Below, piece after piece: positions 1 to 64,000 of a stretch of DNA of 64,000 nucleotides (its first letter is position 1; each line of letters starts with the position of its first letter). The stretch is from Novosphingobium sp. RL4 (GTDB lineage: Bacteria > Pseudomonadota > Alphaproteobacteria > Sphingomonadales > Sphingomonadaceae). The notes beneath the pieces were generated by a model. The model saw only the letters and a list, made by a program, of their open reading frames with translations. It was not told the origin of the DNA and ran no database searches. The translations under genes and the position numbers were made by a program. Location of the stretch: the NCBI RefSeq assembly GCF_035658495.1, contig NZ_CP141944.1, positions 3,064,001 to 3,128,000 on the forward strand, read 5' to 3'.

Positions 1-216
1 GGCCCGATAAGCCGTCTCCGCAGTCGCGAAATCACCTTCCGCGCGGGCCTGCTCGGCCAGTGCGAAAACCTGCGCGGCCGAAAGGCCCGCATGCGTGGCA
101 GGTTGCGCCGCAGGCCACTGCGCGCCGGTTGCCCCCTGGCCCGCCGCGTCCTGCGCGCTTACGCCGGTGGCAAGGCCCGCCAAGACCGCTGCCGCCAGCC
201 AATGCTGAATCGGAAT
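1..216 (-). CDS. N-terminus of exported TPR-like protein (partial, start uncertain)
   Basis: The minus-strand frame running off the left edge encodes a short basic/polar start, a hydrophobic stretch (LAAAVLAGLATG) and a VSAQD cleavage-like site, then an Ala/Gln-rich linker and the start of a helical repeat (QVFALAEQARAEGDF) that looks like a TPR. The frame is closed by a stop just upstream and has no ATG, GTG or TTG before the signal peptide. The only position that gives a normal signal peptide with a purine-rich site (GGGGGT) in front is an ATT codon at 214-216. Similar N-termini occur in Slam-type (DUF560) outer-membrane proteins of sphingomonads, but too little is visible to name it. Export is reasonably supported; start and function are not. 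Confidence 0.5.
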   Translation of the reverse strand, partial: MPIQHWLAAAVLAGLATGVSAQDAAGQGATGAQWPAAQPATHAGLSAAQVFALAEQARAEGDFATAETAYRA

Positions 217-343
217 GTCACACCCCCGTTTGGCGGTGTGTTAGTACTCCGATCAAATACTTGTCCAGATGCAACAAGACCGGGTCACCGGCGCGACGTC
301 AAAATTCGGGCGGTGAACGGCATTTGTCACTATTGCAGCCCGT

Positions 344-793
344 TCAGGCTGCCTCGCGCTCCGCGTAGACTTCGGCCTCCTTGCCGATGAGGATGTCAGC
401 AAGGAACCAGTAGGCCTCGCCCCAGGCGGCGAGCACTTCGTCGGTTGCCGCTTCGCCCAGCACGTCGCGGATCGCGGGCAGCAGCGCTTCGGCGACCAGC
501 GGATAGTGCTCTGCCTTCACGCCTGTATCGACATGGCGCTGCACCATGCGCGCCACCGCGCCGGTGAGGTTCTGGAGCTTGTCCACGTTCTGCGCATAAC
601 CCAGGATCGCGGCGGCAAGACGGCGCGGCTGCTCGCCAGAGGTCTGCGCGGCCTGGTCGAACATCGCGCGCACGTCGGCATTCTCGAACAGGCGTTCGTA
701 CATGCGGGTGGTGATCGCGACCCCGTGCTGCTGAAGCGCGGGCGCGGTTGCCTTGATCGTGGCGACGGTCTGTTCGCTGAGCGGAGCGGCCAT
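344..793 (-). CDS. Single-domain globin (flavohaemoglobin-type haem domain), NO/O2 binding
   Basis: 149 residues forming a globin fold without the FAD/NAD reductase module of full Hmp. Matches the bacterial haemoglobin/Hmp haem domain from LSEQTVATIKATAP through the proximal-His helix to the C-terminal WGEAYWFLADI. Family members bind O2 or NO and can act in NO dioxygenation when reduced by a partner. I chose the ATG at 793 because it has an AAAGGACG Shine-Dalgarno 6-7 nt upstream; the longer reading from 829 would start inside a palindromic operator. The gene is divergent from an NsrR-type repressor and its leader carries a near-consensus NsrR site, so nitric-oxide-inducible expression is a strong inference. 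The reductase partner is not visible here. Confidence 0.88.
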   Translation of the reverse strand: MAAPLSEQTVATIKATAPALQQHGVAITTRMYERLFENADVRAMFDQAAQTSGEQPRRLAAAILGYAQNVDKLQNLTGAVARMVQRHVDTGVKAEHYPLVAEALLPAIRDVLGEAATDEVLAAWGEAYWFLADILIGKEAEVYAEREAA

Positions 794-811
794 TTCGATT
801 CGTCCTTTAAA

Positions 812-830
812 GATGCATTGTTGATGCATC
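812..830. promoter_or_regulatory. NsrR-like operator 1, upstream of the globin gene
   Basis: GATGCATTGTTGATGCATC, within a perfect 8-bp inverted repeat (AGATGCAT / ATGCATCT, 5-nt spacer, 811-831). The outer half-sites match the known NsrR consensus GATGyAtTT-n-AAaTrCATC, and the length of 19 is identical. It lies 18 nt before the globin start codon, where binding would block transcription or early elongation. Confidence 0.8.
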
Positions 831-848
831 TATACGCCGAAGGGAAAA

Positions 849-867
849 GATGTAAATACGGCGCATC
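849..867. promoter_or_regulatory. NsrR-like operator 2, upstream of nsrR
   Basis: GATGTAAATACGGCGCATC: same 19-nt spacing as operator 1 with matching GATGyA and rCATC ends but a diverged centre. It lies 20 nt upstream of the TTG start of the repressor gene, consistent with autoregulation. Weaker than operator 1. Confidence 0.55.
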
Positions 868-887
868 ATTTTAACCGGAGACCGCCC

Positions 888-1307
888 TTGCGCCTCACCG
901 CGCACACCGACTACGCCCTGCGCATCCTGCTCCACGCCGCCGTGGAGCCGGAGCGGCTGTTCTCGATCGCCCAGGTTGCAGAGGCGCACGCGATCTCGCG
1001 CAATCACGCGATGAAAGTGGTCAACCTGCTCGGCAATGCCGGGCTGCTGGAGACGGTTCGCGGGCGGGGCGGCGGTTTTCGTCTCGGCCGCCCTGCACGG
1101 GAAATCGCGCTGGGCGAAGTCGTGCGGCTGACCGAACCCAACATGAGCCCCGCCGATTGCGGCAACTGCCTGCTTCAGGGCGCCTGCGGCCTCACCGGGA
1201 TCCTGCGCAAGGCCATGGCCGCCTTTCTCGCCGAACTCGACGCGCATACGCTGGCCGACGCCGCCATGGGAACCCGGCTGCCCTTCCCGCTTTTACAGTC
1301 TTCCTGA
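888..1307 (+). CDS. nsrR: Rrf2-family [Fe-S] repressor, NsrR type (nitric oxide sensor)
   Basis: 139 residues with the Rrf2 winged helix at the N-terminus (TDYALRILLHAA, recognition region SRNHAMKVVNLL) followed by the wing VRGRGGGFRLGRP. Three cysteines at C91, C94 and C100 (CX2CX5C) are placed as in NsrR cluster ligands, though the first spacing is shorter than the CX4C of the E. coli protein. NsrR represses NO-detoxification genes until its cluster is nitrosylated. The start is TTG at 888, supported by GGAG 7 nt upstream and by the family start MRLT. Context agrees: a globin gene is divergent, with two NsrR-like operators between. IscR is less likely because no isc/suf genes adjoin and the operator type fits NsrR. 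Confidence 0.88.
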   Translation: MRLTAHTDYALRILLHAAVEPERLFSIAQVAEAHAISRNHAMKVVNLLGNAGLLETVRGRGGGFRLGRPAREIALGEVVRLTEPNMSPADCGNCLLQGACGLTGILRKAMAAFLAELDAHTLADAAMGTRLPFPLLQSS

Positions 1308-1356
1308 AGCGAAACTCTTCGAGAATTACTGGTCCGATCAATTGGCCCGATCATCG

Positions 1357-1381
1357 GGAACTTTCCCGTCGTACCCGCGTT
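1357..1381 (+). promoter_or_regulatory. EcfG-type general stress promoter
   Basis: GGAAC at 1357-1361, exactly 16 nt, then CGTT at 1378-1381: the consensus GGAAC-N16/17-CGTT used by alphaproteobacterial EcfG sigma factors. It sits 26 nt before the ATG of a small ORF with a good ribosome site, so transcript start, leader and start codon are all normally spaced. Confidence 0.7.
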
Positions 1382-1406
1382 CCTCCTCCAAAGAGGAGAG
1401 CCTGAA

Positions 1407-1565
1407 ATGAATATCGGAGCCGAAATCCCGTTCCGGCGCAGTCGCTTCGCGCGCAAGACCGGATCGTTGATCCTGGACCGCCAGCGCGAAGAGCAAAAGC
1501 AGGAACGCGATCCCGATTCCGATCCCATGCTTGTTTGGTCCAACGGTCGCTTCCGGTCCAACTGA
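1407..1565 (+). CDS. Small basic/acidic protein, 52 aa, unknown function
   Basis: ATG to TGA encodes 52 residues: a basic N-terminal third (FRRSRFARK), a charged middle (DRQREEQKQERD) and a short tail ending WSNGRFRSN. No signal peptide or membrane segment. The reason to call it a gene is upstream: AAGAGGAG at 1391-1398 with 8-nt spacing, and an EcfG-type promoter ending 26 nt before the ATG. Small stress-induced proteins are common targets of EcfG. I do not recognise the family, and conservation in relatives is untested. Confidence 0.55.
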   Translation: MNIGAEIPFRRSRFARKTGSLILDRQREEQKQERDPDSDPMLVWSNGRFRSN

Positions 1566-1601
1566 CCGGACCCGATTCCCCCTGTCGGTGCGACCGTACG
1601 A

Positions 1602-1636
1602 CGCGCCGGAGCGCAACTTGATTGCGCTCCGGCGCG
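1602..1636. other. Perfect 15-bp inverted repeat (hairpin)
   Basis: CGCGCCGGAGCGCAA and its exact reverse complement, separated by CTTGA. It lies 36 nt after the small stress ORF. No T-run follows on either strand, so it may be a 3' stabilising or factor-dependent termination structure rather than a classic terminator. Confidence 0.6.
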
Positions 1637-1640
1637 AAAT

Positions 1641-1667
1641 CGTATGCGCCGCGAAATGTCGCATACG
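1641..1667. other. Second hairpin, 8-bp arms
   Basis: CGTATGCG and CGCATACG separated by 11 nt, only 4 nt after the preceding larger hairpin. Together they form a tandem stem-loop array in the 276-nt gap before dcp. Could be an operator dyad for dcp instead. Confidence 0.4.
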
Positions 1668-1841
1668 TCCTTTGAGCAACAGGTTTTCCAAAGCCTGACC
1701 GGCGCTTGCAAGGCCCGGTTTTCTGCGCTTCAACCCTGCTCCTAGATACCTCGGCAGCCAATTCGCAGCACTCGGGCACGGCGCAGCCGCTCCCCTTTCG
1801 CTCCATTCCCCACCGGCTGCCGAAGTCAGGAGAAAACAACG

Positions 1842-4028
1842 ATGAAGACCCGGCTCATGGCCGCTGCCGCCCCCTTCGTGCTTGGCGCAGCGCTGCTTGG
1901 AGGATTTTCCGTGACCGCTACCGCAAAGACTGGCACCGCAAAGACTGGCACCGCAAAGACCGGCACCGCCACTCCGGCCTATGCCGGCCCCTTCGCGAAG
2001 CCCAGCACGCTCCCGCTCCACGCGCCGGACTTCACCCAGTACAAGGATAGCGACTGGCAGCCCGCCATCGAGGCCGGCATTGCCGCCAAGCGCGCCGAGA
2101 TCAAGGCGATCGCCACGAACACGGCCAGGCCGACTTTCCAGAACACCATCGTCGCGATGGAGCGCGCGGGCACGCTCTATGACCGCGTCTACAACGTGTT
2201 CAGCCAGCTCACTTCGGCTAACACCAGCGATGCGCTCGACGCGATCGACACCGCCGTAAGCCCGCAGATTTCCGCGCTGAACGACGATATCTACCTCGAC
2301 GACGCGCTGTTCGCCCGCGTCAAGGCCGTGCACGACAGCGCGCAGGGCAAGGCCCTGACCGGCGAGGACGCCATGCTGCTGGCGACGACTTACGACAAGT
2401 TCGTCCACCGCGGCGCCCTGCTTTCGGCCGAACAGAAGGTCGAGCTGAAGGCGATGAACCTCGAGATCGCCAAGCTCGAAACCGCCTTCTCGCAGAAGCT
2501 GACCACGGCCACCGCCGCCAAGGCGCCGATCTTCGACACCGCCGCGCAGCTCGACGGGCTTTCGCAGGCAGAGATCGCCGCCGCCGCCAAGCTCGCCGCC
2601 GAAAAGGGCCATCCCGGCAAGTTCATGCTGGCGCTGGGCAACACCACGCAGCAGGCCGCGCTGACCAGCCTCAACAACCGCGCCAGCCGCAAGATCCTGT
2701 GGGACGCCAGCGTGAACCGCACTTCGGGCGGCGACGAGTACGACACCACCGCAATGGTCACCCAGATGGCCACCCTGCGCGCAAAGAAGGCCAGGCTGCT
2801 CGGCGCGCCCGACTTCGCGACGTACCAGATGTACGACCGCATGGTGAAGACGCCGGGTCAGGCGATGGAGTTCATGAAGGGCTTCGTCCCCGCGCTGCGC
2901 GCCACGCAGGACCGCGAGGCCGCCATGCTCGAAGCCGCCGCCAAGGCCGACGGACAGGCCATCAAGCTGGAGCCGTGGGACTGGTCCTACTACGCCGAGA
3001 AGGTCCGCAAGGCGAAGTACGACCTCGATGAAAGCCAGATCAAGCCTTACTTCGAAGTCTGGCGCACGCTGGAAGACGGAGTGTTCTACGCCGCGAACCA
3101 GACTTATGGCCTGACCTTCAAGCGCCGCACCGACCTTCCGGTCTACCACCCGACCATGCGCGCCTATGAAGTGTTCGACGCCGACGGCAAGTCGCTGGCG
3201 ATCTTCTACTATGATCCCTTCGCCCGCTCCAACAAGAAGGGCGGCGCCTGGATGAACAACTTCGTCGAGCAGTCCTACCTGCTGGGCGAAAAGCCGGTGG
3301 TCAGCAATACCCTGAACATCGCTCCGCCCGCCGATGGCGAACCCGCGCTCGCCAGCTTCGACGACGTGGAGACCATGTTCCACGAGTTCGGCCATGCGCT
3401 GCACGGCTTCTTCGCCAGCCAGAAGTACCCCTCGCTCTCGGGCACCAACACCGCGCGTGACTTCGTGGAATTCCCCAGCCAGTTCAACGAGAACTTCGCG
3501 ACGATCCCCGCCGTGCTCAACCACTACGCCAAGCATTACCAGACCGGCGCGACGATCCCCTCGGACCTGATCGCCAAGATCGAGGCGGCGAAGACCTTCA
3601 ACCAGGGCCTGGGCCTGGGCGAAACGCTTTCGGCGGCGATGCTCGACATCCAGTGGCACCAGCTCTCCCCCGAGGAAGCCGCGCAGCCGCCGATGGCCTT
3701 CGAAGCCAAGGCGCTGGCCGCGACCGGGCTCAACACCGACCTGATCCCGCCGCGCTACAAGACGCCCTACTTCCGCCACATCTGGGATAACGGCTACGCG
3801 GCCGGATACTACTCGTACATCTGGACCGAGATGCTGGCACACGACGGCTGGGACTGGGTGGAAAAGCACGGCGGCATGACCCGCGCCAACGGCGACCACA
3901 TCCGCAAGTCGTTCCTCGGCCAGGGCCACACCAAGGACTTCGCCCAGCTCTACCGCGACTTCACCGGGCACGACCCCAAGGTCGAACCGATGCTGGAAGC
4001 GCGCGGTCTGGCGCCGAAGGCCCAGTAA
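1842..4028 (+). CDS. dcp: Peptidyl-dipeptidase Dcp (M3 family zinc peptidase), exported
   Basis: 728 residues, the usual M3A length plus a signal peptide. The zinc motif HEFGH is at about residues 514-518 (FHEFGHALHGFF), with the downstream M3 Glu ligand region (FVEFPSQFNENF) and substrate loop (GYAAGYYSYIW) in place. The enzyme removes C-terminal dipeptides from oligopeptides. The N-terminus (MKTRLMAAAAPFVLGAALLGG) is a signal peptide, so periplasmic action is likely. After it comes a linker of three exact TAKTG repeats. The SD is AGGAG 8 nt before the ATG, and a strong terminator follows. No operon partner. Confidence 0.95.
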   Translation: MKTRLMAAAAPFVLGAALLGGFSVTATAKTGTAKTGTAKTGTATPAYAGPFAKPSTLPLHAPDFTQYKDSDWQPAIEAGIAAKRAEIKAIATNTARPTFQNTIVAMERAGTLYDRVYNVFSQLTSANTSDALDAIDTAVSPQISALNDDIYLDDALFARVKAVHDSAQGKALTGEDAMLLATTYDKFVHRGALLSAEQKVELKAMNLEIAKLETAFSQKLTTATAAKAPIFDTAAQLDGLSQAEIAAAAKLAAEKGHPGKFMLALGNTTQQAALTSLNNRASRKILWDASVNRTSGGDEYDTTAMVTQMATLRAKKARLLGAPDFATYQMYDRMVKTPGQAMEFMKGFVPALRATQDREAAMLEAAAKADGQAIKLEPWDWSYYAEKVRKAKYDLDESQIKPYFEVWRTLEDGVFYAANQTYGLTFKRRTDLPVYHPTMRAYEVFDADGKSLAIFYYDPFARSNKKGGAWMNNFVEQSYLLGEKPVVSNTLNIAPPADGEPALASFDDVETMFHEFGHALHGFFASQKYPSLSGTNTARDFVEFPSQFNENFATIPAVLNHYAKHYQTGATIPSDLIAKIEAAKTFNQGLGLGETLSAAMLDIQWHQLSPEEAAQPPMAFEAKALAATGLNTDLIPPRYKTPYFRHIWDNGYAAGYYSYIWTEMLAHDGWDWVEKHGGMTRANGDHIRKSFLGQGHTKDFAQLYRDFTGHDPKVEPMLEARGLAPKAQ
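1920..1964 (+). repeat. Three tandem 15-bp repeats inside dcp
   Basis: ACCGCAAAGACTGGC occurs three times in a row (third copy with one silent T-to-C change), encoding TAKTG x3 just after the signal peptide. In-frame units, so copy-number change would only alter linker length. Confidence 0.9.
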
Positions 4029-4050
4029 CGCCGGGATAATCCATGCACGA

Positions 4051-4082
4051 AACGCCGCTCCGGAAACGGGGCGGCGTTTTTT
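4051..4082 (+). terminator. Rho-independent terminator of dcp
   Basis: AACGCCGC and GCGGCGTT arms, inner TCCG/CGGG pairs, GAAA tetraloop and a T-run (TTTTTT). It separates dcp from the convergent btu operon. Confidence 0.92.
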
Positions 4083-4100
4083 GTTTCATTCCGACCCCGC

Positions 4101-4880
4101 CTAGAACTGCTGCCGGAAATCCACCGCCAGCGGTGCCGGCGCGCCGATCGAGAGGGCGCGTTCGCCGGGGTCGCCCAGCCAGTGCGCCGGGCAGTTCCAC
4201 ACGCGGCTGATGACCTCGCGCGAGAGGGCCATCTCGGGCGGGCCTTCGGCCTCCACCCGGCCCTTGGCCAGCACCAGCACCTGATCGGCATGGTTCATCG
4301 CCGTCGCCAGATCATGAAGCACGAGGACGACGCCCTTCCCGGCCCGCGCCTGCTGGCGGAAGCGCTGCATCAGCGCCGCACCGTGCGCAAGGTCGAGGCT
4401 GGCGAAAGGTTCGTCGGCAAGCAGCCAGCCGGGCTGGGTAGCCAGCACGCGGGCCATGAGCGCGCGGGCGCGTTCGCCGCCGGAAAGGGTGGAGACCGGA
4501 CGGTGGCGCAAGTCCTGAAGGTCCATCGCGGCGATGGCGTCCTCGATCGCTTCCTGCGTCTCGGCGGCCGGAGCACCGCGCCATGGCAGGCGGCCGAGCG
4601 AGATCAGCACTTCGACAGAGACATCCCAGGCCACTTCCGGCGTCTGCGGCAGGTAGCCGATCCACTGCGCGCGCTGCGCCAGCGATACCGCGGAAAGCGC
4701 CCGCCCGCCCATCACGGCGCGGCCGCCATCGGGCTTGAGCAGCCCCGCGATCACGGAAAGCAGCGTGGACTTGCCCGCGCCGTTGGGCCCGCAGATCGCG
4801 GTTATCATGCCGCGGCGGCAGTTGAGCGAGACATCCTCCAGCCGCCCGGCGACAGTGACCTTGTCAGCGCCGAAGCTCAT
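4101..4880 (-). CDS. btuD: Corrinoid ABC transporter ATP-binding protein
   Basis: 259 residues with Walker A GPNGAGKS at 31-38, Q-loop region (YLPQTPE), signature LSGGE, Walker B (WLLADEP) and switch His (LVLHDL): a complete FecE/BtuD-type ATPase. It powers import through the adjacent BtuC permease. Start ATG at 4880 overlaps the permease stop (ATGA). The same frame stays open upstream through the permease gene, so a 608-residue reading exists but is not a fusion. Last gene of the riboswitch-led operon; substrate assignment to cobalamin rests on that riboswitch and on BtuB. Confidence 0.9.
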   Translation of the reverse strand: MSFGADKVTVAGRLEDVSLNCRRGMITAICGPNGAGKSTLLSVIAGLLKPDGGRAVMGGRALSAVSLAQRAQWIGYLPQTPEVAWDVSVEVLISLGRLPWRGAPAAETQEAIEDAIAAMDLQDLRHRPVSTLSGGERARALMARVLATQPGWLLADEPFASLDLAHGAALMQRFRQQARAGKGVVLVLHDLATAMNHADQVLVLAKGRVEAEGPPEMALSREVISRVWNCPAHWLGDPGERALSIGAPAPLAVDFRQQF

Positions 4881-5845
4881 GCCACCATGCCCTGGCGCAT
4901 CCTGAGCAGCAGGCGCAGGAAGAACGGCGCGCCCAGCAGGCTGAGCGCGATGCCGAGCCGCAGTTCGCCGCCGGTCAGCGGCAGGATGCGGCAGAGACAG
5001 TCGGCCATGAGCAGCAGCAAAGCGCCCGCCAGCGCGGAAGGCACGAGCAGCGAGGACGGCTTGCGGTCCGTCATCGGTCGCACGAGATGCGGCACCATCA
5101 GGCCGACGAAGCCGATGATGCCCGCCACCGCCACGCCCGAACCGACAATCAGGCCCACGCCCAGGATCATCAGCGCCTGAAGCCGCAGCGGCTCCACGCC
5201 GAGCGAGCGGGCGGCCATCTCCCCCAGGGTCATCGCATCGAGATCGCGCCCCGCGTAGATCAGCACGCCGATGCCGCCCAGGGTCAGCGGCATGGCAATC
5301 CAGACCTCCCGCCATGAACGGTCCGCCAGCGAGCCCATCATCCAGGTAACGATCTCGCTCATCGCGAAAGGCGACGGGGAGAGGCTGATGGCAAGGCTCA
5401 TCAGTGCGCCGGCAAGACTGGAAACCATGAGCCCGGCCAGCGTGAACAACGCCACACCGCCGCCGCGCCCGGCGATCAGCGCCAGCAGGGTCATCGCCCC
5501 GCCCGCGCCGACCAGCGCGAAGACCGGCAGCATCCAAGGCGCCGAGGCATAGCCGGTCCAGAAGCTCAGCACCGCGCCCAGCGCCGCGCCGGGCGCTATG
5601 CCGAACAGGCCGGGGTCGGCAAGCGGATTGCGCAGGTAGCCCTGCATCGCCGCCCCCGCCGCGCCCAGCCCGGCGCCGAGCACCAGCGCCAATACCGCGC
5701 GCGGCAGTCGCAGCTGCACGAGGATGATCGATGCGTTCTGAAGTTCCGGGGAAAAAGGGTTGATCCAAACGCGGCCCGCCAGCAGCGACAAAGGCACCGC
5801 GACACAAAGCGCGAGAGCCAGCAGCAGGACAAAACGCAGGTTCAT
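4877..5845 (-). CDS. btuC: Corrinoid ABC transporter permease (FecCD/BtuC family)
   Basis: 322 residues, almost entirely hydrophobic, with about nine to ten membrane segments and the FecCD landmark motifs: LRLPRAVLALVLGAGLGAAG near the N-terminus, NPLADPGLFGI, and GIIGFVGLMVPHLVR before the C-terminal helices. This is the inner-membrane channel for vitamin B12-type cargo. ATG at 5845 chosen because it starts directly at the first membrane helix; a GTG farther upstream would add 36 non-family residues. It overlaps the binding-protein stop by 4 nt and the ATPase start by 4 nt, showing tight translational coupling. Confidence 0.93.
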   Translation of the reverse strand: MNLRFVLLLALALCVAVPLSLLAGRVWINPFSPELQNASIILVQLRLPRAVLALVLGAGLGAAGAAMQGYLRNPLADPGLFGIAPGAALGAVLSFWTGYASAPWMLPVFALVGAGGAMTLLALIAGRGGGVALFTLAGLMVSSLAGALMSLAISLSPSPFAMSEIVTWMMGSLADRSWREVWIAMPLTLGGIGVLIYAGRDLDAMTLGEMAARSLGVEPLRLQALMILGVGLIVGSGVAVAGIIGFVGLMVPHLVRPMTDRKPSSLLVPSALAGALLLLMADCLCRILPLTGGELRLGIALSLLGAPFFLRLLLRMRQGMVA

Positions 5846-6792
5846 GGTCTGAGGGAAACAGTCCAATCGCCCAATGGCTCCGGCGAGGCCAGCGCCCGGC
5901 GCGCCGCCGCGAGTTCGTCGAGCGCACGCGGAATGGTTGGCCCCCCGCACCACAGGATGGAGCGGCTCAGCAAGAAACGCCGGGTACTGGTCAGCGCGGA
6001 AAGCGCCGGGTGATGCAGCATTCGGTCCTCCTCGGCGAGCGGATCGCCTACCGCGAAGACCACGCGCGGCGGGTCCGCCAGCACATGCTCCAAGGGCAGA
6101 TAATCGGCCTGGGAGAGGCCGCGCGCGCCGGCAATATTCGTAAAGCCGGTGTGCTCCATCATGTCAACGATCAGGGTCCGGTCTCCGGCCACCAGTCCAC
6201 CGGATTCCCACACCAGTGCCGGAATTTGCCGCATTCCGGCAGGCGGCGCGTTTCGGGCCACGGCCGCATCGATCCGCTGGACCAGCCGCTCGCCCCGTTC
6301 GGGATGCCCGGCCAGCCGTGCAAGCTGGCGCACCTGCTCGCGCGCGGCCCGAAGGTCGGAGGCTATCGGAACCTTGACCAGCTCGAACCCCAGCCGCCGG
6401 AACGCCGCCTCGCTTGCGGGATCGAGGAAGGCGCTGGCGACGACGACACGCGGGCCGATCCTCGCCACTTCCTCCACCGATCCCGAAACCGCCCTGAAAC
6501 GACGCGCCGCTTCCATCGGCATCGAACTGCTCTCGGGATCGTGGCTGTAGTTCGAGATCGCCAGCAACTGGCCCGGCCCTGTCACTTCGGCAAGGATCGC
6601 GTCCGTGCAGGGGTTGAGCGAGACGATCGTGGGATGACCACTGGCCTTCGCGGAACCGGGCGCGTCGGCCGCATCGCCGCCCCCGCATCCCGCCAGCGCC
6701 GCCACCGGGCCGGCAAGAGCCAGCGCGGCGGCGAGCAGGCGGGCCTTGCGCCTTCCCCGTCCCGACCGTGTCAGGGAAAGCGCTCGGATCAC
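5842..6792 (-). CDS. btuF: Corrinoid-binding lipoprotein of ABC importer
   Basis: 316 residues. Basic N-terminus, hydrophobic core and lipobox LAGC (Cys36), then a Gly/Ala/Ser linker, so it is probably lipid-anchored in the periplasm rather than free like E. coli BtuF. The rest is the two-lobed periplasmic-binding fold (RIVSLNPCTDAI-like start TIVSLNPCTDAIL, then ARIGPRVVVAS, and the long connecting helix). It delivers corrinoid to BtuC. GTG start at 6792 overlaps the btuB stop by 4 nt. The BtuF/HmuT/FecB families are hard to separate by sequence; the riboswitch decides for B12. Confidence 0.88.
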   Translation of the reverse strand: MIRALSLTRSGRGRRKARLLAAALALAGPVAALAGCGGGDAADAPGSAKASGHPTIVSLNPCTDAILAEVTGPGQLLAISNYSHDPESSSMPMEAARRFRAVSGSVEEVARIGPRVVVASAFLDPASEAAFRRLGFELVKVPIASDLRAAREQVRQLARLAGHPERGERLVQRIDAAVARNAPPAGMRQIPALVWESGGLVAGDRTLIVDMMEHTGFTNIAGARGLSQADYLPLEHVLADPPRVVFAVGDPLAEEDRMLHHPALSALTSTRRFLLSRSILWCGGPTIPRALDELAAARRALASPEPLGDWTVSLRP

Positions 6793-8621
6793 ATCTTCAC
6801 CCGAACCCCGGCATAAGCCGCGCGGCCCGGCGTGCCGTATGTCCGCACCACTTCGTAGTGCTCGTCGAACAGGTTCTCGACCCGGCCATAGAGCTGGATG
6901 TTCCGCGTCACGTCATAAGCCGTGCGCAGGCCCACCACGACATTGCCGCCAAGATAATAGGTGTTCGCCACGTCGTCATAGCGCCCCCCGCCCACGCGCA
7001 GGTCCGCGCCGAGGCGGAAGCCGTCCGACCAGTGCTTGTCGAGGCTGGCGTAGAGGTTGGTCTTGGGACGGCGGGCCAGCTGCTTGCCGGTGTCCTCGTT
7101 GGTGGCGTCGAGGTACGTGGCGGAAAGGCTCATGTCGAAGCCGTTCCAGTCGCTCACCTGCATCCCCAGTTCCACGCCCTTCGCGCGGGCCCGGCCGACA
7201 TTGTAGTAGTTCCATTCGGCCAGATCGTAGTCGATCAGGTTTTTGGTCTTGCGGTCGAAATAGGTGACCGAGAACGTCCCGTGCCCTTCCGCGAAGGGCT
7301 GCTCGACGCCCACGTCCCACGACTTCGAAGTCTCGGGATCGAGCGCGCGGAAACCGCCATTGGTATAGAGCTGGTAAAGCGACGGCGCCTTGAAGCCCTC
7401 GCCATAGCTGGCGCGCAGGATCGGCGCGCTTTCGCCGCCGCCGATCACCCAGGCGCCATTGGCCGAGAACGTGGTCTTGTGGCCGAAGTCCGAATTGTCG
7501 TCGTAGCGCAGCCCGCCGTTCAGGGTCAGTCCGGTGACCGGACGCAGCGTCAGCATGCCGAAGTAGCTGTCGATCGAGGTCGAGTCCTTCGCGTAATCGC
7601 TCGAGAATTTCTGCTTCTCGGTCTCCGCGCCCAGCAGGATGCTGGCCATGTCGATCGGGCTGAAGGAAACCTGCCCCTCGAAGCGGTCCGCGCGGCCGTT
7701 GGTGGTGTAGGGACCGAAGACCGCGTCGTCCGAGATGCGGCGGGTGTCGGTGAGGCCGTAGCCCACGCGCGCGGTCAGGCGGCCGTCGAGCCCCTTATAG
7801 CGAAGGTTCGCATAGCCCACCGTGTCGCGCTTCATGCCCACGTTCAGGGCATCGGCGCCGGTGTTGTCGTAATCGTAGTTGGCCTTGGTCCAGTAGGTCC
7901 CGGCGTCGGCGGACAGGCCGCTTACCAGTTCCACTTCGGCCCGGGCATTGGCGCTCTTGCTTTCGAAGCCGTCCTTTTCCTTACCGCCGAGGCGCTCGTC
8001 GAAGGCGGAATAGCCGTCGCCCTTGAGCCAGTTGCCGCCCAGCGTCAGGCCGACCGGTCCCACTTTGCCCGCCGCCGAGGCGCCGAGCTGCTTCTGGTCG
8101 CGCCACCCATATTCGGCCTGGCCGCGCGCGGTCCACTGCTCGGTCGGGCGCGCGGTGATGAGGTTGACGACGCCGCCGATGGCGCGGCTGCCCCAGAGAA
8201 CGCCGGAAGAGCCGCGCACCACTTCGATACGGTCGAACTGGCCGACGGTCAGGCTGCCGAAGTCGAAGCCGCCGCCGACATCGCCCGGATCGTTGATGCG
8301 CACACCGTCGATAAGCACGAGGCTCTGCGCATTCTCGGCGCCCCGGATGAACACGCTTGCGGGCTGGCCGAAGCCGCCGGACTGGGTGAAGGTCACGCCC
8401 GGCAGGCGGGCCAGCACATCGGTGGCGGTGACCGCCTGGGTACGCTCGATATCCTCGCGGGTGACGACCGAGACCGACTGGCCGATCTCGCTCACCGGGG
8501 TCTCGGTGCGGGTCGCGGTGACGACGATGCCGTCCGCTGCGATGCTATCGTTTGCGGCTTCGTCCGCCAGCGCGGGAGTGGCGACGGACAGGGCCGTCCC
8601 CAGCAGAAACAGATACTTCAC
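6789..8621 (-). CDS. btuB: TonB-dependent vitamin B12 receptor
   Basis: 610 residues after start correction: signal peptide (KYLFLLGTALSVATPALA), TonB box IVVTATR, plug domain (PGVTFTQSGGFGQPASVFIRG, VLIDGVRIND, EVVRGSSGVLWGSRAIGGVVN) and a 22-strand-type barrel ending in a C-terminal aromatic/hydrophobic signature (AYAGVRVKM). Small size is typical for BtuB rather than siderophore receptors. The start is GTG at 8621: GGAGG lies 8 nt upstream and the signal peptide begins there; the longer reading from 8702 lies in the leader. First gene of the operon, directly behind the cobalamin riboswitch. Confidence 0.95.
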   Translation of the reverse strand: MKYLFLLGTALSVATPALADEAANDSIAADGIVVTATRTETPVSEIGQSVSVVTREDIERTQAVTATDVLARLPGVTFTQSGGFGQPASVFIRGAENAQSLVLIDGVRINDPGDVGGGFDFGSLTVGQFDRIEVVRGSSGVLWGSRAIGGVVNLITARPTEQWTARGQAEYGWRDQKQLGASAAGKVGPVGLTLGGNWLKGDGYSAFDERLGGKEKDGFESKSANARAEVELVSGLSADAGTYWTKANYDYDNTGADALNVGMKRDTVGYANLRYKGLDGRLTARVGYGLTDTRRISDDAVFGPYTTNGRADRFEGQVSFSPIDMASILLGAETEKQKFSSDYAKDSTSIDSYFGMLTLRPVTGLTLNGGLRYDDNSDFGHKTTFSANGAWVIGGGESAPILRASYGEGFKAPSLYQLYTNGGFRALDPETSKSWDVGVEQPFAEGHGTFSVTYFDRKTKNLIDYDLAEWNYYNVGRARAKGVELGMQVSDWNGFDMSLSATYLDATNEDTGKQLARRPKTNLYASLDKHWSDGFRLGADLRVGGGRYDDVANTYYLGGNVVVGLRTAYDVTRNIQLYGRVENLFDEHYEVVRTYGTPGRAAYAGVRVKM

Positions 8622-8666
8622 GGTAATTCCTCCAACCTTGAACGACATTGCCGTCCATGGCGGAGA

Positions 8667-8690
8667 CGCGCGCCTTTCCTCATGCGCGCG
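8667..8690 (-). promoter_or_regulatory. Hairpin in btuB leader, possible expression platform
   Basis: CGCGCGC arms 10 nt apart, between the B12 box and the btuB Shine-Dalgarno. No T-run follows, so if it takes part in switching it would act by folding over the leader rather than as an intrinsic terminator. Confidence 0.4.
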
Positions 8691-8739
8691 TGCTCGCTGC
8701 ATGCCGGGACACCCCGCCCGGCTGCGGAACGACCGTCAA

Positions 8740-8905
8740 GGGCAGGTCTCCTGGCTTCCGGATCGCCGCGCCGCCTCCGCCTTCCCGGTTTGACCCAGTG
8801 GCATCGCGTGGAGGGGGCGCTCCCCGGTCACAGTTGCGGGGGCAGCTTCGGGCTTTCGCCGAAATTCCCACCAGGTTCCAATCCTGGGGCCCGGCTCCGG
8901 GCCAC
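8740..8905 (-). promoter_or_regulatory. Cobalamin riboswitch (AdoCbl aptamer)
   Basis: Read on the minus strand, the leader contains the conserved core in order: GGAACCTGGTGGGAAT near 8875, the junction CCCCCGCAACTGTGACC near 8830-8845, GCCACTGGG, and the B12 box AGCCAGGAGACCTGCC at 8741-8756. Spacing fits the cobalamin riboswitch class, which shuts off uptake or synthesis genes when adenosylcobalamin is high. The end positions are estimates. Confidence 0.95.
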
Positions 8906-9141
8906 CCATGACGTCGCTTGCGCCGATACTGTCCGGCGCGAGGATTGGCAAGCAGTGCCGGTAAAGGCCGCGCCAGGTATCGCCGCCGGGAAAACCGGAA
9001 GATTCTCTTAAGCCATTAAGGCTATCGGCAGGGCCTGTACCGCTTCGGGACGTGCCGATCTGCAGGGATGCCGCGCGCCGCAAAGCGGGTTAGGCGCAAG
9101 ATGCGCCCGTCCCCCGAAAGGACGCGCCAAGAGGACTATTC

Positions 9142-10287
9142 GTGACCGCTGCCGCCCTTCCTGCCTGCCTCGAACCCTGGGAAGCGCGTCCGCGCGATTT
9201 CCGCGGGCACTTCGCGCGCGGCGGCCGGCGACATGTCGCACGCCGCGCGCGCCGGCGCTGGTCGCTGGGTTTCGCCGCACTGGCCGCCGTGGCACTGCCC
9301 GCCTTCGCCTCGCCGGGCTCCTGGCAGCAATTCTCCATCGCCGATGCGCGGTCGCCCGAACAGACGGTCCTGCCGATGCCCTTCGAGCAGGCCGGAGCCA
9401 GCTTCCCCGGTTCGGCCTTCTACTATCTCGATGCCGAAGAACCGGTGCTCAGGATCGGCGAAGGCATTCATTCCGATGCCGATGACGGCGTGACCGGCCC
9501 CGGCCCGGTCGCCCGCGCGCTGCGCATCGACAATTCCGGGGTGGACCGCAGCCGCGCGCTCCAGTGCCTGACCGCCGCAATCTACTATGAGGCCGCCAGC
9601 GAGCCGGATGCCGGCCAGCGCGCGGTGGCGCAGGTCGTACTCAACCGGCTGGCCCATCCCGCCTATCCCAAGACCGTCTGCGGCGTGGTCTACCAGGGCT
9701 CCGAGCGCTCGACCGGCTGCCAGTTCTCCTTCACCTGCGACGGGTCGCTGGCACGCGCGCCGCAGCGCTTCTTCTGGCAGCGTGCGCAGGAAGTCGCCCG
9801 CGCGGCGCTTTCCGGCTACGTCTACGCGCCGGTCGGCCTGGCCACGCATTACCACACCGTCCAGGTCAATCCCTACTGGGCGCCGAGCCTCCATTATCTC
9901 TCGACGATCGGCGCGCACCGTTTCTATGCCCTGAGCGGACCGGCGGGGAGCCCTTCGGCCTTCCGCTTCGCCTACTTCGGCGGGGAGCCGCTCGCCGCGC
10001 CGCATCGCCATGACGATTCCGCCGCCAGCGCGGTCGCCAACGCCGCGCTGGACCCGCTCGCGGTGCAGCGCGCCTTCGAGGCGGCAACCCCGATCCGGCC
10101 GGACACCGCCATCCAGCCCGCCTCCGCTCCGGCCACCCTCGTGCAGGCCGCCGTCCCTGCCTATGCCAGCGATGTGCGCGAACGGGGCGGCGAAGCGCTA
10201 TACCGGGCGAGGAACCTGCCCGAGGCCCATGGGATCAGGCCCGAGTATGCCAATTCCGGGCGCTGGATCGGGCAACCGGTTCAGTAA
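9142..10287 (+). CDS. SleB-type cell wall hydrolase, membrane-anchored
   Basis: 381 residues. A basic cytoplasmic N-terminus (ARRARRRWSLG) precedes one membrane segment (FAALAAVALPAFASP, about 43-58). The hydrolase domain spans roughly 135-265: CLTAAIYYEAASEP with probable catalytic Glu150, AVAQVVLNRLAHPAYP, CGVVYQGS and QFSFTCDG are hallmarks of the SleB (Hydrolase_2) lytic transglycosylase family. The C-terminal 115 residues are low-complexity Ala/Pro-rich and diverged. GTG start with GAGGA upstream. In non-sporulating alphaproteobacteria these act in murein remodelling. Stands alone. Confidence 0.88.
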   Translation: MTAAALPACLEPWEARPRDFRGHFARGGRRHVARRARRRWSLGFAALAAVALPAFASPGSWQQFSIADARSPEQTVLPMPFEQAGASFPGSAFYYLDAEEPVLRIGEGIHSDADDGVTGPGPVARALRIDNSGVDRSRALQCLTAAIYYEAASEPDAGQRAVAQVVLNRLAHPAYPKTVCGVVYQGSERSTGCQFSFTCDGSLARAPQRFFWQRAQEVARAALSGYVYAPVGLATHYHTVQVNPYWAPSLHYLSTIGAHRFYALSGPAGSPSAFRFAYFGGEPLAAPHRHDDSAASAVANAALDPLAVQRAFEAATPIRPDTAIQPASAPATLVQAAVPAYASDVRERGGEALYRARNLPEAHGIRPEYANSGRWIGQPVQ

Positions 10288-10409
10288 ACCTCCCGATTCC
10301 CCTCTCAAGGTTTCGGCAACCATACGCCCTCATTAAGGCTTAGCGCCTGCAATCCTATAACGGGGTCGCGGCACCACCCCCTAACGCCGAAGACAAGAGG
10401 CCCGATACC

Positions 10410-10784
10410 ATGGCAATCCGCTTCTCCGCCGCCAAAGGCGGGACGTGTCCTGTGATCGTGCGAGCGCTGTGTCCATCCGTGCCGCTCGGCGCGGTCAACG
10501 ACAACGGCACTCGTCGCCGAACGCGCCGGCCGCGGACGGAGGGGCACGCCACCGCGCAGCAGCAGGATGCGGCCACCCTGGCCGCGAACGAGCGCATCTT
10601 CGCCGAAGCCTTGCGCCATTTCGCCCGCCACGGCCTGTCCGCCGCCTCCCATGCCCGCGCCAATGCCGCCGCCGCGCGCCTCGCGGGGGACATCGCGGCC
10701 TGCGACTGGTGGATCGCCATCTGCCGGCAGCTCGATCACCGCATGGCCGAAGCCTTCGCCAGACGGCTCACCACGAACGCCTGA
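10410..10784 (+). CDS. Conserved-looking hypothetical protein, 124 aa
   Basis: Soluble protein of 124 residues: a variable basic first third (RRRTRRPRTEG), then a predicted all-helical region (NERIFAEALRHFARHGL, ARANAAAARLAGD, CDWWIAICRQLDHRMAEAF). The double Trp and the helix pattern look conserved, and I recall similar small proteins in sphingomonads, but I know no function. ATG has ACAAGAGG upstream. Transcribed in the same direction as mdh, 375 nt before it. Confidence 0.6.
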   Translation: MAIRFSAAKGGTCPVIVRALCPSVPLGAVNDNGTRRRTRRPRTEGHATAQQQDAATLAANERIFAEALRHFARHGLSAASHARANAAAARLAGDIAACDWWIAICRQLDHRMAEAFARRLTTNA

Positions 10785-10978
10785 CAGTCTCGCCGCCGCC
10801 GCCGTGACTCGCGACCGCCTGCCCTTCCTCCAAGGCGACTCGCCCTCCCCGACGCTTGCCTGTCATACCGCCGTGCGAGACACTTGGATGCAATCTGCGC
10901 CCGCCGGGTTGCGCAAAACAGGCTCCGAACCCCGCTTCCCGGGCCCGTTTTCCGCGCATTCCCGCCCACTATTGCAAT

Positions 10979-10993
10979 TGCGAACTATTATCA
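10979..10993. promoter_or_regulatory. Fur-box-like dyad upstream of mdh
   Basis: TGCGAAC-T-ATTATCA fits the 7-1-7 Fur box layout: the right half is a perfect ATTATCA and the left half matches four of seven of TGATAAT while resembling the TGCGAA form seen in alphaproteobacterial Fur sites. Single weak-to-moderate match. Confidence 0.35.
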
Positions 10994-11050
10994 GTAAAAA
11001 CTGCCCCACCAGCCCTTTGCGCGGGCTTTTCACGGTTGCAATGTCGGTTT

Positions 11051-11071
11051 GAGGGGCGTAGGTCGCCCCTC
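11051..11071 (+). other. Perfect hairpin in mdh 5' leader
   Basis: GAGGGGCG and CGCCCCTC with loop TAGGT, 88 nt before the mdh ATG. Could protect the transcript 5' end or regulate translation. Confidence 0.45.
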
Positions 11072-11096
11072 GTTGAACACCGGCACCTGCCTTTAG

Positions 11097-12122
<1,026 letters not shown>

Positions 12123-12135
12123 TCCGTTTGACCGG

Positions 12136-12171
12136 CCCGGCCCGCCCGGCAAAGTGCCGGAGCGGGCCGGG
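12136..12171 (+). other. Very stable intercistronic hairpin, mdh-sucD
   Basis: CCCGGCCCGC-CCGGCA, loop AAG, TGCCGG-A-GCGGGCCGGG: 16 paired positions with one bulged A. No T-run, so more likely an mRNA-stabilising or partial termination structure that sets mdh apart from sucD. Confidence 0.65.
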
Positions 12172-12289
12172 CTCGGCTTACTGGCCCGTTGATTTTACGA
12201 CTTGGACGGTTGCACTTCGCGGAATTTGCGCCATGGCGCTTCCCAAGCCGGAATCGGCCTACACCAGGAACAGGAATTAGGATTCCCCT

Positions 12290-13180
12290 ATGTCCATTCT
12301 CGTCAACAAGAACACCAAGGTCATTACCCAGGGTATGACCGGTGCCACCGGCACCTTCCACACCGAGCAGGCGCTCGCCTATGGCACCCAGATGGTTGCC
12401 GGCGTGACTCCGGGCAAGGGCGGCACGACCCACATCGGTCTGCCGAACTACAACACCGTCGCCGAAGCCAAGGCCGCGACCGGTGCGACCGCCACCTGCA
12501 TCTACGTTCCGCCGCCGTTCGCCGCCGACTCGATCCTCGAGGCGATCGACGCCGAGATGGAACTGATCGTCGCGATCACCGAGGGTATCCCGGTTCTCGA
12601 CATGGTCCGCGTGAAGCGCGCCCTTTCGGGCTCGAAGTCGCGCCTGATCGGTCCGAACTGCCCCGGCGTCCTGACCCCCGGCGAATGCAAGATCGGCATC
12701 ATGCCCGGCAGCATCTTCTCCAAGGGTTCGGTCGGCGTCGTCTCGCGCTCGGGCACGCTCACCTATGAAGCCGTGTTCCAGACCACCAACGCGGGCCTGG
12801 GCCAGACCACCGCTGTCGGCATCGGCGGCGACCCGGTCAACGGCACCAACTTCATCGACGTGCTGGAACTGTTCCTGGCCGACGACGAGACCAAGTCGAT
12901 CATCATGATCGGCGAAATCGGCGGCAGCGCCGAAGAAGAAGCGGCCCAGTTCCTCAAGGACGAAGCCAAGCGCGGCCGCAAGAAGCCCATGGCGGGCTTC
13001 ATCGCCGGACGCACGGCGCCTCCGGGCCGCCGCATGGGCCACGCCGGCGCGATCGTGTCGGGCGGCCAGGGCGGCGCCGAGGACAAGATCGCGGCGATGG
13101 AAGAAGCGGGCATCCGCGTCTCCGCCTCGCCGTCGCTTCTGGGTGAAACCCTTGTGGAAGTCCTCAAGGAACTCGCCTGA
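12290..13180 (+). CDS. sucD: Succinyl-CoA synthetase alpha subunit
   Basis: 296 residues. CoA-binding N-terminal domain with [15 protein letters not shown], then the ligase region with [16 protein letters not shown] and the phosphohistidine loop [14 protein letters not shown]. Converts succinyl-CoA to succinate with nucleotide triphosphate formation, but only as a complex with the beta subunit. The beta gene sucC, usually directly upstream, is missing from this window, so it must be encoded elsewhere. ATG with an upstream AGGAATTAGGA. Lies between mdh and sucA in the same direction. Confidence 0.97.
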
Positions 13181-13193
13181 CACTATCCCCGCG

Positions 13194-13223
13194 GGCGGCG
13201 CGTGTCTTCGGACCCGCGCCGCC
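13194..13223 (+). other. Intercistronic hairpin, sucD-sucA
   Basis: GGCGGCGCG and CGCGCCGCC arms with an inner GTC-TTCG-GAC, a stable UUCG tetraloop. No T-run. Starts 14 nt after the sucD stop. Confidence 0.55.
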
Positions 13224-13361
13224 ACGGGACCCACGAGCGATCCGGCACGTTTGAGATGCCGGACGCGATGCGGACGAAGAGGCCCCCACCATCGGGACCA
13301 TCGTCCTAGAACGAGTTTGGTAGCGCCGGCCGTTTTCCGGCGCGACAAAAGGTGACACCCG

Positions 13362-16211
13362 ATGGGCGACGAAAGTTTCGACTTCACCCCCGATGATGCC
13401 CTCGACGGCCCGCAGGCCGGCCCGAGCTGGCAGCGCAAGAACTGGCCGCTCGTAGGAGCGGAATTCGAGGACGACCTGACCCAGGGCCTCGACCCCAGCG
13501 CGCTCAAGGTCCAGATCGAGAAGGCAGCGGCAAAGGGCGGCCAGAAGGTCGACCAGTCCCGCATAGACGAAGCCGCGGCCGACGCAATCCGCGCCATGAT
13601 GCTGATCCGCACATATCGCGTGCGCGGTCACCTGGCAGCCGATCTCGACCCGCTCGGCCTCAACCAGCGCCAGCTTCCCGCTGACCTCACGCCCGAATAC
13701 CACGGCTTCGTAGGCGCCGCGCAGGACCGTCCGGTCTACGTCGGCGGCGCGCTCGGCCTCGAATGGACGACCGTTCGCGAGATCGTGCAGATCCTGCGCG
13801 CGAACTATTGCGGCAAGGTCGGCCTCGAATACATGCACATCGCCGATGTCGAGGAACGCCGTTTCCTCCAGGAGCGGATGGAAGGCGCGAACAAGGAAAT
13901 CGAGTTCACCGCCGAAGGCAAGAAGGCAATCCTTCAGGCCGTCGTCCGCGGCGAGCAGTACGAGAAGTTCCTCGGCAAGAAGTACGTCGGCACCAAGCGC
14001 TTCGGCCTTGACGGCGGCGAAGCCATGATCCCGGCGCTCGAAGCCGTGATCAAGTACGGCGGCGCGCTGGGCGTGAAGGAAATCGTGTACGGCATGGCCC
14101 ACCGCGGCCGCCTGAACGTTCTCGCCAACGTGCTTGCCAAGCCCTACAAGGTCATCTTCCACGAATTCTCGGGCGGCACCGCCAACCCGGAAGACGTGGG
14201 CGGCTCGGGCGACGTGAAGTACCACCTCGGCACTTCGGCCGACCGTGAGTTCGACGGCATCAAGGTCCACATGAGCCTGATGCCCAACCCGTCGCACCTC
14301 GAAACGGTCGACCCGGTCGTGCTGGGCAAGGTCCGCGCCTACCAGACCATCGCCGACGACATCGGCGACGACATCGGCCCCGGCGCCAAGCACAAGCAGG
14401 TGCTGCCGGTCCTGATCCACGGTGACGCGGCCTTCGCCGGCCAGGGCATCATCTGGGAGTGCTTCGGCCTCTCGGGCGTGAAGGGCTACAACACCGGCGG
14501 TTGCATCCACTTCATCATCAACAACCAGATCGGCTTCACGACGAGCCCGCAGTTCGCGCGCAACTCGCCGTACCCGTCCGACGTGGCGAAGGGCGTCCAG
14601 GCCCCGATCCTGCACGTCAACGGCGACGATCCGGCTGCGGTGACGTTCGCGTGCAAGCTGGCGATCGACTATCGCCAGACCTTCGGCCGCGACATCGTGA
14701 TCGACATGTGGTGCTATCGCCGCTTCGGCCACAACGAAGGCGACGAGCCCGGCTTCACGCAGCCGCTGATGTACCAGAAGATCCGCCAGCATCCGCCGGT
14801 CAGCCAGATCTATGGCGACCGTCTGAAGCAGGACGGCGTCATCGACGACACCTTCCTGGCGAAGACCGAAGCGGACTTCACCGCGCATCTCGAAGAGCAG
14901 TTCGAGGCGGCCAAGACCTACAAGGCCAACCAGGCCGACTGGTTCTCCGGCCAGTGGAGCGGCTTCCACAAGCCTGCCGATCCCGAAACCGCGCGCCGCA
15001 ACGTCGACACCACGATCGAGACCAAGCTGTTCGACAGCCTCGGCCGTACCCTGACCACCGTTCCCGAAGGCCTGACCGTCCACAAGACGCTGGCCCGCGT
15101 GCTGGCGGCCAAGGAAGAGATGTTCAAGTCGGGCGACGGCTTCGACTGGGCCACGGCGGAAGCTCTCGCTTTCGGCAGCCTCGTCACCGAAGGCTACAAC
15201 GTGCGCCTGTCCGGCCAGGACTGCGAACGCGGCACCTTCTCGCAGCGTCACTCCGTCTGGGTCGACCAGAAGGACGAGCACAAGTACACGCCGCTCACCA
15301 CCCTGCCCCACGGCCGCTTCGAGGTCCTGAACTCGACGCTTTCGGAATATGGCGTGCTCGGCTTCGAGTACGGCTTCGCCAGCGCCGACCCGAAGACGCT
15401 GGTGCTCTGGGAAGCCCAGTTCGGTGACTTCGCCAACGGTGCGCAGATCATCATCGACCAGTACGTCGCCTCGGCGGAGTCCAAGTGGCTGCGCGCCAAC
15501 GGCCTCGTCATGCTGCTGCCCCACGGCTACGAAGGCCAGGGTCCGGAGCACTCGTCGGCCCGTCTGGAACGTTACCTGCAGCTCTGCGCACAGGACAACA
15601 TCCAGGTCTGCAACATCACGACGCCCGCGAACTACTTCCACGTTCTGCGCCGTCAGATGCACCGTCCGTTCCGCAAGCCGCTGATCATCATGACCCCGAA
15701 GTCGCTGCTTCGCCACCCGCTGGCAAAGTCGCAGGCCTCGGAGTTCACCACCGGCACCTTCTCGCGCATCCTCTCCGACCCCAGGGCTTCGGAAGATGCG
15801 GCCACCAAGAAGGTCATCCTGTGCTCGGGCAAGGTCTTCTACGACCTGCTCGAAGCCCGCGATGCCGCCGAGATCGACGACACCCAGATCATCCGCATCG
15901 AGCAGCTCTATCCCTTCCCGGGCGAGCCGCTGGCAAAGCGCCTGGCGCGCATGCCGAACCTCGAAGAGGTCGTCTGGTGCCAGGAAGAACCGCAGAACAA
16001 CGGTTCCTGGTTCTTCGTCGAATCGCAGATCGAGGCTGCCGCCAAGGAAGCCGGCGTCGCCCAGCCGCGTCCGCGCTATGCCGGTCGCAATGCCTCGGCC
16101 TCGCCTGCCACCGGTCTCGCCAAGCGCCACGTTGCCGAACAGGCTGCGCTGGTCGCCGATGCGCTGCATCTTTCCGTTCGTTCCGAACTCCGTCGCAAGC
16201 AGAAGGCTTGA
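13362..16211 (+). CDS. sucA: 2-oxoglutarate dehydrogenase E1 component
   Basis: 949 residues, normal for OdhA/SucA. N-terminal lipoyl-interaction segment (about 1-60), then the thiamine-diphosphate domains: GMAHRGRLNVLANV, HGDAAFAGQGI, GFTTSP, the Mg/ThDP region, RRFGHNEGDEP, and the C-terminal transketolase-like part ending QPRPRYAGRNASASPATG. Decarboxylates 2-oxoglutarate and passes succinyl to the E2 lipoyl group. ATG at 13362 with AAAAGGTGAC upstream. Only 8 nt separate it from sucB, so the two are co-translated. Confidence 0.97.
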   Translation: MGDESFDFTPDDALDGPQAGPSWQRKNWPLVGAEFEDDLTQGLDPSALKVQIEKAAAKGGQKVDQSRIDEAAADAIRAMMLIRTYRVRGHLAADLDPLGLNQRQLPADLTPEYHGFVGAAQDRPVYVGGALGLEWTTVREIVQILRANYCGKVGLEYMHIADVEERRFLQERMEGANKEIEFTAEGKKAILQAVVRGEQYEKFLGKKYVGTKRFGLDGGEAMIPALEAVIKYGGALGVKEIVYGMAHRGRLNVLANVLAKPYKVIFHEFSGGTANPEDVGGSGDVKYHLGTSADREFDGIKVHMSLMPNPSHLETVDPVVLGKVRAYQTIADDIGDDIGPGAKHKQVLPVLIHGDAAFAGQGIIWECFGLSGVKGYNTGGCIHFIINNQIGFTTSPQFARNSPYPSDVAKGVQAPILHVNGDDPAAVTFACKLAIDYRQTFGRDIVIDMWCYRRFGHNEGDEPGFTQPLMYQKIRQHPPVSQIYGDRLKQDGVIDDTFLAKTEADFTAHLEEQFEAAKTYKANQADWFSGQWSGFHKPADPETARRNVDTTIETKLFDSLGRTLTTVPEGLTVHKTLARVLAAKEEMFKSGDGFDWATAEALAFGSLVTEGYNVRLSGQDCERGTFSQRHSVWVDQKDEHKYTPLTTLPHGRFEVLNSTLSEYGVLGFEYGFASADPKTLVLWEAQFGDFANGAQIIIDQYVASAESKWLRANGLVMLLPHGYEGQGPEHSSARLERYLQLCAQDNIQVCNITTPANYFHVLRRQMHRPFRKPLIIMTPKSLLRHPLAKSQASEFTTGTFSRILSDPRASEDAATKKVILCSGKVFYDLLEARDAAEIDDTQIIRIEQLYPFPGEPLAKRLARMPNLEEVVWCQEEPQNNGSWFFVESQIEAAAKEAGVAQPRPRYAGRNASASPATGLAKRHVAEQAALVADALHLSVRSELRRKQKA

Positions 16212-16219
16212 GATAAATC

Positions 16220-17455
16220 ATGACCACCGAAGTCAAGGTCCCCGTCCTCGGGGAATCCGTCGCCGAAGCCACCATCGGCCAGTGGCTGAAGCAGCCCGGC
16301 GAAGCCGTTGCCGCTGACGAGCCCATTGCCAGCCTCGAGACCGACAAGGTCGCGATCGACGTCATGGCGCCCCACGCGGGCGTCATGGGCCAGCAGATCG
16401 CCAAGGAAGGCGACACCGTCGTCGTCGGCGCGCTGATCGCCACGATCGAGGAAGGCACCGGCGCCGCCGCCGCTCCCAAGGCTGCCGCAGCACCGGCCGC
16501 CGCCGCTCCGGCTCCGGCCCCCGCGGCTGCCGCCGTCGCCCCGGCCGCGGCTGCTGCCGCCGACGAAGGTTCGGCCGGTTCCTCGGTCCTGTCGCCGGCC
16601 GTCCGCCGCGCGATCCTGGAACACGGCATCGACCCGGCCACCATCAAGGGCACCGGCAAGGACGGCCGCATCACCAAGGACGACGTCCTTGAAGCCGCCA
16701 AGAACAAGCCCGCCTCGGCGCCTGTCGCCGCTTCGGCCGCCGCCGCTCCGGCTGCGCGCAACGAAGAACGCGTCAAGATGACGCGCCTGCGCCAGACCAT
16801 CGCCAAGCGCCTGAAGTCCGCGCAGGACAACGCCGCGCTTCTCACCACCTTCAACGACGTCGACATGTCGGCCGTCATCGAGGCGCGCGAGAAGTACAAG
16901 GACGTGTTCCAGAAGAAGCACGGCATCAAGCTCGGCTTCATGTCGTTCTTCGCCAAGGCTTCGGTCCTGGCGCTGAAGGACATCCCGGCGGTCAACGCCC
17001 AGATCGACGGCGACCAGATCGTCTATCACGACTACGTCGACATCTCGATCGCCGTCTCGGCCCCGAACGGCCTCGTCGTTCCGGTCGTGAAGGACTGCGA
17101 CAAGCTCGGCTTCGCCGGCATCGAGAAGGCGATCGCGAACTTCGGCAAGAAGGCCAAGGAAGGCACGCTGACCATGGCCGACATGGCCGGCGGCACCTTC
17201 ACGATCTCCAACGGCGGCGTGTTCGGCGGCCTGATGTCGACCCCGATCATCAACCCTCCGCAGTCGGCCGTGCTCGGCCTGCACCGCATCGAGGATCGCC
17301 CGGTCGTCCGTAACGGCGAGATCGTGATCCGCCCGATGATGTACATCGCGCTGTCCTACGATCACCGCCTGATCGACGGCCGTGAAGCGGTCACCGCGCT
17401 CAAGACGATCAAGGAAGCGATCGAGGATCCCACCCGTCTCCTCATCGACCTCTGA
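16220..17455 (+). CDS. sucB: 2-oxoglutarate dehydrogenase E2 (dihydrolipoyl succinyltransferase)
   Basis: 411 residues in the order lipoyl domain (1-77, lipoylated Lys43 in LETDKVAID), Ala/Pro-rich linker (about 84-115), peripheral E1/E3-binding domain ([28 protein letters not shown]), a second Ala-rich linker, and the catalytic core with [11 protein letters not shown] near the C-terminus containing the active His. Transfers succinyl to CoA. Follows sucA by 8 nt and is closed by a strong terminator. Confidence 0.97.
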
Positions 17456-17463
17456 GTTGCAGA

Positions 17464-17503
17464 CCCCGCCCGTCCTGAAAAACATCTGGCCGGGCGGGGT
17501 TTT
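17464..17503 (+). terminator. Terminator after sucB
   Basis: CCCCGCCCG and CGGGCGGGG arms with an 18-nt loop, then TTTT. It lies before lpdA, so E3 level may be set separately from E1/E2. Confidence 0.85.
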
Positions 17504-17574
17504 CACTTGAGTTGAAATGACTATTTTCCGCTCGTGCCCAAAGTGCGAAGCACGAGCGTACGGAGGCCTGAACA

Positions 17575-18972
17575 ATGGCTGATTACGATTACGACGTCCT
17601 TGTCATCGGTGCCGGCCCTGGCGGCTATGTCGCTGCGATCCGCGCCGCACAGCTCGGTCTGAAGACCGCCTGCGCCGAAGGTCGCGAGACGCTGGGCGGT
17701 ACCTGCCTCAACGTCGGCTGCATCCCCTCCAAGGCCCTGCTCCACGCATCGGAATACTTCGAGGCGGCCAAGGGCGGCGCGATGGCGGCGATGGGCATCA
17801 AGGTGACCCCCGAGCTCGACCTCGACACCATGCAGGGCCAGCGCAAGGACGCCGTGAAGGGCCTGACCGGCGGCATCGAATTCCTGTTCAAGAAGAACAA
17901 GATCGACTGGCTGAAGGGCTACGCCCAGTTCAAGGACGCGCACAGCGTGGAAGTCGCGGGCAAGACCGTGACCGCCAAGAACATCGTGATCGCCACCGGT
18001 TCCTCGGTCACCCCGCTTCCCGGCGTCGAGATCAACAATGCCGGCGGCGTGGTGGTTGATTCCACCGGCGCGCTGGAGCTGGCCTCCGTTCCCAAGAAGA
18101 TGGTCGTCATCGGCGGCGGCGTGATCGGTCTCGAACTCGGTTCGGTCTGGCGCCGTCTTGGCGCGGAAGTCACCGTCGTCGAATACCTCGACCAGCTCCT
18201 GCCCGGCATGGACGGCGAAGTGCGCCGTGAAGCCGGCAAGATCTTCAAGAAGCAGGGCATGGTCCTGAAGCTCGGCACCAAGGTCACCGGCGTGACCGTG
18301 GAAGGCAAGACCGCCAAGGTCACTGTCGAACCCGCCAAGGGCGGTGACGCGGAAGTGATCGAGGCCGACGTCGTGCTGGTTTCGATCGGTCGCCGTCCCA
18401 ACACCGAAGGCCTTGGCCTCGACAAGATCGGCATCGAACTGAACGCACGCGCTCAGATCGAAACCGACCACGACTTCGCCACCAAGGTGGACGGCGTCTG
18501 GGCCATCGGCGACGTGATCCCCGGCCCGATGCTCGCGCATAAGGCCGAGGACGAAGGCATTGCCGTGGCCGAGAACATCGCGGGCCTGACCGGCATCGTG
18601 AACCATGACGTGATCCCGGGCGTGGTCTACACCCAGCCGGAATTCGCGGGCGTCGGCCTCACCGAGGAAGCCGCCAAGGAACGCGGCGCGATCAAGGTCG
18701 GCAAGTTCCCGATGCTCGCCAACTCGCGCGCCAAGACCAACCACGAGCCGGACGGCTTCGTGAAGGTGATCGCCGATGCCGAGACCGACCGCGTGCTCGG
18801 CGTGTGGTGCATCGCCTCGGTGGCAGGCACGATGATCGGCCAGGCCGCGCAGGCCATGGAATTCGGCGCGACCTCGGAAGACATCGCCTACACCTGCCAC
18901 GCGCACCCGACCCATTCGGAAGCGATCAAGGAAGCGGCCATGGCCGTGCTGGGCAAGCCGATCCACATCTGA
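17575..18972 (+). CDS. lpdA: Dihydrolipoyl dehydrogenase (E3)
   Basis: 465 residues. FAD fingerprint GAGPGGYVAAI at 12-22, redox disulphide C44/C49 in GGTCLNVGCIPSK, NAD motif GGGVIGLELGSVWRRLG near 180-195, FAD-contact WAIGDVIPG and the C-terminal dimer motif HAHPTHSEAIKEA with the catalytic His-Glu pair. Reoxidises dihydrolipoamide for the 2-oxoglutarate complex and can also serve pyruvate dehydrogenase. GGAGG precedes the ATG. Separated from sucB by a terminator and followed by its own. Confidence 0.97.
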   Translation: MADYDYDVLVIGAGPGGYVAAIRAAQLGLKTACAEGRETLGGTCLNVGCIPSKALLHASEYFEAAKGGAMAAMGIKVTPELDLDTMQGQRKDAVKGLTGGIEFLFKKNKIDWLKGYAQFKDAHSVEVAGKTVTAKNIVIATGSSVTPLPGVEINNAGGVVVDSTGALELASVPKKMVVIGGGVIGLELGSVWRRLGAEVTVVEYLDQLLPGMDGEVRREAGKIFKKQGMVLKLGTKVTGVTVEGKTAKVTVEPAKGGDAEVIEADVVLVSIGRRPNTEGLGLDKIGIELNARAQIETDHDFATKVDGVWAIGDVIPGPMLAHKAEDEGIAVAENIAGLTGIVNHDVIPGVVYTQPEFAGVGLTEEAAKERGAIKVGKFPMLANSRAKTNHEPDGFVKVIADAETDRVLGVWCIASVAGTMIGQAAQAMEFGATSEDIAYTCHAHPTHSEAIKEAAMAVLGKPIHI

Positions 18973-18999
18973 TCGGCTCCTTCTTCGAAGGCCAGGCGA

Positions 19000-19031
19000 A
19001 AGCCGGCGGTGCGAAAGCATCGCCGGCTTTT
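19000..19031 (+). terminator. Terminator after lpdA
   Basis: AAGCCGGCG and CGCCGGCTT arms, inner GTGC/GCAT pairs and GAAA tetraloop, then TTTT. End of the TCA cluster. Confidence 0.9.
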
Positions 19032-19071
19032 CCATTTGGGGCGCGCGCGCATTCCCGCTACCTCTCGCCCC

Positions 19072-19497
19072 ATGAACCTGCGCCCCTTCCACCTCGCCTT
19101 TCCCGTCCACGATCTCGACGCCGCCCGGGCATTCTGGGGCGGGGTCATGGGATGCCGGGAAGGACGCAGCAGTGCATCGTGGATCGACTTCGACTTCCAT
19201 GGCCACCAGATCGTCGCCCATCACGTGCCGGACATGGCGCGCGGCGATGCCGGATCCAATCCGGTCGATGGACACGGCGTGCCGGTGCCGCATTTCGGGA
19301 TCGTGCTGGCGATGGAGGACTGGCAGGCTCTCGCCGCGCGTCTGCGCGACGCCGGGATGGCGTTCGGCATCGAACCCTATATCCGCTTTGCCGGACAGCC
19401 GGGCGAACAGGCCACGATGTTCTTCCGCGATCCTTCCGGCAATGCCATCGAGATGAAGGCTTTCGCCGATCTTGGCCAGCTCTTCGCCCGAAACTGA
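19072..19497 (+). CDS. VOC-family (glyoxalase/dioxygenase fold) protein
   Basis: 141 residues with the two beta-alpha-beta-beta-beta units of the vicinal oxygen chelate fold: [23 protein letters not shown] at the start with the first metal His, [17 protein letters not shown] in the middle, and [16 protein letters not shown] at the end with the Glu ligand. Probably metal-dependent, substrate unknown. ATG at 19072 chosen because the fold starts there; the longer reading from 19009 has no family similarity. Stands alone, just after the lpdA terminator. Confidence 0.85.
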
Positions 19498-19642
19498 ACC
19501 GCGTGTCGCGAATTCGGCCGCCCGGAAAGACAATGAAATTCAAGATCGGGAAACGAACGGGACAATAGCCGCTGCTATCGAGGATGCCCAAACAATAAGC
19601 ATTTAATGCCTATTATTTAGGCAAAGATGAGAGGGTGATCAC

Positions 19643-20089
19643 TTGAGCTTCCTGGTTCTCGCCGCAACCGCAGCCATCTCCGCCTCCGCAGTTCCCCGCG
19701 CGGCTCCGGCCCATTCGCTCGAGGTCCAGCATCGCGGCGCGGCCTACACGGTCGATTACGTCACCCGGATCGAGACCCGCGCCAAGGCCATCGGCATCTC
19801 CCCCCCGGCCCGCACCAGCAGCCGGCGCTGCATCCTTACCGCGCAAGTCTCGGTCGAGCGGCGCATTCAGCCTGCGGGCGGCGCCAGGGCCATCGCCACC
19901 GTGCTTCCCGGCACGAGGACCTTCACGCAGAGCCAACCCGGAGACTGCCGCCGCGACGACCGGCAGAGGGGCGAATTCGTGGCGGGCAAGGCCGATGCGA
20001 TTTCGGATCACGTCCGCGAACTGGCATCCGCCGACCACCACGATACATTGGCCGCAATCGACGCCGCACGCGATTTCGCCGCGAACTGA
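19643..20089 (+). CDS. Exported hypothetical protein, 148 aa
   Basis: N-terminal signal peptide (FLVLAATAAISASAVPRAAPA) and a mature part with two cysteines (RRCILTAQVSVERRI and QPGDCRRDDRQRG) that may form a disulphide. TTG start with GAGGG upstream. The mature region has a beta-rich first half and a helical C-terminus. Family not recognised. Starts a run of three exported proteins in one direction with short gaps; only 19 nt to the next gene. Confidence 0.6.
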   Translation: MSFLVLAATAAISASAVPRAAPAHSLEVQHRGAAYTVDYVTRIETRAKAIGISPPARTSSRRCILTAQVSVERRIQPAGGARAIATVLPGTRTFTQSQPGDCRRDDRQRGEFVAGKADAISDHVRELASADHHDTLAAIDAARDFAAN

Positions 20090-20108
20090 ACCGCGCTAGA
20101 GCGTCGGG

Positions 20109-20864
20109 ATGACCAGATACGCTTTCCCGGCGGCCCTCGTGGCCGCCGCAATCGTCTTTCCCGCCCACAGCCAGGCCCAGTCCGCCGCCGCCAGCGTCTC
20201 GCTGGAGGCCACCAGCGACTTGCGCGCACGCGGGCTGAGCTGGAGCGGCGGCCGCGCGGCCATGGCGGTGGATGCCAGCCTGCCCTTGTCCTCCGATGTC
20301 TCGATCGATCTCGGCGCCGCCAGCCTGCGGGACAGCGCAAGACACGGCGACGCCGACATAGGCCTCACCCTGTCTCCGGAATTGACGCTCTACTCCGGCG
20401 GCGGATGGACGCTTTCCGCGGCAGCCACCGGCCATGTCTTCGTCGGCGCCTCGGGCCTGAGCTACGGCGAACTCGGCACGCGCCTCTCCCGCACGATCGG
20501 CCCCGCCCGTCTCGACCTCGGCGCCAGCTTCGCGCCTTCGCAGAAGGCGATCGGCGGCAGCGATCTCTACCTTGAAGCCAATGCTGCCGTCGGCATTCCC
20601 GGCACCGCGCTCACCGTCTATGGTGGGGGCGGCTACAGCACCGGCTCCACCCGGAATTCCGCTCTTGCCGCCATGCGCGTCCAGCGCCTGCGCCCGGACG
20701 GCAGTTACTGGGACCATTATCTCGGCGTCGAACAGCAGATGGACCGGCTCGCGCTGGGCCTGCGATATACCGGGACATCGATCGGGGACGACCTGGCCCC
20801 CGGCCGCTATCGCGACCGCCACACAGGCTCCAGGATTGCGGCTTACCTGCGTTTCACACCGTGA
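20109..20864 (+). CDS. TorF-like putative outer-membrane porin
   Basis: 251 residues: signal peptide (TRYAFPAALVAAAIVFPAHSQAQ) followed by alternating polar/hydrophobic strands with the start SVSLEATSDLRARGLSWSGG, characteristic of the TorF/TIGR02001 family of small predicted beta-barrels, and a final strand IAAYLRFTP. Probably an outer-membrane channel of unknown substrate. Likely co-transcribed with the exported protein before it and the DUF4403 lipoprotein after it. Confidence 0.7.
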   Translation: MTRYAFPAALVAAAIVFPAHSQAQSAAASVSLEATSDLRARGLSWSGGRAAMAVDASLPLSSDVSIDLGAASLRDSARHGDADIGLTLSPELTLYSGGGWTLSAAATGHVFVGASGLSYGELGTRLSRTIGPARLDLGASFAPSQKAIGGSDLYLEANAAVGIPGTALTVYGGGGYSTGSTRNSALAAMRVQRLRPDGSYWDHYLGVEQQMDRLALGLRYTGTSIGDDLAPGRYRDRHTGSRIAAYLRFTP

Positions 20865-20930
20865 TTGGAACTGCCGCAATTCTCGCGTATTGTCCTGTGC
20901 GGAGGGGACAATTTCCGGGACATTCGCGCA

Positions 20931-22439
20931 ATGAGGACAGGAAAGGTCCGTGCGGCGGGCCACTGCGCCATGGGAGCGACGACGCTCGCGCTTTGCCTCG
21001 CGCTCGCGCTCGCGGGGTGTAAGCGCCGGGCCGATGAAGGGCCGCCGCCCCGCGCCACCGACGCCATTCGCATGGAACCGCAGGCATCGCTCGTCACCGT
21101 CCCCATCCATGCCGACGTAAGCGAACTCGCCCGGGCGCTGGAGCGGGAGATTCCCCGCCGGCTCTGGTCGATCGACAGGCCGGACAGCACTTGCGTTCCG
21201 TCAAGGAAGGTCAAGGTGGCTTTCGTCAAGCTCAAGACCCCGGACATCAAGTGCCGCATCATCGGCGAAGTCACGCGCGGTCCGGTAAGCTTCACCGGCA
21301 AGGGCCGCGACATCGTGCTGACCATGCCGCTGCACGCCGTCGTCCGCGCCGAGGATATCGCCGGCGTCCTCAAGCGGGAAACCGCAACGGCAGATGCCAC
21401 GGCCCGCGCCACGATCCGCCTCACGCTCGCGCAGGACTGGACCCCGCGCGGCACGGTGGACATCCGCTATAGCTGGACCGAGCATCCCCATCTCGATTTC
21501 CTCGGCCAGCGCATAGACCTCACCGAACCGGCGGACCGCAAGCTCGCCCCGGTGATCGCCCGGCTTGAAACAACTCTCCCCGGGCAGCTTGCCCGCCTGG
21601 AACTGAGACCGCAGATCGAAAGGGCCTGGGCCTCCGCCTTCACCTCGCTCGCCCTGAATGAGAGGAACCCGCCTGTCTGGATGCGGATCACGCCGCAGGA
21701 ATTGCAGTACGGCGGGTACGAACTGGATGGACATCGGCTGGTCCTGCGGCTGGGCCTCAAGGCGCTCACCGAAACCTTCGTTGGCCACCGTCCGCCCGAT
21801 CCGCCCGCCGCGCCCCTGCCCCCGCTGCGCCCGATGACAGCGGAAGCCGGCCGGCTGGCTTTCTTCATCCCGGTGATCGCCGATTATCGCGAGCTTGAGC
21901 CGGTCCTGATGCGCGCGCTCGTCAAGCGGTCGCAGCGGCCGTTCGCGGTTCCGCACATCGGCCCGGTAATGGCCACCTTCCACAAGGCGACCATCTACGG
22001 AACCACCGGCGGCAGAATCGCGGTAGGTATAAACTTCACGGCCCGCGGCGTAGCCGAACGGTTGAAGGCGGCACATGGAACGGTCTGGATCACCGCAACC
22101 CCGGTAAATGCCGCTAATTCGCGCAAGGTGGACTTCGCCGATTTCCATGTCGGCGGCACGACGGACGCGGTGGGCGGCGATATCCTGCTGGCCCTTGCCA
22201 ATACGCCCGGCGTGTCCAGCACGCTCTCCGCGGCGCTCGGGCAGAATTTCGAGAACGACTACCGGGACCTCCTCGGCAAGATCGCGCGCGCCATCGACGA
22301 CAAGCGGGAAGGCGAATTCGTGATCCGGGCCGAAGTCACCGAAACGCACACAGGGACCATCAAGGCCAGCGGACGCGGGCTCTACCTGCCGGTTCGCGCC
22401 GGTGGAAAAACGTCGATCACACTGAGAGATAAGCCATAA
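20931..22439 (+). CDS. DUF4403-family lipoprotein
   Basis: 502 residues. Lipobox LALAGC gives a lipid anchor. The long mature part has two similar halves, each beginning with a strand-rich segment on PVHADVSELARALE-like sequence (first VTVPIHADVSELARAL, second FFIPVIADYRELEPVLM). This duplicated layout matches DUF4403, which resembles tubular lipid-binding (SMP/TULIP-like) folds in some predictions; no function is proven. ATG at 20931 puts the lipobox at a normal distance; an ATG-free upstream extension from 20865 would add 22 residues. No strong SD seen. Confidence 0.72.
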   Translation: MRTGKVRAAGHCAMGATTLALCLALALAGCKRRADEGPPPRATDAIRMEPQASLVTVPIHADVSELARALEREIPRRLWSIDRPDSTCVPSRKVKVAFVKLKTPDIKCRIIGEVTRGPVSFTGKGRDIVLTMPLHAVVRAEDIAGVLKRETATADATARATIRLTLAQDWTPRGTVDIRYSWTEHPHLDFLGQRIDLTEPADRKLAPVIARLETTLPGQLARLELRPQIERAWASAFTSLALNERNPPVWMRITPQELQYGGYELDGHRLVLRLGLKALTETFVGHRPPDPPAAPLPPLRPMTAEAGRLAFFIPVIADYRELEPVLMRALVKRSQRPFAVPHIGPVMATFHKATIYGTTGGRIAVGINFTARGVAERLKAAHGTVWITATPVNAANSRKVDFADFHVGGTTDAVGGDILLALANTPGVSSTLSAALGQNFENDYRDLLGKIARAIDDKREGEFVIRAEVTETHTGTIKASGRGLYLPVRAGGKTSITLRDKP

Positions 22440-22536
22440 TGGCAGCAGTTTACCCGCAGGAATGCCTTGACGTGCAATCGATTTTATACAGTGTTGTCCA
22501 ACAAGATCGAATTCAATCCAGAGACGCGGGGATCGT

Positions 22537-23517
22537 TTGAAGGCTGTTTTTCACTCCGGGCCCGGAGCACGTCCCATGCTGACTTTTGGCGATGCACCTG
22601 AACCGGATGTAGCGGCAGACATGGTGCTTATCCGTGTCGAGCTGGCTTCCATCGAAGCCATCGATCTGGTGAAGCTGGCGCTCTATCAAAGCGGCCTTGC
22701 GGAGATCCCCCCTTCGGGCATTGCCGGTAGCCAGGCCTGCGGCATCGTCATCGCCACCGGCGCGAAAGTAACCCGGTTCCGCATCGGCGACCGGGTTGTG
22801 GCCTGCCACGGCTGGGGCAGCCATGCCGAACTGTTCGCCGCGCCGGAAGCTTCCACCTGGCCCCTGCCCCAGGGCATCGATCCGGGCTTCGGGACGGCCG
22901 CGCCTTTCACGCTGGCCGCCGCGCAGGGGACGCTTTTCGCACGGGGCCAGCTGCAACCCGGCGAAGTCCTGCTCATCAATCACATCACCAGCAGTCTCGG
23001 TATCGTCGCGCTGCAACTCGCCGCCGAAACGGGCGCCACCGTCATCGGAATATCCCGAGATCCGGCGCGCGGCGCCAGGCTGAGGGAACTCGGCCTCCAT
23101 CACGCCCTCTACCCCGAACAGGACGACGTGATGGCCGCATGTCTGGAACTGACCGGTGGCAAGGGCGTCGATTTCGTGTTCGACGTCAGCGCCGGTGAAA
23201 GGTCCACGCAGCTTGCCCGTCTCGTTGCACCGGGCGGACGCTACGCCGCGATCTCAGCCGCCGGAAACGGTCTGGCCTCGATCGGATATGGCAAGGAAGG
23301 CGCAGGCGGCCCCACGATCAGGCGCTTCGCCATCGCGCCCGCCGGCCCGCTGGGCGAGCCCGATATCCACGACGAAGTCACGCGCCTGCTGGCCCGCGTA
23401 AGCCAGGGCGGCATCCAGCTTCCCATCGAGCACGAGTTCGCCTTGTGCGAGGCCGCCGAAGCCTACGAATTCATCCTCAGCGGCCAGCCCTTCGGCCATG
23501 TGGTTATGCGGCCCTGA
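22537..23517 (+). CDS. MDR-superfamily oxidoreductase (quinone oxidoreductase-like)
   Basis: 326 residues. GroES-like N-terminal domain (GIAGSQACGIVIATGAKVTRFRIGDRV) and Rossmann domain, but the usual nucleotide loop AAAGGVG is replaced by NHITSSLG before IVALQLAAETGATVIG. No structural-zinc cysteines, so it belongs to the zinc-free quinone reductase side. NADPH is likely, substrate unknown. TTG start with a GCGGGGA site upstream. Convergent with the M49-like peptidase, only 10 nt apart and with no terminator between. Confidence 0.85.
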   Translation: MKAVFHSGPGARPMLTFGDAPEPDVAADMVLIRVELASIEAIDLVKLALYQSGLAEIPPSGIAGSQACGIVIATGAKVTRFRIGDRVVACHGWGSHAELFAAPEASTWPLPQGIDPGFGTAAPFTLAAAQGTLFARGQLQPGEVLLINHITSSLGIVALQLAAETGATVIGISRDPARGARLRELGLHHALYPEQDDVMAACLELTGGKGVDFVFDVSAGERSTQLARLVAPGGRYAAISAAGNGLASIGYGKEGAGGPTIRRFAIAPAGPLGEPDIHDEVTRLLARVSQGGIQLPIEHEFALCEAAEAYEFILSGQPFGHVVMRP

Positions 23518-23527
23518 CCGGCAGCGG

Positions 23528-25180
23528 TCAGATGCCTTCGGGATAGACCGGCCGGATATCGACCGGCAGGCTCGCCATGCTCGCGATCACGGCTTCCGCC
23601 TCGGGATCCAGCTTCGCCCAGCGCGCCATGAAGACCTTCGTGCCTTCGTAGTCGCCCTTGGCCTGAAGCATCAGCATGTCGTGCAGCAGGTCGCGCAGCC
23701 CTGCCTCCATCTTCGCATCGTCGAAAGCATAGCGCCGCGCCGCTGCGTCGTAAGTGAAGGCGCCCTTGTCGCGCAGGTACCCATATTGGAGCGCGGCGCC
23801 CTTGCCATGCGCCTCCACCGCGCCGAAGCGCACCGCGCGGAAGATGCCCGCGACATAAGTGGCGAAAAGCTGGGGACGCTCGGATGCCGGAATCTCGCCC
23901 TTCTTCATCATCAACAGGATGTCCCAGACCCCGGCGACATCGGCCTTGGCTTCCTCGATTGCCGAGTTCTGCTCCTTCAGCGCCTTGTCCACGGTGGTGG
24001 TCTGACCGTTCACGACGATCGTGCCCGGCCCGAGGCTGTGCGAGAGTTCATGGAACAGCGTTTCGAGCTGCATGTACTTGCGATCGACCAGACCCGCCTG
24101 CGACGGCACCAGCACCAGTGCGCCCATGGGCTTCAGGATACGCTCGAACTTTGCGCCCAGCACATTCGACAGGATCACCTTCTTGGCGCCCTTGGCCTCG
24201 CGCACGCGCTCGTCATTGGGAAGGTTGAAAGCGACCGTCTGCGGCCCCGGCACATTGTCGCCGCCGCCGCGAATCTGTTCGGCCACGGCAATCGGACTTT
24301 CGAACCCGCGCTGGAAGTTCTTGTAGGCATCCTCGATCGGAAGGTTCGCTTCCATGTCGCGCAAGTAGTCCTTGTACTTGGCAAGCGCAGCGGATTCCAC
24401 CGGGTCCTTGAGCGTCACGAAGCTCTCGAACGACGTTTTAGCGCCCATCAGACGATCGGTGTAGACCTCATAGGGCCCGATGGCGACTTCGATGGGCGTG
24501 TCCTTCAGGTCCATCCATGCCAGTTCGCTCTCGTAGTAGTCGTCCGTGCGGAAGGCCTTGGCCCGCAGCGAAAGGAATTTCTTCAGGCTGGCGTTGCTCG
24601 TCCGCGCCGCCGCCTGATCGAGCAGGCCGGCCGCCGGTTCCAGCCACGCCTTGTAGGCGACCGAATAAGGCACCGCGACCAGCTTCGCGCCGTCCCTGCG
24701 GACGACCGTGTAAGGGCTGGTCAGCGCCGCCTTCTGGTCCGGGTGCGCGGCAAGGTAAGCCTCGAAATCGGCGCGCGTAAGATCTTCGGGATAGAAGCCC
24801 GCACCTTCCGGCATCGGCGTGGTGCCCCAGAACGGGTGCAGGTCGGCCAGTTCGTCCCAGGGCCCGAAATTACGGTCGAACATCTCGACCAACAGGTCGC
24901 GGTCGGCGCGGCGGTTCATCGAGACCGCGCGGCGCACTTGCGGGTTCTCCGCGTAGCGCTGCCGCAAGTAGACCTCGCTCATCAGGTCGGAAGCCTTGAT
25001 GAGGAGGTTCACCACGTCCCGCTCCTCGGCCGAGAGGAACTTCGTGTCCACCTCCATCGGGATCGTCGCCAGCTTCGCCTTCTGCACGGCGAGATCGTAG
25101 GCCGGTTCCGCCGCAAGGGCCGGAGCGGAAACGAGGCTGGTCGCGGCGAGCAGCGCGGAGGCGAGGAGGAACTTGGGCAT
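23528..25180 (-). CDS. Exported M49-like (dipeptidyl-peptidase III-type) zinc peptidase
   Basis: 550 residues with a signal peptide (MPKFLLASALLAATSLVSAPALA). The zinc site reads LFHELSHSLGPGTI with the third-ligand motif EEAKADVAGVWD about 40 residues later, as in M49 enzymes. Classical DPP III has HELLGH (one residue longer); the HExxH form with a following GPG resembles the plant Nudix-fused and bacterial M49-like branch (HExCHGIGP). It probably cleaves peptides in the periplasm. The ATG at 25180 starts the signal peptide; SD is weak. Confidence 0.8.
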   Translation of the reverse strand: MPKFLLASALLAATSLVSAPALAAEPAYDLAVQKAKLATIPMEVDTKFLSAEERDVVNLLIKASDLMSEVYLRQRYAENPQVRRAVSMNRRADRDLLVEMFDRNFGPWDELADLHPFWGTTPMPEGAGFYPEDLTRADFEAYLAAHPDQKAALTSPYTVVRRDGAKLVAVPYSVAYKAWLEPAAGLLDQAAARTSNASLKKFLSLRAKAFRTDDYYESELAWMDLKDTPIEVAIGPYEVYTDRLMGAKTSFESFVTLKDPVESAALAKYKDYLRDMEANLPIEDAYKNFQRGFESPIAVAEQIRGGGDNVPGPQTVAFNLPNDERVREAKGAKKVILSNVLGAKFERILKPMGALVLVPSQAGLVDRKYMQLETLFHELSHSLGPGTIVVNGQTTTVDKALKEQNSAIEEAKADVAGVWDILLMMKKGEIPASERPQLFATYVAGIFRAVRFGAVEAHGKGAALQYGYLRDKGAFTYDAAARRYAFDDAKMEAGLRDLLHDMLMLQAKGDYEGTKVFMARWAKLDPEAEAVIASMASLPVDIRPVYPEGI

Positions 25181-25306
25181 GGGATGTGGTCCGTCTGGGG
25201 GAATTGTCGGGGCGGACACTAGGCTTCCTGCCTTGCAGTGCAAAGGGAAGAAAAGGAAAAGCAGCGGAGGGTACTACGGACAGACAACGGGCGAGGTTGA
25301 AGTTCC

Positions 25307-25346
25307 GAGGGTCCGGGGGATCATCCCCCGGGGCTTGCCTTTTAAA
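25307..25346 (-). repeat. 3'-end hairpin repeat, copy 1 (recN)
   Basis: Minus strand: TTTAAA overlapping the recN stop, then AAGCCCCGGGGGATGATCCCCCGG and GACCCTC, i.e. arms CCGGGGG/CCCCCGG around ATGAT. Shares layout and sequence with copies at 45619-45669 and 45786-45827. No T-run. Confidence 0.65.
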
Positions 25347-27003
25347 CTTCGAGCAACCGATCCGCCTGCGCCCGAGCCTCGGCCGTCACCTCCGCCCCGG
25401 AGAGCATCCGCGCGATCTCTTCCTTGCGCTCGCCCTCGTCGAGCAGCGCCACCGAGGTGCGCGTGACGGTGCCTTCGCTGGACTTGGCGATCATGTAGTG
25501 CCGCCGCCCGCGCGCCGCGACCTGCGGGCTGTGCGTAACCGCCAGCAACTGCCCTTCCGAGGCAAGCCGCGCCAGACGCTCGCCGATCGCGCTGGCGACC
25601 GCGCCGCCGACACCCCGGTCGATCTCGTCGAAGATCACCGTCGCGGCGCCGCCTTCTTCGGCCAGCGCCACCTTGAGCGCGAGGATGAAGCGCGAGAGTT
25701 CGCCGCCCGAAGCGATCTTGGCAAGCGGAGCGAAATCGGCGCCGGGATTCGTGCTGATGAGAAATTCGACGGCATCCATGCCATGCGAACCCCAGCGGTC
25801 TTCCGGCACGCGGATCACCGAGGTCTGGAAGCGGGCGGCATCGAGCTTCAGCGGCGCGAGTTCGGCCGCCACCGCCTTGTCGAGCCGCTTGGCGGCGGCC
25901 CGGCGCAGGTCGTGCAGCGCCTCGGCCTGTTCGCGATAGGCCAGCGCCGCCTTCTGCGCGGTGCGTTCAAGCCCGGCGACATGCTCCTCTCCGCCTTCGA
26001 TGGCGTCCAGCGCACTGCGCATCTCCCGCATCTTTTCCGGCAGCTCGTCCACCTGGCAGCCCTGCTTGCGGGCCGCGGCGCGCAGATCGAACAACCGCGT
26101 CTCGATTCGGTCGAGTTCGTCGGGGTCGAAAGCCAGGGCCTCGGCGGCGCGGTCCAGCTTGTCTTCCGCCTCGCTCGCCTCGATCACCGCCCGGTCCAGC
26201 GCTTCGAGCGCTTCGGCAAGCAGGTGATGCTCGCCGGCGATACGGTCAAGCCGGCGGGACGCGCCGCGCAGTGAAGCCAGCGCCGAATCGGACCCGGTCC
26301 ACAGATGCTGGAGCGCAACGAGATCGTCGGAAAGCTTCTCGCCCTTCTGCATTTCGGCGCGGGCATGGGCGAGTTCTTCCTCCTCGCCTTCCTGCGGACC
26401 CAGCGCATCCAGCTCGGCAAGGTGCGCCAGCAACAGGTCCTGATCTTCGGCCGCCTTGGCGACTTGCGCGCGCGCACCGTCAAGGGCGCTCTGGGCGGTG
26501 CGCCAGGTCTTCCACGCAGCCTCCACCCCGGCAACGTCCCCGCCCGCGAAACGATCGAGCAGGGCGCGGTGCCCCTTCGCGTTCACGAGGCCGCGATCGT
26601 CGTGCTGGCCGTGGATCTCAACGAGCGCCGGCGCAATTTCGCGCAGCAGCGCAACGCCCACCGGCTGGTCGTTGAGGAAGGCCCGGCTGCCGCCATCAGC
26701 CTTGAGCTGGCGCTTGAGGATCAGCGGCTCGCCCGGCTCGATTTCGAGATCGGCCTCTTCCAGCACCTTGCGAACGACGCCGGGAAGCTCTGCGAATTCG
26801 AAGCTGGCCGTGACGATCGCCCGGCTTTCGCCGGCCCGCACCAGCCCGCTGTCGGCACGGTTCCCGATCACGAGGCCCAGTGCATCGAGCAGGATCGACT
26901 TGCCCGCGCCGGTTTCACCCGTGAGAACGCCCAGCCCCCTTGCGAAATCGAGGTCGAGCGCTTCGATCAGCACGATGTTGCGGATGGAGAGGCGGTTCAG
27001 CAT
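25342..27003 (-). CDS. recN: DNA repair protein RecN (SMC-like ATPase)
   Basis: 553 residues, normal for RecN. Walker A GETGAGKS at 29-36, long central coiled-coil arms (about 150-370, many EAxxKLD/RAxAEAL heptads), then the C-terminal ABC half with signature GGELSRFILALK, Walker B (ATVIFDEIDRGVGG) and the H-loop region TVTHSPQVAA-like LLAVTHSPQVAARG. Holds broken DNA ends together in double-strand break repair. Transcribed away from bamD, 83 nt downstream of it. Confidence 0.97.
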   Translation of the reverse strand: MLNRLSIRNIVLIEALDLDFARGLGVLTGETGAGKSILLDALGLVIGNRADSGLVRAGESRAIVTASFEFAELPGVVRKVLEEADLEIEPGEPLILKRQLKADGGSRAFLNDQPVGVALLREIAPALVEIHGQHDDRGLVNAKGHRALLDRFAGGDVAGVEAAWKTWRTAQSALDGARAQVAKAAEDQDLLLAHLAELDALGPQEGEEEELAHARAEMQKGEKLSDDLVALQHLWTGSDSALASLRGASRRLDRIAGEHHLLAEALEALDRAVIEASEAEDKLDRAAEALAFDPDELDRIETRLFDLRAAARKQGCQVDELPEKMREMRSALDAIEGGEEHVAGLERTAQKAALAYREQAEALHDLRRAAAKRLDKAVAAELAPLKLDAARFQTSVIRVPEDRWGSHGMDAVEFLISTNPGADFAPLAKIASGGELSRFILALKVALAEEGGAATVIFDEIDRGVGGAVASAIGERLARLASEGQLLAVTHSPQVAARGRRHYMIAKSSEGTVTRTSVALLDEGERKEEIARMLSGAEVTAEARAQADRLLEV

Positions 27004-27086
27004 GTTCGCGATCCGTTCTAGCGAAAACTTATTCGCCCGTCACGCATCTTTGCGCCCACCGCTCAGGCAGCCGCACCGCAGGCGCC

Positions 27087-27884
27087 TCAGGCGGCGACGT
27101 TCTTCGGAGCGTACTTTTCCATTAGCTTGTAGGCGCGTGCGTACCACTTGCTGTTCGGATAGTTGTTTTCCAGCACGGCCGCCGCCTTCTGCGCTTCCTC
27201 GGGCACGCCGAGCGAGAGATATCCCTCGACCAGACGGAAGAGGGCTTCCGGTGCATGGCTGGTGGTCTGGAAATTGTCGACGACGTTGCGGAAGCGCAGG
27301 GTTGCCGCGAGCCACTTGCCGCTGGCCTCGTAGCCGCGGCCGATGGTCATTTCCTTGCCGGCGAGGTGATCGTTCACAAGGTCGATCTTGAGCTTCGCGT
27401 CCGCGGCGTAAGGCGTGCCGGGATAGCGGCGCATCACGTCGGTCAGCGCCTGCTTGGCCTGCTCGGTGGTCTTCTGGTCGCGCGTGACGTCGCTGATCTG
27501 TTCGTAATAGCAGATCGCGATCAGGTAATAGGCGTAAGGCGCGTCCTTGTTGCCCGGGTGGATCGAGAGGAAGCGCTGCGCCGACTGGATCGACTTCGTA
27601 TAGTCACGCGCGGCATAGTAGCTGAACGCACTCATGAGCTGCGCGCGGCGGGCCCAGGGCGAATAGGGGTGCTGGCGCTCCACTTCGTCGAACAGGGCGG
27701 CGGCCTGCTTGGTGCGGCCCTGATTCAGGCGCTGCTGCGCGGCCGCGTAAAGCGTATCGACGTCGCGCGCGACGTAGGCGGTGTCCTTGTTTCCGCCCCT
27801 CCCGCCTGCGCATCCTGCGGTGAGGACGATCGCGCCGGTGGCGGCAGCGAGAAGGGCGATCTTGAAGCGCGAGCGTTCGAACAT
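27087..27884 (-). CDS. bamD: Outer-membrane assembly lipoprotein BamD
   Basis: 265 residues. Lipobox LTAGC after a hydrophobic core, then five TPR-like repeats (LYAAAQQRLNQGRTKQAAALFDEVERQHPYSPWARRA is the first; KYYEQISDVTRD-type loop ICYYEQISDVTRDQ is diagnostic). Part of the BAM complex with BamA on the periplasmic side of the outer membrane; essential in most Proteobacteria. ATG at 27884 gives the correct lipoprotein start. Lies 83 nt upstream of recN, probably co-transcribed, as in many alphaproteobacteria. Confidence 0.95.
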   Translation of the reverse strand: MFERSRFKIALLAAATGAIVLTAGCAGGRGGNKDTAYVARDVDTLYAAAQQRLNQGRTKQAAALFDEVERQHPYSPWARRAQLMSAFSYYAARDYTKSIQSAQRFLSIHPGNKDAPYAYYLIAICYYEQISDVTRDQKTTEQAKQALTDVMRRYPGTPYAADAKLKIDLVNDHLAGKEMTIGRGYEASGKWLAATLRFRNVVDNFQTTSHAPEALFRLVEGYLSLGVPEEAQKAAAVLENNYPNSKWYARAYKLMEKYAPKNVAA

Positions 27885-28030
27885 GGCCGGGTCTATAACC
27901 AGCGCTTTGCTGAACGCCAAGTGAAGTTGCACGGCAAGGCGACAGGAAGGCATTTCTTCCCCGGCTTAGACGCTGAATCGGCGAAGTTCGGCATTGTCTG
28001 GCGCGGCGTGCCTGCCATAGTCGGACCGAT

Positions 28031-29812
28031 ATGGCCGGCAGCAACGCTCTCTCCTCTCCCGTCTTGTCCGATGCACTGGTTATCCTGGGTGCAGCGGGCA
28101 TCGTGATTCCCGTTTTCAACCGTTTCCGCATCACCCCGGTGATCGGGTTCATCCTCGTAGGGCTGCTGGTCGGCCCCTTCGGTCTCGGCCGGCTGGTGTT
28201 CGATACGCCGTGGCTGTCCTGGGTGACGATAACCGACCCCGACGGGCTGGAGATATTCGCCGAATTCGGCATCATCCTGCTGCTGTTCTCGATCGGCCTG
28301 GAACTGTCGTTCGGCCGCTTGTGGGCGATGCGGCGCTTCGTGTTCGGGCTCGGCTCGCTGGAACTGATCCTGACCGGCAGCGCCCTCACATTCTTCTTCG
28401 CCGCGATCGGGCAGGGATTCTCCGGCGCGATGGCGCTCGGCCTCGCACTGGCGCTATCCTCCACGGCGCTCGTCCTCAAGATGACCGACACCACCACCCC
28501 GGTCGGCCGCGCGGCGCTCGCCATGCTGCTGTTCGAGGATATCGCGCTGGTGCCGATCATCTTCCTGCTGGGCGCACTGGCACCCCACGCCAAGGGCGCG
28601 GGAATGGACGGCCTGATCCACACGCTGGTCTGGGGCACGCTGGTCGTCACCGCGCTGCTGGTGCTGGGCCGCTACCTGCTCCCGCCGCTCTTCGCGCAGG
28701 CGGCACGCACCAAGAGCCCCGAACTGTTCCTGGCGGCCAGCCTGCTGGTGGTGATCCTGGCCTCGCTGGCGACGGGGGCGACCGGTCTTTCCCCTATAGT
28801 CGGCGCGCTCGTCGCGGGCCTGCTGATCGCCGAGACCGAATACCATACCGAGGTCGAACAGATCATCGAGCCGTTCAAGGGCCTCGCGCTCGGCGTGTTC
28901 CTCATCACCATCGGCATGAGCATCGACCTTCGGATCGTGTGGGAGAACCTCACCTCGATCCTGATCGCCGCGGTTGGCGTGATCCTGCTCAAGTCCACGG
29001 TGACGGGCCTGCTGCTGCGCATGATGGGCGCCCGGCGCGGCACCGCGACCGAAACCGGCATCCTGATGTCGAGCCCTTCGGAAACGACGCTGATCGTGCT
29101 GAGCGCGGCGGGCGCGGCACAGCTCATCCAGCCAGGCACGGCGATGTTCTGGCAGATCGTCACCGCGCTGGGCCTTACCGTCACCCCGCTGCTGTCGATG
29201 ATCGGCAAGCTGCTCGCCAAACAGGTGGACAGCGTGGAAACGCCGCACCAGCCCGCCGAGGCGACCGACAAGCCGCAGACCCTCATCATCGGCTTCGGGC
29301 GCGTCGGACGGCTGGTGGCCGACATGCTGGCCCGTCACGGCCGCCCCTACCTCGCGGTGGACAGCAATACCGACCTCGTCACGGACGGGCGCCGCCATGG
29401 CTACACGGTGGCCTTCGGGGATGCCGGTCGCGGCGATGCCATGCTGCGCTTCGGCGCAGCCGGTGCGGCGGCGGTGATCCTGACGATGGACGAACCCGTC
29501 ACCGCCCAGCGCATCGTCCGCAAGCTGCGCGCCGATTTTCCCGACCTGCCGATCATCGCCCGCGCCCGCGACGCCGAGCATGCTGCCGTGCTCTATCGCG
29601 CCGGCGCCACGCACGCGGTGCCCGAAACGCTCGAAAGCTCGTTGCAACTCTCGGAAGCCGCACTCACCGAGATCGGCGTCGCCATGGGGCCGGTAATCGC
29701 CTCGATCCACGAAAAGCGCGACGAATTCCGCGAACAGATCAAGGAACAGGGCGGCCTGGCGCAGAAACCTGCGCTCAAGTCAGGCCAGTTGAAGCAGCCC
29801 GAGCGGGCCTAG
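28031..29812 (+). CDS. Monovalent cation:proton antiporter, CPA2/KefB type
   Basis: 593 residues: twelve-helix sodium/proton-exchanger domain (about 10-390; ITPVIGFILVGLLVGPFGLG, LLLFSIGLELSF, ALALSSTALVLKM, MLLFEDIALVP with conserved Asp) followed by a cytosolic RCK/TrkA-N domain (TLIIGFGRVGRLVADMLARHG with the Rossmann GxGxxG, then VDSNTD). Likely exports K+ or Na+ against protons, gated by nucleotide binding. The form resembles YbaL/KefB. Divergent from bamD, convergent with the glutaminase, 10 nt apart. Confidence 0.92.
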   Translation: MAGSNALSSPVLSDALVILGAAGIVIPVFNRFRITPVIGFILVGLLVGPFGLGRLVFDTPWLSWVTITDPDGLEIFAEFGIILLLFSIGLELSFGRLWAMRRFVFGLGSLELILTGSALTFFFAAIGQGFSGAMALGLALALSSTALVLKMTDTTTPVGRAALAMLLFEDIALVPIIFLLGALAPHAKGAGMDGLIHTLVWGTLVVTALLVLGRYLLPPLFAQAARTKSPELFLAASLLVVILASLATGATGLSPIVGALVAGLLIAETEYHTEVEQIIEPFKGLALGVFLITIGMSIDLRIVWENLTSILIAAVGVILLKSTVTGLLLRMMGARRGTATETGILMSSPSETTLIVLSAAGAAQLIQPGTAMFWQIVTALGLTVTPLLSMIGKLLAKQVDSVETPHQPAEATDKPQTLIIGFGRVGRLVADMLARHGRPYLAVDSNTDLVTDGRRHGYTVAFGDAGRGDAMLRFGAAGAAAVILTMDEPVTAQRIVRKLRADFPDLPIIARARDAEHAAVLYRAGATHAVPETLESSLQLSEAALTEIGVAMGPVIASIHEKRDEFREQIKEQGGLAQKPALKSGQLKQPERA

Positions 29813-29822
29813 ACGGAGAGGG

Positions 29823-30788
29823 CTACAACGATCGCGGCTCGAACACGGACCAGCCGGTCCGCTGAACAAGCCGCTCCAGCGCCAGTTGCCCGAGGTGCGA
29901 ATTGCCGCTCTGGTTGAGCCCGGGAGACCATACCGCGATACTCGCGGTGCCCGGCGCCACGGCAAGAATTCCGCCGCCAACGCCCGACTTTCCGGGCAAC
30001 CCGATGCGATAGGCGAAATCGCCCGAGTTATCGTAGTGGCCGCAGGACATCATCAACGCATTGATGCGCCGCGCACGCCGCTCATTGATGACGCGGTGCC
30101 CGTGCGAGATTCCGCCGTTCATCAGATAGCGCCCGGCCAGCGCAAGTTGGCGGCAACTCATGGCGAGCGCGCAGAAGTGGAAATAGGTCCCCAGCACCCG
30201 CTCGACATCGCCGTGGATATTGCCGAAAGCCCGCATGTAATTGGCCAGCGCGCGGTTGCGAAAACCCGTCTCGCTCTCGGCGGCGGCCACGACCTCGTCG
30301 ATGACGATGCCGTCGTCACCCGCGAGTTCGCGCACGAAGCGCAGCATCTGGCCGATCGCCTCGCGCGGCTCCAGGCGCCCGAGCAGCACGTCGGTGACGA
30401 CGATGGCCCCGGCGTTGATGAAAGGATTGCGCGGGATGCCATGCTCGGTTTCAAGCTGGACGATCGAATTGAACGCACTGCCGGACGGTTCACGGCCCAC
30501 CCGGCTCCACAACTGATCTCCCACCGCGCCCAGTGCCAGCGTCAGCGCAAAGACCTTGGAAATCGACTGTATCGAAAACGCCTCTTCGGCATCACCCGCC
30601 GTGTGCACCGCGCCGTCCGCCATGACCACCGCGATCCCGAACTTGGTGTCCGGCACGGCAGCCAGCGGCGGGATATAGTCCGCCACCTTCCCGCGATAGT
30701 CGGCGAAGCGGAGTTCCTCCGCGATTTCGGCGATAATCGCGCCGGGTGCGTCAGCGCCCGAAGTTCCCTTGTTTAATGAAGCTTCCAA
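29823..30788 (-). CDS. glsA: Glutaminase (serine-dependent, GlsA/YbaS family)
   Basis: Hydrolyses glutamine to glutamate and ammonia. Full family pattern: [27 protein letters not shown] with catalytic Ser-x-x-Lys, [44 protein letters not shown]. About 321 residues from the TTG at 30788, matching the family length. A second TTG at 30890 has a better SD (AAGGA) but adds 34 residues without family similarity (Ser/Arg-rich); the true start is unsettled. Stands alone between the antiporter and alaS. In acid-resistance systems this enzyme raises pH, but nothing here shows that role. Confidence 0.9.
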
Positions 30789-30931
30789 ACTACCGGCACC
30801 CCGCGATAGTGCACTCCATCGTAAACAGGCACCCTTCCGCGAATAGGACTGGCTGCAGGAAGATTCCCGCAGCGCCAAGAATATAGCCAAGCTTATCCTT
30901 TTTCATGCCCATCCGCCCCCCAAGGTGAAAA

Positions 30932-33592
30932 CTATCCTGCCAGAACGGCCTTCACCGCAGCAATGGCGTCCGCCGCCTTGTCGCCGTCGGGACCGCCGCC
31001 CTGCGCCATGTCGGCGCGGCCGCCGCCGCCCTTGCCGCCCAGCGCTTCCACACCCTTGCGGACCAGATCGACGGCGCTGATCGTGCCGGTGAGGTCTTCG
31101 GTGACGGCAGCGGCGATGCTCGCCTTGCCCTCGTTCACCGCGACGATCGCGGCGACGCCCGAGCCCATGCGCTGCTTCGCCTGATCGAGCAGGCCGCGCA
31201 GTTCCTTGGGATCGAGCCCCTCGAGCACTTGCCCCGAGAACTTCACGCCGTTCACTTCTTCGTCGGCAGCTTCAGCCTTGGCACCGCCGCCGCCGAGCGC
31301 CAGCGCCTTCTTCGCTTCGGCCAGTTCGCGTTCGAGCTTGCGACGCTCGTCCAGCAGCGCGGCGACGCGGGTTTCGACATCTTCGGGAGTGGTGCGCAGC
31401 AGCCCGGCCGCGCCCTTCAGCGCGTCCTCACGGGCGACCAGCCACTGGCGCGCGCCCTCGCCGGTCAGAGCCTCGATACGGCGCACGCCCGAGGAAACGG
31501 CGCTTTCCGAAACGATACGGAACACACCGATATCGCCCGTGGCGCGCACATGCGTGCCGCCGCAAAGCTCGACCGAATAAGTGCGCTCGCCGCCTTCGGT
31601 CTTTGCCGTGCGGCCCATGGAAAGAACGCGCACTTCATCGCCGTACTTCTCGCCGAACAGTGCCATGGCGCCGGCGCCAATGGCGTCGTCAGGCGTCATG
31701 AGGCGAGTCAGGACCGGGTCGTTCGCACGGATTTCCGCATTCACCTCGGCTTCGATCGCAGCGATATCCTCGGCGGTGAGGGCAGTCGGGTGCGAGAAGT
31801 CGAAGCGCAGGCGTTCGGCGGCGACCAGCGATCCCTTCTGGGTAACATGATCGCCCAGACGCTTGCGCAGCGCGGCATGAAGGAGGTGCGTGGCGGAGTG
31901 ATTGGCACGAACCGCGTCACGGCGCTCGACATCGACCGTGAGGTTCACGGCATCGCCGACCTTGATCGTGCCTGCCTCGACCGTACCGCTCATCGCGTGA
32001 AGGCGGCCGAGCGGCTTCGCGGTGTCGGCAACGTCGATCTTCAGGCCATTCGCGCCTGCGATCGCACCGCGATCGCCTTCCTGACCGCCCGATTCGCCAT
32101 AGAACGGGGTCTGGTTGGTAACCACGACAACCTGATCGCCGGCAGTGGCCGAAATGACCTCCTTGCCGTCCTTCACCAGCGCCACGACCTGGCCTTCGCC
32201 GGTCGTGGAGGCGTAGCCGGTGAACTCGGTCGCGCCTTCGCGCTCGGCGATGTCGAACCACACTTCGCTGTCGGCGGCCTGCCCCGAACCCTTCCACGCG
32301 GCGCGGGCGGCAGCCTTCTGCTGGGCCATGGCAGCATCGAAACCGGCGCGGTCCACCGCGATGCCGCGCGAACGCAGGGCGTCTTCGGTCAGGTCGTAAG
32401 GGAAGCCGAAAGTATCATAGAGCTTGAACGCGGTCTCGCCGGGGAGCTCGCCGCCCTCACCCATGTCGCCGGTCGCTTCGTCCAGCAGCTTGAGGCCATT
32501 GGCGAGCGTGCGACGGAACTGCACTTCCTCGCGCTCCAGCGTTTCCTCGATCAGCGGCTGGGCGCGGCCGAGCTCCGGATAGGCCTGGCCCATCTCGGCG
32601 ACCAGCGCGGGGACAAGGCGATGCATCAGCGGGTCACGCGCGCCGAGCAGATGAGCATGGCGCATGGCGCGGCGCATGATGCGACGCAGGACATAGCCGC
32701 GGCCTTCGTTGGACGGTAGCACGCCGTCGGCCAGCAGGAAGCTGGTGGAACGCAGATGGTCCGCGATCACACGGTGGCTGGCGCGCTGCTCGCCCTCGGC
32801 GGCAACGCCGGTGAGGCTTTCCGAGGCGGCAATCAGCGCCTTGAACGTGTCGATATCGTAGTTGTCATGCACGCCCTGCATGACCGCCGAGATGCGTTCG
32901 AGGCCCATGCCCGTATCAATCGAGGGCTTGGGCAGATTGCCGACGATCTCGCCCGCAGCCTGTTCGAACTGCATGAACACGAGGTTCCAGATCTCGATGA
33001 AGCGGTCGCCATCTTCCTCCGGGCTACCCGGAGGGCCGCCCCAGATGTGATCGCCGTGGTCGAAGAAGATTTCCGAGCACGGGCCGCACGGGCCTTCGTC
33101 ACCCATCGCCCAGAAGTTGTCCTTCGTCGGGATGCGGATGATCTTCGATTCGGGCAGGCCGGCGACCTTCTTCCACAGATCGAAGGCTTCATCGTCAGTG
33201 TGATAGACGGTGACCAGCAGCTTCTCGACCGGAAGGCCCCATTCCTTGGTCAGCAGGGTCCAGGCGTGGGTGATCGCCTGTTCCTTGAAGTAGTCGCCGA
33301 ACGAGAAGTTGCCCAGCATCTCGAAGAAAGTGTGGTGGCGCGCGGTGTAGCCGACGTTGTCGAGATCGTTGTGCTTGCCGCCGGCGCGTACGCACTTCTG
33401 CGACGACGTGGCGCGCGGCGTGGCGCGGGTTTCAAGGCCCGTGAACACGTTCTTGAACGGCACCATGCCGGCATTCACGAACATCAGCGTCGGGTCGTTA
33501 TAAGGAACGAGCGGCGCGGACTGGACGGCCTCGTGACCATTGCTGGCGAAATAGTCGAGGAAGGACCGGCGGATTTCGTTGGTCGTGTGCAT
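30932..33592 (-). CDS. alaS: Alanyl-tRNA synthetase
   Basis: 886 residues. Class II catalytic domain ([42 protein letters not shown]), tRNA-recognition domain, editing domain with zinc motif [12 protein letters not shown] and [11 protein letters not shown], and C-Ala domain with a coiled coil ([17 protein letters not shown]) ending in a DHHA1 region with [13 protein letters not shown]. Charges tRNA-Ala and deacylates mischarged Ser/Gly. ATG at 33592 begins the family consensus. Located downstream of recA as in many bacteria, with a DUF885 gene inserted between. Confidence 0.97.
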
Positions 33593-33813
33593 AACCCGCG
33601 CCGATAATCCAGCGACGCGGCGGCGGCAAGCCGGTTGCTGCGGTCAGACTGGTCGAGATTTGCGATAATCGGCAGCGGTGTGCGCTGACGGCCACAGGAA
33701 ACGACCTTGGGGCATAGTTCATCCAGCGAGCGCCCATGCCATTGCATTGCCCTCGCTGCCCCGCTTAGGTTCGCGCGATCCGGCTCTCAAAACAGATTTC
33801 AAAGGGGAATTTC

Positions 33814-35631
33814 ATGGATCGTCGCTCGTTTCTGGGCCAGGCCAGCGTTGCAGCGCTGGTCGCAGGCATGCCGGCCGGGCTGGCCGCCGCCAGCAACGGA
33901 TCGCGCAATGGCGACGCTGCTCTCAGAGCCCTGCTGGACCGGATTTTCGCAGACCGCCTGGCAGAAAACCCGGAAGGCGCCACGCGGCTCGGGCTCGACA
34001 GCGGCGCGAATGCCGCCCTCAAGTCCCGGCTTTCGGGCCGTTCGACGGCAGACAGTGCACGCGAACTTGCCCGGTCCCGCGCCGAACTCGGAGCGGTGAA
34101 GGCGATCGGCAGCAGCGGGCTCGGCGCTGATGCCAAGCTCGATTACGATGTCGTCACCTATCAGCTCGAACGGAGCATCGCCGGGCAGCAAAGCTTCACT
34201 TACGGTTCCAGCGGCGGCCGCTTCACACCTTATCTGATCAGTCAGCTCACAGGCGCCTATCAGGATGTGCCTGACTTTCTCGACACCCAGCACCGTGTGA
34301 ACAGCGCCGAAGACGCGGATGCCTATCTGGCACGGCTCGGCGCATTCGCAACCGTTCTGGATCAGGAAAGCGAGAGACAGCGCGAGGATGCTGCGCGGGG
34401 CGTCTATGCCCCCGACTATATTCTCGACACCACGCTCAGGCAGTTCGCCGCCCTTCGGGACAAGTCTGCCGGAGAGACCGGGCTCGTGACGGGGTTCGCG
34501 GCCAAACTCGCCAAGGCGAACCTGCCGCCGGAACGTGCGGTGCAAGCCACCCGGATCGTCGAGGATAAAGTGTTCCCGGCGCTCGACCGGCAGCGCGCAT
34601 TGGTGAACGAACTGCGCGCAAAAGCCGTTCATGATGCCGGTTGCTGGCGGCTGCCCGATGGCGAGGCCTACTATACCGCCGCGGCAGAGGCCGCGACCAC
34701 GGTTCGCATGAGCGGCGAGGAAATTCATCGCCTCGGCCTTGATCAGGTGGCCGAGATCGGCGGCCGGATCGATGCGATCCTCAAAAAGCAGGGAATGAGC
34801 CAGGGCACCGTGGGGGAGCGCCTCGTTGCGCTCAACCAGAGGCCGGACCAGCTCTATCCCAACACCGACGAGGGCCGCGCTTCGCTGCTCGGCGAACTCA
34901 ACGCGCAGATCGTCAAGATGCAGGCCCGGCTTTCGGAACAATTCGCCACGCTCCCCAAGGCGCCCGTCGAAGTCCGCCGCGTGCCGCCTGCCATCCAGGC
35001 CGGCGCGCCGGGCGGTTACTATCAGAACGCCTCGCTCGATGGCTCACGCCCTGCGATCTACTACATAAACCTGCGCGATACTTTCGACCGGCCGAAGTTC
35101 GGCCTCGCCACGCTTACGCATCATGAGGCGGTCCCCGGCCATCACCTCCAGGTCATGCTGGCGCTGGAATCGCAGGACATTCCGATGATCCGTCGGCGTG
35201 GTGGCTTCAGCGGCTACAGCGAAGGCTGGGCGCTCTATTCCGAGCAACTGGCGGACGAAATGGGGATGTATGAAGGCGATCCGCTTGGCCAGGTCGGCTA
35301 CCTCCAGTCACTGCTTTTCCGTGCCACCCGTCTCGTAGTGGACTCCGGGATGCACGCCAAGCGCTGGAGCCGCGAGAAGGCGACCGACTATCTGATAGCG
35401 ACCACCGGCATCGCCCGTGGGCGCAGCCAGGGCGAGATCGATCGCTACACCGTCTGGCCGGGGCAGGCCTGCAGCTACAAGATCGGACACACGATGTGGG
35501 TGAAGCTGCGTGACGAGGCCCGCGCGAAGGCCGGTGCGAAGTGGGACCCTCGCGCCTTCCATTCGGTGCTGCTCAAGGGTGCACTGCCGCTCGCCGTGCT
35601 CGAACAGCTGGTCAAGGCCCGTTACGCCTGA
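33814..35631 (+). CDS. Exported DUF885 family protein (HExxH-type metallopeptidase-like)
   Basis: 605 residues. N-terminus MDRRSFLGQASVAALVAG has a twin-arginine-like signal (DRRSFLG). The C-terminal half carries LTHHEAVPGHHLQ with the zinc-type HExxxxH arrangement and GYSEGWALYSEQLADEMG, both hallmarks of DUF885, a clan of probable metallopeptidases; the family has no fully settled substrate. Sphingomonads carry many paralogues. ATG has AAAGGGG upstream. Ends at a strong bidirectional terminator shared with recA. Confidence 0.85.
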   Translation: MDRRSFLGQASVAALVAGMPAGLAAASNGSRNGDAALRALLDRIFADRLAENPEGATRLGLDSGANAALKSRLSGRSTADSARELARSRAELGAVKAIGSSGLGADAKLDYDVVTYQLERSIAGQQSFTYGSSGGRFTPYLISQLTGAYQDVPDFLDTQHRVNSAEDADAYLARLGAFATVLDQESERQREDAARGVYAPDYILDTTLRQFAALRDKSAGETGLVTGFAAKLAKANLPPERAVQATRIVEDKVFPALDRQRALVNELRAKAVHDAGCWRLPDGEAYYTAAAEAATTVRMSGEEIHRLGLDQVAEIGGRIDAILKKQGMSQGTVGERLVALNQRPDQLYPNTDEGRASLLGELNAQIVKMQARLSEQFATLPKAPVEVRRVPPAIQAGAPGGYYQNASLDGSRPAIYYINLRDTFDRPKFGLATLTHHEAVPGHHLQVMLALESQDIPMIRRRGGFSGYSEGWALYSEQLADEMGMYEGDPLGQVGYLQSLLFRATRLVVDSGMHAKRWSREKATDYLIATTGIARGRSQGEIDRYTVWPGQACSYKIGHTMWVKLRDEARAKAGAKWDPRAFHSVLLKGALPLAVLEQLVKARYA

Positions 35632-35665
35632 CGCTGACCGGCACAAGGCAAAGCAGGGCAAAAAG

Positions 35666-35695
35666 AAAACCCCGGTCGCTTGGACCGGGGTTTTT
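35666..35695. terminator. Bidirectional terminator between DUF885 gene and recA
   Basis: AAAACCCCGGTC and GACCGGGGTTTT, loop GCTTG; TTTTT follows on the plus strand and TTTTCTTTTT on the minus strand. Serves both convergent genes. Confidence 0.95.
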
Positions 35696-35718
35696 CTTAT
35701 TTCCAATAATCCGATGCC

Positions 35719-36792
35719 TTATTCGGCATCTTCCGCCGAGGGACCGACCATCATCTCTTCAGCAAGGCCGGCCGTGCGGGCGCGGATCGCCTTTTCGAGA
35801 CGGTCGCAGATCTCCACGTTTTCCTTGAGATAGGTCTTGGCGTTTTCACGCCCCTGGCCGATGCGGATCGAATCATAGCTGAACCATGCCCCGGACTTCT
35901 CGACGATGCCGGCCTTGACGCCCAGATCGAGGATCTCGCCGATCTTCGAGATACCCTCGCCGTACATGATGTCGAATTCGACCTGCTTGAACGGCGGCGC
36001 GACCTTGTTCTTCACGACCTTCACGCGGGTGGCATTGCCGACGATGTCGTCACGGTCCTTGATCTGGCCGGTGCGGCGAATGTCGAGGCGGACCGAAGCG
36101 TAGAACTTGAGCGCGTTGCCGCCCGTGGTCGTCTCGGGGTTGCCGTACATGACGCCGATTTTCATGCGCAGCTGGTTGATGAAGATCACCATGCAGCGCG
36201 AGCGGCTGATCGAACCGGTCAGCTTGCGGAGCGACTGGCTCATCAGGCGGGCCTGAAGACCGACGTGGCTGTCGCCCATCTCGCCTTCGATTTCCGCGCG
36301 GGGAACAAGCGCGGCAACCGAGTCGACCACCAGAACGTCGATCGCGTTCGAGCGCACCAGCGTATCGGTGATTTCGAGCGCCTGTTCGCCGGTATCGGGC
36401 TGCGAGACGATCAGTTCATCGATGTTGACGCCCAGCTTCTTGGCGTAGACCGGGTCAAGCGCGTGCTCAGCGTCGATGAAGGCGGCAGTGCCGCCGGACT
36501 TTTGCGCTTCGGCGATGACATGGAGCGCGAGAGTGGTCTTGCCCGAGCTTTCCGGCCCGTAGACTTCGATCACACGGCCGCGCGGAAGACCACCGACCCC
36601 CAGCGCGATGTCGAGCCCCAGCGAGCCGGTGGAGATCGCCTCGACCTGCATCGCCTCCTTGGAACCCAGCTTCATCGCGGAGCCCTTGCCGAACGCCTTG
36701 TCGATCTGCGCAAGCGCGGCTTCGAGCGCCTTCTGACGGTCCATGTTGTCCTTTTCCTTGCCTTCCTGGATCAGCTTGAGCTGAGCAGCCAT
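35719..36792 (-). CDS. recA: Recombinase RecA
   Basis: 357 residues. Walker [10 protein letters not shown] at 79-87, MAW-type DNA loops ([18 protein letters not shown]) and Walker [11 protein letters not shown] are intact, C-terminal acidic tail ends SAEDAE. Forms filaments on single-stranded DNA for homologous recombination and stimulates LexA cleavage. ATG at 36792 with AAGGGGAAG upstream; an internal ATG at residue 17 has a weaker context. Reversed relative to the DUF885 gene. No LexA box is obvious to me in the 97 nt upstream. Confidence 0.97.
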
Positions 36793-36889
36793 GTCACTTC
36801 CCCTTTGCTACCGGCCTGACCGGAAAGGTCAACGTCGCGGGAAGCTATGTATCGCCTTTGTTCTCACGGAACAAGAGGCGAACACCGGC

Positions 36890-39340
36890 TTATTTCCTAT
36901 TTTTAACGCCGCCTGCCGTGCGTGCGAGAACATCCCCGACTTTTTCAGAGAGCTGCTGAACCGAGAAGGGTTTCGGCATGAACCACGCATTGGCGATGCC
37001 GATTTCCTTGCGCAGCTGCTCCTCCGCATAGCCCGACATGAACAGCACCGGCAGGTCCGGCGCAATGCGGCGGATCTCCCGCGCCATGGCCGGACCATCG
37101 AGCGAGGGCATCACCACATCGGAAACCACCAGGTCGAACCGGCCGCCTTCCTGCACCAGTTCAAGCCCCTCCTCGCCATCGCGCGCGCACGTCACCTCGT
37201 AGCCCTGCCGGGTGAGCGCCCGCTCCGCAACGATGCGCACGGGATCCTCGTCCTCCACCAGCAGGATCGTGCCGCCGCCCGCCCACTGGCTGGGTTCCGC
37301 CTCCACTTCCTCTACCGGTGCGGGCGCAGCCGCCGCCCCCGGCGCAACATGGTGGACCGGCAGATAGACGACGAAGCGCGTCCCCCTGCCCACTTCGCTC
37401 TCCGCGAAGATGAAGCCGCCTGACTGCTTGACGATGCCATAGACCGTCGAAAGCCCGAGGCCGGTGCCCTTGCCCTGCTCCTTGGTGGTGAAGAAAGGCT
37501 CGAAGATCTTGCCGAGATGCTCGGGCGGAATACCCCCGCCGGTATCCTCGACGATGAGCGCGGTATAGTCGCCCGCCGGGATGATCTCGCTGCGCATCGC
37601 ACGCACATCGGTATTGGTGATGCGCCGCGTGGCGAGCGTCAGCGTGCCCGAACCATCGCTGCCCTTGCGCATCTGCATCGCATCGCGCGCGTTGACGGCA
37701 AGGTTGACGATCACCTGCTCAAGCTGCGTCGGGTCGGCCCGCACGGGCCCAAGGTCGCGGTCGTGACTGACGACCAGCTGGATTTTCTCGCCGATCAGGC
37801 GGCGCAGCATCTGGGAAACGTCCGCCACCACGTCGGGAAGCTGGAGCACTTCGGGCCGCAGCGTCTGCTGGCGGGAGAACGCGAGCAATTGCCGCGTCAG
37901 CGACGCCGCGCGATTGGAATTCGCGCGAATTTGCTGGATATCGTCATAGTCGGAATCGCCGGGCGTATGGCGCATCAGCATGAGATCGCAGGTGCCCAGG
38001 ATCGCCGTCAGCACGTTGTTGAAATCGTGCGCAACGCCGCCTGCGAGCTGGCCAACGGCCTGCATCTTGGTGGCCTGAGCGACCTGCCGCTTGAGCCGCG
38101 TTTCCTCCGAAGTATCCGTAAGGCCGAGCAGTACGGCCGCCTCGCCGAGGCCGCGCACGCCGGCCAGGCTGAGCGATACCGGATCGTCAGGCTGACTGGA
38201 AAGCCGCACTGCGATATCGCCGGCCGCGGCCGGTCCTTGCGCAAAGCGCCGGATCGCCTCGGACAGCGCCCGCTTGTCATCCCGCACGACCAGGTCGGTA
38301 GGATAAGTCGGGGGCGATTGCCCCTCCTGCCCGGCCGCGCGCATGAAGGCGGGGTTTGCGAAAAGCAGCCGGCCGTCCCGGTCGGCCATGGCAAGGCCCA
38401 GCGGCAACTGGCTGAGCAGGGCTTCGAGATGCGGCGCAGCAGTTCCACCGCCGCCGCCAGCGCCAATACCCTGTCCCGCCTCCATCACCAGCATCAGCGA
38501 AGGGGTGGTGTTGGGATCGGGTTCGACGGGCGAATCCGGATCGGCCACGGGAACGTGATAGAGCACCAGCGGCCCGCCGCGCCCCGTATCGCGCGCCCAG
38601 CCGATCCGTTCGCCCTCGTCCTGGCTGATGAGCGAAACGAAATCCAGGCCGGTCATGTCGGCCAGCACGTCTCCGGTCGCGCGCTGGGCAAAGCCCGCGC
38701 TCGCTGCGCGGATCATGCCGTCAGGATCGACGAGCGCCGCCGAAATCCCGGCGCGGGCCAGCCCTTTGCCGAGCTTTCCGTCTATCTGCCGGACCAGTTC
38801 CCCCACGAGGTCAACCGAGCTGACCGGCTGGATACGCCACACCAGAAAGTCGTCGGCCCGGCCAGAGCGCTGGATTTCCACGCGCCAGTCGGCCGCGTGA
38901 TCGCCTTCCGAACGCACGTCGGCACGGGCGTGCCCGTCCCGCCAAGCCGCGCGCACGGCATCGGTGAGACGCTCCAGGCCGGCATCGTCCACCGGCAGCC
39001 TGGGCGGGGGATTGGCGGTACCGAACCACAGCTCGAAGCTGCCATTGGCGCAGGCGAGGCGCCCGGCCCGGTCCGTCACCACGATCGCAGTGTCGGAACG
39101 GTCTATCGCTGCCACCGTAACCGACCAGTCGGGCTGCGCGAATTCGGTCTCTGCCGCTTGCGGGCGGCGGTTGGCCACCAGCCATGCGAGGGCGGAGAAG
39201 GCGATCAGCACGGCTACAAGGACGGAGACGAGCAACCCGTCTCCGCTCACCAGCCAGACCAGCGCCGCGCTCGCCACCAGAGCGATCCCGACGACCGCCG
39301 TGTCGGAAAGTCCGCCGATGCGCTGCCGGCCTGCGTTCAT
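36890..39340 (-). CDS. cckA: Hybrid sensor histidine kinase CckA
   Basis: 816 residues. Two membrane helices ([17 protein letters not shown] and [21 protein letters not shown]), about two PAS-like domains, dimerisation/phosphoacceptor region with His438 ([15 protein letters not shown]), catalytic domain ([18 protein letters not shown]) and a C-terminal receiver (phospho-Asp741 in [12 protein letters not shown]). CckA phosphorylates ChpT and through it CtrA, the master cell-cycle regulator of alphaproteobacteria. Start at 39340: GGAAGGA precedes, and it overlaps the upstream stop by 4 nt (ATGA). Second PAS domain boundary not certain. Confidence 0.93.
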
Positions 39341-39954
39341 GCGATTCCTTCCGTACCTTCCGTGTCGCCGGCCTTTTCGGGCGCCGAACCCTCGCCATGG
39401 CGGAACAACGAGCGGTGGCGGCGCGCCCGATGCTTGCGCCCGATCCAGTAGCGCCAGAACCACATCGTGAGAAAGTAGCTGACGAACGCGGCCACCACCG
39501 ACTGGATGAACAGGCCGATCACCACCGCCGGGGCGGTGTCGGAGACAAGCCAGTTGCGCCACTCGGCCAGACCCGCGCCTTCACGCACCATCGCCTCTAC
39601 CGTCGCGATATCGGCGTGGTACCCGAAGCTGTTGCCGATCGCGACCGCCACGGGGAGAATGATAAGCAGGGTCGTCACCGGATTGCTGATGAAGGTGACG
39701 GCGGCAGCCAGCGGAATATTCCCGCGGAACGGCACGCACATCAGCGCTGCGCCCACGATCTGGACTCCCGGAATCAGTGCGAAGATGCCGATGAACATGC
39801 CCACCGCCACGCCGCGCGGCACGGACCGGCGGGTAAAGCGGAACAGTTCGGGGCGGCGCGTGAAGGGCGCCGTGAAGCGATTCGCCTCAAGCTGCGCATG
39901 CGTGGGCATCTGGCCATGCAGCCAGGCACCCAGGCGGTGCAGCAGCGTGCTCAC
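39337..39954 (-). CDS. DUF2062 membrane protein
   Basis: 205 residues with the DUF2062 consensus: [36 protein letters not shown] core (here quoted in part as [16 protein letters not shown]), [16 protein letters not shown] and a C-terminal helix pair ending in a basic tail (RKHRARRHR). Three to four membrane segments. Function unknown. GTG start overlaps the smpB stop by 4 nt and its own stop overlaps the cckA start by 4 nt, so smpB-DUF2062-cckA is a coupled operon. Confidence 0.88.
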
Positions 39955-40433
39955 TTGTGTTCGCGCAGGAGGCGGCCCTGCTCCCGCTTCCAGTCGCGTT
40001 CCTTGATCGTGTCGCGCTTGTCGGCCGCGTTCTTGCCCTTGGCGAGCGCCAGTTCGACTTTCGCGCGCCCCCGTCCGTTGAAATAGATCGAGAGCGGCAC
40101 GAGCGTCATGCCCTTGCGCTCCACCGAGCCTTGCAGACGCGAGATTTCCCGCTCGTGCAGCAAGAGCTTGCGGGGGCGCTTCGGCACGTGATTGTAACGG
40201 TTGCCGTGGCTGAATTCGGGAACGTTGGAGTTCACCAGCCAGCATTCGCCGTTCTTGATCTCGGCGTAGGACTCCGCGATCGAACCCTCGCCGAACCGCA
40301 GCGATTTGACCTCGGTGCCGGTCAGCGCGATGCCGGCCTCGAAGGTTTCCTCGATGTAGTACTCGAAGCGGGCCCTGCGGTTTTCCGCGACGCTCTTGTG
40401 CTTGTCGAATGTCTTGTGTTGCGGACGTGCCAT
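39951..40433 (-). CDS. smpB: SsrA-binding protein SmpB
   Basis: 160 residues. OB-fold core ([43 protein letters not shown]) and basic C-terminal tail ([20 protein letters not shown]) needed for trans-translation with tmRNA. Rescues stalled ribosomes. ATG at 40433 with the expected family start [10 protein letters not shown]. First gene of the smpB-DUF2062-cckA operon; the tmRNA gene is not in this window. Confidence 0.97.
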
Positions 40434-40676
40434 GATGTCCCGGCATGTAGGGATTCGCGCGCAAAAAGGAAACGCCCCGTTTGCGCTCTTTCGTCATGAT
40501 GTGTGCCACATCCGATCCGTCGCCCGGTAAGGCGTTCGGCTCCCCGGCCCGCCCGGTTGAACGAACCTAAGTAGTTGGCCTTAGATGAATGCAATTTAAC
40601 GCCTAGTGACCAGTAAATCACCCTTGCAAAGGGGAAATTCCCTCGGAATAACCAAGAACAAATGGGGGATATTTAC

Positions 40677-42617
40677 GTGAGAATGCTGCTCCGGTCGGTT
40701 CTGCCGTCCGCCTTGCTTGTTCTTGATCCAGCACATGCCATGGCTGCGCCGGAAGCACCGCCGCTCGATGCCTATGGAGAACTACCTCGAATCGAGGACG
40801 TTGCCATTTCACCTGACGGCCAGGCCATCGCCACCGTCGCGCAGGACGAAGGCGATCGCCGCGTCATTGTCATGAAGGACGGCAAGCCCCTGCTGAACGG
40901 TTCGTCCGGCAAGACCAAGGTGCGCGCCATCGAATGGGCGGACAGTGATACCGTGTTGCTGACCAACAGCAGCACGGTTTCGCTCTTCGGCTTCGCTGCC
41001 GCAAAATACGAACTCAGCGGCACGATCATATTGCCCATGAAGCCGGGCAACGAATCCGGCCTTGTCTTCGCAAAGAACCAGGCCATCGCGAAGACCACGC
41101 GAGGCCGCTACGGCATCCGCAACATCGCCGGCCGCACCGTAGGCTATTTCGGCGGCCTCGCGCTCGACGTCGATGGCGGGGAAACCCGCTTCCGCCATGG
41201 CCGCGCCACACTCTACGCAGTGGACATACAGACCAATCGGGCGCGGATTGCCGCCGCGGCACCGGCCGAAAATCACTATCGGGACTGGCTGGTCGATGCG
41301 GCCGGCAACGTTGCCGTGACCCTGGACATCTCCGAATCCACCGGCGTCTGGAAAATCACCCCGGCCAAGGGACAGGAACTGGCGCGCGGCGTGGACCCGA
41401 CCGGCGACGTCAGCCTCGTCTCCTTCGGCAAGGGCGGCTCGACCGTGATCTACCAGGTCGAGGACGAGGACGGTAACGACCGCTGGTTCGAAGTCCCGCT
41501 GGCCGGCGGCGAGTCCAGGGAAATCCTGAACGATATCGCCATAGAACGGCTGTTCGTCGATCGCAGCACCGGCAACATGATCGGCTACCGGATGTCGGGG
41601 GAAAGCCGGAAGACCGTAATGGACGATCCCGCCCACCAGAGTGCGCTGACCCGGATATTCCGCGCGTTCTCCGGCCGCGAAGCCCATTTGGTAGACTGGA
41701 CACCGGACTTTTCGAAGGTGGTCGTAAGGACCACCGGCAACAAGGACAGCGGCACCTGGTTCCTCGTGGACGTACCCAATCGGCGCGCGGACCCCATCGG
41801 CGATGAGCGCCCCAAGATCGCGCCCGAACAGGTCGGCCCGATCTCGCTGGTCAATTATACCGCGCAGGACGGGCTGGAAATGGACGGGGTCCTGACCTTG
41901 CCTCCCGGCCGCGAAGCCAAGAACCTCCCGTTGATCGTGCTGCCCCATGGCGGCCCGGCCGCACACGACAAGCCCGAATTCGATTGGTGGGCTCAGGCAT
42001 TCGCTTCACGCGGATATGCGGTATTCCAACCCAATTTCCGGGGCTCGACAGGGCGATCGGACGCGTTCCGCCATGCTGGCGACGGCGAATGGGGCCGGAA
42101 GATGCAGACCGACATTTCGGACGGCGTCGCGGAACTGGCAAAGCGCGGGCTGGTCGATCCGAGGCGCGCCTGCATCGTCGGCGCAAGCTATGGCGGCTAT
42201 GCGGCCCTGGCGGGGGTCACGCTCCAGAACGGGCTCTATCGCTGTTCCGTGGCCGTTGCAGGCGTCGCCGACCTTCCGATGATGTACAGCACCGATGTGC
42301 GGGAGAGCGGCGATTCCAAGATGCTCGGCAAGGCGCTGCGCGAACAGCTCGGCGATCCGAAGCGCTATGGCGAGGTTTCACCGCGCCGGTTCGCCGCGAA
42401 GGCCGATGCGCCGGTCCTGCTGATCCACGGCAAGGACGATACCGTGGTCGCCTATCGCCAGAGCCAGGCCATGGCGGAAGCGCTCAAGGACGCGGGTAAG
42501 CCTTATGAACTGGTAACGCTTCCGGGTGAGGACCACTGGCTGTCCCGTGAGGAAACGCGCAAACGCATGCTGCTGGAAACCATGCGCTTCGTGCAGAAAT
42601 ACAACCCGGCGGACTGA
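40677..42617 (+). CDS. S9 family prolyl oligopeptidase-type serine peptidase, exported
   Basis: 646 residues. Signal peptide (MRMLLRSVLPSALLVLDPAHAMAA), beta-propeller half (to about 385), then alpha/beta hydrolase domain: oxyanion loop (LPLIVLPHGGPAAHD), nucleophile Ser504 in GASYGGYAA, Asp in HGKDDTVVAY and His in GEDHWLSRE. GTG at 40677 chosen over ATG 40662 because GGGGGA (40664-40669) lies 7 nt before the GTG. Likely cleaves short peptides in the periplasm or outer-membrane side; family members with this layout are acylaminoacyl/dipeptidyl peptidases. Start of a transcription unit after a 243-nt AT-richer gap. Confidence 0.9.
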   Translation: MRMLLRSVLPSALLVLDPAHAMAAPEAPPLDAYGELPRIEDVAISPDGQAIATVAQDEGDRRVIVMKDGKPLLNGSSGKTKVRAIEWADSDTVLLTNSSTVSLFGFAAAKYELSGTIILPMKPGNESGLVFAKNQAIAKTTRGRYGIRNIAGRTVGYFGGLALDVDGGETRFRHGRATLYAVDIQTNRARIAAAAPAENHYRDWLVDAAGNVAVTLDISESTGVWKITPAKGQELARGVDPTGDVSLVSFGKGGSTVIYQVEDEDGNDRWFEVPLAGGESREILNDIAIERLFVDRSTGNMIGYRMSGESRKTVMDDPAHQSALTRIFRAFSGREAHLVDWTPDFSKVVVRTTGNKDSGTWFLVDVPNRRADPIGDERPKIAPEQVGPISLVNYTAQDGLEMDGVLTLPPGREAKNLPLIVLPHGGPAAHDKPEFDWWAQAFASRGYAVFQPNFRGSTGRSDAFRHAGDGEWGRKMQTDISDGVAELAKRGLVDPRRACIVGASYGGYAALAGVTLQNGLYRCSVAVAGVADLPMMYSTDVRESGDSKMLGKALREQLGDPKRYGEVSPRRFAAKADAPVLLIHGKDDTVVAYRQSQAMAEALKDAGKPYELVTLPGEDHWLSREETRKRMLLETMRFVQKYNPAD

Positions 42618-42631
42618 GCCGTCCAGAAAAC

Positions 42632-42666
42632 CCCAGGTCCCCCGGAGACGATCCGGGGGACCTGGG
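42632..42666 (-). terminator. Terminator of dapA
   Basis: CCCAGGTCCCCCGGA and its exact complement around GACGA; on the minus strand it is followed by GGTTTTC. It lies between the convergent S9 peptidase and dapA genes; little T-run on the plus strand. Confidence 0.85.
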
Positions 42667-42681
42667 ATATCATGCCTTTGT

Positions 42682-43563
42682 TCAGAGCAGACCGGCGTGG
42701 ACCAGCGCTTCGTCCACCGCCGTGCGTGCCTTTTCGCTGCAAGGGACCAGCGGCAGGCGCAGTTCGTTCTCGATCCAGTCATGGACCTGCGCCAGGGCAT
42801 ACTTGCAGGGGCCGGGCGAGCTGTCCTCGAACATCGCATAGTGCAGCGGATAGAGCAGGTCGTTAAGGCGGCGCGCCTCTTCGAGGTCATTGGCCGCGCA
42901 GGCCGCCTGGAATTCCGCGCAGAGCTTCGGCGCGACGTTCGCCGTCACCGAGATGCAGCCCACGCCGCCGGCCGCGTTGAACGGCAGGGCCAGCTCATCG
43001 TCGCCGCAAAGCTGCACGAAGCCCTTGCCGATCCCCATGCGGTGATCGGTCACGCGCGACAGGTCGCCGCTGGCATCCTTGATGGCGATGAACCGGTCGG
43101 GATAGCGCCGCGCGAGTTCGCAAACCGTTTCGGGCAGCAGGTCAGTGACCGTGCGGCCGGGAACGTTGTAAAGCACGATCGGCAGATCGCTGTGTTCGGC
43201 AAGGTAGCTGAAGTGGGCCAGCAGACCGTCCTGGCTCGGGCGGTTGTAGTAGGGCGCCACCAGCAGCGCGGCCGAAGCACCGCACTTCTTCGAAAAATTC
43301 ATGTGCAGCAGCGCATTCATCGTGTCGTTGCTGCCGCAACCCGCGATCACCGGCACCCGGCCCGCGGCCTGTTCGATGCAGACTTCGATGACGCGGTGAT
43401 GCTCCGCGTTCGAGAGCGTCGAATTTTCGCCGGTGGTCCCACAGGGAACGAGCGCGGAAGAACCCGACTCGATCTGCCAGTCCACGAGTCGCCGAAAAGC
43501 CTGCTCATCGAACGCTCCGTCGCGAAACGGTGTAACAAGCGCAGGAATGGAACCCGAGAACAT
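42682..43563 (-). CDS. dapA: 4-hydroxy-tetrahydrodipicolinate synthase
   Basis: 293 residues, the normal size. Schiff-base Lys162 in AIKDASGD, Tyr132 (LYNVPGR), CGTTGENSTL with the catalytic Thr pair near 43-44, and GCGSNDT. Condenses pyruvate with aspartate semialdehyde, the first step toward diaminopimelate and lysine. ATG with GAGGTAAAG upstream. Divergent from the lytic transglycosylase, 79 nt apart, so both may share a promoter region; DAP and murein turnover are functionally related. Confidence 0.97.
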   Translation of the reverse strand: MFSGSIPALVTPFRDGAFDEQAFRRLVDWQIESGSSALVPCGTTGENSTLSNAEHHRVIEVCIEQAAGRVPVIAGCGSNDTMNALLHMNFSKKCGASAALLVAPYYNRPSQDGLLAHFSYLAEHSDLPIVLYNVPGRTVTDLLPETVCELARRYPDRFIAIKDASGDLSRVTDHRMGIGKGFVQLCGDDELALPFNAAGGVGCISVTANVAPKLCAEFQAACAANDLEEARRLNDLLYPLHYAMFEDSSPGPCKYALAQVHDWIENELRLPLVPCSEKARTAVDEALVHAGLL

Positions 43564-43642
43564 GGACTTTACCTCACCTGATGTTCAATGATCGGGCCAA
43601 CGGACCCGATGTTCAGCGCCTGATAAGGAGCCTTTTCCCAAA

Positions 43643-45619
43643 ATGTCCAGCATGCAGCGTGCCGCCCCCCTCGTCCTGCTTGCTTCGACCGCCTTGTCTG
43701 GCATCGTTTTCGGGAGCCCCGCAGCCGCGCAGGACGGTCGTGAATGGGATCTCGCCAAGGCCCGTGCGATGCAGTCGCACGACATGGTGGTGCACCAGTC
43801 GATCGACCGCTGGCGCCAGCTTGTGGCGTCCGATCAGTTCGATTTCGGCAGCTATGCCAGCTTCCTGATGACCTATCCCGGCTATCCGCAAGCCGACAAG
43901 ATTCGCGCTTCGGCAGAGCGTGCGCTGATAAACCAGTCACCCGACGCCAATTCGGTCGTCTCGTTCTTCAGCCGCTATCCCCCACTCTCCAATCAGGCAG
44001 CCGGTCGCTATGCCGCGGCACTGACCACGCTGCGCCGCCCGGATGCGCAAGTGCGTGCCATCGCGGCATGGCGGGGCGGCACGTTGTCACCCAATGATGA
44101 AGCGCTGATTCTCGCCACATATCGCGGAACCCTGACCGCCGCCGATCACGACGCGCGGATGGACCGCCTGCTCTGGCAGAGCGAAACCTCCCAGGCCGAA
44201 CGGCAGGTCTCCTTCGTCTCGGCCGAACGCCGCGCCCTGTTCATGGAACGGCTGGCGATGCTTCAGGGCTCGCCGGCGGGATCGCTCGGCCTCGCGCTGA
44301 CGCCGCAGATGAATGCCGACGCCGGATATATCTATGCCCGTGCGGTTCAGGCGCGGAAAACCGGCAATCTACCTGCCGAAATCTCGCTCCTGTCCACTCG
44401 TCCAACGCTGACATCCCCCGTTCCCGAACCGGAAAAGTGGGTGCGCGAACTGTTGACCGCCGCAAAGGGCGCTGGCGCCGATGCCGCCGTGCGCATCGCC
44501 AGCGGGATCGACGATGCCTTTCCGCCCGGCACCGATATCAGCCAGCTCTCCTATCGCCTGCGCGACGATTACACGACGCTTGTCTGGCTGGGCGGCACCA
44601 AGGCGCTGTGGCAATTGGGCGATGCCCGCCGCGCCGCTCCGCTGTTCTATCGCTATGGCGCCGCCGCGCAGACGCCCGGCACCCGCTCCAAGGGCTTCTA
44701 CTGGGCCGGCCGCGCGCTGGCCCGCGCCGGGGACACGGCAGGCGCCAATCGCTACTTCGAGATGGCGGCCGCCTACCCGCACTACTTCTATGGCCAGCTC
44801 GCGCTGGAACGCCTGAGCCGTCCCCTGCCCAATCTCGACACCCGCCCCCGCGCCGTACCTACCCCGGCCGAGCGCTCCGCCTTTTTCGCCAAGCCGCTGA
44901 CCAATGCGGTGCGCGATGTTGCCCGCGACGGCGACTGGCGCACCACCGTCCAGTTCTTCCGGGAGATTTCGGATCAGGCGCAAAGCCAGGCCGACCACGT
45001 CCTCGTGGCCGAACTGGCGCAGCAGATCGGCCGCCGCGATCTCGCCGTCATCCTCGGCCAGAGCGCCCATTCCGACGGATACCAGGACTTCGGACAGATC
45101 GCCTATCCGCTGATCCCGGTACCGCCGGGCGCGGATTTCGCCATGGTCCACGCCCTCACCCGGCAGGAAAGCCAGTTCGCCCAGAACGCGCTCAGCCACG
45201 CCGGCGCGCGCGGCCTGATGCAGCTGATGCCCGCCACCGCGCGCGAACAGGCGGGCAAGCTCGGCATGGCCTACGACCAGAACCAGCTGGTCAGCGACGC
45301 CAGCTACAACATCCGCCTCGGCGATGCTTACTTCACCCGCATGCGCAACTACTTCGGCGGCTCGCTGCCGCTGGCAGTCGGCGCCTACAACGCCGGCGCG
45401 GGCAATGTGAACAAGTGGCTCGCGGCCAACGGCGACCCGCGCACCGGCGCGGTCGACTGGATCGACTGGCTGGAGCAGATCCCCATCTACGAGACCAAGA
45501 ACTACATCCAGCGCGTGCTGGAGAACGCCGTGGTCTACGAATCGATGTATCCGAGCCAGTCGGGCTATCGCGGGAATACGCCGCTTACGCAGCTCATCGG
45601 GAAGCGGTCGCCGGGGTGA
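43643..45619 (+). CDS. slt: Soluble lytic murein transglycosylase (Slt family)
   Basis: 658 residues. Signal peptide (APLVLLASTALSGIVFGSPAAA), long helical superhelix (U/L-domain-like repeats) and C-terminal catalytic domain: Glu509 in LTRQESQFAQNALSHAGARGLMQ, then LMPATARE, YNIRLGDAYF, VGAYNAGAGNV and LEQIPIYETKNYI. Cleaves murein glycan strands to 1,6-anhydro products in the periplasm. SD AAGGAG. Ends at a copy of the 3'-end hairpin repeat. Confidence 0.95.
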   Translation: MSSMQRAAPLVLLASTALSGIVFGSPAAAQDGREWDLAKARAMQSHDMVVHQSIDRWRQLVASDQFDFGSYASFLMTYPGYPQADKIRASAERALINQSPDANSVVSFFSRYPPLSNQAAGRYAAALTTLRRPDAQVRAIAAWRGGTLSPNDEALILATYRGTLTAADHDARMDRLLWQSETSQAERQVSFVSAERRALFMERLAMLQGSPAGSLGLALTPQMNADAGYIYARAVQARKTGNLPAEISLLSTRPTLTSPVPEPEKWVRELLTAAKGAGADAAVRIASGIDDAFPPGTDISQLSYRLRDDYTTLVWLGGTKALWQLGDARRAAPLFYRYGAAAQTPGTRSKGFYWAGRALARAGDTAGANRYFEMAAAYPHYFYGQLALERLSRPLPNLDTRPRAVPTPAERSAFFAKPLTNAVRDVARDGDWRTTVQFFREISDQAQSQADHVLVAELAQQIGRRDLAVILGQSAHSDGYQDFGQIAYPLIPVPPGADFAMVHALTRQESQFAQNALSHAGARGLMQLMPATAREQAGKLGMAYDQNQLVSDASYNIRLGDAYFTRMRNYFGGSLPLAVGAYNAGAGNVNKWLAANGDPRTGAVDWIDWLEQIPIYETKNYIQRVLENAVVYESMYPSQSGYRGNTPLTQLIGKRSPG

Positions 45620-45669
45620 AGTTTTAAAAGCTTCGAGAAGCAGGGGAGCATAGCCTCCCTGCACCCCCA
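45619..45669 (+). repeat. 3'-end hairpin repeat, copy 2 (slt)
   Basis: Starts on the slt stop: AAGTTTTAAAAG, then an imperfect hairpin with outer arms GCAGGG/CCCTGC around GAGCATAGCCT, then ACCCCC. Plus-strand orientation; more diverged than the other two copies. Confidence 0.5.
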
Positions 45670-45785
45670 ATACCGTCTAGGTCATACCCAGCCTATCCGC
45701 TGCGCGCCCATGGTCGCGTCGGGAGACTTATTGGCTGCGCCGCAGGGAGCGCAAAACGTCAAGCCGCGCGCGACTCTGACATTTT

Positions 45786-45827
45786 GAGGGTCTGGGGGAT
45801 CATCTCCCAGAACTTCCTCTGTTTAAA
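45786..45827 (-). repeat. 3'-end hairpin repeat, copy 3 (GH27)
   Basis: Minus strand: TTTAAA overlapping the GH27 stop, AAGTT, CTGGGAG-ATGAT-CCCCCAG, GACCCTC. Matches copy 1 closely (TTTAAA, AAG, GGATGATCCCCC-like core, GACCCTC). Confidence 0.65.
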
Positions 45828-47196
45828 TGCCCTTCACCCTGAACAGCCCCGCCCCATGCGAAGCAAGCCGCGCCGAAAAGCGCCCTTCGACCTGGCCAAG
45901 GTCCTTGCCCTCCCACAAATCCCGCACCGAAGCTCTCCGCCCGAGACCAAGCAGCGAGAGCGCCACGCCCACCTCGCGCGGCTGGTCCGCTACGTTGAAC
46001 AGCGCCACGTAGCGATCCGCCCCGCCCTCCGCGCGCGCGGTCCAGACCTTGGTGCCGTCATCGAGGAACAGCGGCGCGTTGTCGGTGCTTGACTGGTTCA
46101 CCGCCAGCACCTCGCGGTTGGTCAGCAGCGCCAGTGTCGGCGCGTCGAGGTGGCGCAGGTCGCCCCCCATGATGAGCGGCGAGCGGGCAATCGACCAGAG
46201 CGTCATCAGCGTGCGCTGTTCGTCGGGGGTGAAGCGGGTGTCGCGGTCTCCCAGCGCGAGGCGGCCGAGGGGGAGCATGTCGGCATCGGGCCAGGAGCCG
46301 GGACCACGGAACGGCGTCCAGTTTTCGAGGCGGGTGAACTGGGCGTGGAGCTGTGCCCATTCGTCCCAGAAATCGTCGGAAATGCGCCACATCTGTGCGT
46401 GCTGGCGAACGTGGGCACCGCGCAGGACCGGGGTCTCGCCGGGGGAGAGGCTGAGCACGATGGGTCGGCCGCAGCGGGCGATGGCCTTGGCAGCGGCCTC
46501 GATCTCGGGCGCGTGGGCATCGTATGGTCGGCTCATGTCGTCCATCTTGACGAAATCGACGCCCCAGGAGGCATAGAGTTTGAAGATGCTGTCGTAGTAT
46601 TCCTGGGCGCCGGGCTTGCTCATGTCGACGCCGTACATGTCGGGGTTCCACGAGCACACGCTGGAGGTGTCGGCGATATCCTGCGCGCGCAGCTTGGTGC
46701 CGAGCACCGGAAGGTTGAGCTTCACGGCGTGGCGCGGGATGCCGCGCATGACGTGGATGCCAAACTTCATGCCCATGGCGTGGACCTTGGCGGCCAGCGG
46801 CGCAAAGCCCTTGCCGCCTTTTGACGACGGGAAGCGGTTCGGTGCGGGGATCATCCGGCCGTGAGCGTCAAGCGCCGGGACCGGGTTGGCGTTGTAGGTG
46901 TAGCTCCTGGCCTCCGGCTCGTACCACTGGATGTCGACGGTGAAGACGTCGTAACCGAAGGGCAGCAACTTGGTGCGCATGATCGCTGCGGTTTCGAGCG
47001 CCTGCGCCTCGGTAATGGTCCCGGCGAAGCTGTTCCAGCTGTTCCAGCCCATCGGTGGGCGCGGGGCGAGCGCGGCGCCGGGCGCCGGTTCGAGGATCGC
47101 CTGCGGTGCGCCGTTCTGGGCGCCGGCCTTCGCGGCGAGCCCGGCCAGCGGCGCGGAAGCGGCGGCGAGCAAGGCAGTGCGGCGTGAAATATCCAT
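45823..47196 (-). CDS. GH27 family glycoside hydrolase (probable alpha-galactosidase), exported
   Basis: 457 residues. Twin-arginine-type signal (ISRRTALLAAASAPLAGLAA), then the GH27 barrel: PPMGWNSWNSF, DVFTVDIQWYEP, nucleophile Asp in VDFVKMDDMSRP, acid/base Asp in SWPDADML, and a C-terminal beta-sandwich (RYVALFNVADQPREVGVAL). Cleaves terminal alpha-galactosides (or alpha-N-acetylgalactosaminides). ATG at 47196 with GAGGA upstream; the longer reading from 47223 lacks an SD. No transport or sugar-catabolic neighbours, so the natural substrate is open. Confidence 0.92.
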   Translation of the reverse strand: MDISRRTALLAAASAPLAGLAAKAGAQNGAPQAILEPAPGAALAPRPPMGWNSWNSFAGTITEAQALETAAIMRTKLLPFGYDVFTVDIQWYEPEARSYTYNANPVPALDAHGRMIPAPNRFPSSKGGKGFAPLAAKVHAMGMKFGIHVMRGIPRHAVKLNLPVLGTKLRAQDIADTSSVCSWNPDMYGVDMSKPGAQEYYDSIFKLYASWGVDFVKMDDMSRPYDAHAPEIEAAAKAIARCGRPIVLSLSPGETPVLRGAHVRQHAQMWRISDDFWDEWAQLHAQFTRLENWTPFRGPGSWPDADMLPLGRLALGDRDTRFTPDEQRTLMTLWSIARSPLIMGGDLRHLDAPTLALLTNREVLAVNQSSTDNAPLFLDDGTKVWTARAEGGADRYVALFNVADQPREVGVALSLLGLGRRASVRDLWEGKDLGQVEGRFSARLASHGAGLFRVKGI

Positions 47197-47321
47197 CTTG
47201 ATCCTCAATTCCCGGTACGTCATTCGCCGCTCTTTTGTCGGACTAATAGACTTCGCGCAAGCCGGTGACGAAGCGGATCAGGGACTTGGCCGGACCGGCA
47301 ATGCTTTATAAGGATCTCGTC

Positions 47322-47807
47322 ATGAAACCTGCCGGTCCTCCTATCTCGCCTTCAGGCATGGCCGCGCTGCGTGCCCGCTACGACCACCTGCTCGGCAAGG
47401 AACGCCCGGAGATCGTCGAGATCGTGTCCTGGGCGGCGGGCAATGGAGATCGCTCGGAAAACGGTGACTATCTCTACGGCCGCAAGCGCATGCGCGAGAT
47501 CGACCGAGAACTGGGCTACCTCGCCCGCCGCATGAAGGCGCTGCGGGTGGTGAACCCGGCGGACCAGACCGAGCGCGGCAAAGTGTTCTTCGGCGCCACG
47601 GTTACCATCGCCGACGAGGACGACAACCACAAGACCCTCACCATCGTCGGCGACGACGAGCAAGACGCTGCCAAGGGCCGGATCGGCTGGAGCGCGCCGA
47701 TCGCCCGCGCCCTGCGCGGCGCCGCCGTGGGCGACCTGAAGATGGTGCGCCTGCCTTCCGGCGAGAAGGAATGGGAAGTCATGGAAATCGAATACCCGCA
47801 AGCCTGA
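47322..47807 (+). CDS. greB: Transcription elongation factor GreB
   Basis: 161 residues. N-terminal coiled coil (MAALRARYDHLLGKERPEI, GDRSENGDYLYGRKRMREIDREL with the acidic tip and basic patch) and C-terminal FKBP-like RNA-polymerase-binding domain (VFFGATVTIADEDDN, KGRIGWSAPIARALRGAAVGD). Stimulates cleavage of backtracked RNA. The YLYGRKR form and length identify GreB rather than GreA. ATG at 47322 with AAGGA upstream. Confidence 0.95.
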   Translation: MKPAGPPISPSGMAALRARYDHLLGKERPEIVEIVSWAAGNGDRSENGDYLYGRKRMREIDRELGYLARRMKALRVVNPADQTERGKVFFGATVTIADEDDNHKTLTIVGDDEQDAAKGRIGWSAPIARALRGAAVGDLKMVRLPSGEKEWEVMEIEYPQA

Positions 47808-47855
47808 TCGTGCCGGCAGCTTGACGGCTGCCTCTGGCCCGATCAGAATTTCTTC

Positions 47856-48386
47856 ATGAAATTTCGCGGCTTCGCTGGCCTCCTCCTGGGTGCGTCCCTG
47901 CTCATGACCCTCGGCTGCAAAGGCGATGCCGATGCGACGGGCGCGCCCTTTGCCGCATCGACCGAGCAACCCTCCGGTGCGCCGCTGACCCTGCAAGGGC
48001 GAGTGAACGATGCCGCCGGAGCATTGACATCCGATGCCGAGGAACGCCTGACCCGCCTGTCCGAAGCTCTCGAACGCACCACCGGTCATCAACTCGTGGT
48101 CGTGACCACACCGTCGCTAGGTGAAAAGACGATCTCCGATTACACCCGGGAACTCGGCAACCGCTGGGGTATCGGCCGGAAGGGCGTGAACGATGGAATC
48201 ATCGTGCTGGTCGCGCCTCGGGAACGCGGCGCAAGGATCGAGATCGGCAAAGGCATGACCGAGCAACTTCCCGATACGGTTTGCAGTGAAATCATGGAGC
48301 AGGAGATGGTGCCGCATTTTCGCAGAGGCGACTATGACGGCGGCCTGGAGGCTGGCGTTTCGGCGCTGATCGCCCGTCTTCACTGA
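47856..48386 (+). CDS. TPM-domain lipoprotein
   Basis: 176 residues. Lipobox LMTLGC (Cys21) and a TPM domain: GRVNDAAGALTSDAEERLTRLSEALE start, HQLVVVTTPSL, RELGNRWGIGRKGVNDGIIVLVAP and IEIGKGMTEQLPD. TPM proteins are periplasmic or membrane-anchored; related ones are linked to phosphatase activity or photosystem repair, but function in Proteobacteria is unclear. Usually next to LemA, which is absent here. 48 nt after greB. Confidence 0.85.
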   Translation: MKFRGFAGLLLGASLLMTLGCKGDADATGAPFAASTEQPSGAPLTLQGRVNDAAGALTSDAEERLTRLSEALERTTGHQLVVVTTPSLGEKTISDYTRELGNRWGIGRKGVNDGIIVLVAPRERGARIEIGKGMTEQLPDTVCSEIMEQEMVPHFRRGDYDGGLEAGVSALIARLH

Positions 48387-48427
48387 GGCTTTCGGGCGTG
48401 CCGCTTTCGTGCCATGAGCCGCCCTCA

Positions 48428-48940
48428 ATGCCTGTCATCCGCTTCCACCACCTGGCCGCCGCCGCTGCCTGCCTCGCTCTGGCCCTGCCCGGTGTTCCGG
48501 CGCTCGCACGCGAAAGTCTGGGAATCTACGCCAGTTGGGGGGCATTTCGCGACCCGGTGATCCCGCGTTGCTATGCCATCGCCATGGCCGAACCCAGCAC
48601 GGCGGCGCGGGAATACCAGCCTTTCGCGGCGATCGGCACATGGCCCCGGCGCGGCGCGCGCGGGCAAGTGCATTTCCGGCTGTCGCGCCGGATCGCGCAA
48701 GGCACGCAAGTCACCCTTTCGCTGGGCGGACAGCGCTTCATCCTCGCTTCGGGTGAAGGCGATGCCTGGGGACGCGACGAGCAGGACAATGCCGCCATCG
48801 TCGCGGCCATGCGCTCCGCCCCGCGCATGACCGTCACCGCGCGCGACCGGCAGGGCAAACGCTTCGTCAATGCCTGGCCTCTTTCGGGTGCGGCCTCGGC
48901 GATGGACGCCGCCCTGATCGGCTGCGCCAAACTGCCATAG
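48428..48940 (+). CDS. Exported hypothetical protein, IalB-like
   Basis: 170 residues with a signal peptide (FHHLAAAAACLALALPGVPALA). Mature sequence starts RESLGIYASWGAFRD and includes GARGQVHFRLSRR, LSLGGQRFILASGEGDAW and RMTVTARDRQGKRFVN, a strand pattern resembling the IalB (invasion-associated locus B) family; similarity judged by eye only. ATG at 48428 has no SD; the GTG at 48398 has GAGG at a usable distance and would add ten residues. Follows the TPM gene by 41 nt. Start and family uncertain. Confidence 0.6.
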   Translation: MPVIRFHHLAAAAACLALALPGVPALARESLGIYASWGAFRDPVIPRCYAIAMAEPSTAAREYQPFAAIGTWPRRGARGQVHFRLSRRIAQGTQVTLSLGGQRFILASGEGDAWGRDEQDNAAIVAAMRSAPRMTVTARDRQGKRFVNAWPLSGAASAMDAALIGCAKLP

Positions 48941-48961
48941 GCCGGCTCCGCCACCGCAACG

Positions 48962-48990
48962 AAAAAGGGCGGGAGCTTTCGCCCCCGCCC
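48962..48990 (-). terminator. Terminator of outer-membrane barrel gene
   Basis: Minus strand GGGCGGGGGC, GAAA tetraloop, GCTCCCGCCC, TTTTT. One A:C mismatch. Placed 24 nt after the stop of the barrel gene. Confidence 0.9.
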
Positions 48991-49013
48991 TCTCTCCTGC
49001 ATCTAGATGCGGC

Positions 49014-49694
49014 TCAGAAGCGAACGCCGACGCCGGCCATGACCTGATGACGGTCAGTGTCGAGGTTGAAGCGGTTGCCGTCCGGAATGTCGCCGGTGTA
49101 GTCGAGTTCACCCTTCTCGTAGTTCGAATAGCGGTATTCGAGCTTTACGAAGGCGTTGTTCGTGATCGCCTGCTCGACACCCGCGCCGATCCGCCAGCCG
49201 TCGGCATCGATATCGCGGTTCGTCTCGACCGTGCCGACCGCGTTGCGCACGTCGAACTTGGCATTGGTGTAGCCGCCCTTCGCGTAGATCATGGTGCTGG
49301 GGGTGACGACGTAGCCGACGCGGGCGCCGACGTAGAGGTCGCGGTTGGCCTTGACGTTGCCGATGCCGAAGCCTTCGAAATCGCCGTCGTTGAACTTCGT
49401 CTTGGCGGTCGACCAGGTCACTTCGGCTTCCGGACCGAAGACGAGGTTGCCCGAGCGGAAGTCATAGCCGGCGCCGACGCCATAGGCGAAGCCGTCGATC
49501 GACTGGTCGTTGTCGACATTAACGTCGTCATCGACGCTGCTGCCGGCCTTAGTCACATCGTAACCGGCGAGCGCCTCGACGTGGAAGCCGGAGAAAGGCT
49601 GGGCCGGGCCGGTATCCTGCGCCATGGCGGGAGCCGATGCGATGGCGGTACCGGCAGCGGTTCCAAGGGCGAGGCAGACGAGAATCTTCTTCAT
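49014..49694 (-). CDS. Outer-membrane beta-barrel protein (OMP25/opacity-like porin family)
   Basis: 226 residues. Signal peptide (MKKILVCLALGTAAGTAIASAPAMA), then an eight-strand barrel pattern: GFHVEALAGYDVTKAG, GFAYGVGAGYDFRSG, VGARVGYVVTPSTMIYAKGGYTN, VKLEYRYSNYEKGE and the terminal HQVMAGVGVRF with the C-terminal Phe. One of the abundant small sphingomonad surface proteins. ATG at 49694 with GGAG upstream; upstream frame extension of 72 residues is not real. Confidence 0.9.
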   Translation of the reverse strand: MKKILVCLALGTAAGTAIASAPAMAQDTGPAQPFSGFHVEALAGYDVTKAGSSVDDDVNVDNDQSIDGFAYGVGAGYDFRSGNLVFGPEAEVTWSTAKTKFNDGDFEGFGIGNVKANRDLYVGARVGYVVTPSTMIYAKGGYTNAKFDVRNAVGTVETNRDIDADGWRIGAGVEQAITNNAFVKLEYRYSNYEKGELDYTGDIPDGNRFNLDTDRHQVMAGVGVRF

Positions 49695-49961
49695 GGGATG
49701 CTCCATTCTTGTTTTCTCGGGCGGGCATCCGTTGATGGCGACCGGCCCGTCCGGACTGGTCAAATGATCGTCATGGGGGCTCGGTTTCCTGAACCTAACA
49801 CAACGAAAACACTGATGTTTTTCGGTCACACTTGATCGACGGAGCGCCCCCGGCAAGCGCCCGGCGGCGGGAACCCGGCAAGCTTTGCGGCAGTTCGCGC
49901 GAGCCCCCATGCGCGCGCATCTTCCGTTTTTATCCCGGATGCACTATATGCCCGCCCAATC

Positions 49962-51299
49962 ATGACAGACGCGACCCACACCCTTTCCGGCGCCACCGGC
50001 CCAGTTTCCCATTCCGGCGCCCCCATGCCGATCCCGGGCCATATCGACCCCGTGCCGGTGCCCCGCCCCAACCTCGTCGAAGGGGTCACGCCGCGCGAGG
50101 ACGGCCGGCTGGACCTGATCGGCCTGCAGAAGAAGCGGATCGCGGAACTGTTCGAAAGCGCCGGGCTTGACGCGAAGGCCGCAAAGCTGCGCGCCAAGCA
50201 GGTCTACCACTGGCTTTACCACCGTGGCGTCACCGAGTTCGAGGCGATGACCGACATCGCCAAGACCATGCGCCCCTGGTTGGCAGAACGCTTCGTGATC
50301 GGCCGCCCGGAAATCGTCGAAGCCCAGCACTCCAGCGACGGCACCCGCAAGTGGCTGCTGCGCACGGCGGACGCCCATGATTTCGAAATGGTGTTCATCC
50401 CCGATGCCGATCGCGGCACGCTCTGCGTGTCCTCGCAGGTCGGCTGCACGCTCAACTGCCGCTTCTGCCACACCGGCACCATGCGCCTCGTGCGCAACCT
50501 GACGGTGGGCGAGATCGTCGGCCAGGTCATGCTGGCCCGCGATGCGCTGGGCGAATGGCCCAAGGGCCGCATGGACTTCAGCTTCGGCGACGGGATCGAC
50601 GGCGCGGATGCGGCTGACGACGAAGAGGAAGGCAGCTACACTTCGGACGGCCGCCTGCTCACCAACATCGTGATGATGGGCATGGGCGAGCCGCTCTACA
50701 ATTTCGACAACGTGCGCGACGCGCTCAAGCTGGTCATGGACGGTGACGGGCTCGCGCTTTCGAAGCGCCGCATCACTCTCTCCACCTCGGGCGTGATCCC
50801 GCAGATGGCCCGCTGCGGCGAGGAAATCGGCGTGAACCTGGCCGTCTCGCTCCATGCGGTAACCAAGGAAGTCCGCGACGAGATCGTGCCGGTCAACAAG
50901 AAGTACGGCATCGAGGACCTGCTCCAGGCCTGCGCCGACTATCCCGGTGCCTCTAACGCGCGCCGCATCACGTTCGAATACGTGATGCTCAAGGACAAGA
51001 ACGACAGCGACGCCGACGCGCACGAACTGGTCCGCCTGCTGAAGAAGTACAACCTTCCGGCCAAGGTCAACCTGATCCCGTTCAACCCCTGGCCCGGCGC
51101 GCAGTACGAGTGCTCGACGCCGGACCGGATCAGGACGTTCTCGGACATCGTGTTCAAGGGCGGCATCTCCGCGCCGGTCCGCACCCCGCGCGGACGCGAT
51201 ATCGACGCGGCCTGCGGCCAGCTCAAGACCGCCGCCGAAAAGAAGAGCCGCGCCGAACTGGAACGGCTCTACGCCGAGAAGGAAAAGGAACTCGGCTGA
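49962..51299 (+). CDS. rlmN: 23S rRNA/tRNA adenine-C2 methyltransferase RlmN
   Basis: 445 residues. Radical-SAM cluster CX3CX2C at Cys162, Cys166, Cys169 (CTLNCRFC), [15 protein letters not shown] motif, and the second catalytic Cys near the C-terminus ([10 protein letters not shown]). Methylates A2503 of 23S rRNA and A37 of tRNAs. Longer than the E. coli protein because of a proline-rich N-terminal extension and an acidic insertion (about 205-230, [12 protein letters not shown]). ATG at 49962; no close neighbours on the same strand upstream. Confidence 0.95.
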
Positions 51300-51329
51300 G
51301 CCGGCGTCGATCCGCACCGTCTCCCGGCT

Positions 51330-51366
51330 CGCTTTGACAATACGCATTTGGCGTGGGGTCAAAGCG
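51330..51366 (+). promoter_or_regulatory. Nested hairpin in leader of FGE-like gene
   Basis: CGCTTTGAC and GTCAAAGCG, perfect 9-bp arms, with an inner ACGC/GCGT around ATTTG. 38 nt before the ATG and no T-run. Could be an operator dyad or an RNA structure. Confidence 0.5.
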
Positions 51367-51404
51367 AACCTAGAGAGGACAGAGATCGACAGAGAGGCTC
51401 CTGA

Positions 51405-52385
51405 ATGACCCAGATCCTGCCCCCGACTTCGGCCGAAGTCGGCGAGCGCCTGCACGGCATGATCCGCGTGTCCGGCGGCACCTTCACGATGGGCTCGGAA
51501 AGGTTCTACCCCGAGGAAGCACCCCTGCGGCGAGTCACTGTCGATCCTTTCTGGATCGACGAAGTGCCCGTCACCAATCGCGAGTTCGCCCGCTTCGTCG
51601 AGGCGACCGGCCATGTGACCGTGGCGGAGATCGCCCCTGATCCCAGGGACTATCCCGGCATGTCGCCGGAAATGGCGCAAGCCGGATCGTTGGTTTTCCG
51701 CAAGACCGCGACGCCGGTGGATACGGCCAATCCCGCCAACTGGTGGAGCTTCGAATTCGGCGCCTCATGGCGCTATCCCCTCGGACCGGGCAGCGATGTC
51801 GATGCGCTTGGTCTTTGGGATCATCCGGTCGTCCATGTCGCCTACGCCGATGCCGAAGCTTATGCGCAGTGGGCGGGCAAGGACCTGCCGACAGAGGCCG
51901 AGTTCGAATTCGCCGCCAGGGGCGGTCTCGAAAACGCCGACTATGCCTGGGGTGACGAACTCGCGCCCGACGGCAGGATGATGGCCAATTACTGGCAGGG
52001 CCTGTTCCCGTTTGCCAACCAGTGCCTCGACGGCTGGGAGCGCACTTCGCCGGTCCGGTCCTTCCCCGCGAACGGCTACGGCCTTCACGACATGATCGGC
52101 AACACCTGGGAATGGACGCGCGACTGGTGGGCCGAGCGCCCGGAAGCGCCGAAGAAATCCGGCGGTTCCTGCTGCGCCTTGAGCAATCCGCGCGGCGGCA
52201 AGCTCAAGGACAGCTTCGACCCCGCCCAACCGCTGGTGCGGATCGGGCGCAAGGTCATCAAGGGAGGGTCGCACCTCTGCGCGGCGAACTACTGCCAGCG
52301 CTATCGCCCCGCCGCGCGCCATCCCGAGATGATCGACACGGCCACGACGCATATCGGTTTTCGCTGCGTGGTTCGGGAAAGCTGA
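51405..52385 (+). CDS. Formylglycine-generating-enzyme-like protein (SUMF1/FGE family)
   Basis: 326 residues spanning a complete FGE-sulfatase domain: start MIRVSGGTFTMGSERFYPEE, core VTNREFARFVEATGH, NYWQGLFPFANQCLDG, NGYGLHDMIGNTWEWTRDWW and GGSHLCAANYCQRYRPAAR. Cys292 and Cys297 (CX4C) align with the two copper-binding catalytic cysteines of true FGE, which most SUMF-like paralogues lack. True FGE converts the CxPxR cysteine of sulfatases and some phosphatases to formylglycine. No signal peptide, so cytoplasmic. No sulfatase in the window. Activity inferred from motif only. Confidence 0.88.
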   Translation: MTQILPPTSAEVGERLHGMIRVSGGTFTMGSERFYPEEAPLRRVTVDPFWIDEVPVTNREFARFVEATGHVTVAEIAPDPRDYPGMSPEMAQAGSLVFRKTATPVDTANPANWWSFEFGASWRYPLGPGSDVDALGLWDHPVVHVAYADAEAYAQWAGKDLPTEAEFEFAARGGLENADYAWGDELAPDGRMMANYWQGLFPFANQCLDGWERTSPVRSFPANGYGLHDMIGNTWEWTRDWWAERPEAPKKSGGSCCALSNPRGGKLKDSFDPAQPLVRIGRKVIKGGSHLCAANYCQRYRPAARHPEMIDTATTHIGFRCVVRES

Positions 52386-52386
52386 A

Positions 52387-52432
52387 GCCTCCGGTTTCGC
52401 GGAGGCAGCAGGCCGGGGCGTTACCCCCGGCC
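52387..52432. terminator. Two hairpins between convergent genes
   Basis: GCCTCCG/CGGAGGC (loop GTTTCG) then GGCCGGGG/CCCCGGCC (loop CGTTAC), 4 nt apart. No T-run on either strand, so termination may be factor-dependent. Fill the space between the FGE-like gene and the regulator. Confidence 0.5.
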
Positions 52433-52442
52433 ATGCTCGATG

Positions 52443-53183
52443 TCAGCGTGCCAGCGCCAGTGACACCGGAGCGCGGCTGACTTCTTCGACAGGCACGTAA
52501 TCCGCCGTTTCGCGGAATTCGCCGACTTGCGTGATGACACCCTGGTTCACCGCCCAGATTGCCGCCTGGGTCCGGTTCTGGACCATGAGCTTGCGCAGGA
52601 TCGCCTTCACGTGGACCTTCACGGTGGCTTCGCTGATGTCCAGCCGATAGGCGATCACCTTGTTGGGATAGCCCATCACAAGGCAGCGCAGCGTATCGAT
52701 TTCCCGTTCGGAAAGCAGTTCGCTGAGCTGAACCTGCACTTCGGCCTGGCCTTCCGACATGACCTGCTTTTGCGGCAGGTGCTGAAGCAGGGCGCTGGGC
52801 AGTACCTTTTCACCCTGGTTAACCAAGCGAAGGGATTCGATGAGCGGCTCGGAACCGATCTCCTTGAGCAGATAGGCATGAGCGCCAAGCTGGAACGCTT
52901 CCACCATCTGGCCGAATTCGAATTCGTCGGCCAGCAGCACGGCGCGCATGTAGGGATGCCGATCCTTCAGCGCCGGCAGGCTCGCCAGCAAGTCCCCACA
53001 GGTCCCCATGTCAAAAATGGTAAGGCCTATCGGAAGGCCGATCTCTCCGGCGAGAACGTCATCGCAGTCCTTGAAGAACCGTGAACACCTGAACTCGCAG
53101 GTATTCAGGATCTTGCAGATTCCCTCTCTGACAAGGGAATTGAAGCCGACAATCGTCACGCAGACTTCTTCGAAATTCGCCAT
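52443..53183 (-). CDS. LuxR/FixJ-family regulator with degenerate receiver domain
   Basis: 246 residues. N-terminal receiver-like domain: a phospho-type Asp58 (LTIFDMGT) and Lys107 (AYLLKEIG) are kept, but the usual acidic pair is replaced (VTIVGFNS), so Mg-dependent phosphorylation is doubtful. C-terminal LuxR HTH at about 156-212 (LSEREIDTLRCLVMGYPNKVIAYRLDISEATVKVHVKAIL) is intact. No sensor kinase adjoins. It lies beside an AT-rich non-coding block and the surface-glycan locus, which it may control; that link is inference from position. Confidence 0.88.
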   Translation of the reverse strand: MANFEEVCVTIVGFNSLVREGICKILNTCEFRCSRFFKDCDDVLAGEIGLPIGLTIFDMGTCGDLLASLPALKDRHPYMRAVLLADEFEFGQMVEAFQLGAHAYLLKEIGSEPLIESLRLVNQGEKVLPSALLQHLPQKQVMSEGQAEVQVQLSELLSEREIDTLRCLVMGYPNKVIAYRLDISEATVKVHVKAILRKLMVQNRTQAAIWAVNQGVITQVGEFRETADYVPVEEVSRAPVSLALAR

Positions 53184-54292
53184 CGTCTTTCTCTCCTTGA
53201 ATGCGGAAATACGGACGACCCAAAACGTCTTATTGATTTTTTTGAATTACCCTGACGTAACCCGGATGCAGGAGGGAACATCAAGATCTCGATACCTCGA
53301 AATCCTGAAATGAACCTTTACGTGACAATCACCGGATGAACAGACCGAGTGGTCAGCCCCCTTGCGTGTCCCCCTTTTAGCCCCACACCATTAGGTACAC
53401 CACCTTAGAACATATCCTCGTCTTTAAGTCGAGAGGCCGACAGGCGACCTTACCGCTCCGTAAGGATAAATCGTATATTCTTAAAAGAGGCGTATGTTCA
53501 GTATGATAACGCCCCTTTCGGAAAGTTCATTTGGCTAGGTAACACGCGAACCGTATAATTCTGGTACAGCCTACCCCGAAAGAGGTATAAAAGATATAAA
53601 CTCACCCATTTCAATATGTTAACTTTGCGCGCTGTAAATTGCGCAACCGTCAATCGCCACAAAGGTGAATCACCTTCAAGTTCGATGGGCGCCATCATCC
53701 GGGATCGCAGCCGGAAATCGGCAGTTTCAGCAAGGCGACTCGGGAATGTCCGGCCTTCTTCCCTCACGAATTTCGGTGCTTGCGCGTATTCGGGCCATCC
53801 GCCGCAAAGCCACCAATCGATGCGTTTGCACGCACGCAAGGCCGGCCGGGGCCATGAACCTGCCCGCGGCACCGCCCATCGCCCGAATCCCGTCAATGCC
53901 CTGCGGATCGAACAGGCCGTCACCTTACGGGCTGACCGATCGTCAGCTAACGAAGCGCGTCGGAGGTAGCGAAAATCGTTGGCGGGCCACGGTAAATCTC
54001 CGTCCCGAAGGCTTCTGGAGGCCCCCATCCCGCAAGCGGACGACAAAGCAGCCGCCCCGGCTACGCTGATTTTTCCAAGTAATGACCGTAATAGATACTC
54101 ATTACATGACGACTGTCCAAAACGGGTACTTCCGAATACACCGGGATACCTGAAGCGCTGCCTGAAAAATCCGGTTCTTGCGAAAACCGGAATCGCCGTC
54201 TGCATCCGCCCCCGGAAGGCCAGGCGGCGTGTGACAAGAAAACGCAGCCGTGACCGGGCCGTTACGACCCAGGCGGCGTGGACGAATTCGGC
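53184..54292. other. 1.1-kb region without a convincing gene, AT-richer in part
   Basis: Roughly 53200-53650 is clearly AT-richer than the rest of the window and reads like a long promoter/leader block in front of the regulator gene, with several short inverted repeats. 53650-54290 returns to normal composition and has overlapping ORFs on both strands (up to 235 codons) but none with an SD, a family motif or a sensible codon pattern. It may be a decayed gene or foreign DNA. I see no RNA gene. Confidence 0.5.
53448..53465. promoter_or_regulatory. CCTTAC/GTAAGG dyad upstream of regulator
   Basis: Perfect 6-bp inverted repeat with a 6-nt spacer, 265 nt before the regulator start codon. Size fits a LuxR-type dimer site, so autoregulation is conceivable. 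Short, so chance is possible. Confidence 0.3.
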
Positions 54293-54467
54293 CTAGGGCG
54301 TAAACTCATAAATGGCACCATCGAGGTTTGAGGCAAAATGGCTCAGCGCAAGAAGGGAAGGCGCTGGAATATGTCGATATTTCAAGCCTTCCCGACGCTG
54401 CGATGGGCCATTTTGGTCAAATCCATCCGGGACACTCGCAGGCGTGATTAACAGGTCCTGCCCCTAG
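54293..54467. mobile_element. MITE-like element flanked by CTAG
   Basis: A 167-nt segment sits between two CTAG copies (54293-54296 and 54464-54467). Inside are two arms of about 39 nt (54334-54372 and 54377-54415) that are imperfect reverse complements, sharing CAAAATGGC, CGCA, GGGAAGGC and AATAT in order. The ends both start with GG-rich sequence (GGCGTAAACTCAT; reverse end GGGCAGGACCTGTTA). CTAG matches the YTAR target duplication of IS5-group elements. No transposase. The right CTAG supplies the stop codon of the PIG-L gene. Confidence 0.5.
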
Positions 54468-55147
54468 CGCTCGATCGCGCGCACGAGGATGAAGCCTTCC
54501 GCCGCTTCGCAGTAGACGGTCGAACCGCGCAGACGGGCCAGCGCCTCGATCGTGATGAGCGAACGCTCGTCGGGAAAGGGGCGGACCTGGCTTTCGAACA
54601 TCGCAAAGGCATCGAGCTTGCGTTGCAGCGTGCCGGATATGTCGATGTGCACGTTGGGCACGAAAGGCGGCGTCATCGGCGCCGCGTACCAGTTGGTTTC
54701 GGACAGCGTCTCGTAGCAGAGCACCCGTGTCGGCACTTGCCGATCCCGCGGCCGCGCCGCCACCATCGAGGCGAGGAAGGCGAGCTGGTGATCCTGATGG
54801 ATGTCTCCCAGAAACGGCACGAAGAGCGTGTCGGGCTGCACGTCCCGCACGATCCGGCAGAATGCGGCGTTCAGTTCCGCGGCCGGAACGATGTCGAGCG
54901 AGGCGGCCGGGAAATCCAGCATATGCGTGCGGCTCACGCCGATATGAGCATGGGCGCTGCGCATTTCCGCCTGCACTCTCGCCACGCCGTCGGCAGCGAA
55001 GGCGGGCGGGCGGCCGCTGGTGATGACCGCCACCTGCACGTCCAGCCCTTCCTCGACCATCCGCGCCATGGTGCCGCCGCAGCCGAGGATTTCGTCATCG
55101 GGATGCGGCGCGATGACAAGGACTTTTCCATAGTGCTGCAAAGCCAA
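54464..55147 (-). CDS. PIG-L family deacetylase
   Basis: 227 residues with the zinc motif APHPDDEILGCGGT (PHPDDE at 14-19), DFPAASLD and the second metal region FVPFLGDIHQDHQL. PIG-L/LmbE enzymes remove N-acetyl groups from GlcNAc-type sugars or conjugates. TTG start with AAAGGATA upstream, 3 nt after the formyltransferase-like gene, so it is the last gene of that operon. The C-terminus ends exactly at a CTAG of the adjacent MITE-like element, which may have reset the stop. Substrate likely an amino sugar of the local glycan; inferred. Confidence 0.88.
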   Translation of the reverse strand: MALQHYGKVLVIAPHPDDEILGCGGTMARMVEEGLDVQVAVITSGRPPAFAADGVARVQAEMRSAHAHIGVSRTHMLDFPAASLDIVPAAELNAAFCRIVRDVQPDTLFVPFLGDIHQDHQLAFLASMVAARPRDRQVPTRVLCYETLSETNWYAAPMTPPFVPNVHIDISGTLQRKLDAFAMFESQVRPFPDERSLITIEALARLRGSTVYCEAAEGFILVRAIER

Positions 55148-55150
55148 GCG

Positions 55151-56062
55151 CTATCCTTTCAACACGGCGTGAAGCGCAGGCGGCCTGCCCTCCGCCACTT
55201 CCCAGTCGACCAGTTCGATCAGGCCCTCGCCGGTCTGCACGGTCAGTACCCCGCCGCCGTTCGCCATGACCTGCCCGGGAAGGGCATGATGCCGCTCCCC
55301 GCCCGAAACCGGGCGCGATGACCAGACGGTGATCCTGCGCCCGGCGACATGGGTGAAGGCCCCCGGATAGGGCCGCCCCACCGCGCGGATCAGGCGGTCT
55401 ATCGCCGAGGCCGGCTGGCGCCAGTCGATCAGCCCGTCCGCCTGGGTGCGCTTCGTCGCCCATGTCGCATAGCGCTCGTCCTGAACCTGCCTCGGCTGAT
55501 CTCCCGCCGCCAGCACCGGCAGCACCGCGCGCAGCATCGAACGCAGCGCCGCCATGTGCTTGTCGTAAAGCCCCTGCGCGGTCTCGTCCCGCGCGAGATG
55601 GAAGTATTGCTGGGCAAGGATGTCGCCGTCGTCCGTGCCTTCGGCGATCCAGAACAGGCTGGAGGCGGAAATCGGCTCGTCGAGCAGGATCGTCCAGGGG
55701 ATCGCCGCCCGACCGCGCAGACGGGGAAGCGGTGCGGGATGATAGCCGATGGCCCCCTTCGCCGCGATCGAGAGGAATTCCGGCCCGCATATCTGCGACC
55801 AGCCGACCACGAAGACATAGTCCGGCGCCTCCGCGCGCACCATGTCCAGCACTTGCGGATCGTTGGTTCGCGCGATGGGAGCCAGCCGCACCCCGTGCCG
55901 CCCGGCCAGCACCGAAAGATCGACGATGTCGGAATGCCGCCCGTGAAGCTCGGGCGGCAGCGTGCCGATCATCGTCAGCTCCCATCCCGGTACAGCGACC
56001 AGTTCCTCCACCAGCACTTCGGTGCTGCCTACTGCGCCGATTACGACTGCCTTCATCGTCAT
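55151..56062 (-). CDS. Formyltransferase-family protein (sugar N-formyltransferase-like), Asn of active site missing
   Basis: 303 residues. N-terminal formyltransferase fold with GYHPAPLPRLRGRAAIPW at 106-123 and EGTDDGDI at 141-148, then a small C-terminal beta-barrel (AVGRPYPGAFTHVAGRRITVW) as in methionyl-tRNA formyltransferase and ArnA/sugar formyltransferases. In those enzymes catalysis uses Asn-x-His and Asp; here His108 and an Asp (144/145) are kept but the Asn position is Gly106. This matches a sub-branch rather than obvious decay. Probably formylates an amino sugar with N10-formyl-THF. SD AAGG before ATG. Confidence 0.82.
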   Translation of the reverse strand: MTMKAVVIGAVGSTEVLVEELVAVPGWELTMIGTLPPELHGRHSDIVDLSVLAGRHGVRLAPIARTNDPQVLDMVRAEAPDYVFVVGWSQICGPEFLSIAAKGAIGYHPAPLPRLRGRAAIPWTILLDEPISASSLFWIAEGTDDGDILAQQYFHLARDETAQGLYDKHMAALRSMLRAVLPVLAAGDQPRQVQDERYATWATKRTQADGLIDWRQPASAIDRLIRAVGRPYPGAFTHVAGRRITVWSSRPVSGGERHHALPGQVMANGGGVLTVQTGEGLIELVDWEVAEGRPPALHAVLKG

Positions 56063-56095
56063 GACCTTGCGCCCCCGCTCGATCCCGGTCGAAAA

Positions 56096-57331
56096 TTAGC
56101 TGGCGATCGCCCGTGAAGTCGCCGCATCGTGCATTCCGGCCGGGCTGCGCGGCAGATCGTCCAGCGGGTCGGGCGCCTCGTGCAGCGTCGCGGGTTCGTT
56201 CCAGGGTTCGCGCAGGAGGTCCATCTCGTCGAGCAACTGATGATTGACCTTGCGCACATCGTAGATTTTCTCGACGAGATCGCGCGAACGCGCCGCCATT
56301 CCCGCCACCAGTTGCGGAGCATCGACGAAGCGCTGCATCGCCGCCCGCAGAGCGCCGGCGTCGCGCGGCTTCACCAGGAAGCCGTTCTCGCCCTCGATCA
56401 CCGGCTCCCGGCAACCGGGCATGTCGGTGGTGATGATGGGGCGCCCGGTGGCCATCGCTTCGAGGATCGTGCGCGGCAGCCCCTCGCGATAGTAGGACGG
56501 CAGCACGAAGACGGAGCACCCGGCGAGATAGGGCCGCACGTCGCTGGTTCCGGGAATGAACTGCACCGGGAACTGCCGCGCGAGGCGGGCGCATTCCACT
56601 TCGTCGATCCCGGTCGGATTGTCCCGCTCGTAATGGCCGAGCACGCAGAATTCGACGTCCGGATGGTCCAGCTTGATCTGCCTTGCCGCCTCAGCGAACT
56701 CGTAGATGCCCTTGTCGCGCATGAGCCGCCCCACCAGCAGGAAGCGAAGCCGGTTGCGCGGCAGCGGTTCGAGGTGGAACCTTTCGAGGTCGATACCGGA
56801 GCCGGGAACCTGGACCACGTTCTGGCGCGGCGTGACGATACCCAGGTCGATCATGTCCTTGCGGTCGTCGGCGTTGAACACGAAGACGCCGCGCGACCGG
56901 CGCACGGCCTCGCGGTAGAGCCGCGCCACCGCCCAGCGCAGCGCCTTGCCGGCGCCGCTCCCCTCGCTGAACACATAGCCGAGTCCCGACATCAGCGCGA
57001 AGAAGCGCGGGACGCAGAGCATCCGCGCGGCGATGCCGCCGTAGATGATCGGCTTCTGCGTATAGGCCAGAACGAGATCGGGCTTCTCCGCGGTCATCAG
57101 CCGCAGGTAAGCCGAAAGGAGGCTCGCATCCTTCACCGGATTGGTCCCCGTCCGGGCCATCGGCACGATTCGCAGGCCGACCCCCCAGGCCGAAAGGTCC
57201 GCCTCGACCGCCGGGTTCCGGTCAGGCGCCACCGCAATCACGTCATGCCCGTTCGCTTTCAGTTCGCGCAGCAGCGCTCCCCTGAAATTCGTGAGCGAAT
57301 AGGCGAGACTGGACAGGACAAGTACCTTCAT
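56096..57331 (-). CDS. Glycosyltransferase family 4 (PglA-like)
   Basis: 411 residues, GT-B fold. N-terminal Rossmann half begins KVLVLSSLAYSLTNFRGALL; C-terminal donor half has VGRLMRDKGIYEFAEA and the donor-site motif REGLPRTILEAMATGRPII with the EX7E pair. Similar to PglA-type enzymes that add HexNAc to undecaprenyl-linked sugars. ATG at 57331 starts at the first beta strand; 41 upstream residues in frame are not family-like. First gene of the leftward arm, 33 nt before the formyltransferase-like gene. Donor sugar unknown. Confidence 0.9.
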   Translation of the reverse strand: MKVLVLSSLAYSLTNFRGALLRELKANGHDVIAVAPDRNPAVEADLSAWGVGLRIVPMARTGTNPVKDASLLSAYLRLMTAEKPDLVLAYTQKPIIYGGIAARMLCVPRFFALMSGLGYVFSEGSGAGKALRWAVARLYREAVRRSRGVFVFNADDRKDMIDLGIVTPRQNVVQVPGSGIDLERFHLEPLPRNRLRFLLVGRLMRDKGIYEFAEAARQIKLDHPDVEFCVLGHYERDNPTGIDEVECARLARQFPVQFIPGTSDVRPYLAGCSVFVLPSYYREGLPRTILEAMATGRPIITTDMPGCREPVIEGENGFLVKPRDAGALRAAMQRFVDAPQLVAGMAARSRDLVEKIYDVRKVNHQLLDEMDLLREPWNEPATLHEAPDPLDDLPRSPAGMHDAATSRAIAS

Positions 57332-57755
57332 TGCGTAATCGAGCCCCAGGCTGACGGACGGTGCCGCTGCGGCGGGTCTGCGCAAGCCCCTCCCCGCGTG
57401 ACCACCCGTCCTTGTCGACCGAATGATGGCCCCCGGGCCGCTGACCGCAAGCAACCTATCGGCTGATAGCCCATAGAGATGACTGGCGGCGATTAAGGGA
57501 GGGGCGGGAACCGGGACTGGCGCTCCATTGGAGGCATAGTTCTGCCCGACAGTCGAAATCGCCCCCTATTCGCAAGAGCCCCGGCAATTACGGCTGATGA
57601 CTTCATGCACAAGTGCGCGGCCCGAGAATGGTCAATAGATCATGAACGACATGAGGCCCGACTGGGCAGTGGTACGTTTTCTCGCCGGGAAAAACCGCGC
57701 GTCACGCCAATACGGCCAAAACAAACGCGGCCGAACAAACGCGAAGGTCGAAACA
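57332..57755. promoter_or_regulatory. Divergent promoter region of the glycan locus
   Basis: 424 nt between divergent operons, no credible gene. It includes a short dyad CTATC-GGCT-GATAG near 57455 and GC-rich stretches. Promoters for both arms must lie here; no sigma-factor consensus was clear by eye. Confidence 0.45.
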
Positions 57756-59855
57756 ATGAACCAAACCGCCGCGGGGGCCAGCGCCTCGTCGATGTCCTCC
57801 GGTTCCGCGAACAAGTTCCTCCGCGTGCGCAAGTTCGGCTCGTCCGAAGCGCGGTCGCGATCGTCGATCACCCAGTTCAGCCTGCGGCGCGCCTTTCGCA
57901 ACACGGTGCTGATGACGATCGATTTCGTGGTGGTGGCCCTGACCCTGGCCCTCGCGTTCGAACTCATCGGCAAGACCGGCTTTCCCAAGTCCGACGGCCA
58001 TCTCGGCGCAATCCTGTCGTTCGGGCTCGTGGTGGTGGGGGTGTTCTACACGGCGGGTCTCTACCGGCGGAGCTGGCGCTATTTCAGCTTTGCCCACGCC
58101 ATCCAGCTGGCGATGCTGACCGCACCGTCCTTCGCGCTGGCCTGGGTGGCGATCCTGCTGGTTCCCGGCGTCCGCGCCGAGCATGGCCAGCTTCTGCAGA
58201 TCGCGCTGGCACAGTGGCTGTTCGCGATGTCCGCGCTGTTCTTCGTGCGCGGCGCCCGGCGCGCCCTGCGCGAGAAGCTGACGCAGGGCGCCAAGGCGCT
58301 GCCCGCCTTTTCCGACGGCAAGAACCTGCGCGGCGCGCTGCTGGTCGGCTCTCCCGACTGGGTGCTCTCCATCATCGAGATGCTGAAGCGCGAATCGACG
58401 CCCAGCCTGTCGATCTGCGGCATCCTGCTGCCTTCGGTGAACGACACGCTGCTGCAGATCGCCAGCGTTCCCGTACTCGGCAGCCACGACGATCTTGCCC
58501 ATGCCGTGGAGACGCTGGACCTTCAGGGACGGCGCCCATCGCTGGTGATCGCCTGCGACGACGGCACCGACCTTTCCAACCGCGAAATGGCGCGCCTCAC
58601 CTCGCGCGCGCGCAATCTCGGCCTCGAACTCTCGCGCATTCGCGATGGCTGGAGCCATATCCTCCAGCGGAACCACGGCACATCGCCGGACGAGCTTTCG
58701 GTGAAGGACCTGCTTGGCCGCAGCGAATTCACGCTGGAGGGAGAGCAGATCACCAGCCAGATCACCGGCAAGTGCGTGCTCGTCACCGGCGCGGGCGGCA
58801 CGATCGGCGGTGAACTGTGCTGGCAGCTCGCCAGCTTCCGCCCCTCGCGCCTCGTGCTGGTCGAGCATAGCGAATACCACCTCTACGCCATCGAGATGAA
58901 GCTGCGCGAGCAGTTCCCCGATCTCGATGTCCAGCCGGAGCTCTGCAACATCCGCGAGCGGGACGAAGTGCGCCGGGTGTTCGAGAAGCACAGGCCGGTG
59001 ATCGTCTATCACGCCGCCGCGCTCAAGCATGTGCCCATCGTCGAGGCCAGTCCCTGCGCCGGGGTGCACACCAATATCCTGGGCACCCGGATCGTGGCCG
59101 ATGCGGTCTGCGAATTCTCGGCCAAGGCGATGGTGCAGGTTTCCACGGACAAGGCGGTGAACCCGGTCGGCATGATGGGAGCGACCAAGCGCGTGGGCGA
59201 GCTTTACAGCCAGGCGCTGGACATGTGCGGGGTGGACGATGCCGATGCGCCGCGCTTCATGACCGTGCGGTTCGGCAACGTGCTGGGATCGAGCGGCTCG
59301 ATCGTGCCGCTGTTCCACCGCCAGCTGCGCGAGGGGCGGCCCCTCACCGTGACGCACCCCGATATCGAACGCTTCTTCATGACCGTGCGCGAGGCGGTCC
59401 AGCTTATCCTGCAGAGCAGTTCCGCCGCGCTCAGCCAGAACTCCCAGCGCGGCACGATCTTCGTGCTCGACATGGGCAAGGCGGTGCGGATCGTGGACCT
59501 CGCCTACCGGATGATCCGGCTCTACGGGCTTCAGCCGGAGATCGACGTGCCGGTGGAATTCGTGGGCCTGCGCCCCGGCGAAAAGCTCTACGAGGAGCTG
59601 TTCGACATCTGCGAGGAACAGCTTCCCTCCGGCATCAAGGGCATCTTCGAGGCGCAGTCCAAGCCGATTCCCCTGCCCTTCATCTCCCGCAGCATCGACC
59701 GCCTCGCCCGCGCGGTGGAGCTGGGCGACCATACCGAGGCGCGCCGCATCACGCATACCCTGGTCAAGGTGCCGAGCGGAAGCGCGGGGTTCGAGGTGAT
59801 CGAGAATGAAAGCCTGTCCGCCCCGCGCGGCGCCGGCGAACCGCTGAAGGCCTGA
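57756..59855 (+). CDS. Membrane-bound nucleotide-sugar 4,6-dehydratase (WbpM/PglF/CapD type)
   Basis: 699 residues. Four membrane helices (about 55-170), a linker Rossmann region, and a catalytic SDR domain from about 345: GAGGTIGGELCWQLA cofactor loop, AALKHVPIVEAS, QVSTDKAVNPVGMMGATKRVGE with the Ser-Asp-Lys/Met-Lys catalytic set, and GLRPGEKLYEEL. Converts UDP-GlcNAc to the 4-keto-6-deoxy sugar. ATG at 57756 has GAAGG upstream; ATG at 57642 has none. Followed by the aminotransferase after 4 nt. Confidence 0.92.
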   Translation: MNQTAAGASASSMSSGSANKFLRVRKFGSSEARSRSSITQFSLRRAFRNTVLMTIDFVVVALTLALAFELIGKTGFPKSDGHLGAILSFGLVVVGVFYTAGLYRRSWRYFSFAHAIQLAMLTAPSFALAWVAILLVPGVRAEHGQLLQIALAQWLFAMSALFFVRGARRALREKLTQGAKALPAFSDGKNLRGALLVGSPDWVLSIIEMLKRESTPSLSICGILLPSVNDTLLQIASVPVLGSHDDLAHAVETLDLQGRRPSLVIACDDGTDLSNREMARLTSRARNLGLELSRIRDGWSHILQRNHGTSPDELSVKDLLGRSEFTLEGEQITSQITGKCVLVTGAGGTIGGELCWQLASFRPSRLVLVEHSEYHLYAIEMKLREQFPDLDVQPELCNIRERDEVRRVFEKHRPVIVYHAAALKHVPIVEASPCAGVHTNILGTRIVADAVCEFSAKAMVQVSTDKAVNPVGMMGATKRVGELYSQALDMCGVDDADAPRFMTVRFGNVLGSSGSIVPLFHRQLREGRPLTVTHPDIERFFMTVREAVQLILQSSSAALSQNSQRGTIFVLDMGKAVRIVDLAYRMIRLYGLQPEIDVPVEFVGLRPGEKLYEELFDICEEQLPSGIKGIFEAQSKPIPLPFISRSIDRLARAVELGDHTEARRITHTLVKVPSGSAGFEVIENESLSAPRGAGEPLKA

Positions 59856-59859
59856 GGAG

Positions 59860-61134
59860 ATGAAGCCGGTGAACCTTGCGTCCACGCCCGCATTGGCTCC
59901 GATCGAGGAACCGTCAGGCGGCCGTGCCGGAAGCGCCGGGGCCGCTATCCGGCCACGGCCGGTGCACAGCCGCTGGCCCCATCACGAACCCGACGAGATC
60001 GAGGCCGTGGCGCAAGTGCTGCGGTCCGGCAGGGTCAACGCCCTTGTCCATGGCACCGAAAATCGCGCGTTCGCAGCGGAATTCAGCCGCTTCATCGGAA
60101 TGCCGGAAGGCATGTGCATCGCCAACGGCACGCTCACTCTCGAAGTGGCCCTGCGCGCGCTGGGGATCGGGCCGCGCGACGAGGTGATCGTTCCCGCGCG
60201 CAGTTTCTTCGCCACGGCAAGCTGCGTTCTGGCCGTGGGCGCGATCCCCGTCTTCGCCGATGTCGATCCGGTAAGCCAGAACATCGATCCCCGTTCGGCC
60301 GCGCGGCTGGTGAATTCCGCCACGAAAGCGATGATCTGCGTCCACCTTGCGGGCTGGCCCTGCGACATGGACGCGCTTGCGGAGCTTTGCGACACGCATG
60401 GCCTGCACCTGATCGAGGACTGCGCGCAGGCCCACGGCGCAACCTGGCGCGGGCGTCCGGTCGGCTCCTTCGGGGCGGCGGCGTCCTTCTCGTTCTGCAC
60501 GGACAAGATCATGTCCACCGGCGGCGAAGGCGGCCTCCTGCTGTTTCGCGATCACCCGACATGGCTGCGCGCCTGGGCCATCAAGGACCATGGCAAGAAC
60601 TACCTCAAGACCGTGGACGGCGGCGGCACGCCGGGCGCCTTCCGCTACGTTCACGACACGCCGGGCTCGAACTACCGGATGACGGAGATGCAGGCCGCGC
60701 TGGGCCGCTGCCAGCTCGCCAAGCTGCCTCGCTGGCTCGAAGCGCGGCGGCGCAATGCGCAGGTCCTGCTCGATCTCCTGGTGCAAGTGCCCGGCATCCT
60801 CCTGCCTGCCGTGCCATCCGAAGCCGGCCATGCCTGGTACAAGTTCTATGTCCAGCTGACGGACCCCGACGATATCGTGGAGGAACGCCGCCGTCTCGTG
60901 CTGGCGGGGCTGCTGGCGCGGGGAATCCCGGCGGGAAGCGGATCGTGCCCCGACATGAGCCGCGAGCACGCCCTTTCCGGCATCCCGATCCGCCGCGACG
61001 GGGGGCTGGGCAACGCGATCGGCCTGGGGAGACGGACGCTGATGTTCCCCGTCGATCACACGCTGAACACGGCAGACATGGAGCGCATCGCCGAAGGGCT
61101 GCGCGAAACGATGATGGAGACGAAAGCGCAATGA
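59860..61134 (+). CDS. DegT/DnrJ/EryC1/StrS-family sugar aminotransferase
   Basis: 424 residues, PLP fold type I. Key motifs: GTLTLEVALRALGIGPRDEVIVP, IEDCAQAHGATWRGR and the Schiff-base Lys216 in FSFCTDKIMSTGGEGG, then YRMTEMQAALGRCQL. Aminates the C4 (or C3) keto group of a nucleotide sugar, normally the product of the dehydratase just upstream (4 nt gap). N-terminal 30 residues are an unusual Ala/Pro-rich extension. Stop overlaps the sulfotransferase start by 4 nt. Product is likely a UDP-4-amino-4,6-dideoxy-HexNAc. Confidence 0.92.
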   Translation: MKPVNLASTPALAPIEEPSGGRAGSAGAAIRPRPVHSRWPHHEPDEIEAVAQVLRSGRVNALVHGTENRAFAAEFSRFIGMPEGMCIANGTLTLEVALRALGIGPRDEVIVPARSFFATASCVLAVGAIPVFADVDPVSQNIDPRSAARLVNSATKAMICVHLAGWPCDMDALAELCDTHGLHLIEDCAQAHGATWRGRPVGSFGAAASFSFCTDKIMSTGGEGGLLLFRDHPTWLRAWAIKDHGKNYLKTVDGGGTPGAFRYVHDTPGSNYRMTEMQAALGRCQLAKLPRWLEARRRNAQVLLDLLVQVPGILLPAVPSEAGHAWYKFYVQLTDPDDIVEERRRLVLAGLLARGIPAGSGSCPDMSREHALSGIPIRRDGGLGNAIGLGRRTLMFPVDHTLNTADMERIAEGLRETMMETKAQ

Positions 61135-61979
61135 AGGCTCCCAGCTGGCATCCCGATTTCATCGTCATCGGCGCGGTCAAGGCTGCCACGACCTGGATAC
61201 AGGCGCGCCTTCAGGAAAATCCGCAGATATTCATGCCCGACCCGGAACCCCATTACTTCAGTTCCGGATTCGATCACGGCGAGCAATGGTATCGCAGTTT
61301 CTTCAGAGACCGGCCCGAGACCGCGGAAGTGATCGGCGAGAAGTCCGCGGACTATCTCGCCCATCCGCTCGCCGCACACCGCATTGCCCAGACGCTCCCC
61401 GAGGCGCGGCTGGTGCTGCAGCTTCGCAACCCGGTGGCCCGTGCCTATTCGGACTACAAGATGTTCTTCCGCCGGGGACAGGCGAAAGGCCCGCCCGAAG
61501 ATTACCTCCAGGGCGCCGAATCGCCTTATCCGCGGTTTCTGGAAGACGGCCTCTACGCCCGCCACTTGTCCCGCTGGTTCGACCTGTTCCCCCGCGAACA
61601 GATCCTGATCTACCTTTACGAAGACGTGGCCGTTCACCCGCAGCGGATCGTCGAGGCGGTCTCGGCGCATATCGGCGTCGCCCCGGTGTTCCGGAAGGAA
61701 GCCGCGGCGGAACGCGAGAACAACAGCCAGGCCGCCATCCTGCCGCTGCCGCTCCGCAAGGCGCTGGCGCCGCTCAAGGACAGCGTGCGCCCACTGCGCG
61801 GCAAGCAGGTGTTCGAGAACGTGCGTTCCCTGCTGGCACGCGAGATAACCTATCCGCCGCTCAGCCCAGCCCTGCGCGAACGGCTCACCGATTACTACGC
61901 CCGCGACATCGAGACACTGGAGGCGATCTGCGGGCTCGACCTGTCGCGCTGGAAGGCCACGGCCCGGAACACCGCCTGA
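61131..61979 (+). CDS. Sulfotransferase (PAPS-dependent, carbohydrate type)
   Basis: 282 residues. 5'-phosphosulfate loop IGAVKAATTWI (Lys17, Thr20-21; KxGTTxL variant) and 3'-phosphate loop QLRNPVARAYSDYKMF with catalytic-type acidic/Arg residues, then a region like heparan/NodH-type sulfotransferases (GLYARHLSRWFDLFPREQILIYLYEDV). Would move sulfate from PAPS to a hydroxyl or amine of a glycan. Translationally coupled to the aminotransferase (ATGA overlap). Sulfated surface sugars are unusual in this group. PAPS-synthesis genes are not in the window. Confidence 0.88.
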   Translation: MKAPSWHPDFIVIGAVKAATTWIQARLQENPQIFMPDPEPHYFSSGFDHGEQWYRSFFRDRPETAEVIGEKSADYLAHPLAAHRIAQTLPEARLVLQLRNPVARAYSDYKMFFRRGQAKGPPEDYLQGAESPYPRFLEDGLYARHLSRWFDLFPREQILIYLYEDVAVHPQRIVEAVSAHIGVAPVFRKEAAAERENNSQAAILPLPLRKALAPLKDSVRPLRGKQVFENVRSLLAREITYPPLSPALRERLTDYYARDIETLEAICGLDLSRWKATARNTA

Positions 61980-61983
61980 CCGC

Positions 61984-62280
61984 TCAGAGCCCCGGCAGCA
62001 GACCGTTCACGGCAAGCAATCCGGCGACCAGCGCCGTTACCTGCACGCCCACGATCAGGCGCAGGCGGTTAACGAATGGCTGCTTGCGTGTCTTGTGCCG
62101 CAGCATCCGCCGCGCGATCAGGGCCCCGGGGGAGCCACCGATCGCGGCATATGTGAGCAGCTTGGATTCCGGCACCCGGCGACCGCCACGGATCGCCCGC
62201 TCCTTGTCGAATGCGAAAGCCACGAAAGCAATGAAGTTCACGGCTCCAAAATAGAGCCCCGCCAGATCAGCCTTGTCCAT
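61984..62280 (-). CDS. DUF1294 membrane protein
   Basis: 98 residues with three membrane segments and the DUF1294 pattern: YFGAVNFIAFVAFAFDKERAIRGGRRVPESKLL, IGGSPGALIARRMLRHKTRKQPFV. Small inner-membrane protein of unknown role; often fused to cold-shock domains. Convergent with the sulfotransferase, 4 nt apart; downstream of the transglutaminase gene by 13 nt on the same strand. Confidence 0.9.
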   Translation of the reverse strand: MDKADLAGLYFGAVNFIAFVAFAFDKERAIRGGRRVPESKLLTYAAIGGSPGALIARRMLRHKTRKQPFVNRLRLIVGVQVTALVAGLLAVNGLLPGL

Positions 62281-62293
62281 CCCGCCGCCCTTC

Positions 62294-63175
62294 TCAATTC
62301 AGCGGTGCCACGTCCACCGAGAAGAACATGTTCTGCTGTGACGATCCCCTGAAAGTACCGTCCAGCGGTGCCACGTCCGAGTAATCGCGCCCCATGCCGA
62401 TGAAGATATGGTCGGCATCGGCCAGCATGTCGTTCGTGGGATCGAAGCCGACCCAGCCCAGTTCCTCGCCGCACCACAAGTTGACCCAGGCATGCATGGC
62501 GTCCGCCCCGACCAGCCGGTCCCGGCCCGGCGGCGGCAGGGTGCGCAGGTAGCCGCTGACGTAGGCCGCCGGAATCCCGTGCGCGCGCGCGGCGATGATC
62601 ATGATGTGGCTGAAGTCCTGGCAGACGCCGTGGCGGGCGTGAAAAGCCTCGATGGGGGGCGTATCGGCGGCGGTCGCCCCGGAATCGTAGGCGAACTGTC
62701 CATGGATCGCCGACATCAGCGCCCTGCCGGCTTCCATGACCGGCATCGCATCGTTGAGAAAGCCGCTGGCCCAGAGCGCGATGTCACGCTCCGGCGCGGC
62801 AATCGGCGAGGCGAAGATGTAGGACGCGGGGCCGCGCGCCGAGAGATCGGGCTTCTTCATCGCCCGCTCCCGCAAGTCGGCAAGCCCCGGCCCGCTCGAT
62901 CCGGTGACGAAGAACGGCAGCGGCTCGCGCTCGACGATGAAGCGGCTCTCGATCCGAAGCTGGGCTATCGGCTTGCGCAACGCGAAGCGCGCCTCGTTGA
63001 TGTAGTAGCCGCCTTCGCCGTCCACCACTTGCGCCGGCTGCGGATCGACGGTGAGCCGGTAGTCGCTCACCACCTGCCCGGGCCAGGCGGCGGGGCGCAG
63101 GCGGATGTTGAACTGCGCAAGCTGCACCGGCGCTGCATATTTCAGCGTGGTGAGGTGGCTGACCGAATAGCGCAT
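62294..63175 (-). CDS. Transglutaminase-like cysteine peptidase
   Basis: 293 residues. N-terminal beta domain (RYSVSHLTTLKYAAPVQLAQFNIRLRP) then the transglutaminase-like core with the triad Cys185 (HGVCQDFSH), His228 (DAMHAWVN) and Asp245 (GFDPTND). Occurs next to circularly permuted ATP-grasp and alpha-E proteins, a module thought to make or cut peptide-like bonds; biochemical role unproven. ATG at 63175 overlaps the alpha-E stop by 1 nt (TGATG). ORF extension to 63286 is not family-like. Confidence 0.92.
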   Translation of the reverse strand: MRYSVSHLTTLKYAAPVQLAQFNIRLRPAAWPGQVVSDYRLTVDPQPAQVVDGEGGYYINEARFALRKPIAQLRIESRFIVEREPLPFFVTGSSGPGLADLRERAMKKPDLSARGPASYIFASPIAAPERDIALWASGFLNDAMPVMEAGRALMSAIHGQFAYDSGATAADTPPIEAFHARHGVCQDFSHIMIIAARAHGIPAAYVSGYLRTLPPPGRDRLVGADAMHAWVNLWCGEELGWVGFDPTNDMLADADHIFIGMGRDYSDVAPLDGTFRGSSQQNMFFSVDVAPLN

Positions 63176-64000
63176 CACAGCAGGGCCGTCCGTTTCTCCG
63201 CCTCGTCCGCCTCGAACTGGAGGAAATAGCGCGACGAGATCGCATCCGAGAGGCCGAGCAACTGCCCCTCGATCCCGGCCAGCCACTGCGAACCGGTATC
63301 CTGCGCATTCGCCGCCTGGACCTGCCCCAGCAGCGCGCGGGCAAGGCGCATCGGCGGTTCGGGCAGATTATCGTCGCGGACGCTCGGCAAGGCGGCCAGA
63401 TGCTCGACGATACCGGCGATCTGGAACACCAGCGCACGGGGATTGTCGGGATCAAGCAGGACGAGATCGCGCACCGGCCCGGCCATCGGCCCGGTCAGGT
63501 AGCGTGTCCGGTAGATGATCTGGCTGTCGCACAGGTCCAGCAGGACACCGAGCGCGCCGTCTTTCTCCCCGCCCTCTTCCAGCTCGCCAAGTCGGCGCAC
63601 CATGCGGCAGATGCCCTGCGCCCGCTCGATGCGCTGGCCGATTTCCAGGAACCGCCAGGCCGCGGAGCGCACCATGTTTTCAGAGACGAGACCCGAAAGC
63701 GCGCTGTAATGCTCCGTCAGCATGCGCACCGCCGCGAGCAGCGTGGCCGGACGATGGATATCGACAGGCGGCATCGGACGACTGACGAGCCGCCAGAAAT
63801 CACGCGCGAAACGCTCCCGCAGGGACAGGCCCACGGCCTGGCGGCGGCGCATCAGCGCCGTCACGCCGCCGGGAAGCTGCGCTTCGACAAGGGCGGCTGC
63901 ACAGATCGCGGCGGCCGGCCGGGTGGCCGCCGAGCGCGGGATCACGGCGCCCTCCACCAGCAGTTCGACCAGCGCGTTGGACACGCCGATCCGGTCGCTC
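63175..64000 (-). CDS. Alpha-E domain protein, C-terminal part (open at window edge)
   Basis: About 275 residues visible, running past the right edge without a start. Helical alpha-E (DUF403) sequence: FWRLVSRPMPPVDIHRPAT, SALSGLVSENMVRSAAWRFLEIGQRIERA, YRTRYLTGPMAGPVRDLVLLDPDNPRALVFQ. The residues before it (VELLVEGAVIPRSAATRPAAAICAAALVEAQ) read like a linker from an N-terminal ATP-grasp half, so a fused ATP-grasp/alpha-E protein of about 800 residues is likely. Coupled to the transglutaminase-like gene. Confidence 0.85.
   Translation of the reverse strand, partial: SDRIGVSNALVELLVEGAVIPRSAATRPAAAICAAALVEAQLPGGVTALMRRRQAVGLSLRERFARDFWRLVSRPMPPVDIHRPATLLAAVRMLTEHYSALSGLVSENMVRSAAWRFLEIGQRIERAQGICRMVRRLGELEEGGEKDGALGVLLDLCDSQIIYRTRYLTGPMAGPVRDLVLLDPDNPRALVFQIAGIVEHLAALPSVRDDNLPEPPMRLARALLGQVQAANAQDTGSQWLAGIEGQLLGLSDAISSRYFLQFEADEAEKRTALL

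Follow-up and report, generated by a model that had tools for sequence, protein, structure and literature searches.

The window, a 64,000-nucleotide stretch of Novosphingobium sp. RL4, contains two tightly packed, divergently transcribed operons (Table 1). On the minus strand, a GT4 glycosyltransferase gene is followed after 33 nt by the gene for a formyltransferase (FMT) and, after a further 3 nt, by a PIG-L deacetylase gene; on the plus strand, a dehydratase gene is followed after 4 nt by a DegT aminotransferase gene, which shares an ATGA overlap with a sulfotransferase (ST) gene. The six genes and their order, as given in the first-pass annotation, are borne out, and all six products score above the curated Pfam cut-offs. 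Upstream of luxR, the inverted repeat TACCT-N6-AGGTA is present in four of 75 loci (L020-L023); no exact match to it was found in the window, nor any inverted repeat in the divergent intergenic region. Some of the gene calls come from a home-made open reading frame rule, by which some genes were dropped or lengthened.

Table 1. Features of the six-gene locus and its surroundings (positions in the window)
Feature	Position	Strand	Remarks
LuxR-type regulator	52443..53183	-	GerE 69.5 bits; linked to the six-gene locus in relatives
PIG-L/LmbE-family N-deacetylase	54464..55147	-	TTG start; HPDDE and HQDH motifs; PF02585 83.6 bits
ArnA-like formyltransferase (FMT), G-x-H-P type	55151..56062	-	Formyl_trans_N 62.8 bits, Formyl_trans_C 70.6 bits
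Gly106 codon of FMT	55745..55747	-	position of the catalytic Asn in ArnA/Fmt/PurN
GT4 glycosyltransferase, PglA-like	56096..57331	-	Pfam GT4 103.6 bits; ATG start at 57331 preferred, alternative upstream TTG at 57454; stop 56096
Intergenic region separating the divergent operons	57332..57755
Long-form UDP-GlcNAc 4,6-dehydratase, PglF/WbpM type	57756..59855	+	Polysacc_synt_2 PF02719, 338 bits; reading frame opens at 57642, likelier start 57756; stop 59855
DegT-family aminotransferase	59860..61134	+	DegT 300 bits
PAPS-type sulfotransferase (ST)	61131..61979	+	Sulfotransfer_3 49.9 bits; ATGA overlap with DegT

The grouping is conserved. The divergent six-gene locus was found in six of the seven loci from a scan of genome contigs, all six from Novosphingobium, while the seventh, L024 from Galbibacter (a 27% match), lacks it. 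Among 199 genomes of the family, FMT, DegT, and PIG-L each score best in the same set of 14; ST is present in 12 of these 14 and reaches a comparable score in one genome outside them. Co-occurrence in relatives, on which the first-pass annotation had staked its reading, is supported, and we reject the idea that the six genes are chance neighbours given the recurring locus and the shared genome sets.

The sugar front end is the most readily interpreted part of the locus. The best solved relative of the dehydratase is the WlaL protein 5BJU (262 bits; next 138), and we take the WlaL chains to be PglF. The best solved relative of GT4 is 8DQD (117 bits), with the next unrelated chain at 49 bits. 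DegT is closest to 7L7X (324 bits; next 186), an enzyme that makes UDP-2-acetamido-4-amino-2,4,6-trideoxyglucose according to the accessible text of PMC8040287. The proposed amino-dideoxy-HexNAc front end is therefore supported, its closest solved relatives being WlaL and Pcryo_0638. Judged from sequence, it resembles bacillosamine synthesis minus the acetyltransferase PglD, for which a search of the window's genome with one query (E<=1e-15) returned no match.

FMT belongs to the formyltransferase family, as proposed, and its best solved relative is ArnA (131 bits; 89 bits for 10-formyl-THF dehydrogenase, FDH), with whose formyltransferase domain it shares the same two Pfam domains (Formyl_trans_N and the C-terminal domain). 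Its active site is changed: Gly106 replaces the catalytic Asn in 121/121 aligned rows, and His108 and Asp144 are kept in all 121 (the window protein plus 120 listed among 1744 matches from 8000 scored candidates, one of the 120, P0001, being the window protein's own copy). The accessible text of PMC4388273 describes this Asn as crucial for formyl transfer and gives Ile at its position in the FDH hydrolase domain. Enzymes of the G-x-H-P type form one clade, with support (95/82) that is not strong and in a tree of a chosen subset of rows, and the two G-x-H-A rows, L105 and L144, fall outside it. The possibility that FMT is the housekeeping Fmt was rejected, as the same genome has four other PF00551 genes, three of which (L076, L078, and L079) carry the usual Asn; for the fourth, L077, the motif patterns matched nothing. 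The six residue names sought in the text of PMC12650200 were all absent from it. Many public records name such enzymes methionyl-tRNA formyltransferase. We predict that FMT transfers formyl to an amino sugar, although its lack of the Asn of typical N-formyltransferases counts against this.

The deacetylase is a PF02585 protein with HPDDE and H-x-x-H motifs that presumably bind metal; its closest solved chains are TT1542 and diacetylchitobiose deacetylase, and it scores far below the cut-offs of the BshB and MshB models. PIG-L, not DegT, is the most constant partner of Gly-type FMTs. Inside the family it is present in all 17 FMT-bearing genomes, lying apart from FMT in G102 (28 kb) and G164 (26 kb), and two genomes (G080 and G184) have a PIG-L match and no FMT match at the cut-offs used; both findings weigh against joint action of the two. 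Outside the family, PIG-L accompanies G-x-H-P FMTs in 12/12 loci (in L091 as a contig-end fragment) versus 0/42 other FMT-like loci, the latter surveyed over about 1.5 kb in either direction, or less where the contig ends sooner, and including L102 and L110 (motif unrecognised) as well as L105 and L144. One of the underlying searches yielded loci for 29 of its 43 matches outside the window. Fisher tests (run with 11/12 versus 41 control rows; later counts 12/12 and 42) overstate significance because genomes of one family are not independent. Nine of the 12 outside loci adjoin NeuC of legionaminic-acid-type loci, and in four such loci (L113-L116) FMT and PIG-L stand alongside a LegC-like DegT, a NeuD-type acetyltransferase, and NeuC (families checked for L116), so that an acetyltransferase is already present there; L038 likewise has a PglD/NeuD-type acetyltransferase beside FMT and PIG-L. 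L039, L040, L117, and L118 have no DegT in the surrounding 9 kb or so, and the free amine there is therefore most simply the one exposed by PIG-L. L117 aside, Gly-type FMTs sit among sugar genes in the larger stretches read.

The closest solved chains to ST are 3RNL and then heparan-sulfate 3-OST and NDST. K17, E39, R99, and S107, presumably the 5'-phosphosulfate loop Lys, the catalytic Glu, and the 3'-phosphate Arg and Ser, are each kept in 97% or more of 121 rows (window protein and own copy P0121 included). The sulfotransferase assignment is upheld by these signature residues, which also make sulfation of the product plausible; against this, two of the 14 system-bearing genomes have no ST match.

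The first-pass annotation had raised decoration of an existing polymer or glycoprotein as a possibility. This is unlikely, as relatives have export genes in the locus (among 13 loci, an initiating phosphoglycosyltransferase (PGT) in 11, outer-membrane Wza in 11, the flippase Wzx in 8, the co-polymerase Wzc in 8, and Wzy in 6), and in L023 and L025 Wza, a porin, a pectate-lyase-like gene, and a GT4 gene lie on the ST side of the locus. In the window's own genome, export homologues lie together at C1:1260969-1275818, 1.84 Mb from the six genes, in a separate locus comprising flippase, Wza, and Wzc homologues, a PglC-type PGT (C1:1263882-1264388; sharing 62% identity with the L031 PGT across 152 residues), and a Wzy candidate that is 32% identical to the Wzy of relatives and has no Pfam family (one relative's gene is Wzy_C). 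With the export half present both in relatives and in this genome, we reject an isolated decoration locus; the six genes appear to be one half, the one that makes the monosaccharide, of a system for a surface polysaccharide that is split in this genome into two loci.

Altogether, the explanation that we favour, with a probability of about 0.5, is that the locus is one half of a split Wzx/Wzy-type exopolysaccharide system in which PIG-L and FMT exchange an acetyl for a formyl group and ST sulfates the repeat unit. In this model, the dehydratase and DegT would convert UDP-GlcNAc to UDP-2-acetamido-4-amino-2,4,6-trideoxyglucose, as their closest characterised relatives suggest, and the PglD acetylation step would be absent from the route. 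The PGT whose gene lies near 1.27 Mb, alongside those for Wzx, Wza, Wzc, and a Wzy-like protein, would load the sugar onto undecaprenyl phosphate, and the PglA-like GT4 would extend the lipid-linked sugar. PIG-L may then strip an N-acetyl group and FMT recap the freed nitrogen with formyl, steps to which the gene association points, and ST would put a sulfate somewhere on the repeat unit.

One alternative, close to the view of the first-pass annotation, has FMT replace PglD and formylate the DegT 4-amine to give UDP-2-acetamido-4-formamido-2,4,6-trideoxyglucose, with PIG-L acting later on another HexNAc. The distribution of PglD speaks for this, and equally for the absence of the PglD step from the favoured route. 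With DegT relatives divided into classes A and B by a score cut set after seeing the data (366.9 versus 343.7 bits), 13 of the 14 class A genomes have no strong PglD match (>160 bits) and the one that does has it in a separate second locus, versus 13 of 18 class B genomes with such a match; G107 and G143, both class A, show weak PglD-like matches (78 and 68 bits). PglD was sought in 19 class A loci and found in none, and it is matched in 12 of 19 class B loci, with none in six and only a weak match in L061 (43 bits, away from PGT), where an Asn-type formyltransferase of another kind lies between the PGT and GT4 genes. FMT and class A DegT also share identical genome sets in the family. As class A loci lack PglD, the amine made by DegT could be capped directly by FMT, which counts against an exchange; the weak matches in G107 and G143, the late choice of the score cut, and G813, whose DegT is nearer class B though FMT and PIG-L are present, likewise count against the favoured model. 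However, the constancy of PIG-L rather than DegT as the partner of G-x-H-P FMTs, and the acetyltransferases beside FMT and PIG-L in L038 and L113-L116, make replacement of PglD a possible but doubtful reading. The formyltransferase-family enzyme of the original proposal stands, and a simple DegT-amine target is doubtful, with PIG-L as the constant partner and the Asn missing.

The ArnA-ArnC-ArnD route to 4-amino-arabinose is a case of transient formyl protection, and the present enzymes might act likewise, with FMT formylating the amine, PGT transferring the sugar to lipid, and PIG-L deformylating it, leaving a polymer amine that is free or sulfated and bears no formyl. The position of ArnA as best solved relative and the neighbouring PIG-L, PGT, and FMT in L039, L040, and L118 agree with this, yet PIG-L is unrelated to ArnD, which is of the NodB type. 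Together with the lack of a PGT match in the L113-L116 stretches and the Halorubrum glycan, which keeps its formyl according to the accessible text of PMC6137143, this renders transient protection improbable. Still less probable is that FMT has ceased to be a formyltransferase and acts, like the FDH hydrolase domain, which also lacks the Asn, as a folate-dependent hydrolase, or that it serves a different acceptor as a transferase; the uniform Gly fits such a role, whereas the retained His and Asp, the closer match to ArnA than to FDH, and the sugar-gene surroundings do not. Returning to the acetyl-to-formyl exchange, one might speculate, at long odds, on two amine edits on one sugar, in which PIG-L and the Gly-type FMT convert 2-N-acetyl to 2-N-formyl and an NDST-like ST sulfates the 4-amine to yield 2-formamido-4-sulfamido-2,4,6-trideoxyhexose, FMT and PIG-L being a portable exchange cassette common to exopolysaccharide and nonulosonic acid pathways. 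The 4-amine in question is the one that PglD would otherwise acetylate, and ST is translationally coupled to DegT.

Several known systems share parts of this arrangement. The bacillosamine (Pgl) route of Campylobacter and that of Psychrobacter cryohalolentis (Pcryo_0612/0638/0637) provide the closest solved structures for the dehydratase, DegT, and PglA-like GT4, and relatives of the window locus have small PGTs as in the bacillosamine route, but the window's locus and genome have no PglD match and add FMT, PIG-L, ST, and Wzx/Wzy-type export. FMT differs from ArnA in its Gly and in having no dehydrogenase domain. In the mycothiol (MshA-MshB-MshC) and bacillithiol (BshA-BshB-BshC) pathways, a GT4 acts first, a PIG-L enzyme then unmasks an amine, and a new acyl cap follows; the same logic would apply here, except that the predicted cap is formyl from folate, not cysteine. 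ST resembles the NST and 3-OST domains and, as in heparan sulfate NDST (N-deacetylase/N-sulfotransferase), co-occurs with a deacetylase, but here the latter is of the PIG-L family. In legionaminic acid, N5 is the nitrogen inherited from GlcNAc, so the acetyl of 5-N-formyl-legionaminic acid must have been exchanged. This sugar has been chemically observed in Halorubrum sp. PV6, where a predicted formyltransferase adjoins legG; as a point against the exchange model, the accessible text mentions no deacetylase (PMC6137143). That formyltransferase lies beside LegG (NeuC) as in the nine Gly-type loci noted above; in contrast, the window locus lacks LegG and LegI, its proteins score far below the LegB (32.7; cut-off 475) and LegC (172.5; cut-off 420) models, and no NeuC or NeuB model was among the matches listed for the ten proteins scanned. 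Our literature searches found no paper joining a formyltransferase, PIG-L, glycosyltransferase, sulfotransferase, and aminotransferase in Sphingomonas, a formyltransferase and PIG-L deacetylase in a polysaccharide gene cluster, legionaminic acid with a formyltransferase and a deacetylase, or a sugar N-formyltransferase, ArnA, and O-antigen.

If the exchange model is correct, enzymes that many public records list as methionyl-tRNA formyltransferase would instead act on carbohydrates, with an altered active site and a deacetylase as partner. A GlcNAc-derived nitrogen holds no free amine until its acetyl is removed, and the pairing would open a general path to sugars that are N-formylated there, explaining how a sugar such as 5-N-formyl-legionaminic acid can arise.

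All six open reading frames of the divergent locus fall into clear Pfam families by profile scoring, and their order, strands and spacing match the first-pass annotation; the sulfotransferase gene overlaps the DegT aminotransferase gene through ATGA. The expectation that the six genes would occur together elsewhere was borne out in a scan of genome contigs: six of the seven loci found, all from Novosphingobium, have the same divergent arrangement, which the seventh (Galbibacter, 27%) lacks. The nearest named locus is that of Novosphingobium sp. ST904 (formyltransferase identity 99%). Among 199 genomes of the family, formyltransferase, DegT and PIG-L deacetylase matches occur in 17, 32 and 18, respectively, and the top 14 genomes are exactly the same for all three proteins; they score at least 273.9 bits for the formyltransferase, at least 366.9 for DegT (343.7 for the next genome) and at least 255.3 for PIG-L (140.7 for the next). 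These 14 genomes define class A, and 11 of them hold all six genes in a single locus. PIG-L adjoins the formyltransferase gene in class A except in genomes G102 (28 kb off) and G164 (26 kb off), where it still lies within the same polysaccharide region. GT4 and dehydratase genes are present in 13/13 relatives' loci. The least constant member is the sulfotransferase, which 12/14 class A genomes carry (absent from G164 and G196; ~330 kb from the locus in G102); beyond class A, one genome, G075, has a comparable score and two more score near 105 bits. Its best solved relatives are the bacterial sulfotransferase 3RNL, heparan-sulfate 3-O-sulfotransferase and NDST, and the signature residues of PAPS sulfotransferases, Lys17 (5'-phosphosulfate loop), Glu39 (catalytic), Arg99 and Ser107 (3'-phosphate), are each retained in at least 97% of the 121 aligned sequences.

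The window locus is best interpreted as half of an exopolysaccharide system that has been split, because an export set lies beside it in relatives and elsewhere in its own genome, which comprises two contigs (5.45 Mb). By tblastn on 13 relatives' loci and three extension stretches, several of which end before the locus does, we found an initiating sugar transferase (phosphoglycosyltransferase, PGT) and Wza in 11/13 loci each, a BBP2_2 porin in nine, Wzx and Wzc in eight each, an ATP-grasp enzyme and a pectate-lyase-like protein in seven each, and Wzy and a HAD hydrolase in six each, with families assigned on single representatives. In the window's genome, homologues of this set are grouped 1.84 Mb from the locus, while in Novosphingobium sp. 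PhB165 and in genome G147 Wza, porin, GT4 and pectate-lyase-like genes still adjoin the sulfotransferase gene. The earlier suggestion that the locus decorates an existing polymer, made since no polymerase or flippase was visible, thus gives way to polymer machinery located elsewhere in this genome.

Coordinates of the features (window positions unless a contig, C1, or a compared locus, L, is named)
Feature	Position	Strand	Observation
Formylglycine-generating-enzyme-like gene	51405-52385	+	PF03781, 256 bits; C-x4-C stretch close to protein end; beside luxR gene
luxR gene	52443-53183	-	
Non-coding, upstream of luxR	53184-53700		Blocks conserved in five Novosphingobium loci; inverted repeat TACCT-N6-AGGTA, imperfect in window; may be a regulator site
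Palindrome downstream of PIG-L gene	54281-54470		Long, imperfect, strong predicted fold; arms of 17 nt (54334-54350, 54399-54415); possibly a small mobile element
PIG-L gene	54464-55147	-	Predicted N-deacetylase
Formyltransferase gene	55151-56062	-	ArnA-like
Six-gene locus	54464-61979		
Export set	C1:1260969-1275818		GT4, ATP-grasp, HAD, PGT, Wzc, GT4, Wzx, Wzy-like, pectate-lyase-like, GT4, porin, Wza
ATP-grasp and HAD genes, class B	L062:6116-7733		Adjacent to PGT and DegT, an arrangement shared with class A loci; no PglD match; may cap the 4-amine
Formyltransferase-PIG-L pair	L117:8679-10378		No DegT homologue in 19 kb

The gene order RlmN, formylglycine-generating enzyme, LuxR, locus is retained in five relatives' loci (L019-L023). 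A simple motif scan in six frames found no clear sulfatase in the window.

Three steps encoded in the locus look, from their closest solved relatives, like bacillosamine synthesis. The dehydratase is closest to the WlaL protein, which we take to be PglF (262 bits, next 138), and the GT4 to PglA (8DQD; 117 bits, next unrelated 49). The best match of DegT is 7L7X (324 bits, next 186), the Pcryo_0638 aminotransferase yielding UDP-2-acetamido-4-amino-2,4,6-trideoxyglucose (PMC8040287). The bacillosamine pathway also includes the acetyltransferase PglD, which the window locus lacks. With a single PglD query (E<=1e-15), strong matches (>160 bits) occur in 1/14 class A genomes, in a second, separate locus of G196, versus 13/18 class B genomes, in which the best DegT is 40-46% identical; G107 and G143 of class A and G021 of class B gave weak matches (66-78 bits). 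At the locus level, class A gave no PglD match (19 loci: L018-L023, L025-L037), and class B gave one in 12/19 loci, with a weak match in locus L061 and none in six. A Pfam check of five PglD candidates gave Hexapep in all five and PglD_N in four, two of these above the cut-off. L061 instead encodes, between PGT and GT4, a formyltransferase of a different type that retains the usual Asn; this suggests that formylation can stand in for acetylation in this pathway.

The window formyltransferase carries both Formyl_trans domains and has ArnA as its nearest solved relative (131 bits; FDH, 89), and from its family and gene context it likely performs formyl transfer. It differs in one defining residue: ArnA has a catalytic Asn, whereas the window protein has Gly106, with His108 and Asp144 retained. 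This Asn is described as crucial in Fmt, ArnA and GART, FDH having Ile at that position (PMC4388273). Gly, His and Asp are invariant in 121/121 aligned rows (the window protein plus the 120 matches listed of 1744, which comprise its database copy and 119 further proteins). The genome has four other PF00551 genes, and Asn is present in all three in which the motif was found. Many public records label members of the Gly-type family methionyl-tRNA formyltransferase, probably a misannotation.

The most constant partner of these Gly-type (G-x-H-P) enzymes is PIG-L. Searches at class level (385 genomes; loci read for 29/43 outside matches) and phylum level (398 genomes; all 28 loci read) found them in 12 genomes outside the family, all with PIG-L in the locus: 11 in short loci, one of these PIG-L genes being a contig-end fragment, and the twelfth, G813, ~1.4 kb from the formyltransferase in a larger stretch (L148). 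None of 42 other formyltransferase-like loci from the same searches, mostly of ArnA and Q-x-H-P type, has PIG-L within ~1.5 kb. Within the family, PIG-L is present in 17/17 formyltransferase genomes; a PIG-L match of 36-38% also occurs in G080 and G184, which gave no formyltransferase match at the cut-off used. Phylogenetic analysis of 68 selected sequences placed every one of the 25 G-x-H-P rows in a single clade (support 95/82) comprising an exopolysaccharide type (12 rows), a mostly legionaminic type (10) and a PIG-L-PGT-formyltransferase type (3), with two G-x-H-A rows outside it.

The nitrogen at N5 of legionaminic acid derives from GlcNAc and is acetylated at the outset. NeuC adjoins the formyltransferase in 9/12 G-x-H-P loci outside the family, and four loci (L113-L116) also have a LegC-like DegT together with a NeuD-type acetyltransferase; in L116, LegB, LegC, NeuD/PglB family, NeuB and NeuC score above curated NCBIfam cut-offs. 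Because in such loci that acetyltransferase would already serve the LegC amine, the formyltransferase would need another, which PIG-L could supply. DegT was not detected within ~9 kb in L039, L040, L117 and L118, and L038 and the short L119 likewise show none; L038, from G042, has PglD beside formyltransferase and PIG-L, and DegT lies ~15 kb away in that genome. L117 has no PGT match and no NeuC within ~1.5 kb. In G813, the pair accompanies a DegT that resembles class B more than it does the window's DegT. In Halorubrum sp. PV6, whose glycan contains 5-N-formyl-legionaminic acid, a gene next to legG is predicted to encode a formyltransferase; the paper mentions no deacetylase (PMC6137143).

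The pathway first proposed for the window locus, with predicted formylation, deacetylation and sulfation, is right in outline. Its formyltransferase is of the Gly type, and simple formylation of the DegT amine is less favoured: the constancy of PIG-L as partner favours an acetyl-to-formyl exchange. In such an exchange, PIG-L would free a nitrogen and the formyltransferase would place formyl there. That nitrogen may be at C2, in either the dideoxy sugar or a HexNAc added by GT4, and the 4-amine might be capped by the same formyltransferase, by the ATP-grasp enzyme encoded in the export set 1.84 Mb away or by the sulfotransferase.
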